64,000 bases of DNA from Symbiobacterium thermophilum IAM 14863. GTDB taxonomy: Bacteria; Bacillota; Sulfobacillia; Symbiobacteriales; Symbiobacteriaceae. Numbering within the stretch: position 1 is the first letter of the stretch; every line of letters starts with the position of its first letter. Under the pieces are notes generated by a model. That model saw nothing but the letters and a program-made list of their open reading frames with translations. It was not told where the DNA came from and did not search any database. A program made the position numbers and the translations under genes. Positions 1 to 64,000 of this stretch are shown in pieces. The stretch is from NCBI RefSeq assembly GCF_000009905.1, contig NC_006177.1:1860001-1924000 (forward strand), read 5' to 3'.

Positions 1-1
1 G

Positions 2-2086
2 CAGCTGGAGCTGGCGGAGGCCGTCACCCGCTCCTTCAACGACGGTGCGCACCTGCTGATGGAGGCCGGCACCGGGACCGGCAAGTCCCTGGCCTACCTG
101 GTGCCGGCCTTTGCGTGGGCCCGGGCCAACGGGGAGAAGGTCGCCATCTCCACCCACACGATCACCCTGCAGGAGCAACTGTGGGAGAAGGACATCCCCT
201 TCCTGCAGTCGGCCCTGGCCGGCACGCCGCTGGAGGGGGTGGAGGCGGCCCTGGTGAAGGGCAGGAGCAACTACATCTGCCTGCGCAAGTGGGAGGAGGC
301 GGCCGTGGGCGCCGACTTCCTCACCTCCCCGGAGGAGCGGCGCTTCCTGATCCGCCTGGCCGCCTGGCTGGCGGAGACCGAGACCGGCGACCGGTCGGAA
401 CTGAACCTGTCAGGCGAGGAGGAGCGGTTCTGGCGCACCGTGCAGTCGGAGACCGAGACGTGCCTCGGCCCCAAGTGCAAGTGGTTCCGGAGCCACTGCT
501 TCGCCTTCCGGGCGCGCCGGCGGGCCCGGGATGCCCAGGTGCTGGTCCTCAACCACGCCCTGCTCTTCGCCGACATCGCAGCCGGCAACCAGGTCCTGCC
601 GCCGTTCCGCCACCTGATCATCGACGAGGCCCACCACCTGGAGGCGGTGGCGACGCAGAACCTCGGCGTCAACCTCGAGAGCTGGGACATCACCGGCGCC
701 CTGCTGCTTCTGTACCGGGCGCCGGGACAGGGGCTCCTGCCGCAGCTCCGGCGCCGCCTCGGCCGGGGCGAGGCGATCCCCGCCAGGCCGCCCGTCGGCC
801 TGCCCAGCGAGGACCTCATCGACAAGCTGGTGGGGCTCGTCCAGCACTGCCGGGCGGCCACCGACGAGCTGTTCCGGCTGTGCGCCGACCTGGTGGAGGC
901 GCGCGGCCGGTCGGAGGAGGAGGGCGGCGCCCGGGCGCTGCGGCTGACCGACGCCGTGCGCACCGGGCCGCTCTGGGAGGCGCTGGAGCAGGCCCGCGCC
1001 AACGCCGTGCACCGGCTGCGCACGTTGGCAGCCGGCCTGGCGCTCCTGGCCGAGGCGCTGGAGCTGCAGGACCCGCCGCTGGCTGACGCCGACGCGCTGT
1101 TGGTTGACATCCAGAAGCAGAATGGTATTCTTATTCAAAGTACGAAAGCGATCGACCGTGTGCTTCTGGAACCCGCGGAGGGCGAAGTGACCTGGATCGA
1201 ATCCGCCCAGCGGGGGGACCGGCTCCGAGTGGCGCTGCGCGCCGCGCCCATCAACGTGGGCGACATCCTGCGGGCCGATCTGTTCGGCCGGATGCGGTCG
1301 GTCATCATGACCTCGGCGACGCTGACCGTGGGCGAAAGTTTCGCTCACCTGAAGGAGCGGCTGGGCCTCAGCCGCCTGCCGCCGGACCGGTTGCGGGAGG
1401 GCGTCCTCTCGTCGCCCTTCGCTTACCGGGAGCAGGCGCTGCTGCTGGTGCCCGAGGACCTTCCCAACCCGAAGGAGGGCGACTTCACCCAGGCTGCGGT
1501 GGACTTCCTGCGGCGGTTCCTCATCCAGGCCGGCGGACGCACCCTGGTGCTGTTCACCAGCCACCGGCAGCTGCGGCAGGTCTACCAGGCGCTGAAGGAC
1601 GACCTGGAGGCGGAGGGGCTCCTGCTCCTGGGGCAGGGGCTCGACGGCTCCCGCAGCCGGCTGGTGGCGGAGTTCCGGGCGGGCGAGCGCACGGTGTTGT
1701 TCGGGTCCGCCTCGTTCTGGGAGGGCGTCGACATCCCCGGCGAGGGGCTGTCCGCGGTGGTCATGGTCCGGCTGCCGTTCAACCCGCCGGACGACCCGGT
1801 GATGGAGGCGCGCATTGAGGACCTGGAGCGCCGGGGCCTCTCCAGCTTCGCGCACCTCAGCCTGCCCCAGGCGGTGATCCGCTTCAAGCAGGGATTCGGC
1901 CGGCTCATCCGAACCAGGGGTGACCGCGGGGTCGTCATTGTACTGGACAACCGGCTCTCGCCGAGGGGCAGCCGCTACGGGCTGCAGTTCCTGCGGTCGC
2001 TGCCGGGTCCCGCCGTCTTCCGGGGCCGCACCGACGAGGTCATCAACCGGGCCATGGCGTGGCTCAATCTGGGTGACGAGGCGTAG
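2..2086 (+). CDS. dinG: DinG/Rad3-family ATP-dependent helicase (5' end missing)
   Basis: This superfamily 2 DNA helicase of the DinG/XPD type is open to the left edge, so its start lies outside the window. The visible part begins just before the Walker A motif EAGTGTGKS. Four cysteines (one in NYICLRKW, three in CLGPKCKWFRSHC) fit the iron-sulfur cluster of XPD-like helicases, and the DEAH box reads IIDEAHHLE. The C-terminal helicase half contains SASFWEGVDIPGEG and a GFGRLIRT motif VI. Such proteins unwind DNA with 5'-3' polarity in repair. Whether an N-terminal exonuclease domain exists, as in several Firmicute DinG proteins, cannot be seen here. The gene is followed by surE after about 50 bases, so co-transcription is possible. 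Confidence 0.9.
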   Translation, partial: QLELAEAVTRSFNDGAHLLMEAGTGTGKSLAYLVPAFAWARANGEKVAISTHTITLQEQLWEKDIPFLQSALAGTPLEGVEAALVKGRSNYICLRKWEEAAVGADFLTSPEERRFLIRLAAWLAETETGDRSELNLSGEEERFWRTVQSETETCLGPKCKWFRSHCFAFRARRRARDAQVLVLNHALLFADIAAGNQVLPPFRHLIIDEAHHLEAVATQNLGVNLESWDITGALLLLYRAPGQGLLPQLRRRLGRGEAIPARPPVGLPSEDLIDKLVGLVQHCRAATDELFRLCADLVEARGRSEEEGGARALRLTDAVRTGPLWEALEQARANAVHRLRTLAAGLALLAEALELQDPPLADADALLVDIQKQNGILIQSTKAIDRVLLEPAEGEVTWIESAQRGDRLRVALRAAPINVGDILRADLFGRMRSVIMTSATLTVGESFAHLKERLGLSRLPPDRLREGVLSSPFAYREQALLLVPEDLPNPKEGDFTQAAVDFLRRFLIQAGGRTLVLFTSHRQLRQVYQALKDDLEAEGLLLLGQGLDGSRSRLVAEFRAGERTVLFGSASFWEGVDIPGEGLSAVVMVRLPFNPPDDPVMEARIEDLERRGLSSFAHLSLPQAVIRFKQGFGRLIRTRGDRGVVIVLDNRLSPRGSRYGLQFLRSLPGPAVFRGRTDEVINRAMAWLNLGDEA

Positions 2087-2139
2087 GCAGAGGCGGAGAG
2101 ACTACAGAAGCACACAGGTCACGTGGAAGGAGTAGACGG

Positions 2140-2910
2140 ATGGCGCTGGTCCTTCTCACCAACGACGACGGCATTTTCGCTCCCGGCATCAACGCACTGC
2201 GCGCCCGCATGGAGCAGATCCCCGGCCTGGAAGTGTGGGCCGTGGCACCCGACCGGGAGCGGTCGGCCAGCGGGCACGCGATCACCACGTACCGCCCGTT
2301 GTTCCCGGTGCGGGTGGAGATCCCCGGAGCCGTGGCGCCGTGCATCTCCGTGACCGGCACACCGGCCGACTCGGCCAAGCTGGCGATCGAGGCGATCCTG
2401 CCCCGGCGGCCGGACCTGGTCATCTCGGGCATCAACCGGGGCGCGAACCTGGGCACCGATATCTTCTATTCCGGCACGGTTGCGGCGGCGCTGGAGGGAC
2501 CCATCCTGGGCATCCCCGCCCTCGCCGTCTCCCTGGACTCGATGACATCGTCCGACTACTCGGCGGCCGCCGACTTCGCCGCCCAGCTCGCCCTGAAGGT
2601 GCTGGAGGAGGGGCTGCCGGAGGGAACGCTGCTGAACGTCAACGTCCCCGCCCTGCCCCGTGAGGCGATCAAGGGCGTGCGGGTGACCAAGGTCGGCCGG
2701 AGGATCTACCGCGACCAGTGGGTGCGCCGCATGCACCCGCGCGGCCAGGAGTACTACTGGCTGGCCGGCGAACTGGCCGAGATTCACAACGACCGCGAGT
2801 CCGACGTATCGGCGGTGGAGGCGGGGTACATCTCCGTGACGCCGGTGCACCTCGACCTCACCCGCTACGACCAGATGGACCGGCTCCGTCAGTGGAACCT
2901 GACCTTCTGA
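2140..2910 (+). CDS. surE: 5'/3'-nucleotidase SurE
   Basis: SurE is a divalent-metal-dependent phosphatase that dephosphorylates nucleoside monophosphates and short oligonucleotides in the cytoplasm. The N-terminus carries the signature LLTNDDG (residues 5-11), whose two aspartates bind metal, and SGINRGANLG follows at 96-105 with the metal-binding Asn99. The length of 256 residues is normal for the family. The ATG at 2140 is preceded by a strong ribosome binding site, GGAAGGAG at 2124-2131. It lies between the helicase gene and the phospholipid genes, all on the plus strand. Confidence 0.95.
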   Translation: MALVLLTNDDGIFAPGINALRARMEQIPGLEVWAVAPDRERSASGHAITTYRPLFPVRVEIPGAVAPCISVTGTPADSAKLAIEAILPRRPDLVISGINRGANLGTDIFYSGTVAAALEGPILGIPALAVSLDSMTSSDYSAAADFAAQLALKVLEEGLPEGTLLNVNVPALPREAIKGVRVTKVGRRIYRDQWVRRMHPRGQEYYWLAGELAEIHNDRESDVSAVEAGYISVTPVHLDLTRYDQMDRLRQWNLTF

Positions 2911-2960
2911 CGCGGGTGTCAGCCCCACGGCGAAACCATGTAATCTGATGACAGAGAGTA

Positions 2961-3608
2961 GTGTCTGACATGAGACGACCGATCATCGCCCGTGAAGGAT
3001 GGCCGTTTGTCGGCGCGCTGGTTGCGCTGGCCGTTCTCGCTCTCTTCGTGCACTGGGCCCTGGGCGCCGTGCTCGCGGGGCTGGCCCTGTTTGTCATGTG
3101 GTTCTTCCGCGACCCCGAACGCCCCATCCCCCGGGAGGACGGCCTCGTGGTCTCCCCTGCCGATGGGCGCGTCATGTTCGTCCGGGAGGTGGAGGAGCCG
3201 CGGTTCGTGGGCGGCCGTGCGCTGCTGGTCTCGATCTTCCTCTCCGTCTTCGACGTGCACATCAACCGATCGCCGGTGGCGGGCGAGGTGACCTACCGCG
3301 AGTACGTGCCCGGCAAGTTCCTGGCCGCATGGGACGACACGGTGGGCGAGGTCAATGAGCGGGCCTACCTGGGCCTGGTGACGGACGGCGGCCACCGGGT
3401 GCTGGTGAGCCAGGTGGCCGGGCTGTTGGCCCGGCGGATCGTGACCTGGCCTGCGGTGGGCGACCGGCTCGACCGGGGCCAGCGGTTCGGACTCATCCGC
3501 TTCGGCTCCTGCACGCAGGTCTGGCTCCCGGCGGACAGCGAGGTCCTGGTGCGGCCGGGCGACCGGGTCGTCGCCGGCCAAACGGTGATAGGGAGGCTTC
3601 CGCAGTGA
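2961..3608 (+). CDS. psd: phosphatidylserine decarboxylase, short type
   Basis: This enzyme makes phosphatidylethanolamine from phosphatidylserine at the membrane. At 215 residues it is the short type found in many bacteria and archaea. Two hydrophobic segments near residues 16-48 anchor it. The self-cleavage site that creates the pyruvoyl group is the Gly-Ser pair in RFGSCTQVWLP (Gly182-Ser183), and FDVHINRSP near 97-105 is a conserved family block. A GTG at 2961 and an ATG at 2970 are both possible starts; neither has a strong ribosome binding site. Its stop overlaps the GTG start of pssA by four bases, so the two genes are translationally coupled and encode consecutive steps in reverse order. 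Confidence 0.93.
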   Translation: MSDMRRPIIAREGWPFVGALVALAVLALFVHWALGAVLAGLALFVMWFFRDPERPIPREDGLVVSPADGRVMFVREVEEPRFVGGRALLVSIFLSVFDVHINRSPVAGEVTYREYVPGKFLAAWDDTVGEVNERAYLGLVTDGGHRVLVSQVAGLLARRIVTWPAVGDRLDRGQRFGLIRFGSCTQVWLPADSEVLVRPGDRVVAGQTVIGRLPQ

Positions 3609-4423
3609 ACGAGAACACGGTCATGCAACCGCACCGTCCCCGGTGGCGCGTCCGCACCGTCCGGGGCGGGAAGTGGATCAGGGAGAGGGGGCAGAAGGGG
3701 CTGTCCAGCCTGCCGCACCTGTTCACCCTGGCAAACCTGTCCTTCGGCATCGGGAGCCTCCTGCTGACCATGGACGGCCAGTGGCGCGCAGCGTCGCTGA
3801 TGGTCGTGGGCTCGCTGGTCGCGGACGGGCTGGACGGCCGCCTGGCCCGGCTGATGAAGGCCGAAGGGGCGTTCGGACGCGAGCTGGACTCGCTGGCCGA
3901 CGTCGTCGCCTTCGGCGTCGCGCCAGCCGTTCTGCTCTACCAGATGGGGCTGCGGGAGCTGGGCTACCTCGGCCTGGCCGTCACGCTGTTCTTCCCGCTC
4001 TGCGGGGCGCTTCGGCTGGCCCGCTTCAACATCCTCACCAACGAGGGCTACTTCCTCGGCGTGCCGATCACGGCGGCCGGCACCCTGCTGTCCACCATGG
4101 CCTTCTACTTCCTGCAGGAGACGACCGCTCCACCGCCACCCCACGTGATCCCCTCCGTCATGGTGATCCTGGGGTACCTGATGACCTCGTCCATTCCGTA
4201 CCCCGACTTCAAGAAGCGGCGGAAGGGCGCGGGCATCCAGTTCTGGCCGATCGTGGGACCGGTCCTGGCGCTGGCCGCGCTGCTGTTCGCCGCCGGCTGG
4301 AACCCGTGGGCCGTCATCCTCATGCCCCTCACGGCCTACGTGGTGCTGGGCCCGTGGCTGGTCGTCCTGCGCAAGTGGGACGAGAAAGTACAGCCCTGGC
4401 TGGCCGACGTCACCCGCCGCTGA
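3605..4423 (+). CDS. pssA: CDP-diacylglycerol-serine O-phosphatidyltransferase
   Basis: PssA condenses CDP-diacylglycerol with L-serine to give phosphatidylserine, the substrate of the adjacent decarboxylase. The CDP-alcohol phosphotransferase signature DG-x2-(A)R-x8-G-x3-D-x3-D is visible in DGLDGRLARL followed by GAFGRELDSLAD (residues 74-99). Several membrane segments follow, as expected for an integral membrane enzyme of 272 residues. An unusual basic, proline-rich stretch of about 35 residues precedes the first membrane segment. GTG at 3605 overlaps the psd stop (GTGA). A hairpin terminator lies about 40 bases after the stop, which makes psd-pssA the end of the operon. Confidence 0.94.
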   Translation: MNENTVMQPHRPRWRVRTVRGGKWIRERGQKGLSSLPHLFTLANLSFGIGSLLLTMDGQWRAASLMVVGSLVADGLDGRLARLMKAEGAFGRELDSLADVVAFGVAPAVLLYQMGLRELGYLGLAVTLFFPLCGALRLARFNILTNEGYFLGVPITAAGTLLSTMAFYFLQETTAPPPPHVIPSVMVILGYLMTSSIPYPDFKKRRKGAGIQFWPIVGPVLALAALLFAAGWNPWAVILMPLTAYVVLGPWLVVLRKWDEKVQPWLADVTRR

Positions 4424-4465
4424 CCCCGCCCCGCGGCATGCTCTGCGGCGACAACGGGAGGATTT

Positions 4466-4487
4466 GGCCCCGCCGGAAGGCGGGGCC
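4466..4487 (+). terminator. intrinsic terminator after pssA
   Basis: A perfect 9-bp stem, GGCCCCGCC at 4466-4474 and GGCGGGGCC at 4479-4487, closes a GGAA loop and is followed by TTT. The U-tract is short, which is common in this GC-rich DNA. Confidence 0.7.
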
Positions 4488-4551
4488 TTTGCATACCCCT
4501 CAACGGACACCCATAAGAATGGGTCAAGCCGTGGAAGGGGAGTGAGGACAC

Positions 4552-4944
4552 GTGCGCCGGGCAGATGGAGGAGAGGCCCTGGTCGACCTGGGAGCCCTGG
4601 CTTCCGGCGTGCTCTGGGGCTTGTTGCTGATGGTGGCCGCGGCTCTCACACTGGGGGTTCTGGACTTCTGGTTCCCGCCGGAGCCCCAGGCGGAGGCCGC
4701 GCGCACGCTGATCGTCCAGGGCGTGGCCGCTGCGCTGGCGGGGGCCAGGTCGACCTGGCTGGCCGGGCGGGGCGGCTTCATGCACGGGCTGGCGGCCGGA
4801 GTCGGCCTCGTCGCGGCCGTGACCGTGATCATCGGCATCTTCCGGGACCTGCCGGGAATCCTCGGGCTAGCGCGGGGGCTCGCGGTCGGCGCAGGCGCCG
4901 GCGCCCTGGCCGGCGTTGCGGCTGTCAGCCTGGGCCGGCGGTGA
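4552..4944 (+). CDS. small integral membrane protein, YrzE/TIGR04086-like
   Basis: This 130-residue protein has four predicted membrane-spanning segments (about residues 12-35, 50-62, 73-92 and 97-126) with Gly/Ala-rich helices. Length and layout resemble the four-helix TIGR04086/YrzE family of Firmicute membrane proteins, whose function is unknown. The GTG at 4552 follows the purine-rich site AAGGGGAGTGAGG. The gene stands alone between the pssA terminator and the secreted protein gene at 5060. The family assignment rests on pattern only and needs a profile search. Confidence 0.65.
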   Translation: MRRADGGEALVDLGALASGVLWGLLLMVAAALTLGVLDFWFPPEPQAEAARTLIVQGVAAALAGARSTWLAGRGGFMHGLAAGVGLVAAVTVIIGIFRDLPGILGLARGLAVGAGAGALAGVAAVSLGRR

Positions 4945-5059
4945 GGCATGCCCGCCACGTGCACGGGAGCGGCGGTCGTGGCGGAGGGTACGCAGGTTTA
5001 CGGAACGCACGGAAGGGGCAGACTCTCCAGCTGAGAGAGGCTGGAAGGAGGGTCTACCC

Positions 5060-6046
5060 GTGAGGTGTTCCGTATGGCTTGCCGCGCTGGCGCTGCTGAT
5101 CGCGCTGCCGGCCGCCGCGGCAAACGGCGCGGCCTCGGCCGGTCCGCTGGCCGAGGCCGTCAGCGTCAGGGCGCTCCGGTTCGGCGACGCCGGTCCGGCC
5201 GTCGCCGAACTCCAGAGGCTGCTGGCCGCCAACGGCTTTGACCCGGGGCCGGTGGACGGCATCTTCGGCCCCCTCACCGAGGCGGCCGTGCTCGCCGCGC
5301 AGCGCCACTACGGGCTGACGGTGGACGGGCTGGCCGGGCGCATGACCGTCGGCGCCCTTCAGTCGAGGCCGCAGGCGCCGGTCACCGCCGCGGCCTACGA
5401 CGTGCCGGAGCGCGGGGAAGGGGCGCTGGTGGTCTACGAGGCGTCCCCGTTGGCTGCGCCGCGCGGCGGGGACGCGGGGACGGTGGCGCTCACGTTCCAT
5501 CACCTGCCCGCTGCCGAGGAGTTGTCGGCGCTGCTCGACGCCCTCAGGGCACAGGGCGCCCGGGCGACCTTCTTCGTCACCGGGGACGAGGCCGAGCGCC
5601 GTCCGGCCGATCTCGGGCGCATCCGCGCCGACGGCCACGAAATCGGCAGCCTGGGATACCGGGAGGTGGATCTGCGCGACCGGCCGGCTGTGGCCGTCAG
5701 GCTGCAGCTGCGGCGGGCCAGCCAGGCCATCGAGCGGGCCGTGGGGGAACGGCCTGCGCTGCTGCGTCCCCCCCTCGGCCGCTTTGACCGGCAGCTCAGG
5801 CGCCTGGCGGCGGAGGAGGGGCTGGACCTGGTCCTCTGGTCCAACGCGGTCGCGACGCCCGGGGCCGGCGCGGGTCCCGTGCAGCTGGCCGACCATGCCC
5901 TGCGCGCCCTGCACCCGGGGGCCGTGCTCATGCTCCCCCTGGACGTGCCGGGCGGCGTGGAAGCGGCGAAGCGGGTTCTGGCGGGGATCGCCGCGGCGGG
6001 CTATCGGGCTGTGCCGCAGGAACCAGGCGTCATCGACAATTCCTGA
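5060..6046 (+). CDS. secreted peptidoglycan-binding, polysaccharide-deacetylase-like protein (probably inactive)
   Basis: The protein begins with a signal peptide (MRCSVWLAALALLIALPAAA), followed by a PG_binding_1 domain at roughly residues 35-95 (GDAGPAVAELQRLLAANGF, GPLTEAAV). A NodB-type deacetylase fold follows from about 135. The catalytic motif TFDDG is replaced by TFHHL, the metal-binding HxxxH block after GHEIG is replaced by SLGYREVDL, and the C-terminal LxHD-type motif reads LMLPLD. Only RPPLGRFD remains. It is therefore likely a cell-wall-binding pseudoenzyme. A longer open frame extends upstream to 4916, but GTG 5060 is chosen for its strong site GGAAGGAGGG (5043-5052) and for the signal peptide. 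Confidence 0.8.
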   Translation: MRCSVWLAALALLIALPAAAANGAASAGPLAEAVSVRALRFGDAGPAVAELQRLLAANGFDPGPVDGIFGPLTEAAVLAAQRHYGLTVDGLAGRMTVGALQSRPQAPVTAAAYDVPERGEGALVVYEASPLAAPRGGDAGTVALTFHHLPAAEELSALLDALRAQGARATFFVTGDEAERRPADLGRIRADGHEIGSLGYREVDLRDRPAVAVRLQLRRASQAIERAVGERPALLRPPLGRFDRQLRRLAAEEGLDLVLWSNAVATPGAGAGPVQLADHALRALHPGAVLMLPLDVPGGVEAAKRVLAGIAAAGYRAVPQEPGVIDNS

Positions 6047-6154
6047 CAGAATCCGCCGTTTGTGTCGACCGATTTATGGAAGCGCTGGGCAGGAATGGGG
6101 TCCGTGCGGGTCAAATATAGAGGGCAGCAGGCTCATTTCCGGGAGGAAACGGCA

Positions 6155-7363
6155 ATGACGGGAGCTGCTACCTCTGGGTCCGCACGCGTGAGCGGTATCG
6201 GTCTGCTGACAGACCTCGCGGCGTTTCCCTGGCACGAGCGTCCGCCCTTCGGCTGGTGGGCGGCCGCGCTCGCCCTGATCGCGGGCCGCGTGGCACAGGC
6301 CGTCGACCGGTGCCGGGCGCTGGTGACCGCCCATCCCGAGCGGCTGGACCTGCGGGCGCGCCTCGGCGTCATGCTGCTGCAGACCGGCGGGGACTCCGTC
6401 GTCCAGGAAGCGGTCGACCACCTGGCGCCGGCGGTCAAGCGGGACCCCGACCATCCGCACCTCCGGCGTTGGCTGGCGGAGGCCTTGGTGAGGAGCGGCA
6501 TGCCCGAAGCCGCCATCGCGCACCTGGATGCCGGGCTGCGGGTGAATCCCGGCCTCCCTGACCTGTGGGTGACCAAGGGGAGGACCTTGCTGGCGCTGGG
6601 GAGGCCGGAGGAGGCCCTGGTGTTCATCGACGGGGCCCTGGCGGGAAGGCCGCGCAGCGGCACCCTGTGGAACCTGCGGGGACTGTGCCTGAACGAGCTG
6701 GGCCGGCTGCAGGAGGCCGCCGACGCGTACCGCAGGGCAGCCAGACTGCTGCGCACGGACGGCGCCGTCTGGGCCAACCTGGGTCTGGCGCTGCAGAAGA
6801 CCGGTCAGACCGCGGAGGCGCTCCGGGCGCTGCTGCGGGCCGTCCGGCTGCGGCCCTCGGACCCGACGCTGCTCAACAACGTGGGCTACACCCTGCTGCG
6901 GGCCGGGCGCACGCGGGAGGCGATCGAGTCGTACCGGCAGGCCAGCGCGCTGGAACCCGACTCCCCGCTGACCCTGGGGAACCTGGCGGCGGCGCTCTTC
7001 GAGGGGGGGATGATGGCCGAGGCCACCGCCCTCCTGGACGCCGCCCTCCAGAAGGCGCCGGGCGACCCGACCCTGCTGAACAACAAGGGGCACCTGCTGC
7101 TGAAGGCCGGCCAGTACCGGGAGGCCCTGGCTTGCTTCGAGGAGGCCTTGAAGCGGGCGCCGGACGACCCCGCGGCCCTGGCCAACCAGGCCGCGTGCTA
7201 CTTCGCGCTGGGCCGGTACGAGCAGGCCCTGAACGCCTACCGGCTCGCCGTGGCCACCGAGCCCCACAACAAGCAGTACCTGTGGTCCATCGGCGCGTGC
7301 CTGGAGCGGTTGGGCCGCGCCGAAGAGGCGCTGCAGACCTACAACCAGGCCCTGGGCGCGTGA
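6155..7363 (+). CDS. TPR-repeat protein
   Basis: About ten consecutive tetratricopeptide repeats fill residues 60-400 of this 402-residue protein; typical units are LWNLRGLCLNELGRLQEAAD and VWANLGLALQKTGQTAEAL. Such solenoids act as protein-binding scaffolds, and no catalytic domain is seen. No signal peptide or membrane segment is obvious. The ATG at 6155 has GGGAGGA at 6141-6147; the open frame extends to 6062 but no better site exists there. A strong hairpin follows the stop directly. The partner is not deducible from the sequence. Confidence 0.85.
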   Translation: MTGAATSGSARVSGIGLLTDLAAFPWHERPPFGWWAAALALIAGRVAQAVDRCRALVTAHPERLDLRARLGVMLLQTGGDSVVQEAVDHLAPAVKRDPDHPHLRRWLAEALVRSGMPEAAIAHLDAGLRVNPGLPDLWVTKGRTLLALGRPEEALVFIDGALAGRPRSGTLWNLRGLCLNELGRLQEAADAYRRAARLLRTDGAVWANLGLALQKTGQTAEALRALLRAVRLRPSDPTLLNNVGYTLLRAGRTREAIESYRQASALEPDSPLTLGNLAAALFEGGMMAEATALLDAALQKAPGDPTLLNNKGHLLLKAGQYREALACFEEALKRAPDDPAALANQAACYFALGRYEQALNAYRLAVATEPHNKQYLWSIGACLERLGRAEEALQTYNQALGA

Positions 7364-7366
7364 GCG

Positions 7367-7396
7367 GAACAGGCCGGCTGTGCAGCCGGCCTGTTC
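7367..7396. terminator. bidirectional terminator between the TPR gene and the SASP gene
   Basis: A 14-bp perfect inverted repeat, GAACAGGCCGGCTG (7367-7380) and CAGCCGGCCTGTTC (7383-7396), lies three bases after the TPR stop and 48 bases beyond the convergent SASP gene. It has no clear U-tract on either side but can end both transcripts. Confidence 0.65.
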
Positions 7397-7444
7397 TATA
7401 TGTCATCGGCGGGGTGCGCGCCCCCCGCCTGGTGGGCAGCCCCG

Positions 7445-7678
7445 CTACTTCAGGGTAGCGGAGCCCTCAGCCAGGGCCTGCTCGGCGTACTTCAGCATGA
7501 CCTTGACCATCCTGCCGCCGATGCGGCCTCCGATGTGGCCACAGGCGCGTGAGCTCATCTGGGGCCAGCCATGCTGCACGATCTGCTCCGTGAGGCCGGC
7601 CTGCTCGGCGACCTCCCACTTCAGCCGGTCCAGGAGCTCATGCGGTAAAACGCGGCGGGTGGGCGTGAACTGAGCCAC
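7445..7678 (-). CDS. alpha/beta-type small acid-soluble spore protein
   Basis: SASPs coat DNA in the forespore and protect it from UV and heat; they are cleaved on germination by the GPR protease. The 77-residue protein carries the two family signatures: LDRLKWEVAEQAGL (N-terminal, includes the GPR cleavage region) and GGRIGGRMVKVMLKYAEQAL (C-terminal DNA-binding helix). The GTG start at 7678 is preceded by AGGAGGTGG at about 7687-7695. It is the clearest single proof in this window that the organism forms endospores. Transcription by a forespore sigma factor is expected, but no convincing box was recognised. Confidence 0.93.
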   Translation of the reverse strand: MAQFTPTRRVLPHELLDRLKWEVAEQAGLTEQIVQHGWPQMSSRACGHIGGRIGGRMVKVMLKYAEQALAEGSATLK

Positions 7679-7871
7679 GGAACACCACCTCCTGCGGTTT
7701 TACGCCTGTAGTGTGCGCAGCCGCCGGTGTCGTTATGTCTACCAATGCGCGGCACAACGGCCGGCCACGGGCCATCGCTCCCCGCGCACGAAGGAGCAGC
7801 AGGCCAATCTGTCGAATGAGTATCCAGTTTTGCCTACCCCCGGAAGCGCGTGGTGCGAGGAGGTCCGGAAG

Positions 7872-10025
7872 TTGTCAGGTCGCCCGCTTCTCACACTCGA
7901 CATCGGCACCCGCAAGGTGGCCGGACTCGTCACCGTCACCGGTCGCAAGGGGCTCAGGATCGTCGCCGCAGAGGTCATGGAACACGCCACCCGCGCCATG
8001 CTGGACGGCCAGATCCACGACGTTGCGGCCGTGGCCGAGGTCGTTGCACGCATCGTGGCCCGCCTGGAGAAGCGCACAGGCGAATCGCTGCGTGAGGTGG
8101 CGGTCGCGGCCGCCGGACGCGCGCTGCGCACGGTGCGCGGTCGCGCCCAGCGTCAGCTTTCGGGACTGACGCAGCTGTCGGCCGACGACGTCTTCAGCCT
8201 GGAACTGGAGGCTGTTCAGGCGGCGCAGACGGCGCTCAGCGAGGTCCTGCGCGAGGGCGAGCGGCCGCAGGACTATCATTATGTCGGCCACTCGGTCACC
8301 CAGAGCGTGCTGGACGGTTTTCCGCTCACCCACCTGGTCGGTCAGCGGGGCTCCGCCGCCGAGATTGAGGTCATCGCCACGTTCCTGCCCAGGGGCGTCG
8401 TCGACTCCCTGCAGGCGGTGCTGGAGATCTGCAACCTGGAGATGGTCGCCCTCACGCTGGAACCCATCGCGGCCCTGAGCGTGGCGGTACCCGAGTCCAT
8501 GCGCCACCTGAACCTGGCCCTGGTCGACATCGGGGCGGGGACCTCCGACATCGCCCTGACCGCCCGTGGGGCCGTCCTGGCCTACGATATGGTACCCATC
8601 GCCGGCGACGAGATTACCGAGGCGCTCTCCGAGGCCTTCCTGCTGGACTTCAACGTCGGCGAGGCCGTCAAGCGCAAGACCGGGTCCGCCGAGTCCGTGA
8701 CCTTCACCGACATCCTCGGTCAGACGCTGGTGAAATCGCGTGCGGAGCTCGTCGAGGCCATGCAACCGGCCGCCCGGCGGCTCGCCGGGCAGATCGCCCG
8801 GCGGATCCTGGCGCTGAACGGCGGCCAGGCGCCCCAGGCCGTCCTGCTGGTGGGCGGCGGGTCGCTCACGCCCGGGCTGACGGAGTACGTGGCGGCCGAG
8901 CTGGGACTGCCGCACCAGCGCGTCGCTGTCCGCGGCCGCGACGCGATTGCGGGGGTGGAGGGAGCCCGGAACCTGCTGAGGGGACCGGATGCCATCACGC
9001 CCATCGGCATCGCCGTCGCTGCGCGCGACCATTCCACCCTGGGCTTTTCGTACGTCTACGTCAACGGCGGCGGTGTGCGGCTGTTCCGGCCGGGCCGGCT
9101 CACGGTGGCCGACGCGCTGCTGGCGGCCGGGATTTCCATCCGGGAGCTGCAGGGCAGCGTGGGCAAGGGGCTGACGGTCACTGTGAACGGCCAGCTCCGC
9201 ATGGTACCCGGCACCTTCGGAAAGCCGGCGCGCATCCTGGTCAACGGCGAGCCGGCGGGGCTGGAGGCGCCCGTGCAGCACCACGACCGCATCGACGTGG
9301 AGCCCGGCACCCCCGGGCAGCCCGGGCGGGCGACGGTGGCCGAGGTGGCGCCTGAAGCGGCCGAACGGCTGACCGTCACCCTGGACGGCACCGTCCACAC
9401 ACTCGCACCGCTGGTGACCGTCAACGGGGAGCCCTCCGGGCCGGACCGGGAACTGCGGGACAACGACGTGGTGGTGGTCCGGCCGCTGCGCACCGTAGGG
9501 GATGTGCTGGCCGCGCTGGGATACGACGACCCGTCGACAGGAGAGGTCATTCGGTATACACTGAATGGCAGCCCCGGTTCCATCGTCTGGCCGCGTCGCA
9601 CCGTCCTCGTGAACGGCCTGTCCGCCGGTGCGGATGCCCTGGAGATGCCGGTGCACTCGGGCGACCAGCTCGAGATCCGCGACCACCCGCCGCTCACCGC
9701 AGGGGAACTGGCGGAGCGGCTGGGCGGGGGCCGGGCGATACGCATCCGGCTGAACGGCGAGCAGTACAAGGTGCCGGCCGGGGGCCTGCAGGTGATGGTC
9801 AACGGCCTTCCGGCGGGGCCCTCCGACCCGCTCCGGGCGGAGGATCAGATCGTCGTCACCGTCCGCGACGAGCCGCCGATCTTCGCCAACTTGCTGGTGG
9901 CGGCCGGGGTGACGCCCACGCCGCCCCCAGGCAAGCGGCAGCTGGTGATGCGGCTGAACGGTCAGGAGGCGGAGTTCGTCACCCCCATTTCGGACGGTGA
10001 TGACGCGGAGATCGAATGGATTTGA
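7872..10025 (+). CDS. FtsA/ASKHA-type ATPase with C-terminal beta-grasp-like repeats
   Basis: The first 385 residues form an FtsA/PilM-like actin-fold ATPase with the phosphate motifs LTLDIGTRKVAG (residues 8-19) and DIGAGTSDIAL (about 219), and the adenosine motif VLLVGGGSLTPG (about 323). The remaining 330 residues are repeats of about 80 residues, each with an NG turn, a second V(L)NG-x-PAG turn and a DQ/DR-(I/L)-x-V strand, ending in DAEIEWI; the pattern recalls ThiS/MoaD-like beta-grasp folds. FtsA proper is near 420 residues and ends in a membrane helix, which is absent here. TTG 7872 is chosen because AGGAGG (7858-7863) sits eight bases upstream. A role in division or sporulation is possible but unproven. 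Confidence 0.75.
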   Translation: MSGRPLLTLDIGTRKVAGLVTVTGRKGLRIVAAEVMEHATRAMLDGQIHDVAAVAEVVARIVARLEKRTGESLREVAVAAAGRALRTVRGRAQRQLSGLTQLSADDVFSLELEAVQAAQTALSEVLREGERPQDYHYVGHSVTQSVLDGFPLTHLVGQRGSAAEIEVIATFLPRGVVDSLQAVLEICNLEMVALTLEPIAALSVAVPESMRHLNLALVDIGAGTSDIALTARGAVLAYDMVPIAGDEITEALSEAFLLDFNVGEAVKRKTGSAESVTFTDILGQTLVKSRAELVEAMQPAARRLAGQIARRILALNGGQAPQAVLLVGGGSLTPGLTEYVAAELGLPHQRVAVRGRDAIAGVEGARNLLRGPDAITPIGIAVAARDHSTLGFSYVYVNGGGVRLFRPGRLTVADALLAAGISIRELQGSVGKGLTVTVNGQLRMVPGTFGKPARILVNGEPAGLEAPVQHHDRIDVEPGTPGQPGRATVAEVAPEAAERLTVTLDGTVHTLAPLVTVNGEPSGPDRELRDNDVVVVRPLRTVGDVLAALGYDDPSTGEVIRYTLNGSPGSIVWPRRTVLVNGLSAGADALEMPVHSGDQLEIRDHPPLTAGELAERLGGGRAIRIRLNGEQYKVPAGGLQVMVNGLPAGPSDPLRAEDQIVVTVRDEPPIFANLLVAAGVTPTPPPGKRQLVMRLNGQEAEFVTPISDGDDAEIEWI

Positions 10026-10093
10026 GGGGAATCTATGACGCCTGACGCCATAGACATGGAGCGAGTGTCACCCCCGCAGGAGGTGATCGCGCG

Positions 10094-11047
10094 GTGAACC
10101 TGGAACGCCTGGGTTCCATTACATCTGAGCTCTCGACGAGCCTGCTGAAGTCCATCGTCGTTCCGCAGAGGAGCCTGCGCGCATGGTTCGCCCGCCACCG
10201 CTCTTCCAACCCGCGAAACAAGAACGGCCGCCCCGACGGGCGGCCCGAACGTGAACTGGACGTGTCCACCGCGGAGTTTCCCGCGGGGCCGGTGATCCTG
10301 ATGGGCGGCACGCCGGTACCCGATGAGGCCGTCGTTGCGGCGGTGCACCTGTCGGGCGGCCGGTCCGCACGGCTGGCCGTGGTTCCGGCCGCGGCCGGCG
10401 GCGACGCGGCCGAGGCCGCGGCCGTGGCCGCACGGGCCTTCACCCGGTTCGGCATGAAACACGTGGAGCCGGTGCTGCTGGACAGCCGGGAGAAGGCGGC
10501 CGACCCCGAATGGGTCGCCCGGCTGCGGGAATACGACGCCATCGTGCTGTGCGGCGACAGTCCCGCCCGCGGCCTGCACGTCCTGCAGGCGACGGCGGCG
10601 GCCGCGGCCCTGCGGGACCACGTGAAGGCCGGCCGGCTGCTGGTGGGCATCGACGCCGGGGCGGCGATCCTGGGGAGCCGGCTGTTCCCCCACGAGGCCG
10701 AAGACGGCATCACGGTCGGGCTGGGCATCGTGCCGGCCCTGCTCATCGACCCGGGCTTCAGCGGCGCCCAGCGCTTCAGCCGGCTGGTCCGGGCGATGTC
10801 GGCGCCGGAGGCGGCGGCGATGATGGGGGTGGGGCTCGACGCCCAGACCGGGGTGCTGATCGCAGACGGCGAGGCGAAGGTGCTCGGCGAGGCCCGGGTG
10901 ACCGTGCTGGACCCCTGGGAGCGAGGGACGCCCAGCGAGGACCGGCCGGGCGGGCTGAAGGTCCATCTCCTCACCGACGGGTACCGGCTCGACTTCCGCA
11001 CCCGCCGGGCCTTCCCGCCCGAGCGCCCGGAGCCGAACGGCAAGTGA
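10094..11047 (+). CDS. cyanophycinase-like (peptidase S51) protein lacking catalytic residues
   Basis: The fold follows cyanophycinase: VILMGG, YDAIVLCGDSPARGL, then GIDAGAAILGSRL, LGIVPALLIDPGFSGAQRFS and MMGVGLDAQTGVLI. Cyanophycinases cleave the Asp-Arg storage polymer with a Ser-His-Glu triad. Here the nucleophile elbow GTSAGA has become GIDAGA, the IDQHF His has become part of IDPGF, and the GIDE Glu has become GLDA. All three catalytic positions therefore look lost, so a binding or structural role is likelier than proteolysis. The N-terminal 55 residues are basic and unstructured. GTG 10094 has AGGAGGTGA at 10079-10087. It follows the FtsA-like gene by 68 bases and ends at a hairpin, so the two are probably one operon. 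Confidence 0.75.
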   Translation: MNLERLGSITSELSTSLLKSIVVPQRSLRAWFARHRSSNPRNKNGRPDGRPERELDVSTAEFPAGPVILMGGTPVPDEAVVAAVHLSGGRSARLAVVPAAAGGDAAEAAAVAARAFTRFGMKHVEPVLLDSREKAADPEWVARLREYDAIVLCGDSPARGLHVLQATAAAAALRDHVKAGRLLVGIDAGAAILGSRLFPHEAEDGITVGLGIVPALLIDPGFSGAQRFSRLVRAMSAPEAAAMMGVGLDAQTGVLIADGEAKVLGEARVTVLDPWERGTPSEDRPGGLKVHLLTDGYRLDFRTRRAFPPERPEPNGK

Positions 11048-11059
11048 ACCGCGAACCGC

Positions 11060-11083
11060 AGGACCACCGCAGTGGGTGGTCCT
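11060..11083 (+). terminator. intrinsic terminator after the cyanophycinase-like gene
   Basis: The stem AGGACCACC (11060-11068) pairs perfectly with GGTGGTCCT (11075-11083) around a six-base loop, followed by CTTTC. Confidence 0.7.
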
Positions 11084-11126
11084 CTTTCACGCCCGCCGGA
11101 GGGGAGCCGGCGGACCGCGGGCATCT

Positions 11127-11552
11127 CTACGCCTGATCTGCCGGGACGGTGTTGATCTGGAACGGGACGCCGAACTTGTCGGTCACCTGGGCGTAGGCCG
11201 GGCTCCAGTCGGTCTGCTGCAGCGGCAGCGCGATCTCCTGCGCGCCCTCGGCCAGGGCGGTGTAGATGCGCTCCGCCTCTTCGACGGTGTCCACCAGGAG
11301 GGTGACGGCGACCTGGTTGCCGGGGCGGTGGTCCTGGCCGGGGTAGGTATCGGAGAAGAACAGCGCGGAGTCACCCACCGTAAGTTGGGCGTGCATCACC
11401 CGATTCTCGGCCTCCTCGGGCATGCCGGGGAAGGGGTTGTCCCCGAACGTCAGGATGCCCTCGATCCTGCCGTCCAGCACGTCGGCATAGAACTGGATGG
11501 CTTCCCTGGCGTTTCCGCCAAACACGAGATACGGCACAATGCGCACCGCCAT
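11127..11552 (-). CDS. VOC-family (glyoxalase/PhnB-like) protein
   Basis: The 141-residue protein has the PhnB/3-demethylubiquinone-type layout of the vicinal oxygen chelate fold: MAVRIVPYLVFGGNAREAI at the start, FYADVLDGRI, then VMHAQLTVGDSALFFSD, and GVPFQINT at the end. Members bind a metal and act on small molecules or give resistance to antibiotics; the substrate cannot be read from sequence. ATG 11552 is chosen because the family begins right at this point and GGGAG lies about ten bases upstream; an upstream open frame of 37 codons is not supported. It is the last gene before the accessory region. Confidence 0.85.
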   Translation of the reverse strand: MAVRIVPYLVFGGNAREAIQFYADVLDGRIEGILTFGDNPFPGMPEEAENRVMHAQLTVGDSALFFSDTYPGQDHRPGNQVAVTLLVDTVEEAERIYTALAEGAQEIALPLQQTDWSPAYAQVTDKFGVPFQINTVPADQA

Positions 11553-11673
11553 GACATGCTCTCCCTTGCTCCGGTGCTGGGGCCAGGGGGCCGGGGATCG
11601 CGTCCGGCTACCTGGCGTCCTCAGTGTGCGCCCGCAGCGGGTGCGCGATGCAGCGCGACGCACGCCGGAGGCC

Positions 11674-12927
11674 TCATTCGAACGCAGCGGTGGCCGGCTT
11701 GTGCCTTGCTACACGGGCGGCCCGTATGAACAGGGGAACCAACGGGGACAACGCGATCCCCGCAACGCTCAACGCGATTCGCAGCCCGCGCACCGACCCG
11801 ATCCAACCGATCACCGGGCCAAAGGCCGTCTGGCCGATCGCATCGGCCTGGCCGACGGTCGAGATCACCGTTGCCCGAACCTGGGGATCGACGGAACGGA
11901 CGAGCCAGCTGTTGCGCAGGGGAGCCGCGATTCCCTTGCAGAGAGAGGCGACCAGGTGGCAGGCTACAGCCAGGAAGAACTGGCCGCTCCAGGCAAACCC
12001 CAACACCGCCGCGGCCTGGGCGGCGGTGCACAGGACCAGGAAGAGCGCCACGGAACGTTCGTGGGACTGGTCCAGCCGCCGATGGACCGTCTCCGTCACG
12101 ACGATCGAGAGCACCGATGAGAGGCCGGCGATGATCCCGAACCAGGTGGTTGCCCGGAGATCAAACAGTGAAGGGAAGGGGATGTTCTCCAGCAGGTGAG
12201 CCTCCCACAAGCGGTCGTAGCCTTCACCGGACATGCCGACAAAGAGGGCAATGAGCACGAAGGTGACCAGGAGCGGACTCCGGCGGATGGTGCGGATCCC
12301 CTCGCGCGCGGTGTCCAGGGTCGCCTTCCACGAGCCCCGTTCCATCCGAGCGGCGGGGACAAAAGAGGTCTCGCGCATCGCGAGGATCAGAAAGATCCCG
12401 GCGGCCAGGATGATCAGGGCACCGGCAAGAATGGGGGCGTGAAGCCCCCATCGCGCCAGCGCTACGCTGGTTGCAATCCCGAGGAGAGACGCGCCTTGCT
12501 CCACCTGGTTTCCGCGTAGGTACACGTTGCCCACCGTCTCTGCGCCGATCTCGCTGGCCAGCCAGGCCTCCATGGCACCGCTGGTGAACGTGTGACCGAT
12601 CCCGCGGATCACCTCACCGATGAAGATGGCGACCACAGCGGGAATGGCCCCCTCGATCGCAAGCCCGATACCGAGGAGGAGGGTGCCAATAATCACGGAC
12701 AGGCGCCGGCTGTAGACGTCGGCTACCACACCGGTGGGAACTTCAAAGATGAACACAGTGGATTCCAGTACGGTTCCAACCAATACTAACTGAAATGGGG
12801 TTAACTCGGCCTCGTTAATGTAGTACACGGGAAGAAGGGTGAAGACGGTGGCGAATCCGAAGGCAAGCAATCCTGTCCAGAGGTAGTAGACGGTCTGTGG
12901 TTTGGGTCTGAGCTTCGTGGGGGAAAT
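11674..12927 (-). CDS. MFS transporter, possible ATT start
   Basis: This is a 12-helix major facilitator transporter; the motif PTGVVADVYSRRLSVIIG after the second helix is the MFS A-loop signature, seen in efflux-type subfamilies. The substrate is unknown. The first canonical codon in frame is TTG 12870, but that would remove part of helix 1 (QTVYYLWTGLLAF). A strong site CAGGAGGG (plus-strand 12934-12941) stands six bases before an in-frame ATT at 12927, and no ATG, GTG or TTG lies between, so an ATT start giving 417 residues is proposed. Base composition is less GC-rich than neighbours on the left, in keeping with acquired DNA. Confidence 0.8.
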   Translation of the reverse strand: MSPTKLRPKPQTVYYLWTGLLAFGFATVFTLLPVYYINEAELTPFQLVLVGTVLESTVFIFEVPTGVVADVYSRRLSVIIGTLLLGIGLAIEGAIPAVVAIFIGEVIRGIGHTFTSGAMEAWLASEIGAETVGNVYLRGNQVEQGASLLGIATSVALARWGLHAPILAGALIILAAGIFLILAMRETSFVPAARMERGSWKATLDTAREGIRTIRRSPLLVTFVLIALFVGMSGEGYDRLWEAHLLENIPFPSLFDLRATTWFGIIAGLSSVLSIVVTETVHRRLDQSHERSVALFLVLCTAAQAAAVLGFAWSGQFFLAVACHLVASLCKGIAAPLRNSWLVRSVDPQVRATVISTVGQADAIGQTAFGPVIGWIGSVRGLRIALSVAGIALSPLVPLFIRAARVARHKPATAAFE

Positions 12928-12941
12928 AAGGAACCCTCCTG

Positions 12942-13322
12942 ACTGTAGCGCCCTGGGGCAAGGGTTTGTCCACTAGCCATGTGAGCAGAGGTCAACGGTT
13001 GCGGTCTCCGGCCTCTTCTTGTCTGTTTATCTGTGCCTTCAAGGGCATCGACCGCACAGTATATACTTATATTTTAGATAGCTTGAAACGCTCCCTGCCT
13101 GAAAGCTCGGGGAGTGCATGGTGGTGCTAGACAGGTATATCAAAGCCCTGGTGCGGCCCACTAGGAGAGCTCACCTGCACCGGAACTGAGCAAGCCGAAT
13201 ATGGAACCGGCACGCGTTGATCGAAGTGATGATACTACGTAGTATGGTGCGGGAAAAACGTCCAGCAAGACCTCGAATATCATCAGTCGGCTGAAACCAC
13301 GGCAAACACCCAGGGTGTACAC
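12942..13322. other. gene-free AT-richer segment with structured-RNA-like sequence
   Basis: No credible gene is visible. An AT-rich patch (13059-13083) is followed by about 220 bases rich in short complementary pairs: GGTGC with GCACC around 13152-13184, GCCG with CCGGC near 13194-13212, and a perfect 14-bp palindrome ATACTACGTAGTAT at 13232-13245. This may be a remnant of a structured RNA or of a mobile element. The composition differs clearly from the host genes. Confidence 0.4.
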
Positions 13323-14396
13323 GTTATCCCAACGACGGGGGTGTTGCGAAATCCCCGTAAGCCAGCGAAACCTGGAGCATAGAACAGGAAAGCCACCATA
13401 TCCCGCGAATTGGTTGGATTAGCCGCCAAAACAACCAAAACCGCGGGGATGGTGGCAAGACCAGTGTACCACGCCGTGGCCCTGATTCTCCAGCACTTGC
13501 ATCGCCTCCTGGACGAAGTTGCTGCCGAACGGCGGGGCCGCAAGCCGAGGAACCAACCCAAGACCGGGCGCCCGCGCTTGTACTCGACCCCCTCGCTGCT
13601 CCTGTTCCGAATCGCAGCGGATTTGCTGGGCTGGTCGCTGCGCAAAACGCTCAACTATGCGGAACAGGAAGCGGGAGCATGGCTCCGTAAGGCCCTTGGC
13701 TGGGAGCAGGTGCCGCATCTGTCTGTGGTCTGCCGCCGCCTGCACGGCGATGACGTCCGGCGGCTGCGGACCCGCCTCTGGCGCAAGCTGCGCCGGCGCT
13801 CCCTGCGGCAAGGAGACCTTCGGGTCTTGACCATCGACATGACGGACTTACCCGTACCCCTCCGGAGGAAGGACCCGGACGCAACCTGGGGAGCGACCTC
13901 GAAGGGAAAGTTCTTTGGCTACAAGTTGCACCTGGTCATCAGCCGGACCGGTTTCCCGTTGGCCTTCCGGGTCACCCCGGCCGCCGTCCATGAGATGAGG
14001 CCTGCAGTCCCGCTCTTTGCTGAGGTGGTCAAGCTGGCGGACCAGAAGCAAAAGGCCGAGTTGACCTACGGGGTGGGAGATAGCGCCTACGACAGCGAGA
14101 ACCTGTACAAGTTCTGGGCGGATGTGTGTTGCGGGCACTTCCTGTGCGCTCCCAACCGGCGGAGCACGCCGGAGGGGGAAGAAGTGCGGGCGCAGGGGCC
14201 TTATCGGAAAGCGGCGCTGGAGTTCTGGAAAACCGACCTGGCACGGCGGATTTAGATCCAAAAGGGACATCCTGCTAATGGCCACTTGGAACATACCTCC
14301 TCAGCGGATTGATCTTGGGACTGATCACGCTAAGGGTTTCCAAGTGGCCGATTTATTATCGGTCCACGGAATTTACACCACGCGTTGGGACGCTAA
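13323..14396 (+). mobile_element. insertion sequence remnant with imperfect terminal inverted repeats
   Basis: The segment starts with GTTATCCCAACGACGGGGG (13323) and ends with GGAATTTACACCACGCG-TTGGGACGCTAAC (14367-14396). Read in reverse complement, the right end begins GTTAGCGTCCCAACG and continues to GTGGTGTAAATTCC, which resembles the left end (GTTA, TCCCAACG, GGTGT, AAATCC) with gaps. A DDE transposase fragment lies inside. The right-end motif also matches, in opposite orientation, the left end of the IS256-type remnant at 15400. Boundaries are inferred from these similarities only. Confidence 0.45.
13410..14255 (+). pseudogene. DDE transposase, C-terminally truncated
   Basis: The frame encodes an IS4/IS1182-like DDE transposase. 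A basic N-terminal part (GRKPRNQPKTGRPRLYSTPS) precedes the first catalytic aspartate in LTIDMTDLP, then GYKLHLVI, PAAVHEM, and the second aspartate in GVGDSAYDSENLY. The third acidic residue and the usual C-terminal 100 or more residues are absent, because the frame stops about 50 residues after the second aspartate. The protein is therefore very likely inactive. TTG 13410 and ATG 13449 are both possible starts; neither has a good ribosome binding site. Confidence 0.75.
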
Positions 14397-14538
14397 CGGG
14401 CGTTTTTCGCCCGGCTCCATACGATTAGGTCTTGCAAAGCGCTATGGAATGTTTTTGGACGTCTTTCAATCGTTTGGGGGAGTCTTAAGCTGAAGGTTCG
14501 GTGGAAAGATCACATCCAGTGCTTTTCGGAGTTGCCCT

Positions 14539-15108
14539 TTAGACTCGCAAATCCAGCGGCGGAACTGACGGTGGTCCAGGGTTTTCGACACGAACGCCCC
14601 CATCAGGCAAGCTGACTCTAGCAAACCTTCTCCCCTTGAGCGCTTCCCAGTTTACGGTATGAACGAGTCCGGCGCCCACATAGACGAACTGAGCGCCTAC
14701 AGGAATACGGGTTTCCAAGAAATCCTCAAGGGTTAGGCTGTTATAGGTCTCGTCATTTCCCACACCAAAGATGGGAGAGATGCTGGTGTAGATCGCATCG
14801 CCGAGCGTCACTAGAGACTGCATGTTGCGGCGACCATAGTCCCCTTCCCACAGGACGCCAATAGCGCAATCTAGGTCGACGCAGATATAATAGGGGGGAG
14901 TGTCGCGCTGGCGTACCCACAAAGTGAGATATGGTGGGACGAGTATGGAGTCATCCCGAAGTGCAAAAGGGAAATCAAATCCAAGCCCTGCCGGGTAATG
15001 CGCCTCTTCGGTCAGAATGGCTCCGTATCTTTTTAGGGCGTTGACCGCTGCGCTTAAAACTGATGGAACATCTGATCCATCGACGTACCACCTCATGGTA
15101 TAGTACAT
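14539..15108 (-). CDS. protein of unknown function between IS remnants
   Basis: The 189-residue protein is not recognised. It begins MYYTMRWYVDGSDVPSVLSA and appears soluble, with an alternating strand-rich composition and no signal peptide or membrane helix. The start at 15108 has GAGGAGGG at 15121-15128, so it is probably translated. Codon use is less GC-biased than in the core genes. Its position between two IS ends and next to a truncated gene suggests horizontal acquisition. Size and style resemble immunity proteins of polymorphic toxin systems, but no partner toxin is visible, so this is only a speculation. Confidence 0.6.
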   Translation of the reverse strand: MYYTMRWYVDGSDVPSVLSAAVNALKRYGAILTEEAHYPAGLGFDFPFALRDDSILVPPYLTLWVRQRDTPPYYICVDLDCAIGVLWEGDYGRRNMQSLVTLGDAIYTSISPIFGVGNDETYNSLTLEDFLETRIPVGAQFVYVGAGLVHTVNWEALKGRRFARVSLPDGGVRVENPGPPSVPPLDLRV

Positions 15109-15175
15109 CGCTTTCTTTGCACCCTCCTCAAGACGTTATCAAGTAAATAGAGTATCGCACTCGGCTCGCGCAAGA

Positions 15176-15198
15176 GGGGCAGGAGAAACTCCTGCCCC
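15176..15198 (-). terminator. hairpin between the unknown gene and the truncated gene
   Basis: GGGGCAGGAG (15176-15185) and CTCCTGCCCC (15189-15198) form a perfect 10-bp stem with a three-base loop. It lies 13 bases after the stop of the minus-strand fragment ending at 15212. Confidence 0.6.
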
Positions 15199-15211
15199 TT
15201 CACTGCAGAAT

Positions 15212-15484
15212 TCAGCTACACGGCGTACCATAAACAACCTTTCTCCAGTATTTTTCGTGGGTGCTACAGCCGGATATGCTTGGATTATGCACGTACGCAG
15301 ATCCAATGTAGGGATACTCTGCAAAAGGATCGTGTACAAAAACGATCTCACCCGTGGCCAGATCGATTCCAATCAAGGTGCCATCCGTAGAAACGGGAGT
15401 TAGAGTCCAAAGTAGTGGTGTAAATTCCCCGGACCTTCCGGTGGGAGGGGCTGCTTGACATAAGTGGCCACCTTTGGGTTCCAT
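15212..15484 (-). pseudogene. truncated gene fragment interrupted by an IS end
   Basis: The reading frame yields a plausible protein end, DGTLIGIDLATGEIVFVHDP followed by FAEYPYIGSAYVHN, but everything upstream of about 15400 is read through the left end of the IS256-type remnant. The fragment of about 60 residues is therefore the 3' end of a gene cut by an insertion. The family is not recognised. A start at ATG 15484 would be inside the IS and has no good ribosome binding site. Confidence 0.45.
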
Positions 15485-15645
15485 GCGAAGTAGGAGCAAT
15501 ACATCGCAAAGGGGGAACCCGCCGGTGACCAACTTTAGGATCGCATTGGAGGAGCTTCTGCGCAAGTCCGGTGTGGACGACGTGGATTTCCTCCGGGAAG
15601 GAGTTCGGGTGCTGGCTCAGGGACTCATGGAACTGGAAGTGTCGC
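15400..15645 (+). mobile_element. IS256-family remnant, left end and transposase N-terminus
   Basis: The left end GTTAGAGTCCAAAGTAG-TGGTGTAAATTCC (15400-15429) is followed about 100 bases later by a plus-strand reading frame (about 15528-15645) encoding RIALEELLRKSGVDDVDFLR and EGVRVLAQGLMELEVSQH, the typical beginning of an IS256/mutator-type transposase. The similarity stops abruptly at about 15645, so over 80 percent of the element is lost. The end matches, in inverse orientation, the right end at 14367-14396 in 25 of 30 positions. Confidence 0.65.
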
Positions 15646-15668
15646 AGCATAAAATATGTGTCTTTCTA

Positions 15669-15683
15669 GTTATCCCAACGACG
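15669..15683 (+). repeat. 15-bp direct repeat of the sequence at 13323
   Basis: GTTATCCCAACGACG occurs at 13323-13337 and again here, on the same strand, 2.3 kb apart. The first copy is the proposed left tip of an IS. The second directly follows the break point of the IS256-type remnant, so it may be the tip of another copy that truncated it. Confidence 0.5.
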
Positions 15684-15744
15684 TTCCTTGACATAACATA
15701 TATTATCGGACGTTGTGTTTCCGTCGACCTGCCCCCATGCATAT

Positions 15745-15782
15745 GGCCGGACGCCTCCCCTACCCCGGGCGTGCGTCCGGCC
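15745..15782. terminator. hairpin terminator
   Basis: GGCCGGACGC (15745-15754) pairs perfectly with GCGTCCGGCC (15773-15782), followed on the plus strand by TTT. It lies just beyond the end of the minus-strand gene at 15795 and can serve as its terminator, or close plus-strand transcripts from the IS region. Confidence 0.55.
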
Positions 15783-15794
15783 TTTGGTGACCTT

Positions 15795-16133
15795 TCATTT
15801 CTCCCCCGCGGTCCTCGCCCAGACATCCCCGCCGCCGTCTTCCGGCCGAGCTCCTGCAGGCGATCCCGCCGCCCGCTCCCGGGGCTGTGCGCTCTCCTGG
15901 TCGTCACATTCCGGGTGCAGATTCACCACCGCCTGAAGCCGCGGGCCGAAGCTGATCCGCCGCGTGATGAACCGATCGTCCTGAATCTGCTTTCGGCATC
16001 GCGTGCAGTACAGCTTCCCTTCCTTGCGCAGCCGTTCCGCTGCGGCCCGCAGCTCATCCTCAGACGGGTCGATCAGGATCCGCTGCCCTGCCTGGACGGT
16101 GTCACCCAGAAGCCGCTTCACCTCGTCGCTCAC
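15795..16133 (-). CDS. small CxxC/HxxC zinc-finger-like protein
   Basis: The 112-residue protein has a helical N-terminal half (DELRAAAERLRKEGKLY) followed by a treble-clef-like cysteine pattern, LYCTRCRKQI and NLHPECDDQ, which could bind one zinc ion through Cys-x2-Cys and His-x2-Cys. The C-terminal 35 residues are charged and of low complexity. The family is not recognised. GTG 16133 is preferred over the upstream GTG 16142, because GGAGG lies eight bases before it. The gene stands alone at the right border of the accessory region. Confidence 0.65.
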   Translation of the reverse strand: MSDEVKRLLGDTVQAGQRILIDPSEDELRAAAERLRKEGKLYCTRCRKQIQDDRFITRRISFGPRLQAVVNLHPECDDQESAQPRERAAGSPAGARPEDGGGDVWARTAGEK

Positions 16134-16450
16134 GCCTGCCACCTCCGGTCTGCCCCGACTGGATGTCCACTCCGTTCATTCCTACGTTCGTCGTGCGCCG
16201 TTCATGCACCGGCGCCGTCTGCAGACGCCGTGGTCCGTTCTGTGGCGGCATGGGTGCCCTTTGGCGGCTCGGTCCTGATGCGCGGTGGAAAGGCGCGGTC
16301 CTCCTGGTCGACCGCATGATGATAGAGATTTACTAAGATCAGACAATAGTGACAACTCGTCGGCGTTGGTCTCAGTGGACGTTGCCGCACTTGTGGCAGC
16401 GACAACGGGCCTCACAGAGCTCCCCCCAGAAGAAGCCGACAGCCGGGGGG
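16134..16450. other. intergenic segment downstream of mutY
   Basis: No large gene is seen. On the minus strand a 32-residue open frame (16372-16470) starts inside the end of mutY and finishes with CEARCRCHKCGNVH, a CxxC-rich tail; its GGAGG site is only one base from the ATG, so expression is doubtful. The 10-bp palindrome GTCTGCAGAC sits near 16218. Confidence 0.3.
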
Positions 16451-17599
<1,149 letters not shown>

Positions 17600-17727
17600 C
17601 GCTCGTCGGCCCTCTCTTCGCTCCCATCTGCGGCGCCATGATGGCCCGCGCCACGAGCGTTACAGTTCGCCGGCCTGCCCCCCGCCTCCTCCCGCCGCCG
17701 CGCCCCGGCCCGCAGGGCGCCTTCACC

Positions 17728-18561
17728 CTAGGCCTGCTGCTGCCAGGGCTCAGCACCCTGCGATGGCTGTCCCTGCTGTTGCCAGGGCTGTCCGTCCTGG
17801 CCCGACTGCTGTTGCCCCTGCTGTCTGTCGCTCTGCGGCTGTCCGCACTGGCTCGCCATCTGCTGGTCGGTGCCAGCACCCGCCGACGGGTCGGGTTGCC
17901 CGGCCTGGCTGAATTGCCCGGACCCACCCGCCTGCCCGTCGCCGGCGGGATTCTCTCCGCCTCCCTGTGCCTGCTGCACCCAGCGGCCCTGGCCGGTTCC
18001 ACTCTGACCGGTGCCCCCTTGCCACGGGCCGCCCTGTCCGTGCGGGGCGCCGCCGTGTCCGCCGACCTGCTGCTGGGGGACGTCCTGTTGGGCCTGCTGC
18101 TGGCCGTCCTGCCGTTGCCCCTGGGCCTGCTGGCCGCCGCCCTGCCCATCCATCCGCGGGAACTGCCAGCCCATGCCCTGCGGACCCTCCCGCTGATCCG
18201 CTCCCTGGCCCTGCCCTTGCCCGGAACCCTGCCCCGGGGGCTGGTTGGCGCCCTGAGCCTGGTGCAGCCCCGGCCCCTGTCCGTGGGTCTGCCCCTGACC
18301 CTGGGCCTTTCGCTGCCCCTGGCCGCTGCCCTGGTCCTGCCCCTGCTGCTGGCCGCGGGAATGCTGCACGAGCGCGTTGTACTGCTCCAGGTACTGCAGC
18401 CGTGACTCCAGGATCATCACGTGCCGCTCCATGTCCTCCGCCATCTGCTTGAAGACCTGGTGCGCCTTCTCGTCCTCCGACTGTGTGGCGAACAACAGGT
18501 AGTTGCCCCTGGCTGCCTGCGCCATGGCGATGGCGCGTTCCAGGTCGCCGTGAACCGTCAT
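17728..18561 (-). CDS. DUF1657 protein with long Gln/Gly-rich tail
   Basis: Residues 1-70 match the DUF1657 family of small Firmicute proteins: MTVHGDLERAIAMAQAARGN, then FATQSEDEKAHQVFKQMAED and RHVMILESRLQYLEQYN, a helical bundle. Known members are only about 70 residues, but here about 205 further residues consist mainly of glutamine and glycine in GQGQ and QQQ runs with scattered Pro, Ala, Asp and Ser. The tail has no recognisable domain and looks disordered or prion-like. ATG 18561 has GGAGGAGG eight bases upstream. DUF1657 genes are often found near spore-associated genes, so a spore role is plausible but not shown. Confidence 0.8.
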   Translation of the reverse strand: MTVHGDLERAIAMAQAARGNYLLFATQSEDEKAHQVFKQMAEDMERHVMILESRLQYLEQYNALVQHSRGQQQGQDQGSGQGQRKAQGQGQTHGQGPGLHQAQGANQPPGQGSGQGQGQGADQREGPQGMGWQFPRMDGQGGGQQAQGQRQDGQQQAQQDVPQQQVGGHGGAPHGQGGPWQGGTGQSGTGQGRWVQQAQGGGENPAGDGQAGGSGQFSQAGQPDPSAGAGTDQQMASQCGQPQSDRQQGQQQSGQDGQPWQQQGQPSQGAEPWQQQA

Positions 18562-18699
18562 GCCTGAATCCTCCTCCTGTACGCCACCCTCGCCAACAGG
18601 GAAGGGCAGCCCCACCGCCGAAATCCACCTATGCCTGCCGCCTGGCGGCGGCCGCGCTCCGGCGCTAGTCTTTGCATAACGAAAGCGAGGTATGCGACG

Positions 18700-19488
18700 A
18701 TGATCGTGCGGGCGGAATGCGGGCAGCTCTGTCTCACCGAGCAGACGGAACATGCGAGGATGGCGGCCGAACTGGTCGGATGGTGGGGCGGCGTCTGCGC
18801 ACCGGTGGAGCCCGCCGATGCGGTGAAGCTGGCGGTCGCGCTGCACGATGCCGGCTGGGCCGAGGTGGACGCCTCCCCACAGGTCAACCCCGACACCGGG
18901 AGACCCTACTCCTTTCTGGACATCCCCCAGGACGTGCACGTGGCCGCCCATACCCGGACGGTGCGCCGGGCCCGGCAGGCGGACCCATACGCCGGCCTCC
19001 TCACCTCGCTGCACAGCGCCGGCCTCTACCGCAACCGGTATGGCCACCTGCCCCACATCGCCCAGCGGCCGGTAGCCCCCCAGTGGCGCGAAGCCGTGGA
19101 CCGCTTCCTGGCCGAACAGGACGCCGTACAGGAGGAACTGACGGCCGCGCTCCGTCCCGATCCCGCGGTGCTGTGGACCCACTACCGCTGGTTCCAGCTG
19201 TGGGACATGCTTTCGCTCTACAGTTGCATGTTCAGCCCCGGGGACACGCCGGACACCCTCCTGTGTACCGTGCCCCGCGCGCCCGGCGGGGCGGATATCA
19301 CGTTTTACCTGCAGGGATCGGACGCCGGGTTCTCGGTGGACCCGTGGCCGTTCACGGAGGATCGCATCGTCCTGCGCTGGGCGGCCCGGATCCTGCCGGA
19401 CCGGCCCTACCGCATCGATGCGGAGCTGCAGGACGCCTACGCACGGGCGTCAGTCGTGCAGCAGGAGATCGTGTTGCATCCCCGCTGA
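18700..19488 (+). CDS. DUF3891-family protein
   Basis: The protein of 262 residues has an HD-like helical block with AVKLAVALHDAGWAEVD (conserved His-Asp), LHSAGLYRNRYGHL and WFQLWDMLSLYSCMF, which correspond to DUF3891. The His/Asp pattern suggests a metal-dependent fold, but no activity is known. The start at ATG 18700 is chosen because the family begins with MIVR and a GCGAGG site precedes it; the open frame extends to 18631. It is divergent from the DUF1657 gene and ends at a strong bidirectional hairpin. Confidence 0.8.
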   Translation: MIVRAECGQLCLTEQTEHARMAAELVGWWGGVCAPVEPADAVKLAVALHDAGWAEVDASPQVNPDTGRPYSFLDIPQDVHVAAHTRTVRRARQADPYAGLLTSLHSAGLYRNRYGHLPHIAQRPVAPQWREAVDRFLAEQDAVQEELTAALRPDPAVLWTHYRWFQLWDMLSLYSCMFSPGDTPDTLLCTVPRAPGGADITFYLQGSDAGFSVDPWPFTEDRIVLRWAARILPDRPYRIDAELQDAYARASVVQQEIVLHPR

Positions 19489-19496
19489 TACGGCAG

Positions 19497-19524
19497 GGGA
19501 CCCGCCCCATGAAGGGCGGGTCCC
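19497..19524. terminator. bidirectional terminator between DUF3891 and resC
   Basis: GGGACCCGCCC (19497-19507) and GGGCGGGTCCC (19514-19524) form a perfect 11-bp stem with a six-base loop, between two convergent genes. Confidence 0.75.
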
Positions 19525-19540
19525 GTTCTGCGTTCGGTGG

Positions 19541-20860
19541 TCACAGATCGCCGCCGGCGTAGGAGTGCAGGCCGACGATCAGCAGGTTGACGCCCACCAG
19601 GGTGAACAGGATGACGCCGAAGCCCAGCACGGCCAGCCAGGCGGAACGGCGCCCCTCCCACCCGTGGGTGATCCGGAAGTGCAGGTAGGCGGAGTACACG
19701 AGCCAGGCGATGAACGCCCAGGTCTCCTTGGGGTCCCACATCCAGTAGCGGCCCCAGGCCTCCTTGGCCCACATCATGGCGAAGATCAGGCCGCCGAGGG
19801 TGAAGATCGGATAACCAATCGCCACCGCCCGGTAGCTGATCTCGTCCAGCAACTCCGGGTCTGCGGTCACCCGCAGGGCCAGGGCGTCGCCGATGCGGCC
19901 CCTGGTAACGAACCGCCGGATGAACCCGTACAGGAAAGCGCCGATCACCACCGAGTAGAGCAGCGTGTTGAGGTGCTTGCCCCGCCAGCCGAAGGGCACG
20001 ACCACGGTGGGCAGCGGAATCCCGAGGATCGTCCCCTTCTCCCCCACCTCGGCGCCGTACGGTCCGATGATGGGCGGCAGGTGGTAGGTGGTCATGCCGT
20101 TGTTGAAGATCCACTGGAAGCCGGCGTACCGGAAGAACAGGGCCAACACGGTGAAGCCGAGCAGGACCAGGATGAGATAGAAGACGATTTCCAACAGCCG
20201 GACGCCCCAGATGCGCTCCCAGCGGCTCTCCGCGGCGACGCCCGGCGCGGCCCCAGCCATCGGAGCGGCCCCCGCCATCGGCGCGGCGGTCTCCATTCCG
20301 GCCGCCGCCTCGCTCACGGCCCGGGCCTGTGCGATCTCCATCCCGCGCACCCGGAGCAGGTAGAGCAGCGCCGCGCCGAAGGCCACGGCGAAGAAGCCCT
20401 CGCCCAGGGCCGCCAGGCTGACGTGCAGCGGCAGCCAGTAAGATTGCAAGGCCGGGATCAGGGGCGTGACCTCGGGCGGGAAGACGTACGAGTAGGCCAG
20501 CAGCGCAATGGTCACCGGGGTCACCAGCGCGCCGAGCACATACAGCCGGTACATCCCGTGCAGGACCAGGAAGGCCACCATGCTCGAGAACGCCATGAAC
20601 CCGATGAACTCATACATGTTGGACGTCGGCCAGAACCCGGATCCCTGCCACCGGGCCAGGATCGCGAGGCCGTGCAGGACCACGCCGATGACGTTGGCTA
20701 CCGTGCCGTGGCCGGGCGTGCGGGTGAACCGGGTGCCCCCGGAAATCCGCCTGCCCAGGGTGCCTGAGACGTACAGCAGGAACGCGACAAGGTAGGACGC
20801 AAAGGCGCCGAGCAACAGCCACTGGGCGGCATCCAGCAGAAACTGGTTAGCCGGTGTCAT
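19541..20860 (-). CDS. resC: cytochrome c biogenesis protein ResC/CcsA
   Basis: ResC forms the heme export and ligation complex with ResB in system II cytochrome c maturation. The tryptophan-rich WWD domain is visible as WGRYWMWDPKETWAFIAW, preceded and followed by membrane helices; conserved histidines that coordinate heme occur in LHGLAIL, LPLHVSL and YLHFRITHG. The protein has 439 residues and about eight or more helices. A Met/Ala-rich cytosolic insert (GMETAAPMAGAAPMAGAA) is unusual. The ATG at 20860 is one base after the resB stop, so the genes are coupled. Confidence 0.93.
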   Translation of the reverse strand: MTPANQFLLDAAQWLLLGAFASYLVAFLLYVSGTLGRRISGGTRFTRTPGHGTVANVIGVVLHGLAILARWQGSGFWPTSNMYEFIGFMAFSSMVAFLVLHGMYRLYVLGALVTPVTIALLAYSYVFPPEVTPLIPALQSYWLPLHVSLAALGEGFFAVAFGAALLYLLRVRGMEIAQARAVSEAAAGMETAAPMAGAAPMAGAAPGVAAESRWERIWGVRLLEIVFYLILVLLGFTVLALFFRYAGFQWIFNNGMTTYHLPPIIGPYGAEVGEKGTILGIPLPTVVVPFGWRGKHLNTLLYSVVIGAFLYGFIRRFVTRGRIGDALALRVTADPELLDEISYRAVAIGYPIFTLGGLIFAMMWAKEAWGRYWMWDPKETWAFIAWLVYSAYLHFRITHGWEGRRSAWLAVLGFGVILFTLVGVNLLIVGLHSYAGGDL

Positions 20861-20861
20861 G

Positions 20862-22349
20862 TCAGTTCAACCCCTCCCCCTGGGGTGCGCCGAAGATTCG
20901 CTTGATCTCCCGCGCCAGCGCAAACCGGTTCTTGTACGCCCGGGCGCCGATGAGGATCCCTCCGTTCTCCTCACGGACCCAGACCTGCCAGTGGTAGATG
21001 AAGAAGGTGATCACCATGCCCACGAACACGACCGCGAGCCCGAAGTACATGTAGGGCACGGTCCGGTCGTGGTGCAGCTTCAGGGCCGTGTACCAGCGGC
21101 TCTCGACCCGGTCCAGCTCCAGGTAGTACGGACCGGTGTACACCACCTCGGACCCCCCGGCCATGGCCAGGGCGATCCGGCCCACCATCTCGGAACCATC
21201 CGCGGTCGCCACCTCCGCAAAGAGCACCGGGTTGCGCACCTCGTAGGAGGCGTTGGTGGGCTGGTTGGTCTCGGGGTCCAGAACGAAATCGTGCAGGTAG
21301 GTGAGGACCACCAGCTTCAGCCCCGTGCCCTCCAGCGAGTACTCCGGCGACGGATCCCGCAGGTCAAAGGCGACGGTGGCCACCGCACTCCCGGTGTCCG
21401 CCTCCACGAGCCGCAGGTGCGCCACCCCGGGCTCCTCCCGCCAGGAGGCCTGGTAGATCTCCCAGCCGCCGTACTTGAGCGGCTTGTTCACCTCGATGGT
21501 CCGGCGGAGCACCTCCTCACCGTCCACGATGATCGAGGCGTCGGTGGCATACCGCGAGGGCATGCCGTTCTCGTAGAGCTCCATCGTGAACTTGTGGTTC
21601 GTGATGGCAAAGTTCTCCCCCGGAACCTTCACCGTCTGTCCGTCCGGAATCCAGACGTCCTGCACCTCATCCCAGCCCGGAAGGGCCTTGGCGAAGGCGG
21701 CGAAGCAGACCACCAGCAGGCCGATGTGCAGGATGTACGGCCCGTAGCGGCTCAGCCGGCCCTTCTCGGCGTAGAGGCATTCCCGGTCCCGCCAGATCCG
21801 GTACCCCGCCCGCTTCAGCCTCTCCTCCGCCTGCTGCAGGTCGCCGGGGACCTCCAGGACCACCTGCTGCTTGCGCAGGTACTGGGGCAGCTTCCACACC
21901 TGTGGGCGGGTCAGCTGCCGGTGCAGCGGCACGAGCCGGTGCAGGGAGCAGATGACCAGGCTGATGACCAGCATCATGACCAGGGCGGCGTACCACCACG
22001 AGGAGTAGGCGTGCGTCAGGCCGAGCCTGAGGAAGAGGCTGCCCCAGAACTCCCCGTAGCGGTCAGGGTAGTACAGCTCGGGCGGCCGCCAGTCCTGGTA
22101 CATCCCTTCCTGTTCGATCACCGTGCCGGCAATCGACGCGATCGCCAGGGCGATGATGATCCATGAGGCGACCTTGGTCGAGGCAAAGAAATCCCACGTC
22201 CGGTCCAGCAGGACCACCCACGGGTTCGGCCCCTCCACCCGCGCCCTGGACCGGTCCCCCAAGGCCCGTCCGCAGTGCGGGCAGAAGTGTGCCCCCGCCG
22301 GCAGCGGCCGCTGACAGTCCGGACAGTTGGCTGCGTGTACTGCGGCCAG
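20862..22349 (-). CDS. resB: cytochrome c biogenesis protein ResB with N-terminal zinc ribbon
   Basis: ResB has the family's membrane helices (about residues 55-75, 100-125 and 185-205), a large extracytoplasmic domain, and a final helix near residue 450. Blocks such as WDFFASTKVASWIII and ESRWYTALKLHHDRTVPYMY are typical. In front lies a zinc ribbon, CPDC and CPHC, not usual in ResB. No canonical start has a good ribosome binding site: GTG 22382 lacks one, whereas AAGGGGGGAG (22357-22366) stands seven bases before a CTG at 22349. A CTG start is proposed, giving 495 residues. The gene follows ccdA and precedes resC in a tight operon. Confidence 0.9.
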   Translation of the reverse strand: MAAVHAANCPDCQRPLPAGAHFCPHCGRALGDRSRARVEGPNPWVVLLDRTWDFFASTKVASWIIIALAIASIAGTVIEQEGMYQDWRPPELYYPDRYGEFWGSLFLRLGLTHAYSSWWYAALVMMLVISLVICSLHRLVPLHRQLTRPQVWKLPQYLRKQQVVLEVPGDLQQAEERLKRAGYRIWRDRECLYAEKGRLSRYGPYILHIGLLVVCFAAFAKALPGWDEVQDVWIPDGQTVKVPGENFAITNHKFTMELYENGMPSRYATDASIIVDGEEVLRRTIEVNKPLKYGGWEIYQASWREEPGVAHLRLVEADTGSAVATVAFDLRDPSPEYSLEGTGLKLVVLTYLHDFVLDPETNQPTNASYEVRNPVLFAEVATADGSEMVGRIALAMAGGSEVVYTGPYYLELDRVESRWYTALKLHHDRTVPYMYFGLAVVFVGMVITFFIYHWQVWVREENGGILIGARAYKNRFALAREIKRIFGAPQGEGLN

Positions 22350-22397
22350 TGCGAAACTCCCCCCTTGCCAGTCAAGCCACACGAGACAGGGTTGCCG

Positions 22398-23102
22398 TCA
22401 GAACCCCGTAAACCCCGTGATCTCCAGGAGCCAGGCCGAAATGCGCTCCAGCCCGCCGGTCGCGAGCAGGATGCCCATGAACACCATCACGGCGCCGCCC
22501 ACCCGCTGAATCGCCACCGAGTGCCGGGCGAGGCTTCGGACCGAGCCCAGGGCGTACGCCATACCGATGAAGGGCAGGGCAAAGCCCACCGAATACGCCA
22601 GCAGCAACAGTCCCCCGTACCCCGGGCTGGTGGCCGCCAGGGCGAGCACGGCGCCCAGGATCGGTCCGATGCAGGGCGTCCAGCCCGCGGCGAAGGTGAG
22701 GCCGATCAGCGCCGAGCCGAGGTACCCTTCCGGACGGCTGGCCAGCTGCCGCCGGGTGTCCCGCATCAGGAAAGGCACGCGCAGAATCCCCATCATCGAC
22801 AACCCCATCAGCGCGATGAAGATTCCGCCCACCACCGGGAGCCAGGAGCGGCTGCTGTAGAAAAAGGAACCCAGTGCGCTGGCGGTGAGGCCCAGTGCGA
22901 CGTAGATCACCGAGAATCCCGCGAAGAAGGCCAGGCTGTGCTTCAGCACATGGGCGCGCACAGCCCGGCTGCCCTCGGAGAGCTGGTCCACCGAAACGCC
23001 GGTCAGGTAGCTGAGGAAAGACGGGTAGATCGGCAGCACGCAGGGCGACACGAACGAGAGCACCCCTGCGCCGAAAGCGAGGAACAGGTTCGGCGAAGCC
23101 AT
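22398..23102 (-). CDS. ccdA: thiol-disulfide transporter CcdA
   Basis: CcdA passes electrons across the membrane to extracytoplasmic thioredoxin-like proteins such as ResA, which keep apocytochrome c heme-binding cysteines reduced. The two redox cysteines lie in the signatures SPCVLPIYP (first helix) and TPCIGPILG (fourth helix). Six membrane helices and about 234 residues match the family. ATG 23102 is preferred over ATG 23108 because GGGGAG is nine bases upstream. The gene lies between resA and resB in one operon. Confidence 0.94.
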   Translation of the reverse strand: MASPNLFLAFGAGVLSFVSPCVLPIYPSFLSYLTGVSVDQLSEGSRAVRAHVLKHSLAFFAGFSVIYVALGLTASALGSFFYSSRSWLPVVGGIFIALMGLSMMGILRVPFLMRDTRRQLASRPEGYLGSALIGLTFAAGWTPCIGPILGAVLALAATSPGYGGLLLLAYSVGFALPFIGMAYALGSVRSLARHSVAIQRVGGAVMVFMGILLATGGLERISAWLLEITGFTGF

Positions 23103-23118
23103 GGGCATCGACTCCCCG

Positions 23119-23757
23119 TCAGCGGGCCATCAGGCGCTGCACTTCAAACTCAATCTGCGCCCGCGACATCTGGTATTGGTACACCGCACGCACGATGCCC
23201 TCACGGTCGATGAAGAACGTGGCGGGAATCGGCAGGATGTTGTAGGCCGACTGCGCTTCCTCACCCGCATCGATCAGCACCGGCAGGTCGACGCCGATGC
23301 GCGCCATGAAGTCCCGCACGGTCACGCGTGACTCCCCGACGTTGATGGCGTAGAACTGCAGCCCGTCGCCCTTGTAGCGGTCGTAGACTTCCTGGAAGTC
23401 GGGCATCTCCTTGCGGCACGGCGGGCACCAGGTCGCCCAGAAGTTGATGATCACCGGCTGGCCCCGCAGGTCCGACAGCCTCACGCTGCCCCCGTCCAGG
23501 GCCGGGATCTCGAAGTCAGGCGCCGGCGACCCCACCTGGGGCACCGCATACGCGTCCGTGCGGGGCACCAGAAGCATGAACAGGACCACGAACGCCATGA
23601 TCCCAAGCGACACGCCGGAGACCCAGCGCTTCCAGGCGGGACGCCTGCCCAGTTCGGCGGCTCTGCGGGCCGCGGCCGCCGCCTTGGAGTCCCACCCGCA
23701 CAGGTGACAGTAGCGGGCGTCCGGCTGGAGGCTGGTCCGGCACTCCGGACAGAACAT
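23119..23757 (-). CDS. resA: ResA-like thioredoxin with N-terminal zinc ribbon
   Basis: The protein is a membrane-anchored TlpA/ResA-type thioredoxin: FWATWCPPCRKEMPDF holds the active-site CPPC and PIPATFFID the cis-proline. A membrane helix at about residues 50-66 exposes the domain outside the cell. Unusually, residues 1-25 form a cytosolic zinc ribbon (CPEC, CHLC) like that of ResB in the same operon. The ATG at 23757 is preceded by GGTGAGGTG. It is the first gene of the cytochrome c maturation operon resA-ccdA-resB-resC; a promoter lies about 80-110 bases upstream. Confidence 0.92.
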   Translation of the reverse strand: MFCPECRTSLQPDARYCHLCGWDSKAAAAARRAAELGRRPAWKRWVSGVSLGIMAFVVLFMLLVPRTDAYAVPQVGSPAPDFEIPALDGGSVRLSDLRGQPVIINFWATWCPPCRKEMPDFQEVYDRYKGDGLQFYAINVGESRVTVRDFMARIGVDLPVLIDAGEEAQSAYNILPIPATFFIDREGIVRAVYQYQMSRAQIEFEVQRLMAR

Positions 23758-23837
23758 GGCGGAACACCTCACCCCGTGAATACAGTCGTTGCCAGAAAGG
23801 ACACGGATACCTGTGCCTCCGGGGCCATGTACGCTTG

Positions 23838-23868
23838 ATTATAACAAAGTATCGCGTGTTCGGGTCAA
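23838..23868 (-). promoter_or_regulatory. putative vegetative promoter of the res operon
   Basis: On the minus strand TTGACC (23868-23863) and a perfect TATAAT (23843-23838) are separated by 19 bases. The spacing is slightly long. It lies about 80 bases upstream of the resA start in an AT-rich gap. Confidence 0.5.
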
Positions 23869-23970
23869 TCCTGCCTCCATCGGAACTGCCAGACAAGAGC
23901 GGGCCTGCACCCCTCAGGCGCAGACCCGATATCTTCCGATGCGATGGCCCCTCGCCGCCCGTCACGCCGG

Positions 23971-24291
23971 TCAGCGGCCGGCGGCCCTGCCCGCGGGCGG
24001 GTACCGGAATGCCGCCTGCTGGTTCCATGCCCGCAGCTCGGGGAACATGCGGTCGACCGCCAGGGAGATCTCCAACATGCGCAGGCCGCCCCGCTGCTCC
24101 ACGGGCATGCGCGCCGTCTCGGCCAGCATGCGCCCCAGCCGCCGACTCAGGGCATGCAGTTCCGCCTCGTTCGAGAAGTCGCCGGCCGCCGCGGCCTGCA
24201 GCACCGTGCGGTGGCGCCGGCGCAGCCGCACGAGCCGTTCATACAGGTCGCCGGGCATGCGGCCGTCGAAGCTCTGGACCACGACCCCCAT
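23971..24291 (-). CDS. small helical protein downstream of the yneA-like gene
   Basis: The 106-residue protein is not recognised. It is helical and charged (DLYERLVRLRRRHRTVLQAA, ELHALSRRLGRMLAETARM) with no signal peptide or membrane helix. ATG 24291 follows a GGGGAGGGG-like site and comes only 15 bases after the stop of the LysM gene, so it belongs to the same, probably SOS-controlled, operon. In Bacillus the corresponding place is taken by yneB and ynzC, to which it shows no obvious likeness. Confidence 0.65.
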   Translation of the reverse strand: MGVVVQSFDGRMPGDLYERLVRLRRRHRTVLQAAAAGDFSNEAELHALSRRLGRMLAETARMPVEQRGGLRMLEISLAVDRMFPELRAWNQQAAFRYPPAGRAAGR

Positions 24292-24306
24292 TTCCGGCCC
24301 CTCCCC

Positions 24307-24642
24307 TCACCGCGACTCGGTCGGGACAAACAGCACCTGGCCCGGGTAGATCTCCGCGGACGGCAGGCCGTTGAGGCGCTGGATCTCGTAGACCACCTCG
24401 CGCGCGTCGCGGTTGCCGCCGTAGGTGACGGCGATGTCCCACAGCGTGTCGCCGGGCGCCACCGTATGGTGAACGCCTGCGGGCGGTTCGTGGGCTTGCG
24501 TCTGCACCCTGCGGGGGCACAGCAGTACGGCCGCGGCCACCGTCAGCAGGAACAGGACGGTCAGTGTCCGTGCCCTGCGGACCGCCTTGGGCGTGCGCCT
24601 CCGAACCCTGCGTACCCCGATCTGTGCGCTGTGCGCTGCCAT
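24307..24642 (-). CDS. yneA: YneA-like LysM protein, probable SOS cell-division suppressor
   Basis: The protein of 111 residues has a basic N-terminus, a single membrane helix (TLTVLFLLTVAAAVLL, about residues 27-42) and an extracytoplasmic LysM domain (VAPGDTLWDIAVTYGG to YPGQVLFVP, about 60-107). This layout, size and position divergent from lexA match YneA of Bacillus, which halts division during the SOS response. Two LexA-box-like sites lie in its promoter. The assignment is by architecture and context, because LysM proteins are diverse; sequence identity cannot be judged here. Confidence 0.75.
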   Translation of the reverse strand: MAAHSAQIGVRRVRRRTPKAVRRARTLTVLFLLTVAAAVLLCPRRVQTQAHEPPAGVHHTVAPGDTLWDIAVTYGGNRDAREVVYEIQRLNGLPSAEIYPGQVLFVPTESR

Positions 24643-24684
24643 CGCTACCCCTCCCCGCGACCGAACAGCTCTTTGGCCGTAGCG

Positions 24685-24696
24685 GAACCTGTGTTC
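24685..24696. promoter_or_regulatory. LexA (SOS) box 1
   Basis: GAACCTGTGTTC fits the Gram-positive core GAAC-N4-GTTC perfectly. It lies just downstream of the proposed -10 of the yneA-like gene. Confidence 0.75.
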
Positions 24697-24702
24697 GTGT
24701 AC

Positions 24703-24731
24703 AGGCTACCACGAATGAATGTTCTCGTCAA
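24703..24731 (-). promoter_or_regulatory. putative promoter of the yneA-like gene
   Basis: On the minus strand TTGACG (24731-24726) and TAGCCT (24708-24703) have a 17-base spacer. A degenerate LexA box lies between them. The -10 is weak. Confidence 0.5.
24713..24724. promoter_or_regulatory. degenerate LexA box 2
   Basis: GAATGAATGTTC differs from GAAC-N4-GTTC at one position and lies inside the spacer of the yneA-like promoter. Confidence 0.5.
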
Positions 24732-24750
24732 GTCCGTCCGTGCATTTTTT

Positions 24751-24764
24751 CGAACAGGCGTTTG
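24751..24764. promoter_or_regulatory. LexA (SOS) box 3, at the lexA promoter
   Basis: CGAACAGGCGTTTG matches the Bacillus LexA consensus CGAACRNRYGTTYG at every position and overlaps the -35 region of lexA, as expected for autorepression. Confidence 0.85.
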
Positions 24765-24789
24765 CAGACCGGCGGACATGTGGTACAAT
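24762..24789 (+). promoter_or_regulatory. putative lexA promoter
   Basis: TTGCAG (24762-24767) and TACAAT (24784-24789) are 16 bases apart, about 90 bases before the lexA start. The -35 overlaps LexA box 3. Confidence 0.65.
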
Positions 24790-24879
24790 CTACCCAACCG
24801 GACCGCGCGCCGGGGGACATCGGGGTAGGGCAGCTCTGACGGGAGGGGCTCCCGCCCTCACTACAGGGGGTGTCGCTGC

Positions 24880-25497
24880 ATGCCGGAACCCTTGACGGAG
24901 CGCCAGCGCCAGATCCTGCAATTCATCAAGGATGAAATCCGCACCAAGGGCTACCCGCCGTCGGTGCGGGAGATCGGCGAGGCCATCGGCCTCAGCTCCA
25001 GTTCCACGGTCCACGGCCACATGACCCGGCTGGAGGAGAAGGGATACATCCGCCGGGATCCGACCAAGCCCCGGGCCATCGAGGTGCTGGATGGCAGCCA
25101 CACGCAGCTGAAGCGGACCATCGCGGTGCCCGTGGTCGGCCGCGTCACCGCCGGCCAGCCGATCCTGGCCCAGGAGTCCATCGAGGACCACTTCCCACTG
25201 CCGGCGGACTTCGTCCGGGCGGACGAGTCGGAGCTCTTCTTCCTGACCGTCCAGGGCGACTCGATGATCGAGGCGGGTATCCTGGACGGCGACTACGTGC
25301 TGGTCCACCGCCAGCAGCACGCCAACAACGGCGACATCGTCGTCGCCCTCATCGAGGACGAGGCGACCGTCAAGCGGTTCTTCAAGGAACAGGACCACAT
25401 CCGGCTCCAGCCGGAGAACCGGTTCATGGACCCGATCATCGTGCCGGACTGCCAGATCCTCGGCAAGGTGGTCGGCCTGGTCCGCCGGATGGGCTAG
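24880..25497 (+). CDS. lexA: LexA repressor
   Basis: LexA represses SOS genes and cleaves itself when RecA filaments form. The 205-residue protein has an N-terminal winged helix ([20 protein letters not shown]), the cleavage site Ala91-Gly92 in RVTAGQP, the nucleophile Ser128 in GDSM and the general base Lys165 in ATVKRFF, all intact. The ATG follows AGGGGGTG. It is divergent from the yneA-like gene with three LexA-box-like sites between them, and is followed by a strong terminator. Confidence 0.97.
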
Positions 25498-25521
25498 GCA
25501 GGAAAGCAGGAAAGCAGGAAA
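25498..25521 (+). repeat. three tandem copies of an 8-bp unit
   Basis: GCAGGAAA is repeated exactly three times directly after the lexA stop and in front of its terminator hairpin. Confidence 0.9.
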
Positions 25522-25553
25522 GCCCTGTGCGAGCGCAAGGCTCACACAGGGCT
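25521..25553. terminator. terminator of lexA
   Basis: AGCCCTGTG (25521-25529) pairs with CACAGGGCT (25545-25553), with an inner GAGC-GCTC helix and one mismatch. It is followed by CATTTCGTT and faces the convergent gene ending at 25572. Confidence 0.75.
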
Positions 25554-25571
25554 CATTTCGTTGCGGTGGGC

Positions 25572-26057
25572 CTATATCAGGACCTTGGCCACAAAGGCGA
25601 CGGTGAGTCCCAGGGCGACCACCACGTTGACCACCACCGACCCCAGCACGCCGACCAGGCCGCCGAAGCCCGCCTTCACCGCCTCGCTCCCCGACCGGCC
25701 GGCGACCAGCTCAAACAGCAGCGCCCCGAGGAACGGGCCGAGCAGCAGCCCCAGGGGCATGAAGAACAGCCCGACGATGGAGCCGATCACGGCGCCCCAT
25801 GCACCGGCACGGCCGGCGCCGAAACGCTTGGCTCCCCAGGCGCGCGCGTAGTGCTCCGCCACCTGGGTCGCCGCCACGACCAGCAGGGCCACGGCCAGGA
25901 AACCGGGCGTAATGTCGCGAAAGCCGTCGACGACGGCGTAGCCCAGCATCGCCAGGAACACGATCGGCAGCCCCGGCAGCGCCGGGATCAGCGTGCCGAC
26001 CACGCCCGCCAGCATCACGACGACGGCGATCGCGAACGCAATCCACTGCCAGCCCAT
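25572..26057 (-). CDS. DUF456-family membrane protein
   Basis: The 161-residue protein is almost wholly hydrophobic with about five membrane helices and Gly/Ala-rich segments; GTLIPALPGLPIVFLAMLGY and GSIVGLFFMPLGLLLGPFLG are the DUF456 signatures. Function is unknown; small membrane proteins of this type have been suggested to act in stress tolerance or transport. ATG 26057 is favoured over GTG 26060. It follows the PLP enzyme gene by 12 bases, so the two are likely co-transcribed. Confidence 0.85.
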   Translation of the reverse strand: MGWQWIAFAIAVVVMLAGVVGTLIPALPGLPIVFLAMLGYAVVDGFRDITPGFLAVALLVVAATQVAEHYARAWGAKRFGAGRAGAWGAVIGSIVGLFFMPLGLLLGPFLGALLFELVAGRSGSEAVKAGFGGLVGVLGSVVVNVVVALGLTVAFVAKVLI

Positions 26058-26069
26058 CACACCACTCCC

Positions 26070-27344
26070 CTACACCGTAAGGATTCCGGCGGCCGCCAGA
26101 TCGCTTGCGGCCCGGAGGGCGGCCAGCATGACGTGCTCCCGCGTAAGACCCCCCTGAAAATATGCGACGTACGGCGGGCGGACCGGCCCGTCAGCGGAAA
26201 GTTCAATGGACGACCCCTGCACGAAGGTGCCCGCGGCCATGATGACCGGGTCGTCGTACCCGGGCATGTCCCACGGCTCCGGGCGCACGTGGGCGTCCAC
26301 CGGGCTGGCCTGCTGCACCGCCTGGCAGAAGGCGATGAGCGCCTCCGGCCTCCCCAGTTCCACGGCCTGCACCAGGTCCGAACGGTACGCGTCGTAGGAA
26401 GGTCGCACGGCAAAGCCCAGGTGAGCAAAGAAGGCGGCGGTGAACTGGGCCCCCTTCAGCGCCTCGCCGGTGACGTGGGGGGCCAGGAAGAGCCCCTGGT
26501 ACAGCAGCCGGTTGACCCCGGCGTTTGCGCCGACCTCCGGGCCGATGCCGGGGGCGAACAGGCGGGCGGCCGCCCGCTCCACCAGGTCCTGCCGACCGAC
26601 GATGTACCCGCCGGTGGGGGCGATGCCCCCGCCGGGGTTCTTGATCAGGGAGCCGCAGGTCAGGTCCGCGCCCACGTGCGGCGGCTCCTGCGCCTCCACG
26701 AACTCGCCGTAGCAGTTGTCCACCACGGTCACGATCCCCGGGTTGGCCGCCTTGGCCGCACGGATGATCTCGCCGATCTGGGCGACGGTCAGCGGCGCCC
26801 GCAGCGAGTACCCCCGGGAGCGCTGGATGAAGAGGCAGCGGGCGTCGGGCCGGCGCACCGCCTCAGCCACGGCCTCCAGGTCCACGGTCTGGTCGGCCCG
26901 CAGCGGCACCTCCTCGTAGGCGACGCCCCATTCCGCGAGGCTGCCGGGCTTTCCCCGGATCACCTGCTGCAGGGTGTCGTACGGGGCACCCGCGGCGGCG
27001 ATCAGCCGGTCGCCCGGGCGCAGGACGGCGAATAGCCCCGTGGCGATGGTGTGGGTGCCCGAGGCGAACTGCACCCGTACCAGGCCCGCCTCTGCGCCGA
27101 AGGCGCGGGCGAACACCTCGTCCAGCTTCTCGCGGCCGATGTCGTTGTACCCGTACCCGGTGGACTCGGCGAAGTGCACCTCGGCCACACCGGCCTCCTG
27201 AAAGGCGGCGAGCACCCGGGCCTGGTTCCGCAGCACCAGCTCGTCCACCCGGCTCCACACGGGGCGGACCAGGTTCAGGGCCTCGTCAGCCGCCCGGGCG
27301 ATCGGTTCCGGGCAGTCGGGGATCAGTTGACTCCAGATGTTCAA
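26070..27344 (-). CDS. ynbB: YnbB-like PLP enzyme (methionine gamma-lyase/aluminium-resistance family)
   Basis: A fold-type I PLP enzyme of 424 residues with the pyridoxal-binding lysine in GSLIKNPGGGIAPTGGYIVG and the preceding block VTVVDNCYGEFVE (Asp that contacts the PLP nitrogen). The sequence belongs to the family annotated as aluminium resistance protein or methionine gamma-lyase-like, found beside spoVK, hfq and glnR in Bacillus. The true substrate is uncertain. TTG 27344 (protein MNIWSQLIPD) is chosen because GGAGG lies eight bases before it; the longer frame to 27362 reads through that site. Confidence 0.85.
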   Translation of the reverse strand: MNIWSQLIPDCPEPIARAADEALNLVRPVWSRVDELVLRNQARVLAAFQEAGVAEVHFAESTGYGYNDIGREKLDEVFARAFGAEAGLVRVQFASGTHTIATGLFAVLRPGDRLIAAAGAPYDTLQQVIRGKPGSLAEWGVAYEEVPLRADQTVDLEAVAEAVRRPDARCLFIQRSRGYSLRAPLTVAQIGEIIRAAKAANPGIVTVVDNCYGEFVEAQEPPHVGADLTCGSLIKNPGGGIAPTGGYIVGRQDLVERAAARLFAPGIGPEVGANAGVNRLLYQGLFLAPHVTGEALKGAQFTAAFFAHLGFAVRPSYDAYRSDLVQAVELGRPEALIAFCQAVQQASPVDAHVRPEPWDMPGYDDPVIMAAGTFVQGSSIELSADGPVRPPYVAYFQGGLTREHVMLAALRAASDLAAAGILTV

Positions 27345-27431
27345 CGGCCAAACCTCCAACAACAGCCAATAGGCAGGATCCAGTACATTTTACCCGTTGC
27401 AGGCCGCGCCCGGAAGGGCAAAGGCGCGACG

Positions 27432-27464
27432 GCGGGCCATCCCACCAGGCAGGGGATGGCCCGC
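27432..27464. terminator. terminator of the SigY-type operon
   Basis: GCGGGCCATCCC (27432-27443) and GGGATGGCCCGC (27453-27464) form a perfect 12-bp stem with a nine-base loop, 28 bases after the last small membrane gene. No U-tract is present. Confidence 0.6.
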
Positions 27465-27492
27465 GGATGGACCGCGGCGCTGCCGCCGCCGG

Positions 27493-27693
27493 CTAGTGCG
27501 GACGCCCGCGGCGCACCACCAGCAGCCAGTAGAGCAGGGTCGGCATGGGGAAGTGAATCAGCCCGATCAGCCCCCAGAACCAGGCCCTGGCGCCGCGGCG
27601 GCGGGCGTCCAGGAACAGCAGGACCCCCTGGGCGCCCAGAATCAGCCCGACGAGCACCCAGGCCCACCAGGGCAGCGCGCGCGGATCATTCAT
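27493..27693 (-). CDS. small membrane protein, YxlD/YxlE-like
   Basis: This 66-residue protein has two membrane helices (about residues 9-27 and 41-60) separated by a short basic loop (DARRRGARAW). Its size, topology and place at the end of a sigma-factor operon correspond to YxlD/YxlE of the Bacillus sigY operon, which help hold SigY inactive. The start overlaps the preceding gene by eight bases. The assignment rests mainly on context. Confidence 0.6.
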   Translation of the reverse strand: MNDPRALPWWAWVLVGLILGAQGVLLFLDARRRGARAWFWGLIGLIHFPMPTLLYWLLVVRRGRPH

Positions 27694-28006
27694 GGCTGAC
27701 CCTCCTCCCCGCGGCCTGCGCCAGCGCCGCGCCGGCGGCCAGGGCCGCAGCCAGCAGCCCCTGCGCCACCAGGAAGTACGCCGGAAATTGCAGCCAGGCC
27801 CAGAGCCAGCCGAAGAGGATCAGCGCCGCGACGGCCACAAACCGCCGCAGGTCCCGCCGCAACGCCAGCCGCTGCGCCCGCTGCACGTCGTCCACCAGCA
27901 TGATCAGGGCGCCGAGGTCCGGCGGCTGCTCCCCATCGACCGCCCCGGCGACGGCGTCCAGCCCGTCCCTCAGGCTCCGCTCCCAGGGCTCCGGCTCACG
28001 CTTCAT
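27686..28006 (-). CDS. yxlC: YxlC-like putative anti-sigma membrane protein
   Basis: The 106-residue protein has an acidic cytosolic N-terminus (about 55 residues) and a pair of helices near residues 56-93 (FVAVAALILFGWLWAWLQFP). YxlC is the main negative regulator of SigY in Bacillus and has the same layout. The gene overlaps the sigma gene by 11 bases and the downstream small membrane gene by eight, which is strong evidence of a regulatory unit. The family link is inferred from layout and gene order. Confidence 0.65.
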   Translation of the reverse strand: MKREPEPWERSLRDGLDAVAGAVDGEQPPDLGALIMLVDDVQRAQRLALRRDLRRFVAVAALILFGWLWAWLQFPAYFLVAQGLLAAALAAGAALAQAAGRRVSHE

Positions 28007-28526
28007 CCTGCACCAGCCCCCTTCGCAAGGCCCGCACCCCGTTGAAGACGCGGGACTTCACCGTTCCCACCGGAATCTCCATCCACTCGGCGATCTCCTC
28101 GTACGTGTAGCCGTAGTAGTGCTTCAGCACCACCGGCAGTGCCACCTCAGGCGGCAGCGTCTGCAGGAGTTCCAGCGCTGTCCGCCCCTCAGCAGAGGGT
28201 CCGGGCTGGGCGGGAGGCCGCTCGTCCGCGGCCCGTTCTGCCGCCTGCCGTTCCCGCCGCTCCCGGCGCAGCCAGTCCAGGTACTGCCGCGTGGCAATGC
28301 TCATCAGCCAGGTGCTGAACCGGGACCGGCCCTGGAACTGTCCGACGCGCTCGATGGCCCGGATCATCGTCTCCTGGGTCAGATCCTCCGCCAGGGCGCG
28401 GTCGAAGGTGATGGTTACCAGGTACTTTTTCACCGGCAGGTAATGCTGCTGCAGCAGCGTCGCCAGGGCGGCCGAATCGCCCCGCTGCGCCCGCCGGATC
28501 AGCTCCGTCTCGTGCAAGGGCCTCAC
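27996..28526 (-). CDS. sigY: ECF-type RNA polymerase sigma factor, SigY-like
   Basis: The protein of 176 residues has sigma region 2 (LAEDLTQETMIRAIERVGQF with RFSTWLMSIATRQYLDWLRR) and region 4 (YTYEEIAEWMEIPVGTVKSR), joined by an acidic, proline-rich linker. The neighbouring YxlC-like protein and ABC transporter suggest SigY. The start is GTG 28526 or TTG 28514; GGGAG lies very close to the first. Its target promoters are unknown; autoregulation would be expected. Confidence 0.8.
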   Translation of the reverse strand: MRPLHETELIRRAQRGDSAALATLLQQHYLPVKKYLVTITFDRALAEDLTQETMIRAIERVGQFQGRSRFSTWLMSIATRQYLDWLRRERRERQAAERAADERPPAQPGPSAEGRTALELLQTLPPEVALPVVLKHYYGYTYEEIAEWMEIPVGTVKSRVFNGVRALRRGLVQDEA

Positions 28527-28556
28527 CGCTCCCGTCGTTGCTCTGGCCCCCGCCGG

Positions 28557-29393
28557 TCAGCGCACCTGGCCGGCAAACAGCTGCTGCCGGTCCAACCGGC
28601 CCAGCGCCAGCCAGAGCAGGAGCCCGTCCACCAGCCATAGCCCGAGCCCGACCGCCAGCACCACCGGTACGCTGAAGACCAGCACCCCGGTGGCCTGCCC
28701 CGCGACCAGCAGCAGCATCGGCAGAACCACCAGGCCGCCCATCTGGTACGCGGCCTGGAACGTGGCGACCCGCGCGCTGATGAACACGTTGAGCAGGATC
28801 GCCAGCAGTGCCACCGCAGGGATCACCAGGAGCACCAGCGGGATCCAGTTGGGCTGTGGGAAGATGATGCGGTGAAACAGCGGCCACGCTGCGGCGTTGA
28901 CCGCCGCCGCGCACAGCAGCAGGGTGGCCAGGGAGAGCCCCATCGCGGGGGCGAACGCGGCCAGCACCTTCCCCGTGAACAGCGAAACCATGTCGACCGG
29001 GGCAAACAGCAGCGTCTCCAGCGTCCCCCGCTCCTTCTCGCCGGCGAAGGAGTCCGCGGAGATCACCGAGGCCGCCATCAGGGGGATCATCAGGAAGAAC
29101 GGGGCCAGGAGGTAGTTGGCGCCCACGTAGATCAACCGCCGGCTGAGGTCAGGCAAGCCCGCGAGCGCGTCTCCCAGGTCCCCGGCGGGCAGCCGCTCCG
29201 CCCAACCGATCAGGGTACGGACGTCGGCAGCCGACAGGCCCTCCGCACCGTAGCGGAACGCCAGCACCATCCCCAGCGGGACCGCCACGCCCAGGATCAG
29301 CGGCACCAGCACCATCGGGAGCCAGACCTGCAGGTTGGCCGTCACCGCCCGGATGTCCTTCCGGGCTACGGCCAGGACCGCCCGCCTATTCAC
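28557..29393 (-). CDS. ABC-2 type transporter permease, YxlG-like
   Basis: This 278-residue protein has six or more membrane helices and a long extracytoplasmic loop after the first helix, as in ABC-2/NatB permeases; the block SFAGEKERGTLETLLFAPVD is the family signature. With the neighbouring ATPase it forms an exporter of unknown substrate. GTG 29393 is preferred over GTG 29402, because GGGAGG (plus-strand 29403-29408) is nine bases upstream. It lies between the ATPase and the sigma gene. Confidence 0.85.
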   Translation of the reverse strand: MNRRAVLAVARKDIRAVTANLQVWLPMVLVPLILGVAVPLGMVLAFRYGAEGLSAADVRTLIGWAERLPAGDLGDALAGLPDLSRRLIYVGANYLLAPFFLMIPLMAASVISADSFAGEKERGTLETLLFAPVDMVSLFTGKVLAAFAPAMGLSLATLLLCAAAVNAAAWPLFHRIIFPQPNWIPLVLLVIPAVALLAILLNVFISARVATFQAAYQMGGLVVLPMLLLVAGQATGVLVFSVPVVLAVGLGLWLVDGLLLWLALGRLDRQQLFAGQVR

Positions 29394-30303
29394 CTGCCTC
29401 ACCTCCCATGATCTTGAAGTAAAGCGTCTCCAGATCCCGCCGGACGGGTACGGCGCTGTAGACCGCCGCGTCCTGCGCCAGGATGCGGAGGAATCCGGGC
29501 ACGTCCTCCCTGCCCGGCAGCGTGAAGGCGATGCGGCCCGGCCGCACCTGCCGGGCGGGCACCCCGCGGTACCGGCCGTCCGTCAGGGCGAGGTCCGTCT
29601 CCACCTCCAGCGTCACCGCGGGGAAATGCCTGGCCTCCAGTTCGGCCAGCGTGCCCTGCTCCACCACCTGCCCGCCCAGGAGGAACAGGTACCGGTGGCA
29701 GACCAGCTCCAGCTGCTGCAAGAGGTGGGAACAGATGAGGACGGTGGTGCCCTCCTGCTCATTCAGGCTTCGGATGTAACCCAGGACCATCCGGATGCCC
29801 TCGGGATCAAGGCCGTTGGTGGGCTCGTCCAGGAACAGCACCTCCGGCCGGTGCAGCACCGCCTTGGCCAGCCCGAGCCGTTTTCTCATGCCCGTGGAGT
29901 AAGCGGCCACCTTCCGGTCGGCGGCGTCGGCCAGGCCGAAAGCCGCCAACAGCTCGTCCACCCGTCCGGGTTCGTCCACCCCGTACAGCTCCGCGAAAAA
30001 CCGCAGGTTCTCCCGCCCGGTCATGCTGCCGTACAGCCCGGCCGACTCGGTCAGGATGCCGGACATGCGCCGCACCCGGTCGCCGTCGCGCCCCGGGTCG
30101 AATCCGCCCACCGCGATGTGGCCGGCATCCGGCGCGAGCACGCCGTTCAACAGGCGGACCGTGGTGGTCTTGCCCGAGCCGTTGGGCCCGATGAAGCCCA
30201 CGATCTCGCCCCGGCCGACGGCGAAGGTCAGCTCCGTGAGTACCGGCCGGCCGGCGAAGCCCTTCCGCACACCCTGCACATCAATCAAAGGGTTTCCGTT
30301 CAT
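29386..30303 (-). CDS. ABC transporter ATP-binding protein, YxlF-like
   Basis: The ATPase has Walker A GPNGSGKTTT (about residues 37-46), the signature YSTGMRKRLGLAKA and Walker B VLFLDEPTNGLDP. The last 90 residues form the usual C-terminal domain of ABC-2 partner ATPases. ATG 30303 follows a GGGTGA-like site. It is the first gene of the five-gene operon that also holds the permease, SigY-like factor and two small membrane proteins; in Bacillus the order is different, with the transporter genes last. Confidence 0.9.
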   Translation of the reverse strand: MNGNPLIDVQGVRKGFAGRPVLTELTFAVGRGEIVGFIGPNGSGKTTTVRLLNGVLAPDAGHIAVGGFDPGRDGDRVRRMSGILTESAGLYGSMTGRENLRFFAELYGVDEPGRVDELLAAFGLADAADRKVAAYSTGMRKRLGLAKAVLHRPEVLFLDEPTNGLDPEGIRMVLGYIRSLNEQEGTTVLICSHLLQQLELVCHRYLFLLGGQVVEQGTLAELEARHFPAVTLEVETDLALTDGRYRGVPARQVRPGRIAFTLPGREDVPGFLRILAQDAAVYSAVPVRRDLETLYFKIMGGEAGE

Positions 30304-30366
30304 CGGCATCACCCGCCGGTCTGACGCCGCTCAACCCCGGAAAGTTCACCGGGCGGCAAATAACCA

Positions 30367-30392
30367 TGAAAAATAGGCGGGGAACCCCCGCC
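30367..30392 (-). terminator. terminator of the GreA-like gene
   Basis: On the minus strand GGCGGGG and CCCCGCC (between 30392 and 30376) form a 7-bp stem followed by TATTTTTC. The T-rich run makes this one of the best terminators in the window. Confidence 0.85.
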
Positions 30393-30397
30393 GCTCC

Positions 30398-30862
30398 TCA
30401 TTCGCTTGCCGCGAGGCTGCCCACGGCCGCAATCCGATAGGTGAACCGGCCGCCGGGGGCATCGATGACCACCCGGTCGTTCACCCGCTTCAGCAGAAGC
30501 GCCAGCCCCAGCGGCGACAGACAGGAGATGTGCCCCTTCGCCGGGTCGCCCTCTTCCGGGAGGACCACGGTATAGACCTCCTCGGTGCCGTCAGTCTCAT
30601 CCACCAGCGTGACGGGCACGTCCATGAACACGACGTCGTCCACAGGATCGCCGTCCGGCCCGCCCATCCGCTCCAGGAGCTGGCCGGCCACCTCCACGTA
30701 GCGGCGCAGGTGCGGCCGGACGCTGTACGCGAGCCCTTCGCTGCCCGGACTGGAGAAGTACTCCTCCATCTGCGTATTCAGCAGTTCCTCCAGCACGCGC
30801 AGTCGGCTGGCGATCCGCGACCGCATGTGTTCGATCTCGGATGGCGGACGTGCACGTACCAT
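30398..30862 (-). CDS. GreA/GreB-family elongation-factor-like protein
   Basis: The 154-residue protein has a helical N-terminal part and a C-terminal FKBP-like domain of the GreA type (YTVVLPEEGDPAKGHISCLS and PLGLALLLKRVNDRVVIDAP). GreA rescues backtracked RNA polymerase, but here the N-terminal coiled coil is poorly conserved and lacks the obvious acidic DE tip. It may instead be a Rnk- or Gfh-like polymerase secondary-channel protein. ATG 30862 is the only good start near the conserved part. Confidence 0.75.
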   Translation of the reverse strand: MVRARPPSEIEHMRSRIASRLRVLEELLNTQMEEYFSSPGSEGLAYSVRPHLRRYVEVAGQLLERMGGPDGDPVDDVVFMDVPVTLVDETDGTEEVYTVVLPEEGDPAKGHISCLSPLGLALLLKRVNDRVVIDAPGGRFTYRIAAVGSLAASE

Positions 30863-30929
30863 GACATCACGACCTTTCGGATGGAGTCTGTGAACCGGCG
30901 GCACAGGCCGGGTCTTGCGCGCATACGGA

Positions 30930-30956
30930 GCCACTCCGCTCTGCGAACGGAGTGGC
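30930..30956. repeat. inverted repeat upstream of the GreA-like gene
   Basis: GCCACTCCG (30930-30938) and CGGAGTGGC (30948-30956) pair perfectly. The hairpin lies in the 250-base gap between the GreA-like gene and spoVK and could be a leader structure. Confidence 0.5.
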
Positions 30957-31109
30957 GGCTCCCCTGTTGCCTAGTATATCACACTTGCCTGCCGATGTAA
31001 CACCTCGGGCCCCTCCCCTGCCCCCTCGGCAGCGCCCAGTTTTTGGCTGTCGGTGGGATCATCCTGCCCGCCGGCGCTCCTGCGTAAGCATGCCTGGAGG
31101 GGGAATGCG

Positions 31110-32111
31110 ATGGCCAGGGTGCGACAGCCTGAGCGGATGGAGGAGATCAGCCACTGGCTCCGGGAGGGCCGCATCACCCCCGCGGACGCCCTGCAGATGG
31201 CGATCGAGCTGCGCCGGCGCCGGACCGCACCCCGGGCGCAGCCCAGACCGGCGGAGACGGAGCAGGACCCGGACCGGCGCGTGCAGGCGGTGATCGCCGA
31301 GCTGGAGCGGATGGTCGGGCTCGGGCAGGTGAAGGCGCTGGTCCGGGAGCTACAGGCCTACATCGCCATCCAGCTCCGGCGGGCGAAGGCGGGGCTGGCC
31401 AGCGAGCCCGGCAGCCTCCACATGATCTTCACCGGCAACCCGGGCACGGGCAAGACCACGGTGGCCCGGCTCCTGGGCCGGCTCTTCAAGGAGATGGGCG
31501 TGCTCCCCAAGGGGCACACCGTCGAGGTGGAGCGCGCCGACCTGGTGGGCGAATACATCGGACACACCGCCCAGCGGACCCGGGACGTCGTGCGGCGGGC
31601 GCTGGGCGGGCTGTTGCTGGTCGATGAGGCCTACGCCCTGGCCCGCGGCGGCGAGAAGGACTTCGGCAAGGAAGCCATCGACCACCTGGTGCGGGCCATG
31701 GAGGAGCACCGGGGCGAGCTGGTGGTGATCTTCGCCGGCTACCCCGACGAAATGGCGTGGTTTCTCCGGCAGAACCCGGGCCTGCGGTCCCGCATCGCGC
31801 TGACGCTCCACTTTCCCGACTACACGGCCGAGGAGCTGATCGCCATCGCCGAGCAGATGCTGGAGCAACGGGACTACCGACTGACGCCCGACGGGAAGGC
31901 CGCCCTGCGACAGATCCTGTACGGCAACCCCTGGCTGACCGCCGGCGAGAACGGCAACGCCCGGGCCGTGCGCAACCTGGTGGAGCGGGCCATCCGCCGC
32001 CAGGCGCTGCGGCTGGTCGACCGCAGCGACGCGAGCCGCGCGGAGCTCATGGCGATCACCCGCGCGGACCTGGAGAGCGCCGTCGCCGCCATGGCCGGGG
32101 TCGGGCCGTAA
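31110..32111 (+). CDS. spoVK: SpoVK/CbbX-type AAA+ ATPase
   Basis: A 333-residue AAA+ protein with Walker A FTGNPGTGKTTVARLLG, Walker B GLLLVDEAYAL and a sensor region FAGYPDEMAWFLRQNPGLRSR, typical of the CbxX/CfxQ/SpoVK group. In Bacillus SpoVK is needed for spore maturation and lies next to ynbB, hfq and glnR; here hfq and ynbB are also close. ATG 31110 follows GGAGGGGG. The gene ends at a bidirectional hairpin facing hfq. Confidence 0.9.
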   Translation: MARVRQPERMEEISHWLREGRITPADALQMAIELRRRRTAPRAQPRPAETEQDPDRRVQAVIAELERMVGLGQVKALVRELQAYIAIQLRRAKAGLASEPGSLHMIFTGNPGTGKTTVARLLGRLFKEMGVLPKGHTVEVERADLVGEYIGHTAQRTRDVVRRALGGLLLVDEAYALARGGEKDFGKEAIDHLVRAMEEHRGELVVIFAGYPDEMAWFLRQNPGLRSRIALTLHFPDYTAEELIAIAEQMLEQRDYRLTPDGKAALRQILYGNPWLTAGENGNARAVRNLVERAIRRQALRLVDRSDASRAELMAITRADLESAVAAMAGVGP

Positions 32112-32159
32112 GGGGGCCCCTGATGCACCCGGCCGCACCGGAGCGAACCGAAAAGCAGA

Positions 32160-32184
32160 GGGGACCGCCCGCCCAGCGGTCCCC
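32160..32184. terminator. bidirectional terminator between spoVK and hfq
   Basis: GGGGACCGC (32160-32168) pairs with GCGGTCCCC (32176-32184) and is followed on the plus strand by GTTTG. Confidence 0.7.
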
Positions 32185-32189
32185 GTTTG

Positions 32190-32462
32190 CTACTCCTCGC
32201 CTTCCACTTCCTGCCCCTCCCCGGCCCGCATGATCTGCGAAACGGAGACCGGCAGCGGCCGGGCTGGCGTGATCGTCGACAGGGCGTGCTTGTAGACGAG
32301 CTGCACCCTCCCGTCGACCTCCACCGCCACGGTGAAGTTGTCGAATCCCCGAATGTACCCTTTCAGCTGGTATCCGTTCACCAGATAGATGGTGGCCGGG
32401 ATGTTCTCCCTGCGCAGCAGGTTGAGGAACCCGTCCTGCAGGCTGGCTGACGCCTTGGTCAC
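32190..32462 (-). CDS. hfq: RNA chaperone Hfq
   Basis: Hfq forms hexameric rings that bind small RNAs and A-rich tails. The 90-residue protein has the Sm1 motif NGYQLKGYIRGFDNFTVAVE and the Sm2 motif QLVYKHALSTI. The C-terminal 20 residues are acidic. The GTG at 32462 overlaps the miaA stop by four bases, matching the widespread mutL-miaA-hfq order. Confidence 0.96.
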   Translation of the reverse strand: MTKASASLQDGFLNLLRRENIPATIYLVNGYQLKGYIRGFDNFTVAVEVDGRVQLVYKHALSTITPARPLPVSVSQIMRAGEGQEVEGEE

Positions 32463-33418
32463 TCGATCCGCCCCTTCCTCTCTCTACAGGGCCATTTCTC
32501 CCTGATCAGTCTGACGATCTCCTCCGTCGCCCGGTTGCGGGCCTCCGGCCCGGTGAGATCCAGCCAGGTGAGCCGCCGCTCCTTCCGGAACCAGGTAAAC
32601 TGCCGCTTGGCGAAGCGGCGGGTGTTCCGCTTGATCAGTGCCACCGCCTCTTCCCACGTCAGCAGCCCGCGCAGGTAGAGCACCAGCTCCCGGTACCCCA
32701 GGGCCTGCATCGCCCGCACGTGGGGCGGGTACCGGACCAGCAAGCCCCGCACCTCGTCCAGCCAGCCGGCGGCCAGCATGGCGTCCACCCGCTCGTCGAT
32801 GCGGGCGTAGAGCTGCGCCCGATCCATGGTGAGCCCGATCATCAGGTCGTCGTACCGGGGCTCTGAGAAAGCCGCGGTCTGCGTGGCGGAAATGGGCACG
32901 CCGGTCTGCTCGTAGACCTCCAGCGCCCGCACGATGCGGAGGAGGTCGTTGGGGTGGAGCCGTGCGGCGGAGGCCGGATCCACCTCCCGGAGCCGGGCGT
33001 GCAGGTACCCGGGCCCGTGCCGCTCCTCCTCCTGCCTGAGCCGCGCCCGTAACTCGTGGTCGGCCTCCATCGGCGTGAAGGTATACTTCTCCACGACTGC
33101 GCGCACGTAAAGGCCGGTGCCGCCCACCAGCATGGGCAGCCGGCCCCGGGCGCAGATCTGCGGGATCAGCGCGTCCACCCGGGCCTGGAACTCGGCCACC
33201 GAGAACTCCTCGTCGGGATCCTTGATGTCGATGAGGTGGTGCGGCACCCCGCCCATCTCCTCCGGGCGGATCTTGGCGGTGCCGATGTCCATGCCCCGGT
33301 AGACCTGCATCGAGTCGCCGGATATGATCTCCGCCCCCACCGCCTGGGCCACCGCCACGGACAGGGCGGTCTTGCCCACTGCGGTGGGGCCCACCAGCAC
33401 CACGAGTGGCAGCTTCAC
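32459..33418 (-). CDS. miaA: tRNA dimethylallyltransferase MiaA
   Basis: MiaA adds the dimethylallyl group to A37 of tRNAs reading UNN codons; MiaB, also in this window, then methylthiolates it. Walker A reads LVGPTAVGKTALS, followed by ISGDSMQVYRGMDIGTAKI and the substrate block LVGGTGLYVRAV; the C-terminal KRNTRRFAKRQFTWFR binds tRNA. GTG 33418 overlaps the mutL stop (GTGA); the open frame upstream is only a shadow within mutL. The protein has 319 residues. Confidence 0.96.
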   Translation of the reverse strand: MKLPLVVLVGPTAVGKTALSVAVAQAVGAEIISGDSMQVYRGMDIGTAKIRPEEMGGVPHHLIDIKDPDEEFSVAEFQARVDALIPQICARGRLPMLVGGTGLYVRAVVEKYTFTPMEADHELRARLRQEEERHGPGYLHARLREVDPASAARLHPNDLLRIVRALEVYEQTGVPISATQTAAFSEPRYDDLMIGLTMDRAQLYARIDERVDAMLAAGWLDEVRGLLVRYPPHVRAMQALGYRELVLYLRGLLTWEEAVALIKRNTRRFAKRQFTWFRKERRLTWLDLTGPEARNRATEEIVRLIREKWPCRERKGRIE

Positions 33419-35322
33419 CGCTTGAACCTCTTCTCCAGCTCGGATATGGACACGCAGATGACGGTCGGCCGCCCGTGGGGACAGGTCTCGGGCGACGCGC
33501 AGGCCGCCAGGTCGCTGAGCAGCGCGGCGATGTCCTCGGGCTGCAGCGGGTCCCGCGCCTTGATCGCCGCCTTGCAGGCCGCCATCGCGGCCAGGACGCG
33601 CCGGCGCCGGTCCGTGACCGGCGTGCCGGGGGCCACCTGGTCCTCCTGCAGCCGGTCCAGGAAGTCGCACACCAGCCGGGCCACGTGATCCGTCCCCAGG
33701 CCGGCGGGGACCCCGTGGATCAGCAGCGTGTTGCCGCCGAAGGGCTCCGCCTCGAAGCCGCTCTCGGCGAAGATGGCGGCGTTCTCCTGCCAGATGGCCA
33801 TCTGCGCGGGCGTGAGGTCCAGCGTGAGCGGAAAGAGGAGCCGCTGCACCGCAGTGGCCTGCTCCTGCGCGGCCGCATACAACCGCTCGAAGAAGATGCG
33901 CTCGTGGGCCGCATGCTGGTCGATGAGGTAGAGCCCCTCCGGCCCGTCGCAGGCGATGTAGGAGCGGTGAACCTGGCCCAGCGGCCGGAGCGCCCGGATC
34001 AGCTCGCCAGGCTCGGCGGAACGGGGCACGAGGGTCGCCTCGGCCAGGTCGACTGCCGGCACCGCGGCGGCGGCCTCCTCCGCCGCGCGCTGCGCCAGGG
34101 CCGCCTGCAGGCCGCCGGCGGGCAGGTAGGCCTGCACCGGCTCCCGGGCGGTAGTCTGCCCGCCCGGGCCGCCGGCCGATACCCGCCACGGCGGCGGTGC
34201 GGCCCTCCCGCCCCCTTCGCCGGGCCGCCCGGCACCAGGCGGAACCCATCCCCGCTGCAGGGCCGCTTTCTCCTCCGCCCGGTCCGGCACCCGGACCTCC
34301 CCGTCGGCCGTGACCTCGGTGCCCGGAATCAGCAGGGCGGCGCCGAGGGCGTGCCGGGCCGCCTGGTAGACGGCCGCCCGCACCTCCCGGTCCCGCTGGA
34401 ACCGGACCTCGGCCTTGGTGGGATGCACGTTTACATCGACCTCGTGGGGCTCCACCTCAATGAAGAGGATGCAGACAGGGTAGCGCCCGTTGGGCAGGAG
34501 GTGGGCATATGCCTCCTCCAGGGCATACCGGGCGGCGATGGTCCGCACGGCCCGCCGGTTGACGAAGAAGTACTGATGGCTGCGCCCGGCCCGGGCGATG
34601 GTAGGCCGGCCCACGAACCCGTGCACCCGGGCGGCATCGTTGCGGTAGTCGACCGGGAGCAGCTCCTTTGCCATCTCCCGGCCCAGCAGTGCCGCAACGG
34701 CGGCCGTCAGGTCGCCGGTTCCCGGCGTGGCGAACACCTGGGCCTGACCGCTCTGGAACCGGAAGGCCACCTCGGGGTTCGCCAGGGCCAGGCGGGTCAG
34801 GATGTCGCCGATCTGGGCCAGCTCCGTCGCGTTGGTCTTCAGGTACTTCAGCCGCGCCGGTACGTTAAAGAACAGGTCCCGCACCGTCACCCGGGTGCCG
34901 GCGGGGCAACCGTGCTCCCCTTCGGCGACGATCTGGCCGCCTTCCGCCAGGATGCGGTAGCCGGCCAGCTGGTCGTGGGGACGGGTGATCAGCTCGAACT
35001 GGGAGACCGCGGCGATGGAGGGCAGGGCCTCCCCGCGGAACCCCAGGGTGGTGATGGCGTTGAGGTCCTCCGCGGTGCGGATCTTGGAGGTCGCATGCCG
35101 CTGCAGGGCCAGCCGGGCGTCCTCGGGCACCATGCCGATGCCGTCGTCCGTCACCCGCACCAGTTCCCGCCCACCGCCGCTGACCTCCACCACGATGCGC
35201 TTCGCCTGGGCGTCCAGGGCGTTCTCCACCAGCTCCTTCACCACGCTGGCCGGCCGCTCCACCACCTCGCCCGCGGCGATCTGGTTGGCCGTCCGCTCGT
35301 CGAGCAGGCGAATCCGGGCCAA
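33415..35322 (-). CDS. mutL: DNA mismatch repair protein MutL
   Basis: MutL couples MutS recognition to strand incision. The GHKL ATPase is intact: ENALDAQAKRIVVEV, DDGIGM, and RGEALPSIAAVS. The C-terminal dimerisation domain holds the endonuclease motif DQHAAHER and the metal-associated CPHGRP near the end, so it is the nicking type found in bacteria without MutH. A proline- and glycine-rich linker joins the halves (about residues 360-430). The protein has 635 residues. miaA and hfq are coupled downstream, while mutS lies 6.5 kb away. Confidence 0.97.
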   Translation of the reverse strand: MARIRLLDERTANQIAAGEVVERPASVVKELVENALDAQAKRIVVEVSGGGRELVRVTDDGIGMVPEDARLALQRHATSKIRTAEDLNAITTLGFRGEALPSIAAVSQFELITRPHDQLAGYRILAEGGQIVAEGEHGCPAGTRVTVRDLFFNVPARLKYLKTNATELAQIGDILTRLALANPEVAFRFQSGQAQVFATPGTGDLTAAVAALLGREMAKELLPVDYRNDAARVHGFVGRPTIARAGRSHQYFFVNRRAVRTIAARYALEEAYAHLLPNGRYPVCILFIEVEPHEVDVNVHPTKAEVRFQRDREVRAAVYQAARHALGAALLIPGTEVTADGEVRVPDRAEEKAALQRGWVPPGAGRPGEGGGRAAPPPWRVSAGGPGGQTTAREPVQAYLPAGGLQAALAQRAAEEAAAAVPAVDLAEATLVPRSAEPGELIRALRPLGQVHRSYIACDGPEGLYLIDQHAAHERIFFERLYAAAQEQATAVQRLLFPLTLDLTPAQMAIWQENAAIFAESGFEAEPFGGNTLLIHGVPAGLGTDHVARLVCDFLDRLQEDQVAPGTPVTDRRRRVLAAMAACKAAIKARDPLQPEDIAALLSDLAACASPETCPHGRPTVICVSISELEKRFKR

Positions 35323-35409
35323 GCTCTCACCTCCGCCTCGGAGCCCCGGAAGCCGCCGGTGACACTGCGGCGGCGCCTTCCCAGCCGGAGGCGCCGCCCG
35401 TCAGGCTCT

Positions 35410-35877
35410 CTACTTCCTGGGCTGCTTGGGCTTGCCGTACAGCTTCTCCATCTCCGCCTCGATCTGCTCCTGAAGCTGCATCACCTTCTTCTGCCGGCTC
35501 AGGATCGCCTTCTGCCGGAAGCCGCCGACCGCGGCCATCTGGTACATGGCCAGCGACTCCTTGGCGGCGGTGAGGGACATCTCATGCAGCTTCTGCGCCT
35601 TCGGCGGGACCTTCAGCTTGTTCATGTCCGCGATGATGGCCTCATAGGTGGAGATGATGTCCCGCAGCGGCTTGCGCAGGAGCACCGGGTTCACGTTGGG
35701 GTTCTGGCCGAGGGCCTGCGCCTGCTCGGCTTTCTCCTGGAGCTTGTGCTTGTCGTAGATCCGCTTGACGTCAATCGCATACTTGCGGACCTTGAACCAG
35801 GGCGTCTGCCATAGGATCAGAAAGCCTAAGCCGAGCGCTGCCAATATGATGAGAAGCCATTGCCACCAGGTAAACAC
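35410..35877 (-). CDS. membrane-anchored coiled-coil protein of unknown function
   Basis: The protein has one N-terminal membrane helix (WLLIILAALGLGFLILW) and a cytosolic helical domain rich in Lys, Gln and Glu with coiled-coil character towards the C-terminus (RQKKVMQLQEQIEAEMEKLY). No family is recognised. The GTG at 35877 has GGAGGAG about 12 bases upstream, rather distant. It lies just upstream of mutL with a gap of about 90 bases. It could be structural or a signalling partner, but nothing specific supports this. Confidence 0.65.
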   Translation of the reverse strand: MFTWWQWLLIILAALGLGFLILWQTPWFKVRKYAIDVKRIYDKHKLQEKAEQAQALGQNPNVNPVLLRKPLRDIISTYEAIIADMNKLKVPPKAQKLHEMSLTAAKESLAMYQMAAVGGFRQKAILSRQKKVMQLQEQIEAEMEKLYGKPKQPRK

Positions 35878-36059
35878 AGCAACTGTTCACTCCTCCAGGA
35901 AAAATCCCCACCGTCACATTGTGGCATGTCTCCTACCCTGAGGCAAGCCTTTCCGTTGACGCACTTCTTCCGGCGTACGGGGTGCGGCCTGGCCGGACGG
36001 CAGCAGGCCAGGCGCGCGGCGGCCAAAGCACAGCAGGATGACCCTCTTCGGCCGCGGCC

Positions 36060-36512
36060 GTGCGCCTGCGCGACACCCGGGCCCGGCTGATTCTCTCCTC
36101 CCCGATGACCCGGTCGCTGCAGACGGCGGCCATTCTCAGCCGGGCCCCGGACCTCCCGCTCGCGGTCGAGTTCGACCTGTACGAATGGCTGCCGGACCTC
36201 ACCCAGACCTACGATTCCAGCGCAGTCGCCACTGCCGCCGCCGCTGAGATGTCCCAGTGCGGCGGGGACTGGCCGGAGGGGCAGCGTCTGGGCTGGGAAC
36301 CGCTCTCACAGGTGCGCCGCCGGGTCCTGGCCGTGCTCAGCCGGTATGATGAAGACGACGGCCACGTGATCGTCGTCTGCCACGGCACCGTCATCCCGGC
36401 GCTCACGGGGCGCCCCCTGGGGTGCGGCGAGCACATTCCGTACCGACTCCCGCCGGAGGCACGCCCGCCTGCCGACTCGCCGCCCCGGCAGGCTCCCCCC
36501 GCTGTGCGTTGA
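36060..36512 (+). pseudogene. histidine phosphatase (phosphoglycerate-mutase-like) remnant
   Basis: The frame shows RARLILSSPMTRSLQTAAIL and, later, GHVIVVCHGTVIPALTG, the second half of the histidine phosphatase signature. The first catalytic motif (RHG) is missing: in this frame a stop codon (36039-36041) lies just upstream, and no other frame restores a clear N-terminus. The 3' end overlaps the convergent EamA transporter gene by about 110 bases. The gene is therefore probably decayed. Confidence 0.6.
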
Positions 36513-37383
36513 GGATCACCGCGCTGCCCAGGACCAACAGGATCCCGATCACCTGGGGCAACCGAAGCGACTCCTCCAGGATCCAGAACCCGAGCAGCGC
36601 CGCCACCACCGGCTCCACCGTGGAGAGGAGGGCGGCGTGGCTCGCCTCCACCACTTGCAGCCCGCTCAGGTAGAGCCCGTACGCCCCGAGCGTGGTCACC
36701 AGCGCCAGGTAGGCGAGCCAGGGCAGCGCCTCCGGCGAACGGGCCAGCGACCGGACGGCCTCGCGCCCGAAGAAGAGAACCAGCGGCGCGGCGCCGAACA
36801 GCAGTGAGTACGCCTGCACCGTCCACGGGTTGTACCGCTTCAGGGCGTGCTTGCCGAAGATGGAGTACATGCCGTAGGTGAACCCGGACCCGAGGCCGGT
36901 GAGCACGCCGATGAGCTGTCCCCGGAAGACCGACGGCTCATAGGCCCGGGCGACGAGGGCACAGCCGGCCATCGTCAGCGTCAGGGCCAGCAACTTGCCC
37001 TGGGTCAACGGTTCGCCCAGGGTAAGGGCGGCAGCCACCGCCACGAAGGCGGGGGCCGTGTACATGAGCACCGCCGCGGCGGCCACCGACAGGTGCTGGA
37101 TGGTGAGGAAGTACAGCAGGTAGAAAGCGGCGACGCTGACCAGCCCGTAGGCCGCAAACAGCGGGATGTCGCGCAGCCGGACCCGGAGGGTGGCCGGGCG
37201 GAGCACCGTCAGGGCCGCCAGGAGGAGGGCGGCGGCCATCGACGCCCGCAGGGTGACGACGGCCTGTGCCGAGAGGCCGCCGACGTACAGGTTCCGGCTT
37301 ACGACCCCCAGGGTCCCCCACAGTGACGCCGCCCCGAAGACCATCATGTACCCCAGCGTTTGCCGCCCCCGTGTCCGCTCCAT
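36403..37383 (-). CDS. EamA/DMT-superfamily transporter
   Basis: The protein of 326 residues has ten membrane helices in two EamA repeats, e.g. GYMMVFGAASLWGTLGVVSR and VLTGLGSGFTYGMYSIFGKH. These transporters export amino acids or other metabolites; the substrate is unknown. ATG 37383 is chosen by family alignment, though the longer frame continues far upstream. The C-terminal 35 residues are polar and overlap, antisense, the end of the phosphatase remnant. Confidence 0.85.
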   Translation of the reverse strand: MERTRGRQTLGYMMVFGAASLWGTLGVVSRNLYVGGLSAQAVVTLRASMAAALLLAALTVLRPATLRVRLRDIPLFAAYGLVSVAAFYLLYFLTIQHLSVAAAAVLMYTAPAFVAVAAALTLGEPLTQGKLLALTLTMAGCALVARAYEPSVFRGQLIGVLTGLGSGFTYGMYSIFGKHALKRYNPWTVQAYSLLFGAAPLVLFFGREAVRSLARSPEALPWLAYLALVTTLGAYGLYLSGLQVVEASHAALLSTVEPVVAALLGFWILEESLRLPQVIGILLVLGSAVILNAQRGEPAGAASRQAGVPPAGVGTECARRTPGGAP

Positions 37384-37518
37384 CCTGCCGCTGCCCCCCC
37401 GGTCGCGCAGGCCCGCGCCCGGGCGTGTCGGTGCGCCCGGCCCGGGCGTCTCCTCGTTATGGTCTGACGCCGGCTCAGCGGCAGCGGGTTCGGGAGCCCA
37501 TGAGGGGCATAAGAGATT

Positions 37519-37536
37519 GGGGCTGGTCCCAGCCCC
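37519..37536 (-). terminator. hairpin after the Hsp20 gene
   Basis: GGGGCTGG (37519-37526) and CCAGCCCC (37529-37536) form a compact palindrome six bases after the hsp20 stop, followed on the minus strand by AATCTCTT. Confidence 0.5.
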
Positions 37537-37541
37537 ATGTC

Positions 37542-37994
37542 TCACTGCAGCGGCGTGATGTTGAGCCGCCTTCCGTCCGGCCCGGCGTCGGGATTTCGCT
37601 TGGGGGCACGCACCTCCAGCAGGCCGTGCCGGAACGTCGCCTGGGCCCGCTCGCTGTCCACCGGGACGGGAAAGGAGACGGTGCGGCTGAAGGCGCCGTA
37701 GAACCGCTCCGACCGGTACGTGCCCCGCTGCCGGTCCACCTCTTCGGCCTTGCGTTCGCCCCGGATGGTCACCCCCTGGTCGGTGATCCGCACGTCCACG
37801 TCCTGGGGATCGATCCCGGCCAGTTCGCACCGCACCACGATGTCGTCTCCCTGCTCCGCCACCTCCACCGGGAAGGCGCCCATGCCGCCGCTGAAGGGCA
37901 TCGTCGGACCGAGGAAGGGGTCGGCGAAGAACCGCTCCAGCGGCGTGCGTATCCGCTCCAGCTCCCGCAGGGGATTCCACGGAATGAGATCCAC
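37542..37994 (-). CDS. Hsp20/alpha-crystallin small heat-shock protein
   Basis: Small heat-shock proteins hold unfolding proteins in a refoldable state. The alpha-crystallin domain extends from FPVEVAEQGDDIVVRCELAG to NITPLQ, with the conserved strand-loop ATFRHGLLEVRAPK (A-x-x-x-x-GLLEV variant). The start GTG 37994 is preceded by a very strong site, AAGGAGGGAGG. Length is 150 residues. No CIRCE element was found upstream. Confidence 0.93.
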   Translation of the reverse strand: MDLIPWNPLRELERIRTPLERFFADPFLGPTMPFSGGMGAFPVEVAEQGDDIVVRCELAGIDPQDVDVRITDQGVTIRGERKAEEVDRQRGTYRSERFYGAFSRTVSFPVPVDSERAQATFRHGLLEVRAPKRNPDAGPDGRRLNITPLQ

Positions 37995-38187
37995 GTTCCT
38001 CCCTCCTTGGCATGCCGACTCCGGGCGCGCCGCCGTGGCCGCTGCCGCGCCCGTCCGTGAGTCAGTATCTCCAGCGGCCCGCGGGCTGATGCCGCCAGGG
38101 GCCGCCGGGCGCCGCCGGGCGCCGGAGGATTCTGACGCCGGCTCCCGAATAGAGACTCAGCACCCACGAACCCAAGGAGGCGGAACC

Positions 38188-38685
38188 ATGATCGCTGAAG
38201 CGCGCGCCTGTTCCGAGCAGCTGGCCTTCGGGCTCCGCACCATCCAGGGGGCTATCCGCGACCTCACCCCCGAGCAGCTGGCGTTCGTTCCCCCGGGCCT
38301 CGCCAACAGCATCGCCACCCTGGTGCTGCACGTCGCGGCGACCGAGGTGGTCGTGGCGGAGCAGGTCTTAGGACGGCGGGCTGCCGAGGACCTGCGCCGG
38401 GCGGTGCTGCTCGACCGCTACACGCCGGCGCCCGGTGCGCCAATCCCGGCCGCCGACCCCGGCGAGACCGCGGAGTCGCTGATCGGCAAGCTGGAGCGGG
38501 CCCGGGCCGAGGTGCTCGGCGCGCTGGAGGCGTTGACCCCGGCCGACCTGGAGCGCACCTTCCCCTTCCGGCCCGGGGGCCGTCCGCAGCCCCTCACCTT
38601 CTTCCTGCAGCTCCTGCCCTTCCACATCGCCTCGCACTACGGCCAGATCGCCCTGATCAAGCGCTTCCTCCGGCAGGATACCTGA
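38188..38685 (+). CDS. DinB-family four-helix protein
   Basis: The 165-residue protein belongs to the DinB/YfiT-like helical bundle superfamily, which includes metal-dependent thiol S-transferases. The probable metal ligands are the histidines in LVLHVAATE and FHIASHYGQI. The ATG at 38188 has AAGGAGG at 38174-38180. An open frame extends far upstream but is the shadow of hsp20. The substrate is unknown. The group II intron ends about 30 bases downstream. Confidence 0.85.
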   Translation: MIAEARACSEQLAFGLRTIQGAIRDLTPEQLAFVPPGLANSIATLVLHVAATEVVVAEQVLGRRAAEDLRRAVLLDRYTPAPGAPIPAADPGETAESLIGKLERARAEVLGALEALTPADLERTFPFRPGGRPQPLTFFLQLLPFHIASHYGQIALIKRFLRQDT

Positions 38686-38714
38686 GCGACAGGCCGCCGC
38701 CCCAGCTCCCGAAG

Positions 38715-40595
38715 ATCGAGTAGGAGGGGGCGGCTAGCCCCCGTCCTCTCACACCACCGGACATGCGGGTCCGCATCCGGCGGTTCGCCAGGATTGACGA
38801 GTCGCTTCATAGCATTCGGTCAGGCTTATCAGCCCCTGGGCACGCCAGTAGGCGTCGCCCAGGGCGCTGTTTAGTGGGCCACCTGCCATCCGCCACGGGC
38901 CTTTGCGGCTGTTGGCGAGTTGGTAGACTACCCATTCGGGCAAACCGAGGGCGCGTAACTCCCGAAAGCGCGTGCGTACACGCTTCCACTGCCTCCATAC
39001 GCATGCTCGCAGCCGACGCTTCAGCCATCCTTCGAGTCTTTCAAAGGCTGACCTGGCATCGGAGAGCGCATAGTACCCAACCCAGCCCCGCAAGTAGGCA
39101 TTCAGGCACCGGATTCGGTCCTCCATGCTCTGGCTGCGGTTGCGGTCCGTCAGCGTGCGGAGCTTGTCCTTCACGCGTTTCAGGCTCTTCGGGGCCAGCC
39201 GGATGCGCACTCCCCGGTGCTTGTAGAAGCTAAACCCGAGGAACTGCCGCTTCCACGGCCGGTCCACTGCGCTCTTCTCCTCGTTGACCTTCAAGCCGTA
39301 ACCGCTCCTGCAGGAAGTGGCGCACGCTCCTGTAGACCCGTTCTCCCGCCCGTTTGCTGCGGACGTAGATGTTGCAGTCATCGGCGTACCGGACAAAGTG
39401 GTGGCCACGGCGCTCCAGCTCCTTGTCGAGGTCATCCAGCAGGATGTTCGCCAGCAGCGGACTCAGCGGACCGCCCTGCGGCGTCCCTTCCTCCGTCGCC
39501 ACGACTACCCCGTTCAGCATGACCCCGGCCTGTAAGTACCGCCGGATCAGCCGCAGCACACGCTTATCCGTTACCCGCCGCGCCACGCGGGCCATCAGCA
39601 CGTCGTGGTTGACCCGGTCGAAGAACTTCTCCAGGTCCATGTCCACGACCCAGTCGTACCCTTCCTCCACGTACTGACGTGCCTTCCTGACCGCATCATG
39701 ACCCCGCCGCCCCGGCCGAAAGCCGTAGCTGGATTCGGAGAATGTCGGGTCAAAGATCGGCGTCAGTACTTGCAGGAGTGCCTGTTGGATCAGGCGGTCC
39801 ATCACGGTGGGAATCCCCAGCATCCGCTTGCCGCCGCCCGGTTTCGGGATTTCGACCCGGCGGACTGGCTGCGGTCTGTAGGTCCCCTGGAGCAGTTCCT
39901 CACGGATGCGGCTCCACTCCACGCGAATCTGGTCCCGCAGCCGTTCGGTGGGGACACCGTCCACGCCGGGAGCGCCTCCGTTCCGCTCCACCCGTTTCAG
40001 GGCGGCCAGCATGTTCTCCCTGGCCACCACCTGCTCCATCAGGTTGCTGTGCTCCCCGCGGGGTGACGTTCCGTCTTGTGCCGGCTGCCCACTCCGCCCT
40101 CTCGCCGTCCCTTGCGGCTTCACCGCTACCTCCGGCGAGCAGGTCCCGTTCGGGGTCTTCTGCGTTTGTCGCGGGCTGCTCGAACGCAACGGGTTCACCC
40201 CTTTCCTGACGTTCGGCCCTTCCCGGTTGGGGCGTCCCCCTGCCGGTACTATGGCCTTTGCTGACTTCTGCCGGTTCAGCTGCGTCTCCCGACGCAGGTT
40301 ACCAGCGTTGCTGGCGTTCCCGGCAGATCTCCCCGGGTAAGAACGCTGACCTTCACCCCGCACCCGCCCCATCTACCGCACCGCCCTTTGGCAGCTTCGG
40401 GTTTTGCTGTGTTCGGCCAGCTCACCCGAGCGGCACAGCCTCCTATGGGGTTCGTGTTCCTCGGGTCGTGGCTTTGCCTCGGGCTTCCTTCAGATTCCGC
40501 CTCACGACGGACACCCTTGCCTTTGGCTAACGGGCTGGTGCTGCCTCGCCCGTAGCGGACTTTCACCGCCAAGTCAGCGCCCATGCCGGGCACAC
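38715..40595 (-). mobile_element. group II intron (class C-like), 1,881 nt
   Basis: On the minus strand the intron starts with GTGTGCCCGGCATGGGCG at 40595 and ends with CTCCTACTCGAT at 38715. Domain V is visible as CCGGATGCGGACCCGCATG and TCCGGTGG, domain VI as GGGGGCTAGCCGCCCCC followed by TCCTACTC with its branch-point A. A reverse transcriptase/maturase gene lies in domain IV. The insertion point directly follows a terminator hairpin (40601-40629), which is the habit of class C introns. The encoded protein has a frameshift, so mobility in cis is doubtful. Confidence 0.88.
38749..40123 (-). pseudogene. ltrA: intron-encoded reverse transcriptase/maturase with a one-base frameshift
   Basis: The reverse transcriptase domain contains GGAPGVDGVP, SYGFRPGRRGHDA and the catalytic FVRYADDCNIYV. 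After HFLQER the frame breaks: one extra T in the minus strand (an A of the AA pair at plus 39300-39301) shifts the reading to LRLEGQR, while the correct continuation YGLKVNEEKSAV lies in the neighbouring frame and runs on through the X/maturase part (GWVGYYALSDARSAFERLEG) to the stop at 38749. GTG 40123 has GGAGG five bases upstream. A sequencing error could mimic the shift. Confidence 0.85.
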
Positions 40596-40600
40596 CGAAA

Positions 40601-40629
40601 GCCGCCCCCCGCATCCATCGGGGGGCGGC
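40601..40629 (-). terminator. terminator that carries the intron insertion site
   Basis: GCCGCCCCCC (40601-40610) and GGGGGGCGGC (40620-40629) form a perfect 10-bp stem. On the minus strand it is followed by TTTCG, and the intron starts at the next base. It ends the gene at 40640. Confidence 0.8.
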
Positions 40630-40639
40630 TTCGCGCCCG

Positions 40640-41743
40640 TCATTCGGACAGAATCTCCGGCGGGAACGGGATCGCGCCTTCCAGCGGCTTCACGGCCAGG
40701 GATCCGCTGAGGTCCACCGTCACCCCGGTGGCGTCTGCGGCGTGCATGCTCAGGTCGACCCGCACAGGCCCCCCGGTGTCCGGTAGGGCGTACACGGTGA
40801 GGAGCAGCGACGCGTCCCCGACCGTCGGCGGAAACTCCGCGAACAGCGGCGAGAGTGCCGCCTGATCCCACTCGACCACGACCACGTCGTAGGTCACGCC
40901 TTCCAGCGTCCTCTCCTCCCGGAGGATCCGGGCGCCGGCCAGTTCCGTGGTGTCGGGGTCGAAGAGGCCGCCCTCGGCCGGGAGATCCCCTCCCCACCCG
41001 GGCAGGCCGTCCGGACCGAACGCCGCATCCTCCTCCGGCCGCCGCACCCACGTGCCGCCCGGGCCGAGCCGCCAGACCTTGCCGGCGCGCACGGCAAGGG
41101 CCGACCGGTAGTCCAGCCCCGGGCCCGCGCCGGTCAGGTAGACGAGCAGGTCGTCGCCCTCCCGATAACCATCCAGCGCAAAGGTGTAGTCCATGCTCAG
41201 CACGCCCGCGACGGCGGAGAGCCTGAACTGACCCGTCGTGTGCCCCTCGGCCCACGCGCCCAGGGCCTCCACGTTCCCCACAAGGGCCAGGTCACCGCCC
41301 ACCTGGCCCTCCGGCAGGATCCGGGCGGCGGTAACGGTCACCACCCGGTTCTGCGGATCCCACTCCACCGCGGCGCCCATCTGTTCGGCCACGAAGCGCA
41401 ACGGGACCATGACCCGGCCGTCGACGTTGACCGGCGCCACGTCCAGGGCGACCACGGTTCCGTCCACGATGGCCTCGGGCCGGCCGACGGCGAGGCGGAT
41501 CACCCGGGCTCCGGAGAGCGTCACCGTTCCCGTCGCCCCGTCCCACTCCACGGCGAACCCCAGCGGCTCGGCCAGGAAGCGGACGGGCACCAGCGTGCGG
41601 TCGGACACGATGACCGGCGCCACGTCCGGGACAACCTGCGAACCGTTGACGAACAGCCGCACCGGCTCCTCGGCCAGGGCCGTGCCGGGTACGGCCGTCG
41701 GGATCAGGATCAGCATCAGCAGCACAACGAAAAAGCGACGCAT
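40640..41743 (-). CDS. secreted protein with two copper-amine-oxidase N-like (stalk) domains
   Basis: A signal peptide (RRFFVVLLMLILIPTAVPGT) is followed by two CuAO_N1-type repeats: VNGSQVVPDVAPVIVSDRTL with VPVRFLAEPLGFAVEWD, and VDGTVVALDVAPVNVDGRVM with VPLRFVAEQMGAAVEWD (to about residue 145). The C-terminal 220 residues are beta-rich and not recognised. Stalk domains are common in secreted Firmicute wall proteins. ATG 41743 follows GAGGGGG. The gene lies directly downstream of mutS, separated by about 65 bases. Confidence 0.88.
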   Translation of the reverse strand: MRRFFVVLLMLILIPTAVPGTALAEEPVRLFVNGSQVVPDVAPVIVSDRTLVPVRFLAEPLGFAVEWDGATGTVTLSGARVIRLAVGRPEAIVDGTVVALDVAPVNVDGRVMVPLRFVAEQMGAAVEWDPQNRVVTVTAARILPEGQVGGDLALVGNVEALGAWAEGHTTGQFRLSAVAGVLSMDYTFALDGYREGDDLLVYLTGAGPGLDYRSALAVRAGKVWRLGPGGTWVRRPEEDAAFGPDGLPGWGGDLPAEGGLFDPDTTELAGARILREERTLEGVTYDVVVVEWDQAALSPLFAEFPPTVGDASLLLTVYALPDTGGPVRVDLSMHAADATGVTVDLSGSLAVKPLEGAIPFPPEILSE

Positions 41744-41809
41744 GCGGAGTCCCCCTCATTCGTACGCAACTTGGCAAGGAAGGGGTATTCGCCGCCTGCG
41801 CCGCGATTC

Positions 41810-44437
41810 CTATCGGTTCTCCTTCGCCTTGGCCTGCAGCTGATAGAGCGTGTTCAAGGCCTCGATCGGGGTGAGCGCCATCACGTTCAGGCCCAGCAAC
41901 TCCTCCACCACCGGGTCCTTCTTGGGCTCGAAGAAGGTGAGCTGCACGGCCGGCTGCCGTCTCAGCCGCTGGGCGGCGGCCTCCCGCCGGGACTTCCGCT
42001 CGCCCTCCTGTTCCTCCAGGGTGGCGAGGATCTCCCGCGCCCGCTCCACGACGGAGGCCGGCAGACCGGCCAGCCGCCCGACCTGGATGCCGTAGGAACG
42101 GTCCGCCCCGCCCCGCACCAGCTTGCGCAGGAAGATGATGTCCTCGCCCTTCTCCATCACCGCGACCGAGTAGTTCTTCACCCCGGGCAGGATGCCCTCG
42201 AGCTCACACAGCTCATGGTAGTGGGTGGCGAACAGCGTCCGGCACCCGATCGCCTGGTGAATGTGCTCGGTGATCGCCCAGGCGATGGAGAGGCCGTCGA
42301 AGGTGGCGGTCCCCCGGCCCACCTCGTCCAGCACCACCAGCGACCGCTCGGTGGCGCTGTGAAGGATGTTGGCCACCTCCGTCATCTCCACCATGAACGT
42401 GGACCGGCCGGTGGCCAGGTCGTCCGACGCCCCCACCCGGGTGAAGACCCGGTCCACCAGCCCGATGTGCGCCGACTCCGCGGGTACGAAGGAGCCCGCC
42501 TGCGCCAGGATCACCGCCAGCGCCGCCTGCCGCATCACCGTGGACTTGCCGCCCATGTTGGGGCCGGTGATGAGCAGCACCCGGTTCTCCCCGGTGTCCA
42601 CCAGCAGGTCGTTGGGCACGAACGCCCCTTCCTCCATCACCCGCTCCAGCACCGGATGGCGGGAGCCCTTCAGCTCCAGCACCGTGGAGCCGTCCACCAG
42701 GGGCCGGCAGTAGCCGTACAGCGACGCCACCTCCGCGAAGGAGGCCAGCGCGTCCAGCTCGGCCACCGCCCGGGCCGAACGCTGGATGCGGGTCACCTCG
42801 GCGGCCACCCGCTGCCGGATCTCCACGAAGAGCTCGTACTCCAGGTCCATCACCCGCTCGGCAGCGTGGAGCACCTTCTCCTCCAGCTCCTTCAGCTCCG
42901 GCGTGATGAACCGCTCCTCGTTGGCCAGGGTCTGCTTGCGGATGTAGTCGGGGGGCACCAGGGGCAGGTTCGGCTTCGTCACCGCGAGGTAGTAGCCGAA
43001 GACCTTGTTGTAGCCGATCTTCAGCGACTTGATGCCCGTGCGCTCCCGCTCCCGGGCCTCCACCTGGGCGATCCAGGCCTTGCCGTCCCGGGCGATGCGC
43101 CGGAGCTCATCGACCTCCGGGTGGAAGCCGTCCTTCAGGATGCCGCCCTCGGTGAGGGCCACCGGCGGCTCGTCGGCGATGGCGTGCTCGATCAGGTCCC
43201 GCACGTCGTCCAGCATATCCAGCTGGTCCCGGAGTTCCACCAGCCGCTCGGCCCGGACGTCCTCCAGGGCCACCCGGATCGACGGCAGCGCCACCAGCGA
43301 CTGCTTCAGGGCGACCAGGTCCCGGGCGTTGGCGCTGCCGACCGCCACCCGTCCGGCCAGCCGCTCCAGGTCGTGGACCTCCTGCAGCAGCGCCCGCAGG
43401 TCGGCCCGCAGCACAGGCCGGTGCACCAGTTCGCCCACCGCCTCGTGGCGGGCGTGGATCTGCCGCAGGTCGAGGAGCGGCCGCTCCAGCCAGCTCTTCA
43501 GCAGCCGCGCGCCCATGGCGGTGACGGTGCGGTCCATGACCCAGAGCAGGGTGCCCCGCCGCCCGCCGTCCCGGAGCGACCGGGTCAGCTCCAGGTTCCG
43601 CCGCGTGGCGGGGTCCAGCACCATGTAGTCGCCGGGGTAGTAGACCGCCAGCCCGCTCACGTGGCCCAGGCTGGCCTTGTGCATCTCCTCCAGGTAGGCC
43701 AGCGCCGCGCCCGCGGCTGAGGTGGCCAGTTCCAGGTCCTCGCAGCCGAAGCCGCTCAGGTTGGCCGTGCCGAAGTGCTCCGTCAGCTTCCGGTAGGCAT
43801 TCGCATGGTTGAAATGCCGCCCCTCGAACACCGAGACGGCGATGCCCGACGCCTTCAGCGGCCCCGTCACCGACGGCTCAGCCGCCAGCCCCGGCTCCAG
43901 GATTACCTCCCGGGGCTCCAGCCGGCCGATCTCCTCCAGGAGCAGCCGCAGGCTGTCCGCCCCGTTCATCTGCGCCGCCGCGAACTCGCCGGTGGAGAGG
44001 TCGACCACGGCGAGGCCGAACCCCGTCCGGGACCAGGCGATGGCCGCGAGGAAGTTGTTGGCCTTCTCGGGCAGCAGCCGGGGCTCCACCAGGGTGCCCG
44101 GCGTGACCACCCGGGTGACGTCCCGCTTCACCAACCCCTTGGCCTTCTTCGGGTCCTCCAGCTGGTCGCAGATGGCCACCTTGTAGCCCTTCTCGATCAG
44201 GCGGGCGATGTACGCCTCGGCCGCGTGGTAGGGGATCCCGGCCATGGGAACCCGGCCCATGTCCTTGCCGGCGTCCCGGCCGGTGAGCACCAGCTCCAGC
44301 TCCCGCGCCACCAGCTCCGCGTCGTCCATGAAGGTCTCGTAGAAGTCGCCCAGCCGGTAGAACAGGATGCAGTCCGGGTACTGCTCCTTGATCTGCAGGT
44401 ACTGGGCGAACATGGGTGTTGCCTTGGCTGGGTCCAC
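41810..44437 (-). CDS. mutS: DNA mismatch repair protein MutS
   Basis: MutS recognises mismatches and starts repair with MutL. The mismatch-binding domain I has FYRLGDFYETF, whose Phe-x-Glu contact is kept as FYE. The ATPase domain has Walker A GPNMGGKSTVMRQ, signature SLVVLDEVGRGTATFDGLS and the HTH end. The protein has 875 residues. The GTG at 44437 lies about 13 bases after AGGAGG; ATG at residue 9 is an alternative. It follows ymcA and miaB as in Bacillus. Confidence 0.97.
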   Translation of the reverse strand: MDPAKATPMFAQYLQIKEQYPDCILFYRLGDFYETFMDDAELVARELELVLTGRDAGKDMGRVPMAGIPYHAAEAYIARLIEKGYKVAICDQLEDPKKAKGLVKRDVTRVVTPGTLVEPRLLPEKANNFLAAIAWSRTGFGLAVVDLSTGEFAAAQMNGADSLRLLLEEIGRLEPREVILEPGLAAEPSVTGPLKASGIAVSVFEGRHFNHANAYRKLTEHFGTANLSGFGCEDLELATSAAGAALAYLEEMHKASLGHVSGLAVYYPGDYMVLDPATRRNLELTRSLRDGGRRGTLLWVMDRTVTAMGARLLKSWLERPLLDLRQIHARHEAVGELVHRPVLRADLRALLQEVHDLERLAGRVAVGSANARDLVALKQSLVALPSIRVALEDVRAERLVELRDQLDMLDDVRDLIEHAIADEPPVALTEGGILKDGFHPEVDELRRIARDGKAWIAQVEARERERTGIKSLKIGYNKVFGYYLAVTKPNLPLVPPDYIRKQTLANEERFITPELKELEEKVLHAAERVMDLEYELFVEIRQRVAAEVTRIQRSARAVAELDALASFAEVASLYGYCRPLVDGSTVLELKGSRHPVLERVMEEGAFVPNDLLVDTGENRVLLITGPNMGGKSTVMRQAALAVILAQAGSFVPAESAHIGLVDRVFTRVGASDDLATGRSTFMVEMTEVANILHSATERSLVVLDEVGRGTATFDGLSIAWAITEHIHQAIGCRTLFATHYHELCELEGILPGVKNYSVAVMEKGEDIIFLRKLVRGGADRSYGIQVGRLAGLPASVVERAREILATLEEQEGERKSRREAAAQRLRRQPAVQLTFFEPKKDPVVEELLGLNVMALTPIEALNTLYQLQAKAKENR

Positions 44438-44581
44438 CTTGCTGCAAGTCCTCCTCCTCCGCGCGCCGCGTTCGCTGCCTGGCCGCGCGGTCCTTCCGGC
44501 TGTTGTTCGTCACCCGCAGGCCGGAACCCTGCTCGCAAGCCCGGAGGGGGGCAACTGCCCCCCTCCGGATCCGTCCTGCCC

Positions 44582-44983
44582 TTATCCGCCGCAGCCGCAG
44601 CTGCCGGAGCCGCAGCCGCCCTTTGCCCGGGGCGCCGTCTCGCCGGTGATCGGGAAGGTCACCACGGCGTTGATCCGCTCCATGAAGGCATCGAGGGCCA
44701 CCCGGGCGTTCCAGTAGGCCTGGATCACCGGGTGGGCGTTGAACCGCTCCTCGATCGCCAGGAATCGCTCCACCAGGGCCTTCTGCTCCTCGGGCGGCCG
44801 GCCGCGGGAGAGCTTTACCGCCCGCTTGGCCGCCTCGTACTCCCGGATCAGGGCGACCGCGTCGGGGTCGGCCAGCACCGCGTCCTCGGTCCGCCGGTAC
44901 TCCTGCACCTCCGGCGTCTCCGCGATGGCCTCGGCCAGCTCCCGGGCCAGCAACCACACATCGCGACGGGTCGCAACCGCCAC
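44582..44983 (-). CDS. ymcA: YmcA/RicA-like regulator (YlbF/YmcA family)
   Basis: The helical protein (ELAEAIAETPEVQEYRRTED, REYEAAKRAVKLSRGRP) belongs to the YlbF/YmcA family. In Bacillus YmcA, YlbF and YaaT form a complex carrying 4Fe-4S clusters that promotes RNase Y-dependent mRNA maturation and developmental choices. The tail GGCGSGSCGCGG offers three cysteines that could contribute ligands. GTG 44983 is preferred over ATG 44998 because GGGGGGAG precedes it by six bases. Its place between miaB and mutS matches Bacillus, and rny lies elsewhere in the window. Confidence 0.85.
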   Translation of the reverse strand: MAVATRRDVWLLARELAEAIAETPEVQEYRRTEDAVLADPDAVALIREYEAAKRAVKLSRGRPPEEQKALVERFLAIEERFNAHPVIQAYWNARVALDAFMERINAVVTFPITGETAPRAKGGCGSGSCGCGG

Positions 44984-45006
44984 GTCATCTCCCCCCATCG
45001 TGCTGA

Positions 45007-46578
45007 CTAGGCCAGCGTCACCGGGCTCTCCACCAGCTCGCCCTCCAGGGTCCAGGTGCCGGCGCGGGTGATGCGCACGGGCACGATCCGGCCCCTGAGG
45101 GACTCGTCGCCGGGGAACGTGACCAGGATGTTGCCCCGGGTCCACCCGAAGACCACGTCGGGCTTGCCCTTGTCCAGCCCCTCCACCAGGATGTCGTACA
45201 CCTTGCCGACCCGCGCCTCGTTCTTGGCGCGGGCGATGCGGTTCTGCACCTCCATCAGCCGCTGCAGCCGCTCCTTCTTCTCGGGCACGCTGAGCCGGTC
45301 CTCCATCTGGGCGGCCGGGGTGCCGGCCCGCTCGGAGTACATGAACATGAAGGCGGCGTCGTACTGGACCTCCTCCACGAGGCTCAGCGTCTCCTGGAAC
45401 TCCTCCTCCGTCTCGCCGGGGAAGCCCACGATGATGTCGGTGGTGATCACCGCGTCGGGGATCAGCTCCCGGATCCACCCGACCAGCCGCAGGTACTGCT
45501 TCCGGTTGTACGAGCGCTTCATGCGCCGGAGCACGCTGTCGGAGCCCGACTGCACCGGCAGGTGGAACCACTCGCAGACCTTCTCGGCGCGGGCGATCTG
45601 CTCCACCATCTTGCGGGTAAAGTCCTTGGGGTGGTTGGTGGTGAAGCGGATGCGCTCGATGCCGGGGCTGTTCCGGTCGATGAGCTCGATCAGGTCGCCG
45701 AAGTCGAAGGCCCCCTCGCCGTGGCGGCCGTACAGGTCCTTTCCGTACGCGTTGACGTTCTGGCCCAGCAGGGTGATCTCCTTGAAGCCCTGGCGCGCCA
45801 GCTCCTGGACCTCGGCGAGGATGACCTCGTAGGGACGGCTGCGCTCCTTGCCGCGGGTGGTGGGCACAATGCAGTAGGTGCAGTGCTTGTCGCACCCGTA
45901 CATGATCGTGACCCAGGCCTTCAGGTCGCCCTCCCGGGCCGCCGGCAGGATGTCCGGGAAGTCGTCGCCCATCGACTCCCACACGTCCACCACGGTCTCC
46001 CGCTCGCTCCTGGCCCGCTCCACCAGCTCGGGCAGCCGGTGGATGTTGTGGGTGCCGAAGATCAGGTCCAGGTACGGGAACATCCGCTTGATGCGCTCCA
46101 CCTGGCCCTCCACCTGGGGCACGCAGCCGCACACCCCGATGATGAGGTCGGGGTTGGTGTACTTCAGCGGCTTCAGCTGGCCGATGCGGCCGAAGGCGTG
46201 CTCCACCGCCGACTCCCGCACGGCGCAGGTGTTGAACAGCAGGAGGTCGGCGTCGTCAGGCCCCTGGGCCTTCACGTAGCCCATCTGGGCGAGGATGCCG
46301 TACATGATCTCGCTGTCGTGCTCGTTCATCTGGCACCCGAAGGTCTCGATGTGCACCCGGGGCTCGGGCTTGCCGTGGATGCGCCGGCCCGCTTCCGGAT
46401 CGATCTGCATCTGCGCCACCCCGGCGGGCTCCAGGTGGTCGAAGCCGCCGGGCGTCAGGTCCTCGGTCGCCCCCTGCTCCGCCATGGGCAGCAGCTCCAG
46501 GGTGCCGTCCTTCATCATCTGCTCGACGCGGTCGAGAATATGGTTAAGGTCATCGGCCTTATGATCCTTCTCGGTCAT
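45007..46578 (-). CDS. miaB: tRNA-2-methylthio-N6-dimethylallyladenosine synthase MiaB
   Basis: MiaB is a radical-SAM enzyme that methylthiolates i6A37 of tRNA, following MiaA. The three cluster I cysteines lie in IETFGCQMNEHDSE, LLFNTCAVRESA and GVCGCVPQ; the radical SAM triad is YGCDKHCTYCIVP. A TRAM domain closes the protein (VGKVYDILVEGLDKGKPDVV). ATG 46578 follows GGGGGAG. The N-terminal 80 residues before the MTTase domain are an extension of moderate length. Length is 523 residues. It begins the operon miaB-ymcA-mutS. Confidence 0.97.
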   Translation of the reverse strand: MTEKDHKADDLNHILDRVEQMMKDGTLELLPMAEQGATEDLTPGGFDHLEPAGVAQMQIDPEAGRRIHGKPEPRVHIETFGCQMNEHDSEIMYGILAQMGYVKAQGPDDADLLLFNTCAVRESAVEHAFGRIGQLKPLKYTNPDLIIGVCGCVPQVEGQVERIKRMFPYLDLIFGTHNIHRLPELVERARSERETVVDVWESMGDDFPDILPAAREGDLKAWVTIMYGCDKHCTYCIVPTTRGKERSRPYEVILAEVQELARQGFKEITLLGQNVNAYGKDLYGRHGEGAFDFGDLIELIDRNSPGIERIRFTTNHPKDFTRKMVEQIARAEKVCEWFHLPVQSGSDSVLRRMKRSYNRKQYLRLVGWIRELIPDAVITTDIIVGFPGETEEEFQETLSLVEEVQYDAAFMFMYSERAGTPAAQMEDRLSVPEKKERLQRLMEVQNRIARAKNEARVGKVYDILVEGLDKGKPDVVFGWTRGNILVTFPGDESLRGRIVPVRITRAGTWTLEGELVESPVTLA

Positions 46579-46628
46579 GTATGGTCTCCCCCTTTGGGGC
46601 GGTGATCTACGGAATGTGCATCTAGTGT

Positions 46629-46656
46629 AGTGTACCACAAGTAGGGCTCCGCCCAA
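46629..46656 (-). promoter_or_regulatory. putative promoter of miaB-ymcA-mutS
   Basis: On the minus strand TTGGGC (46656-46651) and TACACT (46634-46629) are 16 bases apart, about 50 bases before the miaB start and just after the terminator of the upstream gene. Confidence 0.4.
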
Positions 46657-46663
46657 AAGAGAA

Positions 46664-46682
46664 ACGGGCGCGGCGCGCCCGT
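46664..46682 (-). terminator. terminator of the gene at 46702
   Basis: ACGGGCGC (46664-46671) and GCGCCCGT (46675-46682) form a perfect 8-bp stem; on the minus strand TTCTCTTTTG follows. Confidence 0.7.
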
Positions 46683-46701
46683 CTGCCGGTCGGCGGTGCG
46701 G

Positions 46702-47127
46702 TCAGTCCACCATGCCCCAAGCCAGGGTTGCGGCCCGCACGGTCGCCAGCGCCGGCGAATCGGCCGGCATGATGATCATCACGTTCCGATGCCGGATGAC
46801 CGTCTGTGGGGAATCCCATTCGAAGAGGGCAGCGGTGTTGCCGTCGGTCACCCGGTAGCCGCCCTCGCCGACCTCGAACCGCTCCTGCTCCTCCTGGCTG
46901 GCGTAGATGAAAGCCACCAGGGTATGTGCGCCGTCCGCTCCCAGGGCAAGCCGGGTTCCCTCGCCGAGGACGGGCCAGCTGACCGTCTCCTGGACCGCGA
47001 CCTGCAGCCCGGCCCTCTCCAGGGCCTCCACCACATCGTCCATTGCGAGGACCGCCGGCCTCATCCCGGTGATCAGCAGCACGGCCAGAACCACAGCGCC
47101 CATCCCCCACAGCGCCTGGCGCTTCAT
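46702..47127 (-). CDS. small secreted or membrane-anchored protein of unknown function
   Basis: The 141-residue protein starts with a signal-anchor ([17 protein letters not shown]) followed by a beta-rich domain ([31 protein letters not shown]). No conserved family is recognised; the pattern is loosely like small sensor or DUF4367-type extracytoplasmic domains. ATG 47127 has GGGGTG upstream. It is divergent from the msrAB gene and ends at a terminator with a T-rich tail. Confidence 0.65.
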
Positions 47128-47346
47128 ACCGAGACACCCCCCACTATATATCACGTTGGCACACCGGCCATGGGTTCCGTCTACGGCCATGGGTTCCCCC
47201 TGGCCCGGGTGCAGCTCCCCCCGCTGCGCGCATCGCCGGGGCCGAAGGGCAGAGCCCGTGCGGTGGCCGGGCCACGCCGGTGGACGCCGTGCAGTACCCC
47301 CGGGACCGGCCCGGTCGTCCAGAATGGTACAGGGAGGGTATGCACC

Positions 47347-48306
47347 ATGGATGAGAAAAGGTTGGAACTGGCCACCTTCGCCGGCGGCTGCTTCTGGTGC
47401 ATGGTGAGCCCCTTCGAGGAGCAGCCCGGCATCTACAAGGTGGTCTCGGGCTACACCGGCGGCCACAAGGAGAACCCCACGTACGAGGAAGTCTGTTCCG
47501 GCACCACGGGCCACTTCGAGGCAGTCCAGATCACCTTCGACCCGGACGTCTTCCCCTACGAGCGGCTGCTCGACCTCTTCTGGCAGCAGATCGATCCCAC
47601 CGACCCCGACGGGCAGTTCTACGACCGCGGCCCGCAGTACCGCACGGCGATCTTCTACCACAACGAGGAGCAGCGCCGGCTGGCCGAGAAGTCCAAGGCA
47701 GAGCTGGAGGCCAGCGGACGGTTCGACAAGCCCATCGCCACCCTGATCCTCCCCGCCGGCCCCTTCTACCCGGCCGAGGAGTACCACCAGGGTTACCACA
47801 GGAAGAACCCGTTCCATTACCAGCGGTACCGGGCCGCATCCGGTCGCGACGACTTCATCCGGAAGCACTGGCGGGACCCGGAGCGGGACGCCGAACTTCG
47901 CCGCCGGCTCACGCCCATCCAGTACGAGGTGACGCAGCTGGGCGCCACTGAGCGGCCCTTCACCGGCGAGTACTGGAACCACTTCGAAGAAGGTATCTAC
48001 GTGGACGTGGTCTCCGGCGAGCCGCTCTTCAGCTCCAGGGACAAGTTCGACGCCGGCTGCGGCTGGCCCAGCTTCACCCGGCCGCTGGTGCCCGAGAATA
48101 TCGTGGAGCGGCTGGACCTCAGCCACGGGATGGTGCGCACCGAGGTGCGCAGCCGGGGGGCCGACTCCCACCTGGGCCACGTGTTCCCGGACGGCCCGGC
48201 GCCCACGGGCCTCCGCTACTGCATCAACTCCGCGGCCCTGCGCTTCATCCCCAAGGAAGACCTGGAGAAGGAAGGTTACGGCGAGTTCCGGAAACTCTTT
48301 GAGTAA
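47347..48306 (+). CDS. msrAB: peptide methionine sulfoxide reductase MsrA-MsrB fusion
   Basis: The protein joins MsrA (residues 1-160, active site GGCFWC) and MsrB (from about 190; GCGWPSF, then [16 protein letters not shown] and the catalytic cysteine in [14 protein letters not shown]). They reduce S- and R-methionine sulfoxides. The MsrB part lacks the CxxC zinc pairs. Both catalytic cysteines are kept. ATG 47347 follows GGGAGGG. The order A-B is the less complex form of the fusion, with no signal peptide, so it acts in the cytosol. The TrxR-like gene follows by 48 bases and may be co-transcribed. Confidence 0.95.
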
Positions 48307-48354
48307 CAGCTGCGGTCTCATACACCGCCGTCACGCCGGGAGGGGGTGTGTGCT

Positions 48355-49266
48355 GTGGCAGAGGACAGGCACTGGGACATAGTCATCGTCGGGGCCGGGA
48401 TGGCGGGACTGGCGACCGCAATATGGGCCCGTCGGCTGGGTCTGGAGCCGCTGGTCCTGGAAGCCGCCCCGCGACCCGGCGGCCAGCTCAACCAGATCCG
48501 CGGGCGGATCTTCGACTATCCGGGCCTGGACCTGCCCAGCGGCGAAGCCCTTACGGAGCGGCTGATGCGCCAGGCGGCCGAGGCCGGGGCGCGGGTGGAC
48601 CTGGGGAGGACCGTCCGGGCCGTCTCCGCAGCGGAGCGCACCTGCCTTACCTCCGAGGGCCCGGTCACCGGGCGAGCCCTGGTCATCGCCACCGGCCTGC
48701 GGGCCCGCCGCCTCGGCGTGGAGGGCGAGCGGGCGCTCTACGAAGGCAACTGGGTCCGGCGCCCCTCCCACGACCTGCCCTGGTTCCGCGGCCGGCGCGT
48801 GGCGGTGATCGGCGGAGGCGACCGTGCGCTGGAGAACGCCGGCCTGCTGCTTCCGGTGGCCCGGGAGGTCCACCTGCTGAGCCGCGGCCCGCTCCGGGCC
48901 CGGACGGACCTCTCCGCCCCCGTCCTGGCGAACGATCGACTGGTGCACCACGAACGGGCCAGGGTGGGGCGGTTCGACGTCCGGCCCGACGGGGTCACCG
49001 TGGAGGTCCACCAGGCCGACCGGGTGTGGCCCCTGGAGGTGGATGCGGTCTGCATCTACATCGGCAACGAGCCCAACAGCCAGCTGGTGGCCGGCCAGGT
49101 GGAGCTCGACCCCGAGGGATACATCGTCACCGACCGCTTCGGACAGACCTCCGTGCCCGGCGTCTTTGCAGCGGGCGACGTCTGCACGCCCCCGGCGTAC
49201 CAGAGCCTGGCGAACGCCGCCGGGCAGGCCATGGTGGTGGCCAAGCGCATCGCCCTCAGCCTGTGA
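48355..49266 (+). CDS. thioredoxin-reductase-like flavoprotein without the CxxC
   Basis: The two-domain FAD/NAD(P) protein has the FAD motif VIVGAGMAGLATA, the NAD(P) motif VIGGGDRALENAGLL, and the second FAD contact GVFAAGDV. The redox CxxC of thioredoxin reductase, expected before the NAD(P) motif, is absent (sequence EGNWVRRPSHDLPWFRG). It therefore cannot reduce thioredoxin directly and may be a ferredoxin/flavodoxin or bacillithiol-type reductase. GTG 48355 has GGGAGGGGG eight bases upstream. Position after msrAB hints at a link with oxidative damage repair. Confidence 0.88.
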   Translation: MAEDRHWDIVIVGAGMAGLATAIWARRLGLEPLVLEAAPRPGGQLNQIRGRIFDYPGLDLPSGEALTERLMRQAAEAGARVDLGRTVRAVSAAERTCLTSEGPVTGRALVIATGLRARRLGVEGERALYEGNWVRRPSHDLPWFRGRRVAVIGGGDRALENAGLLLPVAREVHLLSRGPLRARTDLSAPVLANDRLVHHERARVGRFDVRPDGVTVEVHQADRVWPLEVDAVCIYIGNEPNSQLVAGQVELDPEGYIVTDRFGQTSVPGVFAAGDVCTPPAYQSLANAAGQAMVVAKRIALSL

Positions 49267-49294
49267 CCGGCGCAGCGGCAGGACAGGCAAACCA

Positions 49295-49318
49295 GGCCCG
49301 CGCATTGCAGCGCGGGCC
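49295..49318. terminator. terminator after the flavoprotein gene
   Basis: GGCCCGCGC (49295-49303) and GCGCGGGCC (49310-49318) pair perfectly, followed by CTGCTTTC. Confidence 0.7.
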
Positions 49319-49378
49319 CTGCTTTCACGGAGCTGACCCTCGGCGAGCGGGAGCGGCCCGTTGTGCCCGGCGGGCCGA

Positions 49379-49918
49379 TCAGGTGCGGCGGGCTGATTCT
49401 GCGCGGGGTGCTCCCGACCGGGACAGCTGCTCCCGCAGCCGGAACGCAGACCCGTCAAACGGAAACCGCCGCTCCTCCACCATCTGGATCAGTTCCGCCA
49501 GCGCGCTTCTGGCCAGTTCCACCACCTCTTCGGGATACCCCCATTCCCGGCGGTGGGCCTCGAACTCGTCCTCATCCTCTACCCGCCACGCGAGGTCCTC
49601 GGTCACCAGCAGGTCGAGGTCCAGGTCGACCAGGGAAAGAACGCCTTCCGACAGCGTGGCCGGCGTGTTCACGTTGCCGTAATAATGCCGGAAGGAGCCG
49701 TCGGCGTTCCAGGCGGCGCTCACGGAGCACGGCGCAGACGTGAAGTGGAACTCGATCGACTCGTTGGGCACCGGCCAGTCCACCAGCCCCCTCCCCGGAT
49801 GGGTGAGGGGGCGTCCGTACGCCCCGTGAACGATGATCACGTCGGAACGCTCTTCGATGAGCCGCACCGGGTAGCTGTAGTGCTTCCTGCCACCGTATTT
49901 GTACTGCTGGACCCACAT
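49379..49918 (-). CDS. DUF402/Ntdp-like nucleotide phosphatase
   Basis: The 179-residue protein has the DUF402 signature: WNADGSFRHYYGNVNTPATL, LSLVDLDLDLLVTED and the DEDEFEAHRREWGYPEE block with clustered Asp/Glu for metal binding. Family members (FomD, Ntdp) hydrolyse nucleoside di- and triphosphates. ATG 49918 begins at the conserved part. The convergent flavoprotein gene ends at a shared hairpin. Catalytic Asp/Tyr positions appear kept. Confidence 0.85.
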   Translation of the reverse strand: MWVQQYKYGGRKHYSYPVRLIEERSDVIIVHGAYGRPLTHPGRGLVDWPVPNESIEFHFTSAPCSVSAAWNADGSFRHYYGNVNTPATLSEGVLSLVDLDLDLLVTEDLAWRVEDEDEFEAHRREWGYPEEVVELARSALAELIQMVEERRFPFDGSAFRLREQLSRSGAPRAESARRT

Positions 49919-50021
49919 CGCAGGCGGGCTTCGCCTCCTCCTTGTGCTTTTCCCATCGGTCGTGGCTCAGGTGAACGGAAACGCCGTTTCTCTGACGGGT
50001 CACTCCCGCGCCGAACTGCGG

Positions 50022-50357
50022 CTACCGCAACCAGCGAAACGCCACCGCACCCGTCAGCAGCAGCAGCAGGGCGGGCATGGCCATGCCGAGGGTCAGGCGC
50101 CCGCCGGCATTCTGCCACACCTGGTATCCCCATGCCACTGACGCTGCGGCAAAGGGCAGCAGAATCGCCAGCGCGCCGGCGCGCACCACCCGGGACCGGC
50201 GACGCGCAGGCCTGATGCCGCGCACCACCTTCCCGAATCCGGCCAGGCTCGATTCCGGGGTTGCCGTGACATAATCGGCACCCAGCACACCTCCGCACAC
50301 CGGGCAGAGATCGCCCGGGCCACCGTCCACCTCACGGCCGCAAGCACCGCAACGCAT
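50022..50357 (-). CDS. small zinc-ribbon membrane protein
   Basis: Residues 1-25 form a zinc ribbon (CGAC and CPVC), followed by a basic stretch and two membrane helices (about residues 56-77 and 85-103). No family is recognised. It resembles, in style, the zinc-ribbon starts of ResA and ResB in this window. ATG 50357 follows GGAGGAGG about nine bases upstream. Confidence 0.65.
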   Translation of the reverse strand: MRCGACGREVDGGPGDLCPVCGGVLGADYVTATPESSLAGFGKVVRGIRPARRRSRVVRAGALAILLPFAAASVAWGYQVWQNAGGRLTLGMAMPALLLLLTGAVAFRWLR

Positions 50358-50472
50358 GCACCGCCCTCCTCCCGTACACCACACCGGCAACCCGATTTGC
50401 GCCACTGTTATGACAACCGTCATTCTACCCTATGGCGGACGCCCGTGGCAACGGCCCCAAGACGCGGCAAAA

Positions 50473-50496
50473 CGCCCGGTGCACATGCACCGGGCG
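50473..50496 (-). terminator. terminator of the RRM gene
   Basis: CGCCCGGTGCA (50473-50483) and TGCACCGGGCG (50486-50496) form an 11-bp perfect stem; the minus strand continues with TTTTG. Confidence 0.8.
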
Positions 50497-50515
50497 CTGT
50501 TGTCACCTCCGCTGT

Positions 50516-50788
50516 TTAGCGGCGAGGGCCACGCTCCGGACGAGGCTGGGCCTCGTTGACGGTGAGCTGACGGCCGGCCCACTCGGCGCCGTTCAGGGCG
50601 TCGATGACGGCCTGAGCCTGATCGGCCGGAACCTCCACGAAGCCGAAGCCGCGGCTGCGGCCCGTCTCCCGATCGGTAGCGATTCGGGCGCCGAGCACCT
50701 CAGCATGCTGGGACACGGCGTTCTGAAGATCCTCCGGCGTGACGGCCCACGGAAGGTTGCCGAAGTACAGGGTCTTGGTCATTCGCAT
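50516..50788 (-). CDS. RRM-domain RNA-binding protein
   Basis: A single RNA recognition motif of 80 residues makes up the protein: RNP2 is LYFGNLPW and RNP1 is RGFGFVEV, with aromatic residues for RNA stacking. Such glycine-poor stand-alone RRM proteins occur in cyanobacteria and several bacteria, often linked to cold response. ATG 50788 is preferred (GGGAG five bases upstream) over ATG 50782. A strong terminator follows. Confidence 0.93.
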   Translation of the reverse strand: MRMTKTLYFGNLPWAVTPEDLQNAVSQHAEVLGARIATDRETGRSRGFGFVEVPADQAQAVIDALNGAEWAGRQLTVNEAQPRPERGPRR

Positions 50789-50956
50789 TCTCTCTCCCAT
50801 CCATCTGGAGATATTTTTTGGATCGCGTTCGGGAGGGAGACGCGAGGAATTCGCCCGTATTCGGCAAACCAGCGCACCGCTCACCAAGCCGCAAACCAAT
50901 GATAGGATACGCCATTTCGGCGGAAATTGCAACCCCTGATTTAAATTTGTTATGCG

Positions 50957-51145
50957 TCAGCGGTGCGGATCGCCCCAGCGGCCGGCCCGACCCGTCCGCC
51001 CGGGGGTTCCGTCACCGGGTTCCAGCTCGGAACCGACCTCGAAGTTGGACTTGGCTTCTGCGTCGCGCCAGCCGCCCCGACGTTGGGCGAGAATCCGCCG
51101 CAGCCCCTGCCCCGCCTTTAGCTTGCCGATCTTGTTGCCCGGCAT
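50957..51145 (-). CDS. small basic protein with a near-ideal ribosome binding site
   Basis: This 62-residue protein (MPGNKIGKLKAGQGLRRILA at the start, SNFEVGSELEPGDG later) is not recognised. GAGGAGGTG lies five bases before the ATG, which is hard to explain by chance. Its basic N-terminus and Gly-rich, polar end recall small spore proteins, but no signature is present. It lies next to the 230-bp repeat array. Confidence 0.5.
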   Translation of the reverse strand: MPGNKIGKLKAGQGLRRILAQRRGGWRDAEAKSNFEVGSELEPGDGTPGRTGRAGRWGDPHR

Positions 51146-51223
51146 ATGCACACCTCCTCGTGCCGTAGTTTTCCCGCGCGGCGGGCAGGATCATGGCATG
51201 CGGGCCGGGAGAGGTCGCCGATC

Positions 51224-51808
51224 CTTGCGCCACAGGCAGGTTCAGGCTCGCGTTCCACGCTGACCTTGTCTCAGGCGGCATTCACGAAAGTACACGTTCA
51301 TGTCAACGAAGGCAGCCCGCTCAGGATTGCACGACGATGAGGCTGCTCCTCCGCAGCTCTTCGCCCAGGTTGGCTGTGCATCAACCGGGCTCGACGAACT
51401 GGGCAGGCCGTGTCCCCGGTCTCATGGAAACGATGGTGCACTTTTCCACGCCCCTTGCGCCACAGGCAGTTTCAGGGCCGCGTCTTCCGCGGTCCTTGTC
51501 GGACGCGGCCTTCACCAAAGTACACATTCGTGGCAACGAAGCCAGCCCGCGCTGGGTCGGACGACGAGGACGCTGTTCGTCCCAACCTCTCCGGCCCGTT
51601 CACCTGTGCACCGGCCGGGCTCGACAGACTGAGCGGGCCGTGCGGCCGGTCTCATCGCAACGAATGTGCAATTTCCCGCACGCCTTGCGCAACAGGCCGT
51701 CTCAGGCTCGCGTCTCCCGCAGTCCTTGTCGCACGCAGTCTTCACCGAAGTGCACATTCGTTGCGACGGCGGCAGACCGACTCCTTCCAACCGACGCTGG
51801 TTGTGCAG
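51224..51808. repeat. array of three 230-bp tandem repeats
   Basis: Units start at 51224, 51454 and 51684, so the period is exactly 230 bases. The first 96 bases of units 1 and 2, and of 2 and 3, each agree at about 78 of 96 positions without any gap; the third unit decays after about 125 bases. CCTTGTC, ACATTCGT and, in the first two, CCGGGCTCGAC are conserved. The period is not a multiple of three, and no frame is shared, so the array is probably not coding. Neighbouring units contain arms of a hairpin (51655-51670 with 51751-51766). Confidence 0.85.
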
Positions 51809-51914
51809 GGATGAACGTCGATGCAAGCCGCCATGCTAGCGGTGTCGCCGACACTTCCGGGTCGGTCCTGACCGCCTCAGCACGAGCAGGCACTCCGTAA
51901 CCCACGCACACGCC

Positions 51915-51986
51915 ACGGTTCCGGCGGTGCCCGTGACGGCGGTTGCTGCGGTTCCCGTAAGGGCAGTTCCGGCGATGCCCGTGTGG
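51915..51986. repeat. three tandem 24-bp units
   Basis: Units at 51915-51938, 51939-51962 and 51963-51986 share GGTTCC/GCAGTTCC, GCGGT and CCCGT elements. In one plus-strand frame they spell VPAVPVTA, VAAVPVRA and VPAMPV, but no start signal is convincing. Confidence 0.7.
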
Positions 51987-52092
51987 TGCCATCGCCAGGT
52001 GGAAGACACGGGCGGTCCTGCGCATGGCGGCCGCCGGGCGCAGGGCCCGGCGGCCGCCAGATGCACGGCTACGTTGTACCCCCAAGTCCGTC

Positions 52093-52998
52093 CTACCGCG
52101 TCGGAATCGTGACGTTGTACCGCTGCTCCAGCAGCGACAGGAACGCCCGCACCGCCTCGCTGCGCCGCTCGCCCCGCCGCAGGATCAGCGACGTGGTCCG
52201 GCTGAGGCGCGGCAGCCCCGGCACGTTCAGCCGCACCAGCTGCCCCGAGATCAGCTCCCGCTGCACCGCCGACACCGGCTCCAGGGCGATCCCGAAGCCC
52301 AGCGCGACCATCGTCTTGATCGCCTCGTGGTTGTCGAACTCCATCACGAACTGCGGCTGGATGCCCATCTCCTCCAGCACCTGGTCCGTGGTCATACGGA
52401 AGCGGGCGCCGCGCACGTAGCCGATGAACGGCAGCTGCGCCAGATCGGCGTTGCTGACCACCGGCGGCAGATCGGCGGCGAAGCTGGGGCCTGCGACCAC
52501 CACCAGCGGATCCTCAAACAGCGGCACCACCTCGATGCGCTCGTGTACCTGCGGCGTCGTGACGAGCCCCACGTCCACCTCGCCGTGCAGGAGCATCGTC
52601 ACCGTCTCCCGGTTGTTCCCGGTCTTCACGTTGATCTTCACCCGCGGGTGCTCCCGCACGTACGCCGCCAGGAGCTCCGGCAGGGTAAACAGGCCGATCG
52701 TGTGCACGCAACCCACCGTCACGCTGCCGCTGCCGGGCGAGCGGTACTCCCGTACCGCCTCCTCGCACCGCTGCACCAGGTGGATCACCTGGCGGGCGTA
52801 GTCGTATACCAGCTCCCCCACCGGGGTGAGGTGGACCCGCTTGCCTTGCCGGGTGAACAGCTGCACCTGCAGGTAGTCTTCCAGGGCCCCCACCTGCTTG
52901 GTGACCGACGGCTGGGTCAGGTTCAGCACTTGCGCGGCGCGGGTGAACGACCCTTCCTCCACGACGCGGCAGAAGGTGGTCAGGTGCTGCAGCAGCAT
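52093..52998 (-). CDS. LysR-family transcriptional regulator
   Basis: The protein has the N-terminal winged helix-turn-helix (FCRVVEEGSFTRAAQVLNLT, then QPSVTKQVGALEDYLQVQLF) and the effector-binding domain typical of LysR regulators (301 residues). The target and inducer are unknown; the next gene on either side is not an obvious metabolic partner. ATG 52998 follows GGAGGGGGAG. A promoter is seen at 53086-53114, inside the end of the upstream gene. Confidence 0.93.
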   Translation of the reverse strand: MLLQHLTTFCRVVEEGSFTRAAQVLNLTQPSVTKQVGALEDYLQVQLFTRQGKRVHLTPVGELVYDYARQVIHLVQRCEEAVREYRSPGSGSVTVGCVHTIGLFTLPELLAAYVREHPRVKINVKTGNNRETVTMLLHGEVDVGLVTTPQVHERIEVVPLFEDPLVVVAGPSFAADLPPVVSNADLAQLPFIGYVRGARFRMTTDQVLEEMGIQPQFVMEFDNHEAIKTMVALGFGIALEPVSAVQRELISGQLVRLNVPGLPRLSRTTSLILRRGERRSEAVRAFLSLLEQRYNVTIPTR

Positions 52999-53054
52999 CG
53001 AACTCCCCCTCCGGGTCGGCCCTCGCATCGCCGGCGAGATCCGATTCGCACAAA

Positions 53055-53085
53055 GAATGGGAAGGCGCATGTTGCCTTCCCATTC
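53055..53085 (-). terminator. terminator of the MoxR-DUF58-DUF4129 operon
   Basis: GAATGGGAAGGC (53055-53066) and GCCTTCCCATTC (53074-53085) form a perfect 12-bp stem with a seven-base loop, followed on the minus strand by TTTGTG. Confidence 0.8.
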
Positions 53086-53114
53086 ATTATAAGTTAAGGC
53101 GATTACACAGTGAA
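53086..53114 (-). promoter_or_regulatory. putative lysR promoter
   Basis: TTCACT (53114-53109) and a perfect TATAAT (53091-53086) have a 17-base spacer on the minus strand. The expected start of transcription lies within the terminator hairpin, so lysR mRNA would escape it. Confidence 0.6.
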
Positions 53115-54494
53115 GTCCCGTTCGCAACTGGCCTCCCAAAGCGCTGCGGCCTCTGCAACCGTCTCCGCATCCGGCGGCCGGCTGCCGTAGCGCTCCTGGT
53201 TGTAGACCGCGGTCACGGCGTCGACCGCGTCGGCAGCCCGAGGCTGCGCGCCGGCCAGCGCCGACCGATACGCGTTGGGGGTCTCGGCCGGCCGCCGGGG
53301 GCGCACCCGCGAGGAACCCCACCGCTGCAGCCGCCGGTAAAGCTCCCGGGCGCTGCCGGGCGGAACCGGTTCCTCCCCGGCGCCGTCTCCCACCGCCCCT
53401 GCGGTTCGGCGCGCTTGCAGCAGCCCCCGCAGGTCCTGCCAGAGCGAGGCCCAGAAGCCGAGGTTGGTCCGCTCCTCGTCCACCTCGGACGTGCGCCGCC
53501 GCACGGCGCTCATGCGCCACAGCAGCAGGGCCGCCAGCGCTACCGCCACCAGGATCAACCCGGCCTTCAGCACGGGCTCCAGATCCAGCTGCGCCCCGGC
53601 ATCCGGGGGCAGGTCGGGCGGGCCCGGCGCAACGTCCTCGCCTCCCCCCTGCTCCGTCGGCTCCTGCTGGGATGCCAGCCACTTCAGCAGGTTGAACAGA
53701 GGCTCCAGGAGCATGGCGACGCCCATGGCGAGATACGCTGCGACCTGGACCAGGACGTTGTAGACCGGCGCCACGAGCCGGCCGACCGCGCGCAGGAGCG
53801 TCGCCACCCGGTCCACCGTCAGCACAGCGGACGCCGCGACCGTCCCGGCGAGCAGGGCCAGCACGAAGCCGGTCACAGCGGGGGATGTGGGCTCCGCGGC
53901 CTGCTCCTCCGCATCGAAGGCGCCCAGCAGAGCCCGCTCCCGGGTCAGGATCAACAGCGAGAGGCCGGCCCCGAACAGCAGCACCACGGACCATCCCAGT
54001 ACCAGTTGCACCGGGCCGGACCGCGCCTCGCCCAGCAGCAGGAGACACACGATGCCGGCCAGCTGCCCGCCGAACAGCCGCCACGCCCGCTCGAAGAGGC
54101 GGCCGTACTCCAGCCCCTCCAGGGCGCAGCTGGCCCCGGCGTACCAGAGGTAAACGGCCACGGGCACGAAGGCCAGCGCCGGGTTGAGGCCGAACACCCC
54201 GGTCCGCAGCGGCGCCGGCAGGAGGGCGTACGCCGCCAGGTAGGCCAGGGCGGCGCCCGCCACCAGGGCCCCGACGCGCGCGGGGCGCGCGTCGCCCCGG
54301 CTTCCCGACTCCCACACCGCCGCGGTCAGGAAGACGGCGAGCGGCAGCCACGCACCGGGCACAGCCTCGAACCAGCCCGCCTCACCGTCCGCCGCGTAGA
54401 GGAAAAGCATCCACGGGAGGGCCGCCGCGGTCTCCACCAGCGCGGCCAACAGCCACCGGACCCAGAGGCCCCTACTCCGCCAGAACCGCGCCAT
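53103..54494 (-). CDS. DUF4129-domain membrane protein
   Basis: The 463-residue protein has about ten membrane helices, a proline-rich extracytoplasmic loop (near residues 280-305) and a C-terminal cytosolic DUF4129 domain (ARELYRRLQRWGSSRVRPRR, then ETPNAYRSALAG). DUF4129 normally ends transglutaminase-like wall-associated proteins, but no transglutaminase domain is present here. ATG 54494 follows GAGGAGGGG. It overlaps the DUF58 gene by 23 bases and ends the MoxR operon. Confidence 0.85.
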   Translation of the reverse strand: MARFWRSRGLWVRWLLAALVETAAALPWMLFLYAADGEAGWFEAVPGAWLPLAVFLTAAVWESGSRGDARPARVGALVAGAALAYLAAYALLPAPLRTGVFGLNPALAFVPVAVYLWYAGASCALEGLEYGRLFERAWRLFGGQLAGIVCLLLLGEARSGPVQLVLGWSVVLLFGAGLSLLILTRERALLGAFDAEEQAAEPTSPAVTGFVLALLAGTVAASAVLTVDRVATLLRAVGRLVAPVYNVLVQVAAYLAMGVAMLLEPLFNLLKWLASQQEPTEQGGGEDVAPGPPDLPPDAGAQLDLEPVLKAGLILVAVALAALLLWRMSAVRRRTSEVDEERTNLGFWASLWQDLRGLLQARRTAGAVGDGAGEEPVPPGSARELYRRLQRWGSSRVRPRRPAETPNAYRSALAGAQPRAADAVDAVTAVYNQERYGSRPPDAETVAEAAALWEASCERDFTV

Positions 54495-55698
54495 GCAGCC
54501 CCTCCTCTCCGCCCACGCGGTAGACCCGGACCCCCGGCAGCTCCGGCACCGGCTCCGCCTCCGGCCCGGTCACCACCAGGGTCACGGGGCGGCCGGACCG
54601 CTGGGCGCGCAGGACCGCGCCCGCCAGGTCGACGCCCACCTGCCGGGTGATCACCACCAGCGAGGTGCCGTACGGCAGCGCCGGCACTTCCGCGGCCATC
54701 AACTCCCAGAGGGGCTGGGGCGATCCCGTCTGCAGCCGGGCGAGCCCCTCCAGGGCCTGGACCAGCACGCCGTCTCCGCGGGCCGGCGGCAGATGCAGGC
54801 TGAAGCCCCACCCGTACACGAGGCCGTTGGCGTAGAGGCCCACCGGCAGGGCGTGCTCGTGGGCCCAGCCCACGATCGAGGCCGCCAGGGTCACGCCAGC
54901 CTCCAGGGCGTCCGCGTCGTCGCCCTCCCAGAAGCGTTCGTACGACCACGTGTTCAGGAAGACCGCCAGCCCCAGGCTGGCGGACGGGTCCAGCAGCCGC
55001 ACCTGCAGCTCGCCGGTCGCGGCCGTCGCCTTCCAGTGCACCTGGTTCAGCGGGTCCCCGGGCCGGTACTCGCGTACCCCCGCGAACCGGAGGGGGTCCG
55101 CGAAGAGCCGGTCCCGGGACGCCAGGTCGCCGAACGGTCGCTGCGCCGGCAGCCCGACCTCCTCCAGCGGCACCACCCGCGGATAGACGATCAACAGGTC
55201 GGACGGTGCGACCTCCATGCGCTGCTCGGCCCACCCGAACGGGTCGCCCGCGGCCACCACCGCGGGCCCCAGGCGGTAGGCCCCGCGCCGCGCGGCCCGC
55301 ACCGTTAAGCGCCGCTCCACCCGCTGGTACCAGCCGAGGCTGAAGCGCATCCGCAGCCTCCCGCGGGCCCGGCTCTGGAAGTGCAGGCGCCGGGACTCCA
55401 CCTCCAGCGCCACGGGCACCGACTCCTCCACGACGAGGTAGGTCAGCGGCAGGACCTTCCGGTTGGTCACGGTGACCGTGAGCGTGACCGGCTCGCCCGG
55501 GAAGCACCGGTTCTGCTGGAAGTGCCGCTCGTACGTGAGCCGGCTGAGGCCGAACCGCCGCCACAGGGCTACCACGCCCGCCACCAGCGCAACGAGGCCT
55601 GCCGCCAGCAGCAGTAGGCCGCTACGGAGCCAGAGCGCCGCGAGCAGCAGGGCAGCTGCGCCCAGCCACTGCAGCCCGGATCCGCTGCCCAGGCGCAC
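54472..55698 (-). CDS. DUF58-domain membrane-anchored protein
   Basis: Two N-terminal helices (residues 8-46) anchor a vWA-like domain of the DUF58 type, with the signature EYRPGDPLNQVHWKATA and the preceding FAGVREYRPGD. DUF58 proteins work with MoxR ATPases as a chaperone-like pair. The length of 408 residues is typical. The start codon follows the moxR stop directly, so expression is tightly coupled. Confidence 0.9.
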   Translation of the reverse strand: MRLGSGSGLQWLGAAALLLAALWLRSGLLLLAAGLVALVAGVVALWRRFGLSRLTYERHFQQNRCFPGEPVTLTVTVTNRKVLPLTYLVVEESVPVALEVESRRLHFQSRARGRLRMRFSLGWYQRVERRLTVRAARRGAYRLGPAVVAAGDPFGWAEQRMEVAPSDLLIVYPRVVPLEEVGLPAQRPFGDLASRDRLFADPLRFAGVREYRPGDPLNQVHWKATAATGELQVRLLDPSASLGLAVFLNTWSYERFWEGDDADALEAGVTLAASIVGWAHEHALPVGLYANGLVYGWGFSLHLPPARGDGVLVQALEGLARLQTGSPQPLWELMAAEVPALPYGTSLVVITRQVGVDLAGAVLRAQRSGRPVTLVVTGPEAEPVPELPGVRVYRVGGEEGLHGAVLAE

Positions 55699-56658
55699 CT
55701 ACACCGCCCCCTTCGGCACCGGTTCCGCGGGGACCGGCGTGGCCGCGAGGATCCCATCCAGCACTTCGGCGGCGCCGCGCCCCCGCAGCCGCAGCTGGGT
55801 GGACGTCACGAGCCGGTGGGCCAGCACCGGCCGGGCCAGGTACTGCACGTCGTCCGGGAGGACGTAGTCGCGCCCCCGCACCGCCGCCAGGGCCTGGCTC
55901 GCCCGCAGCAGGGCCAGCGTGCCCCGGGGGCTGACTCCCAGCTCGATGCCCTCGGCGCTGCGGGTCGCGCGGGCCAGGTCCACGATGTACTGTTGAACCG
56001 GCCGCGCCACGTGCACCTGGGGCACCGCCTGCTGGAGCGCGAGGATCTCGTCGGCCGTGGCGACCGGCGCGAGCTCCCGGTAGGGGTCGCCGCTGCGGAA
56101 GCGGTCCAGCATCGCCATCTCCTCGTCGGCCGACGGGTACCCGGCAGGCAGCTTCAGCAGGAACCGGTCCAGCTGCGCCTCGGGCAGCGGGAAGGTGCCC
56201 TCCTGCTCCACCGGGTTCTGCGTCGCCAGCACGAGGAAGGGGCGAGCCAGCGGCCGCGTGACGCCCTCCACCGTCACTTGCCGCTCCTCCATGCACTCCA
56301 GGAGGGCCGACTGGGTGCGGGGCGTCGCGCGGTTGATCTCATCGGCCAGCAGCACCTGCGCGAACACGGGTCCCGGGCGGAACTCAAACTCGCCCGTCTT
56401 CTGGTTGAAATAGGAGAGGCCCGTCACGTCGGAAGGCAGCAGGTCCGGGGTAAACTGGATGCGGCGGAACGTCACGTCCAGCGACCGGGCCAGCGACTTC
56501 GCCAGCATCGTCTTGCCCGTCCCCGGCACGTCCTCGATGAGCACGTGGCCACCGGCCGCCAGCGCCACCAGTAGCAGTTCGATGACGTCGGCCTTGCCCA
56601 CCATGACCTTCTCCATATTGGCGCGGATCCGTGCCGCCAGCGCTGCCATCTGCTCCAT
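55699..56658 (-). CDS. MoxR-family AAA+ ATPase
   Basis: MoxR ATPases remodel partner proteins such as the DUF58 protein encoded next. Walker A is EDVPGTGKTMLAKSLA, Walker B is QVLLADEINRATPRTQSALL, and ATQNPVEQEGTFPLPEAQLD is the MoxR sensor 1 region. ATG 56658 is preceded by GGGAGG. The protein has 319 residues. It is the first gene of the three-gene operon. Confidence 0.95.
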   Translation of the reverse strand: MEQMAALAARIRANMEKVMVGKADVIELLLVALAAGGHVLIEDVPGTGKTMLAKSLARSLDVTFRRIQFTPDLLPSDVTGLSYFNQKTGEFEFRPGPVFAQVLLADEINRATPRTQSALLECMEERQVTVEGVTRPLARPFLVLATQNPVEQEGTFPLPEAQLDRFLLKLPAGYPSADEEMAMLDRFRSGDPYRELAPVATADEILALQQAVPQVHVARPVQQYIVDLARATRSAEGIELGVSPRGTLALLRASQALAAVRGRDYVLPDDVQYLARPVLAHRLVTSTQLRLRGRGAAEVLDGILAATPVPAEPVPKGAV

Positions 56659-56774
56659 ATCGCTGCCTCCCTGAACATACCCATTTCTGTACTTATTCCA
56701 AAGGACGTGACGGTGGCATGAATCGTTCAGGGAAAGTGAAGACTAACATTAGGAAGCGGGTGTCACCTGAAACC

Positions 56775-56803
56775 TTCACTTGGCGTGCCGTGGCTGGTAC
56801 AAT
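56775..56803 (+). promoter_or_regulatory. putative promoter of the 65-residue protein gene
   Basis: TTCACT (56775-56780) and TACAAT (56798-56803) are 17 bases apart; the gene starts 33 bases further on. Confidence 0.6.
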
Positions 56804-56836
56804 GGCCTCAGAAGGAGCGAACAGGAGGTGGAGCTC

Positions 56837-57034
56837 GTGACCGTGAAGCGCAAGCAGATCCGGAACGGTGGCTCCGTCCTGAGCCTCAGAGCAGTCGTCC
56901 CCGAGGGCTGGCGGGACGAACCCCCGGCCTTCGTCGGTGATCCGTTCTTCGACTGGGAATCCCGCCCTGAACCTCCTCGTCCCGACCGGCAGATCCGACT
57001 GGGCGTTAAGCAGTCCAAACGTCCGCAGACATAG
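56837..57034 (+). CDS. small protein of unknown function
   Basis: The 65-residue protein starts MTVKRKQIRNGGSVLSLRAV and has a proline-rich, charged second half. Neither a family nor a localisation signal is recognised. GTG 56837 has AGGAGGTGG five bases upstream and a fitting promoter. A strong hairpin follows only six bases after the stop. It stands alone between the MoxR operon and the convergent coiled-coil gene. Confidence 0.6.
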   Translation: MTVKRKQIRNGGSVLSLRAVVPEGWRDEPPAFVGDPFFDWESRPEPPRPDRQIRLGVKQSKRPQT

Positions 57035-57040
57035 AGTGCG

Positions 57041-57068
57041 GCGCCCCCGGGGAGACCCCCGGGGGCGC
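57041..57068. terminator. terminator after the 65-residue protein gene
   Basis: GCGCCCCCGGGG (57041-57052) and CCCCGGGGGCGC (57057-57068) pair perfectly, followed by TTCG. Confidence 0.7.
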
Positions 57069-57105
57069 TTCGCGTTGGTGGCCGCGGGCGCCGCGCGCCC
57101 TGCAG

Positions 57106-57396
57106 CTACCCGGAGGAGACATCGGTCTGCCGGCGCAGGGACTCCTCCAGGCGCACGATGCGGATGTTCCGCTCCAGCACCGCCCGGGCGAACCGCGCGG
57201 TCTTCCGCTGCAGCCGGCCGTTCTCCGCCTCCAGCCGGGCAACCAAGGCGCGCCGCTCACGCTCCTGCGCGGCCAGCAGGTTCATCAGGATCCGGCGGCT
57301 GGTCCGAAGCCCCCGGATGCGCTCCTCCAGCAGCCGGGTCCGCTCCTCCAGCGCCCGGATCCGGTCGCGCAGGGCCTGCACCTCGTCGTACCCCAC
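57106..57396 (-). CDS. small coiled-coil protein
   Basis: Almost all 96 residues form heptad-like helices rich in Arg, Glu and Leu (RDRIRALEERTRLLEERIRG, RALVARLEAENGRLQRKTA). It is probably a dimeric coiled coil. GTG 57396 has GGAGGGGGG five bases upstream. No family can be named from coiled-coil sequence alone. Confidence 0.6.
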   Translation of the reverse strand: MGYDEVQALRDRIRALEERTRLLEERIRGLRTSRRILMNLLAAQERERRALVARLEAENGRLQRKTARFARAVLERNIRIVRLEESLRRQTDVSSG

Positions 57397-57453
57397 GTTC
57401 GCCCCCCTCCGGTCGCGTTGGCTCCTGGCTAGTTTACCTCCTGCGGAGAGAGA

Positions 57454-58329
57454 TTATGCCAGCGACCCGCGCGACCGCTGGTACCAGAGGGAGAGCGCCT
57501 TCAGCCTTTCCACCACGTCCATCCCCACGTTGACCGTGCCCGGCACCACCGTGCGGGTCCCCTGCGGGCCGTGGCTGTCGGTGCCGCCAGTGACGACGAG
57601 GCCTGCGTCGTGGCCCCAGCGGGCGTAGAACTGGCGCTGCAGCTCGCTGTGGTCCGTGTGGTAGGCCTCGATGCCCATGACCCCGGCGGCGATCGCCTCC
57701 CGCACCCACCGGTCGTCCCCGATCAGCCCGGGGTGCGCCAGCACCGGCACACCGCCCGCCTGCCTGACGACGGCGATCGCCTCCGCCGGCTCCAGCTTGG
57801 GACGCGGCACGTAGGCCGGCCGACCCTGGGCCAGGAATCGCTCGAACGCTTCCTTGAGGGTGCGCACGATCCCCAGGTCCACCAGCTCCGCGGCGATGTG
57901 CGGGCGCCCCACGGACTCCCCGCCCCGGGCGAGGATCCGCTCCAGCGACACATCGGCGTAGCCCAGCGCGTGCAGCTTCGCCACCGCCTCCTCCACCCGC
58001 TTCCGCCGCCCGCCCCGCATGCGGCGCAGCAGATCAGCCATCCCCGGGTCCTCCGGGTCGAAGTAGTACGCGAGGATGTGCACTTCGGTCCCGCCCACCT
58101 CGGTGGAGAGCTCACATCCGGGCACCAGCTCGATGCCTGCCTCCTCCGCGGCCTCCTTCGCCTCGGCCCAGCCGGCGATGGTGTCGTGGTCCGTGATGCC
58201 CACGGCGGCCAGCCCCTGGCTGGCCGCCCATCGCACCTGCTCCGCCGGGGTCAGCGTCCCGTCGGAGGCGGTGGTGTGGTTGTGCAGGTCCGCGCGCCCC
58301 TGAGGCGGCGGCATCGGAATCCGCACCAT
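57454..58329 (-). CDS. PHP-domain phosphatase (TrpH-like)
   Basis: The PHP metal-binding motifs are complete: DLHNHTTASDG, GITDHDTIAGW, the His of RPHIAAEL, PVLAHPG and the final TGGTDSHGP. TrpH-like proteins hydrolyse 3',5'-nucleoside bisphosphates or the 5' end of small RNA fragments. Length is 291 residues. The ATG follows the stop codon of pepA without a gap, so the two are coupled. Confidence 0.92.
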   Translation of the reverse strand: MVRIPMPPPQGRADLHNHTTASDGTLTPAEQVRWAASQGLAAVGITDHDTIAGWAEAKEAAEEAGIELVPGCELSTEVGGTEVHILAYYFDPEDPGMADLLRRMRGGRRKRVEEAVAKLHALGYADVSLERILARGGESVGRPHIAAELVDLGIVRTLKEAFERFLAQGRPAYVPRPKLEPAEAIAVVRQAGGVPVLAHPGLIGDDRWVREAIAAGVMGIEAYHTDHSELQRQFYARWGHDAGLVVTGGTDSHGPQGTRTVVPGTVNVGMDVVERLKALSLWYQRSRGSLA

Positions 58330-59805
58330 CTAGCGCAGGCCCTCCGCGAAGCGCCGGGCGGCCTCGACGAAGGTGCGGGTCCCGACGCCGGTGGCGCCCT
58401 CGTCCTCATACTCGTCGCTGCCGCTCTTCCACGCCACCGCGGCGATGTCCAGGTGGACGCACGGCGTGTCCCCCACGTGCTTCATGAGGAAGAGACCGCC
58501 TGCCACGGTGCCCGCGGCCCTGTTCTTCGTCCCGTTGATCATGTCCGCGACCGAAGACTTGATGAGGTCGTAGTACTCCTCGTCGTGGGGCAGCTTCCAG
58601 CCCCGCTCCCCGGCGGCCTCGCCGGCCCGGTAGACCTCTTCCTCCCAGGCGTCGTCGTTGGCCACCAGGGCGTAGCGGATCGGCCCCAGGGCGATGTTGC
58701 AGGCGCCCGTCAGCGTCGAGGCGGTGATGATCTTGCGGCAGCCCTGCTTCGCCGCGTACGCCAGGCCGTCGGCCAGGATCAGCCGGCCCTCGGCGTCGGT
58801 GGAGCGGATCTCCACCGTCTTGCCGGAGAGGCCCGAAACGACGTCGCCAGGCTTGTACGAGCCGCCGTCCGGCATGTTGTCGGTGGAGGGGATGACCGCC
58901 ATCACGTCGGCCTTCACCTTCAGCCGGGCGATGGCCTGCATGGCGCCGATGACGGCCGCGGCGCCGCCCATGTCCATCTTCATGTTCCACATGCCCTCGG
59001 TGGGCTTGATGGAGATTCCGCCGGAGTCAAAGGTGAGTCCCTTGCCCACCAGGCCCAGCCACGGCCCCTGGCCGCCGTTGCCCTTGTACCGCATCACGAT
59101 GAAGCGCGGCTCCTCCCGGGAGCCCTGGTTTACGGCAAGCAGCAGGCCCAGGCCCAGCTCCTCGCAGCCTTTCTTGTCGTATACCTCGACCTCGATGCCG
59201 TTCTCCCTGCACATCTCCGCGGCGCGCTCCGCCAGCTTCGCGGCCGTCAGGTGGTTGCCCGGCGTCCAGGCCAGGGCGCGGGCGAGGTTGACCCCCTCCG
59301 CCACGATGCGGCCGTGCTCCGCTCCTTCCCGGGCTCGCTCGCCGCCCAGGATGTGCACGGCCTCCACCTCGGGGCGGGGCTTCTTCTCCGACTTCCAGTC
59401 AGGCAAGCGGAAGAGGCCGTGCAGCGCCCCCTCGGTGATGAAGCGGGCGGCAGCCGCCTCGTCCATCTCCACCGCCCCGGGCAGCGCGAAGGCGATCGAC
59501 CGGGCGCCGCTCTTCCGGGCCGCACGCGCCCCGATGCCCGCGGCGCGCCGCAGCGACCGGTTGGTGACCTTCTCCGCCTTCCCGAGGCCCAGGAGCAGGA
59601 CCTTGCGCGCCGGCAGCCGGCCCCCGGTGTACAGCAGCGTTGTCTGCCCCATCTCGCCCTTGAAGTCCGCGCCCACCACCTGCGCGCACAGCCCGCCCAG
59701 CGCCTCGTTCACGTCGGCCGGCGCCGGGGTGCCCTCGGTGAGCGGCAGAATCAGCACGTCCACGGCGACTTCGGTGAGAGCCTGGCTGGTTACCTCGACC
59801 TTCAT
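58330..59805 (-). CDS. pepA: leucyl aminopeptidase (M17)
   Basis: Leucyl aminopeptidase is a hexameric two-metal enzyme. The metal-binding core is visible as [32 protein letters not shown] and the signature [14 protein letters not shown] (N-T-D-A-E-G-R-L in the family, here with Ser). The catalytic Lys and Arg are present. ATG 59805 follows AAGGAGGCG; the longer open frame upstream is not supported. 491 residues is normal. Confidence 0.96.
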
Positions 59806-59849
59806 GTGTGACGCCTCCTTCCCTGAATCGAGCCACCGCGCCGGAACCG

Positions 59850-60824
59850 CTACCGCAGAACCTGTTGGAAGACCCGCAAGTAGTTGCCGCCCAGGATCTT
59901 GACCAGGTCGGCCTCCCCGTACCCCCGCCGCATGAGCTCCGCCGTCAACCGGGGCAGGCAGGTGACGTCCTCCAGCCCGGGCGGCGGCGTCGCCCCGTCG
60001 AAGTCCGAGCCCAGGCCGACGTGGTCGGCATTGCCCAGCAACTGGCACACGTGGTCGATGTGATCGGCCACCGTCGTCAAGGCTGCGGTCTCCCGGCCCA
60101 TAAAGCTGGACACGAAGGAGATGCCGAACACGCCGCCGTGCGCGGCCAGGGCCCGGATCTGCTCATCGGTCAGGTTCCGGGGGTGATCGTACAGCGCCTG
60201 GCAGTTGCCGTGGGTGAACAGCACCGGGTCCTCCGACAGTTCCAGCACCTGGAAGAACCCTGCCGGCGTGATGTGGGCCAGGTCGATGAGCATGCCCAAC
60301 CGGTTCATCTCGCGCACCACCTCGCGACCGAACCGGGTGAGGCCGCCGCCGGACTCGGGTTCGCCGACCCCTTCGGCCACCTCGTTGCGGTGGTTCCAGA
60401 CGAGGCCCATCATGCGCACGCCCAGCCGGTAGTAGTTGCGCAGCAGGGCCAGGGACCCCTGGATCGCCTCCGCCCCCTCGATGTTCAGCAGCACGGCCAG
60501 TTCGCCGGCCGCGTGGGCGGCGGTGACGTCGTCGGCCCGCAGCACCAGCCGCACGCCTTCGGCCGCGTCGATCTGGCCCAGCAGCCCGTCGATGGCCTCG
60601 TGCGCCCGCCGCGGGGCCACGGGGTAGTAGACCGGGTCGACCCAGGCCGCCTGCACCGTGCAGGTGACCCCGGCCTCCCGGGCCCGGGGCCAGTCGATGT
60701 GCCCCTTGTCCGACCGTTCGGTCAGGGTGCGCTCGCCGGCCAGGACCATCAGGATCGAATCCGCGTGCCCATCAATCACCGGGCAGCGGCGGTGCAGCGC
60801 CGCTGCCTCCTCCAGGTGCACCAT
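59850..60824 (-). CDS. membrane dipeptidase (renal dipeptidase, M19)
   Basis: M19 dipeptidases are zinc enzymes that cut dipeptides, including some D-amino acid forms. The metal ligands are seen in VIDGHADSI (His-x-Asp), [10 protein letters not shown] (Glu), [11 protein letters not shown] and [11 protein letters not shown] (His). The end has [18 protein letters not shown]. The typical length of about 325 residues is kept. ATG 60824 follows GGGAGG. It lies upstream of pepA in the same direction, consistent with a peptide turnover operon. Confidence 0.94.
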
Positions 60825-60899
60825 CTGCGACTCCCTCCCGAGCGCGTTGCCGTTAGGAGTGTTTCCATTTCGATGGGCGAAACCCCTCCAAACAGCACA

Positions 60900-60921
60900 G
60901 CCCGACCCTCACGGGTCGGGC
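60900..60921 (-). terminator. terminator of spoVS
   Basis: GCCCGACCC (60900-60908) and GGGTCGGGC (60913-60921) pair perfectly around a four-base loop, about 55 bases after the spoVS stop. Confidence 0.75.
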
Positions 60922-60974
60922 GTGTTATGTGCGTGCCTGTCGCTCACCCTCATCTGCGCGTCAGGTCGCTCGGC

Positions 60975-61235
60975 TCAGCGCGGCTCGACGATCAGCTTGA
61001 TCGCCGTGCGCTCCTCCCCATCAATCTTCAGATCGGTAAACGCCGGGATGCAGATCAGATCGACGCCGCTGGGCGCAACGAACCCGCGGGCGATCGCCAC
61101 CGCCTTGACCGCCTGGTTGAGCGCTCCTGCCCCAATTGCCTGGATCTCGGCGGAGCCACGCTCGCGCAGGCAACCCGCGAGAGCGCCCGCCACTGCGTTC
61201 GGGCTCGACTTCGCCGACACCTTCAGCACTTCCAT
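60975..61235 (-). CDS. spoVS: stage V sporulation protein S
   Basis: The protein is 86 residues, exactly the length of Bacillus SpoVS, and is extremely conserved: MEVLKVSAKSSPNAVAGALA, AIGAGALNQAVKAVAIARGF and SGVDLICIPAFTDLKIDGEE. It is an Alba-like small protein needed for normal asymmetric division and coat formation. ATG 61235 is chosen by this length; six more upstream codons are open but not conserved. It lies between ymdB and the dipeptidase, next to rny, as in Bacillus. Confidence 0.97.
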   Translation of the reverse strand: MEVLKVSAKSSPNAVAGALAGCLRERGSAEIQAIGAGALNQAVKAVAIARGFVAPSGVDLICIPAFTDLKIDGEERTAIKLIVEPR

Positions 61236-61285
61236 AACCAATGTCCCCTCCACTGGTATTTGGTGGTTGATGAGTTGCTAATATC

Positions 61286-62107
61286 CTACCATCTTCCAAA
61301 GAGACTAGCAAGTGGTTCTGTAGCCACTTCTCTTTCCAAGATTCGCTGGATGCCGGTGGCCTTGCCGGTCGCTTCATCCACCTCGATGAGCACCGCCGAC
61401 AGGATCGCCGGCCCCCGGGCAGCCTCCAGCCGAACGGGACGCTGCGTCAGGAACCGCTCCAGCACCAGCTCGCGGTCGGCACCGATCACCGACACCCAGG
61501 GACCACACATGCCCACGTCGGTCATGTAGGCCGTCCCCCCGGGCAGGATGACCTCGTCCGCCGTCTGCACATGGGTGTGCGTGCCGATGACGGCGCTCAC
61601 CTGACCGTCCAGAAACCAGCCCATCGCCTGCTTCTCAGACGTGGCCTCCGCGTGACAGTCGACAATGATCACCGGCGTGCTCTGCCTGAGCCGCTCCACT
61701 TCCCCCTCCACGGCCCGGAACGGGTCCTCCAGCAGCTGCGGAGAGTACACCCGCCCCTGCACCTGAACCACCGCCAGCAGGGGCCTGCCCCCGCGGCGGA
61801 CGATGTACGAACCCGCTCCCGGTGTCCCCGGAGGGTAGTTCAGGGGGCGGATCAGGCGTGGTTCCCCATCGATATATGTGGCGATCTCCCGCTTGTCGAA
61901 GGCGTGGTTGCCCAGCGTGATCACGTCGACGCCCAGTGAGAACAGCTCCTGGCAGATCTGCGCGCTGATGCCCTTGCCTCCCGCTGCATTCTCACCGTTG
62001 ACGATCACCGCATCCGCGCCGGTCTCCTTCACCAGCGGGGTCAGCCGCCGCGCCACCACCTCCCGACCCACTCGACCGTATACGTCACCGAAGAACAAAA
62101 TGCGCAA
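61286..62107 (-). CDS. ymdB: YmdB-like metallophosphoesterase
   Basis: YmdB hydrolyses 2',3'-cyclic nucleotides and governs motility and biofilm decisions in Bacillus. The binuclear metal motifs are complete: FGDVYGRVGRE, VNGENAAGGKGI, TLGNHAFDKRE, DCHAEATSEKQAMGWFLDG and GTHTHVQTAD. TTG 62107 (MRILFFGDVYGR) is chosen because GGAGG lies nine bases upstream and the family begins there. 273 residues matches the family. It is in the rny-ymdB-spoVS cluster. Confidence 0.96.
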   Translation of the reverse strand: MRILFFGDVYGRVGREVVARRLTPLVKETGADAVIVNGENAAGGKGISAQICQELFSLGVDVITLGNHAFDKREIATYIDGEPRLIRPLNYPPGTPGAGSYIVRRGGRPLLAVVQVQGRVYSPQLLEDPFRAVEGEVERLRQSTPVIIVDCHAEATSEKQAMGWFLDGQVSAVIGTHTHVQTADEVILPGGTAYMTDVGMCGPWVSVIGADRELVLERFLTQRPVRLEAARGPAILSAVLIEVDEATGKATGIQRILEREVATEPLASLFGRW

Positions 62108-62303
62108 GGCGCCGCGCCTCCAGTCTATAGCCCGCTTTTCCCACCGTTTGGGATATGCTTTATTATACCCGACCCGGTGGTTCAGGGGTTGACTGGAATC
62201 GCAAGGTGCGCTCACCAATCAATACGCATCCCGGTGCACAAAAGTTCGCAACTCCCATAAGAAAGTTATGGCTCCGCCCCCTACCACCGCCCGGGCGCGC
62301 AAA

Positions 62304-62341
62304 GGCCGGTCGGCGCCCTCCGTCTGAGGGGCCGACCGGCC
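62304..62341 (-). terminator. terminator of the gene at 62360
   Basis: GGCCGGTCGGC (62304-62314) and GCCGACCGGCC (62331-62341) form an 11-bp perfect stem; an inner CCCTC-GAGGG helix lengthens it, and TTTG follows on the minus strand. Confidence 0.7.
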
Positions 62342-62359
62342 GGTCGCGTTGGCTACCAT

Positions 62360-62875
62360 TTACTTATGGAAGATCATCAGCCTGCCGTTTTCCCGAATGG
62401 CGATCAGGTTGGGCTGCTGCCGCTGGTTGCTGAGCGAGGCCATGACCTCCTCGATCAGCTCGTCCTGGGCCATCAGCTCCTCCTCGCCGAAGTACTCCAT
62501 AGGCTCGGTCAGGAGCCGCTGCTGGAACAGTGACCGCACGACCGCCACCACGGTGTAGAGCTCCTCGGGGCTGAGGCTGTGCACGTCCCGTTCGACGGCA
62601 ATGGTGTTCAGCTCCCCGAACGCCGTGCGGCGCACCTCGATGAGGTCAGCCTCCCGCTGGTTCATCAGGTGGTAAACCTCCAGCGTCTCCCGGATGCGGC
62701 CTGCTGCCGCCGAGAACTCCTCGTCCGTCAGCGGGCCCTTCACCAGGAAGGAGAGACGCAGGGCCTGGCGCCCCGGATCGTACCGCACCGTGGCGATTTC
62801 GGGGTAGCGGATGGCGTAGCTGACGAGCAGCTGAATGGTGCGAGCCGAGGGCTCGTCGCCCCTGCGCTTGTTCAC
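62360..62875 (-). CDS. conserved-looking protein of unknown function next to rny
   Basis: The 171-residue protein has two parts: an N-terminal alpha-beta domain (TIQLLVSYAIRYPEIATVRY, LRLSFLVKGPLTDEEFSAAA) and a C-terminal helical part ending in a strand (LIAIRENGRLMIFHK). No family is recognised. GTG 62875 has AAGGAGG about nine bases upstream. It lies between ymdB and rny, where RNA-turnover genes cluster, so a role in RNase Y control is an attractive but unproven idea. Confidence 0.65.
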   Translation of the reverse strand: MNKRRGDEPSARTIQLLVSYAIRYPEIATVRYDPGRQALRLSFLVKGPLTDEEFSAAAGRIRETLEVYHLMNQREADLIEVRRTAFGELNTIAVERDVHSLSPEELYTVVAVVRSLFQQRLLTEPMEYFGEEELMAQDELIEEVMASLSNQRQQPNLIAIRENGRLMIFHK

Positions 62876-63021
62876 CCCATCATGCCTCCTTCACTGGGGA
62901 AGCGATGTTCCCCGCACAAGCTCCCGCCCGAGCGACGCTGCGCCGACAGCTCAGGACGAGTGTCGGCGCAGTGTGCGCTCTGTTCTTATGACGTCTGCGC
63001 CGGGAGAAAAGTTCGCCTGCG

Positions 63022-63999
63022 TCAGCGGGCGTACTCCACCGCGCGCGTCTCCCGCACGACGACCACCCGGATCTGTCCCGGGTACTCCAGCTCTTCCTCG
63101 ATCTTGCGCGCGATCTCCTTGGTCAGCTTCAGCGCGGCGTAGTCGTCGATCTTCTCCGGCTTCACCATGACCCGGATCTCGCGCCCGGCCTGGATCGCGT
63201 AGGACTTGTCGACGCCGTCGAAGCTGTCCGCCAGGGCCTCCAGCTTCTCCAGCCGCTTGATGTACGTCTCCAGGGTCTCCCGCCGTGCTCCGGGCCGTGC
63301 GGCCGAGATGGCGTCCGCCGCGGCCACCAGATGCGCCTCCACCGAGCGGGGCTCGACGTCGCCGTGGTGGCACTCCATGGCGTGGATCACGTCGGGATGC
63401 TCCTTGTACCGCCGCAGCAGGCTCACGCCGATGGCCACGTGGGAGCCCTCGATCTCGTGGTCCACCGCCTTGCCGATGTCATGCAGCAACCCGGCCCGCT
63501 TGGCCACCTCCACGTTGACACCCAGCTCGGCGGCCATGATGCCGGCGAGATGCGCGACCTCGATGGAGTGCTTCAGCACGTTCTGTCCGTACGACGTGCG
63601 GAACTTCAGGCGCCCCAGCAGCTTCACCAGCTCCGGGTGCAGGTTGTGGATGCCCAGCTCGAAGCAGGCGGCGTCACCCTCCTCGCGGATCCGGGCCTCC
63701 ACCTCCTTCTGCGCCTTCTCCACCATCTCCTCGATCCGGGCCGGGTGGATGCGGCCGTCCTGGATCAGCTTCTGCAGCGCGATCTTGGCGACCTCACGCC
63801 GCACCGGATCGAACGCCGAAAGCACCACCGCTTCGGGAGTATCGTCGATGATGAGATCCACGCCGGTGAGCGTCTCCAGTGTACGGATGTTCCGCCCTTC
63901 CCGGCCGATGATCCTGCCCTTCATCTCGTCGTTGGGCAGGGAAACCACCGTGACGGTCAGCTCCGAGGAGTGATCCGCGGCCACCCGCTGCACGGCCAG
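63022..63999 (-). CDS. rny: ribonuclease Y (N-terminus beyond the window edge)
   Basis: RNase Y is the main endoribonuclease of mRNA decay in Firmicutes. The window holds the KH domain ([20 protein letters not shown]) and the HD domain with the catalytic HD in [19 protein letters not shown] and the His of [10 protein letters not shown], to the normal C-terminus [12 protein letters not shown]. The frame is open to the right edge, so the membrane anchor and coiled coil lie outside. YmcA, a factor of the RNase Y specificity complex, is encoded at 44582. Confidence 0.96.
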
Positions 64000-64000
64000 A

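Follow-up and report, generated by a model that had tools for sequence, protein, structure and literature searches.

Intergenic paired-palindrome repeats of Symbiobacterium thermophilum form a genus-restricted family of small tandem arrays

REPINs, among the closest described counterparts of the repeat studied here, are in Pseudomonas fluorescens SBW25 inverted pairs of palindromes placed 71 or 110 bp apart with a less conserved middle, and they also form ordered tandem clusters that include their flanks (PMC3116915). Terminal TA dinucleotides and TA target duplications mark two enterobacterial repeats, ERIC (RU-1; 127 bp) and the longer YPAL (about 167 bp) (PMC2759123). A MITE with an internal minisatellite is described from Porphyromonas gingivalis (PMC4596501). 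We found no account of repeats in S. thermophilum in the literature searched.

In this work we analysed an intergenic tandem array in a 64-kb stretch of the S. thermophilum genome (hereafter the window) and searched the whole genome (G000; 3,566,135 bp, one contig) for its relatives. This array is one of the loci of an intergenic repeat family that is restricted to the genus, with an element about 118 bp long. As in REPINs, a conserved palindromic pair is inverted and held at a preferred distance (84 bp here), and the element is intergenic, symmetric overall, less conserved in its middle and found in tandem clusters together with its flanks. It differs from REPINs in its motif (GAAnGTGCACnTTC), in its copy number (about 30 against hundreds) and in lying nearly always in tandem arrays; moreover, REPINs are defined by the RAYT transposase, whereas no RAYT was found in S. 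thermophilum. ERIC and YPAL are likewise intergenic, non-coding, palindromic, MITE-like and of similar length, and no mover is named for them or for the present element. However, the TA ends and TA duplications of ERIC and YPAL were not seen here, at alignment ends or at junctions, and the sequences are unrelated as judged by inspection only. The P. gingivalis element also ties a bacterial miniature inverted-repeat element to tandem repetition, but there the minisatellite lies inside one MITE, while here the repeated unit is the whole element plus a spacer. By analogy, the element appears to work like a REPIN- or MITE-type repeat, and we do not assign it to a named family.

The array in the window and its surroundings

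The features of the locus are listed below in window coordinates; motifs, spacers and the non-homologous segment carry no strand.

50516-50932, minus strand: gene for an RRM protein, neighbour of the array
51190-51308, plus strand: element copy 1, degenerate (model R1, 41 bits); left arm unrecognisable, left motif with 6 mismatches, conserved part about 51223-51308
51214-52092: segment without homology to the corresponding intergenic place in the two congeners G002 and G001 (locus comparison)
51286-51299: palindromic right-arm motif of copy 1, GAAAGTACACGTTC (motif search)
51309-51420: 112-bp spacer separating copies 1 and 2, array-specific (interval between model matches)
51421-51538, plus strand: element copy 2, complete (model match, 87.6 bits)
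51432-51445: palindromic left-arm motif of copy 2, GATGGTGCACTTTT (motif scoring)
51516-51529: palindromic right-arm motif of copy 2, CAAAGTACACATTC, at 84 bp from its left-arm partner (motif scoring)
51539-51650: 112-bp spacer separating copies 2 and 3, array-specific (interval between model matches)
51651-51768, plus strand: element copy 3, complete (model match, 92.2 bits)
51662-51675: palindromic left-arm motif of copy 3, GAATGTGCAATTTC (motif scoring)
51746-51759: palindromic right-arm motif of copy 3, CGAAGTGCACATTC, at 84 bp from its left-arm partner (motif scoring)
52093-53061, minus strand: gene for a LysR regulator, neighbour of the array

The first-pass annotation had described this segment as three exact 230-bp tandem repeats. 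A repeat search recovers three 97-nt copies, which start at 51223, 51453 and 51683, one base below the starts first assigned (51224, 51454 and 51684), and are spaced by 230 and 230 nt with no insertion or deletion. TRF reports the same period (51223-51768, 2.4 copies, 78% matches, 0% indels, score 635) and ranks the array as the top-scoring one of the window; in a shuffle control over 51200-52090 the best ungapped 97-bp match was 79/97, against a maximum of 50/97 among 100 shuffles. The three indel-free copies are therefore real, and the word exact holds for their period but not for the copies themselves, which are 74-81% identical over 97 bp and of which the third is shortened, its homology to copy 2 stopping at about 51768. 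Pairwise identities over 96-97 bp are 81% for copies 1 and 2, 81% for copies 2 and 3, and 74% for the outer pair, in agreement with the figure of about 81% proposed for the first 96 bases of neighbouring units; copies 1 and 2 can be aligned over the whole 230 nt (76% identity). The heptamer CCTTGTC also lies at fixed places, as had been noticed, at 51264, 51494 and 51724.

The longest open reading frame across the array has a flat codon-position G+C content (0.64/0.64/0.64), compared with 0.70/0.42/0.93 in the adjacent LysR gene, and gives no Pfam match. These two results rule out protein coding, and the description of the segment as gene-free stands.

Two other features of the window were observed: a separate repeat of 2.8 copies with a 24-bp period, a short distance downstream of the array at 51916-51983, and, at 38715-40511 on the minus strand, signatures of a group II intron (D1-D4 and an Intron_gpII domain).

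Anatomy and distribution of the element

A model built from 25 elements was run over 61 genomes overall. It detects about 29 distinct 118-bp elements at seven intergenic loci of the S. thermophilum genome:

131.1-132.5 kb
497.3 kb, single element
640.3-642.9 kb
1911.2-1911.8 kb, the array of the window
2294.2-2295.1 kb
2647.0-2647.7 kb
2704.7-2706.1 kb

About 30 elements were found on some 14 contigs of the sister species (G002, a metagenome-assembled genome, 'Bacillota bacterium Bin_10'), none in the other congener (G001), and the remaining relatives gave three weak single matches (E 8e-5 to 6e-3). Counts of the bare motif against its reversed pattern follow the same distribution, with 50 versus 5 in S. 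thermophilum, 69 versus 7 in the sister species and 5 versus 9 in G001. The S. thermophilum elements lie mostly in tandem arrays, which show no consistent placing or orientation relative to adjacent genes, and few motifs occur outside arrays. For the latter reason we rejected the idea that the motif is the operator of a dispersed regulon. For annotation purposes, these gene-free tandem segments of the genome can be described as one repeat family.

In all related arrays each element contains two inverted copies of the palindromic 14-mer, which read GAATGTGCACTTTC and GAAAGTGCACATTC. The distance between them is exactly 84 bp in 48 of the 56 scored elements and 83-85 bp in 54 (83 bp in four, 85 bp in two), the last two elements having spacings of 68 and 112 bp; 84 bp corresponds to 8.0 helical turns at 10.5 bp per turn. 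The array period, on the other hand, differs between S. thermophilum arrays (176, 197, 230, 250 and about 253 bp), as does the spacer DNA between elements. The first-pass annotation had suggested selection on spacing: a spacing is indeed constrained, but it is the 84 bp between the inverted motifs within the unit and not the 230-bp period. When 19 arrays are compared, identity averages 0.89 in the motifs, 0.59-0.63 in the 11-bp shoulders and 0.55-0.61 in the interior, but falls to 0.33-0.36 farther out; this drop beyond the shoulders sets the length of the element at about 118 bp. Imperfect palindromic symmetry runs through the whole element: the outer shoulder, the motif and the interior were each more symmetric than any of 5,000 permutations. 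It is thus short and non-coding with terminal inverted repeats, like a MITE, while its dyad symmetry, its inverted palindromic pair at a preferred distance, its intergenic position and its ordered tandem clusters with flanks are those of a REPIN.

A neutral tandem duplication of decayed, functionless sequence would account for the degeneracy of copy 1 and for the lack of the window array in both congeners. Nevertheless, the element and its 84-bp spacing recur at seven loci in one species and on about 14 contigs in the other, and the motifs are far better conserved than the outside sequence (0.89 against 0.33-0.36), so that this explanation is disfavoured and in our opinion very improbable.

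Three minor observations concern these loci. The 640-kb array is split by an insertion sequence that encodes a 548-amino-acid DDE transposase (DDE_Tnp_1_4; about 640.6-642.3 kb, L036:9556-11290). Other tandem repeats lie near array loci, one with an 11-bp period and 25 copies (L013:4829-5104), the other with a 45-bp period and 5.4 copies (L011:80-324). Finally, at about 3,365.5-3,366.1 kb (L071:1480-2050) there is another tandem array, of seven 85-bp copies, each with a 45-bp palindrome (GGCGAAATGTGCAC...GTGCACATTCCGCC) whose GTGCAC core is in common with the 118-bp element; it is possibly a cousin family.

DNA or RNA, and turnover between species

Among the options initially offered for the array were a multi-unit structured RNA and a family of tandem small RNAs. 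Single elements do fold better than shuffled sequences (z from -1.75 to -4.9), which is expected of a palindrome, and the two strands fold alike where both were tested. Covariation was examined with RNAalifold, mutual information and per-diagonal pairing statistics. In RNAalifold, covariation contributes -0.05 kcal/mol on the alignment of 25 elements and +0.06 kcal/mol on that of 37, and the Watson-Crick excess over shuffled columns along the palindrome axis has a mean z of 0.06, not above that of other diagonals. Isolated exceptions are a slight covariation of the inner dyad CTTGT...ACAAG and two axis pairs that covary (alignment columns 8-113 and 57-64, z 4.9 and 5.5), although the axis overall does not; these, with the folding scores, are what speaks for an RNA. 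Rfam searches at gathering and permissive thresholds gave matches at chance level only, by which a known RNA family was rejected, and no promoter- or terminator-like site was seen. The lack of overall covariation, of an Rfam match and of such sites favours a DNA-level role, and we infer that the element acts as DNA. An RNA function finds no support in these results and is, in our view, quite unlikely; among the options initially offered, an array of sites for a DNA-acting protein comes closest.

The first-pass annotation had also taken absence of compensatory change, together with an untranscribed array confined to one strain, as the mark of a neutral duplication. Compensatory change is essentially absent and the window array is missing in both congeners, in line with such a duplication; the element family, however, is present in the sister species.

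Comparison of the two species that carry the element indicates how its arrays evolve. At about five loci, arrays occupy corresponding places as judged by neighbouring genes (for the 2647-kb locus only one flank matches); copy numbers differ there between the species, and so, for the most part, do the spacers. Across species, elements of such syntenic arrays resemble each other no more than unrelated elements do (identity 0.603 versus 0.606), except that the pair near 2647 kb retains its likeness (0.715). Different arrays within one species have identities of 0.69 in G002 and 0.61 in S. thermophilum, within-species likeness being thus clearer in G002. On a tree of elements the species label changes 3 times, against 18.3 times when shuffled, a contrast to which near-copies inside arrays contribute. 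This grouping by species rather than by common locus suggests that arrays turn over or are homogenised fast. As likeness follows the species at dispersed loci while array places are kept, turnover of bacterial tandem arrays should be measurable with a few more Symbiobacterium genomes.

Gain or loss of elements also occurs. At the place of the window array both congeners lack an array, and the interval between the RRM and LysR genes holds a short ORF instead; S. thermophilum has apparently lost a gene there or had it replaced. The G002 counterpart of the 131-kb locus is one degenerate half element, and at two single-copy sites of G002 the element is absent from S. thermophilum. At these empty sites the indels measure from about 240 bp to 1.2 kb and exceed the element, so that no discrete 118-bp insertion was seen; no target-site duplication was visible at the junctions read, a point on which the element departs from a typical MITE. 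At one place, between the same two neighbours, the array lies on opposite strands in the two species (L039:9233-10053 and L047:7515-8355), a tentative case of array inversion since the asymmetry of the element is weak.

These comparisons bear on the possibility that the arrays are multi-site landing pads for a cellular DNA-binding protein with a nucleoid, segregation or regulatory function, the motifs being its putative sites and the eight-turn spacing placing two dimers on one face of the helix. The two motifs and their distance are the most conserved parts of the element, and array places are retained between species while the surrounding sequence has changed, both of which would suit such a protein. 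However, congener G001 lacks the element, some loci are lost or reduced in one species, and the arrays follow no regular pattern of position or orientation with respect to adjacent genes, which makes this proposal doubtful.

A putative protein that maintains the element

Our preferred reading, to which we give a probability of about 0.6, is that of a DNA-level, Symbiobacterium-restricted paired-palindrome repeat of REPIN/MITE-like type, which forms small satellites and is maintained by a putative DNA-acting protein. The two motifs would be the recognition pair of a protein responsible for moving, copying or recombining the element, as for REPINs and MITEs; unequal recombination or slippage of the element with its flank might then generate the tandem arrays, and copies would be spread or homogenised within one genome. 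At most loci the element has been multiplied in tandem along with an array-specific spacer. The reading is supported by the distribution of the copies and motifs over the genomes, the 84-bp spacing, the conservation profile, the dyad symmetry with no overall covariation, the grouping by species, the differences in presence and copy number at syntenic places, the scarcity of motifs outside arrays and the likeness to REPINs. Against it, RAYT tyrosine transposases (Y1_Tnp, PF01797) were detected in none of the three Symbiobacterium genomes while 5 of 14 controls were positive, and no other partner protein was found; the empty sites show neither a discrete insertion nor a target-site duplication, and the five loci common to both species fit long residence as well as mobility. 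RAYT explains REPIN-type repeats; a REPIN architecture with no RAYT found raises the question of what maintains and spreads the pairs.

A bolder version, which we regard as unlikely, takes the arrays for bacterial satellite DNA with sites that co-evolve with the putative protein. Array places would then stay fixed while each species replaced the sequence across its genome, keeping only the motif pair and its eight-turn spacing. If true, dispersed tandem arrays would here undergo concerted evolution in the manner of eukaryotic satellites, through either a new kind of non-RAYT mover or a chromosome-organising protein.

Some insertion sequences typically carry inverted, repeated terminal sites, and the elements could accordingly be remnants of insertion-sequence ends, for instance IS21-like, with multiple terminal sites for a transposase. 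IS21-type genes are present in S. thermophilum, but the motif is absent from the inspected IS21 loci at the 3' side read and no full element with motif-bounded ends was found; we hold this origin to be very improbable. A phage or plasmid origin was rejected, as the element had no match in phage and plasmid collections and the paired pattern none in IMG/VR.

In a species-genome collection, the search for the paired pattern returned the sister species G002 and a few inverted pairs elsewhere. The latter are pairs of the form GTGCACTTTC...GAAAGTGCAC in unrelated bacteria (L093:998-1084, L105:3657-3743, L094:4797-4883, L096:6152-6226, L108:6807-6896 and L109:1366-1446), several of which extend into longer inverted repeats, and they include three alike pairs in Dermabacteraceae. 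Such pairs possibly reflect convergence or a common recognition sequence.
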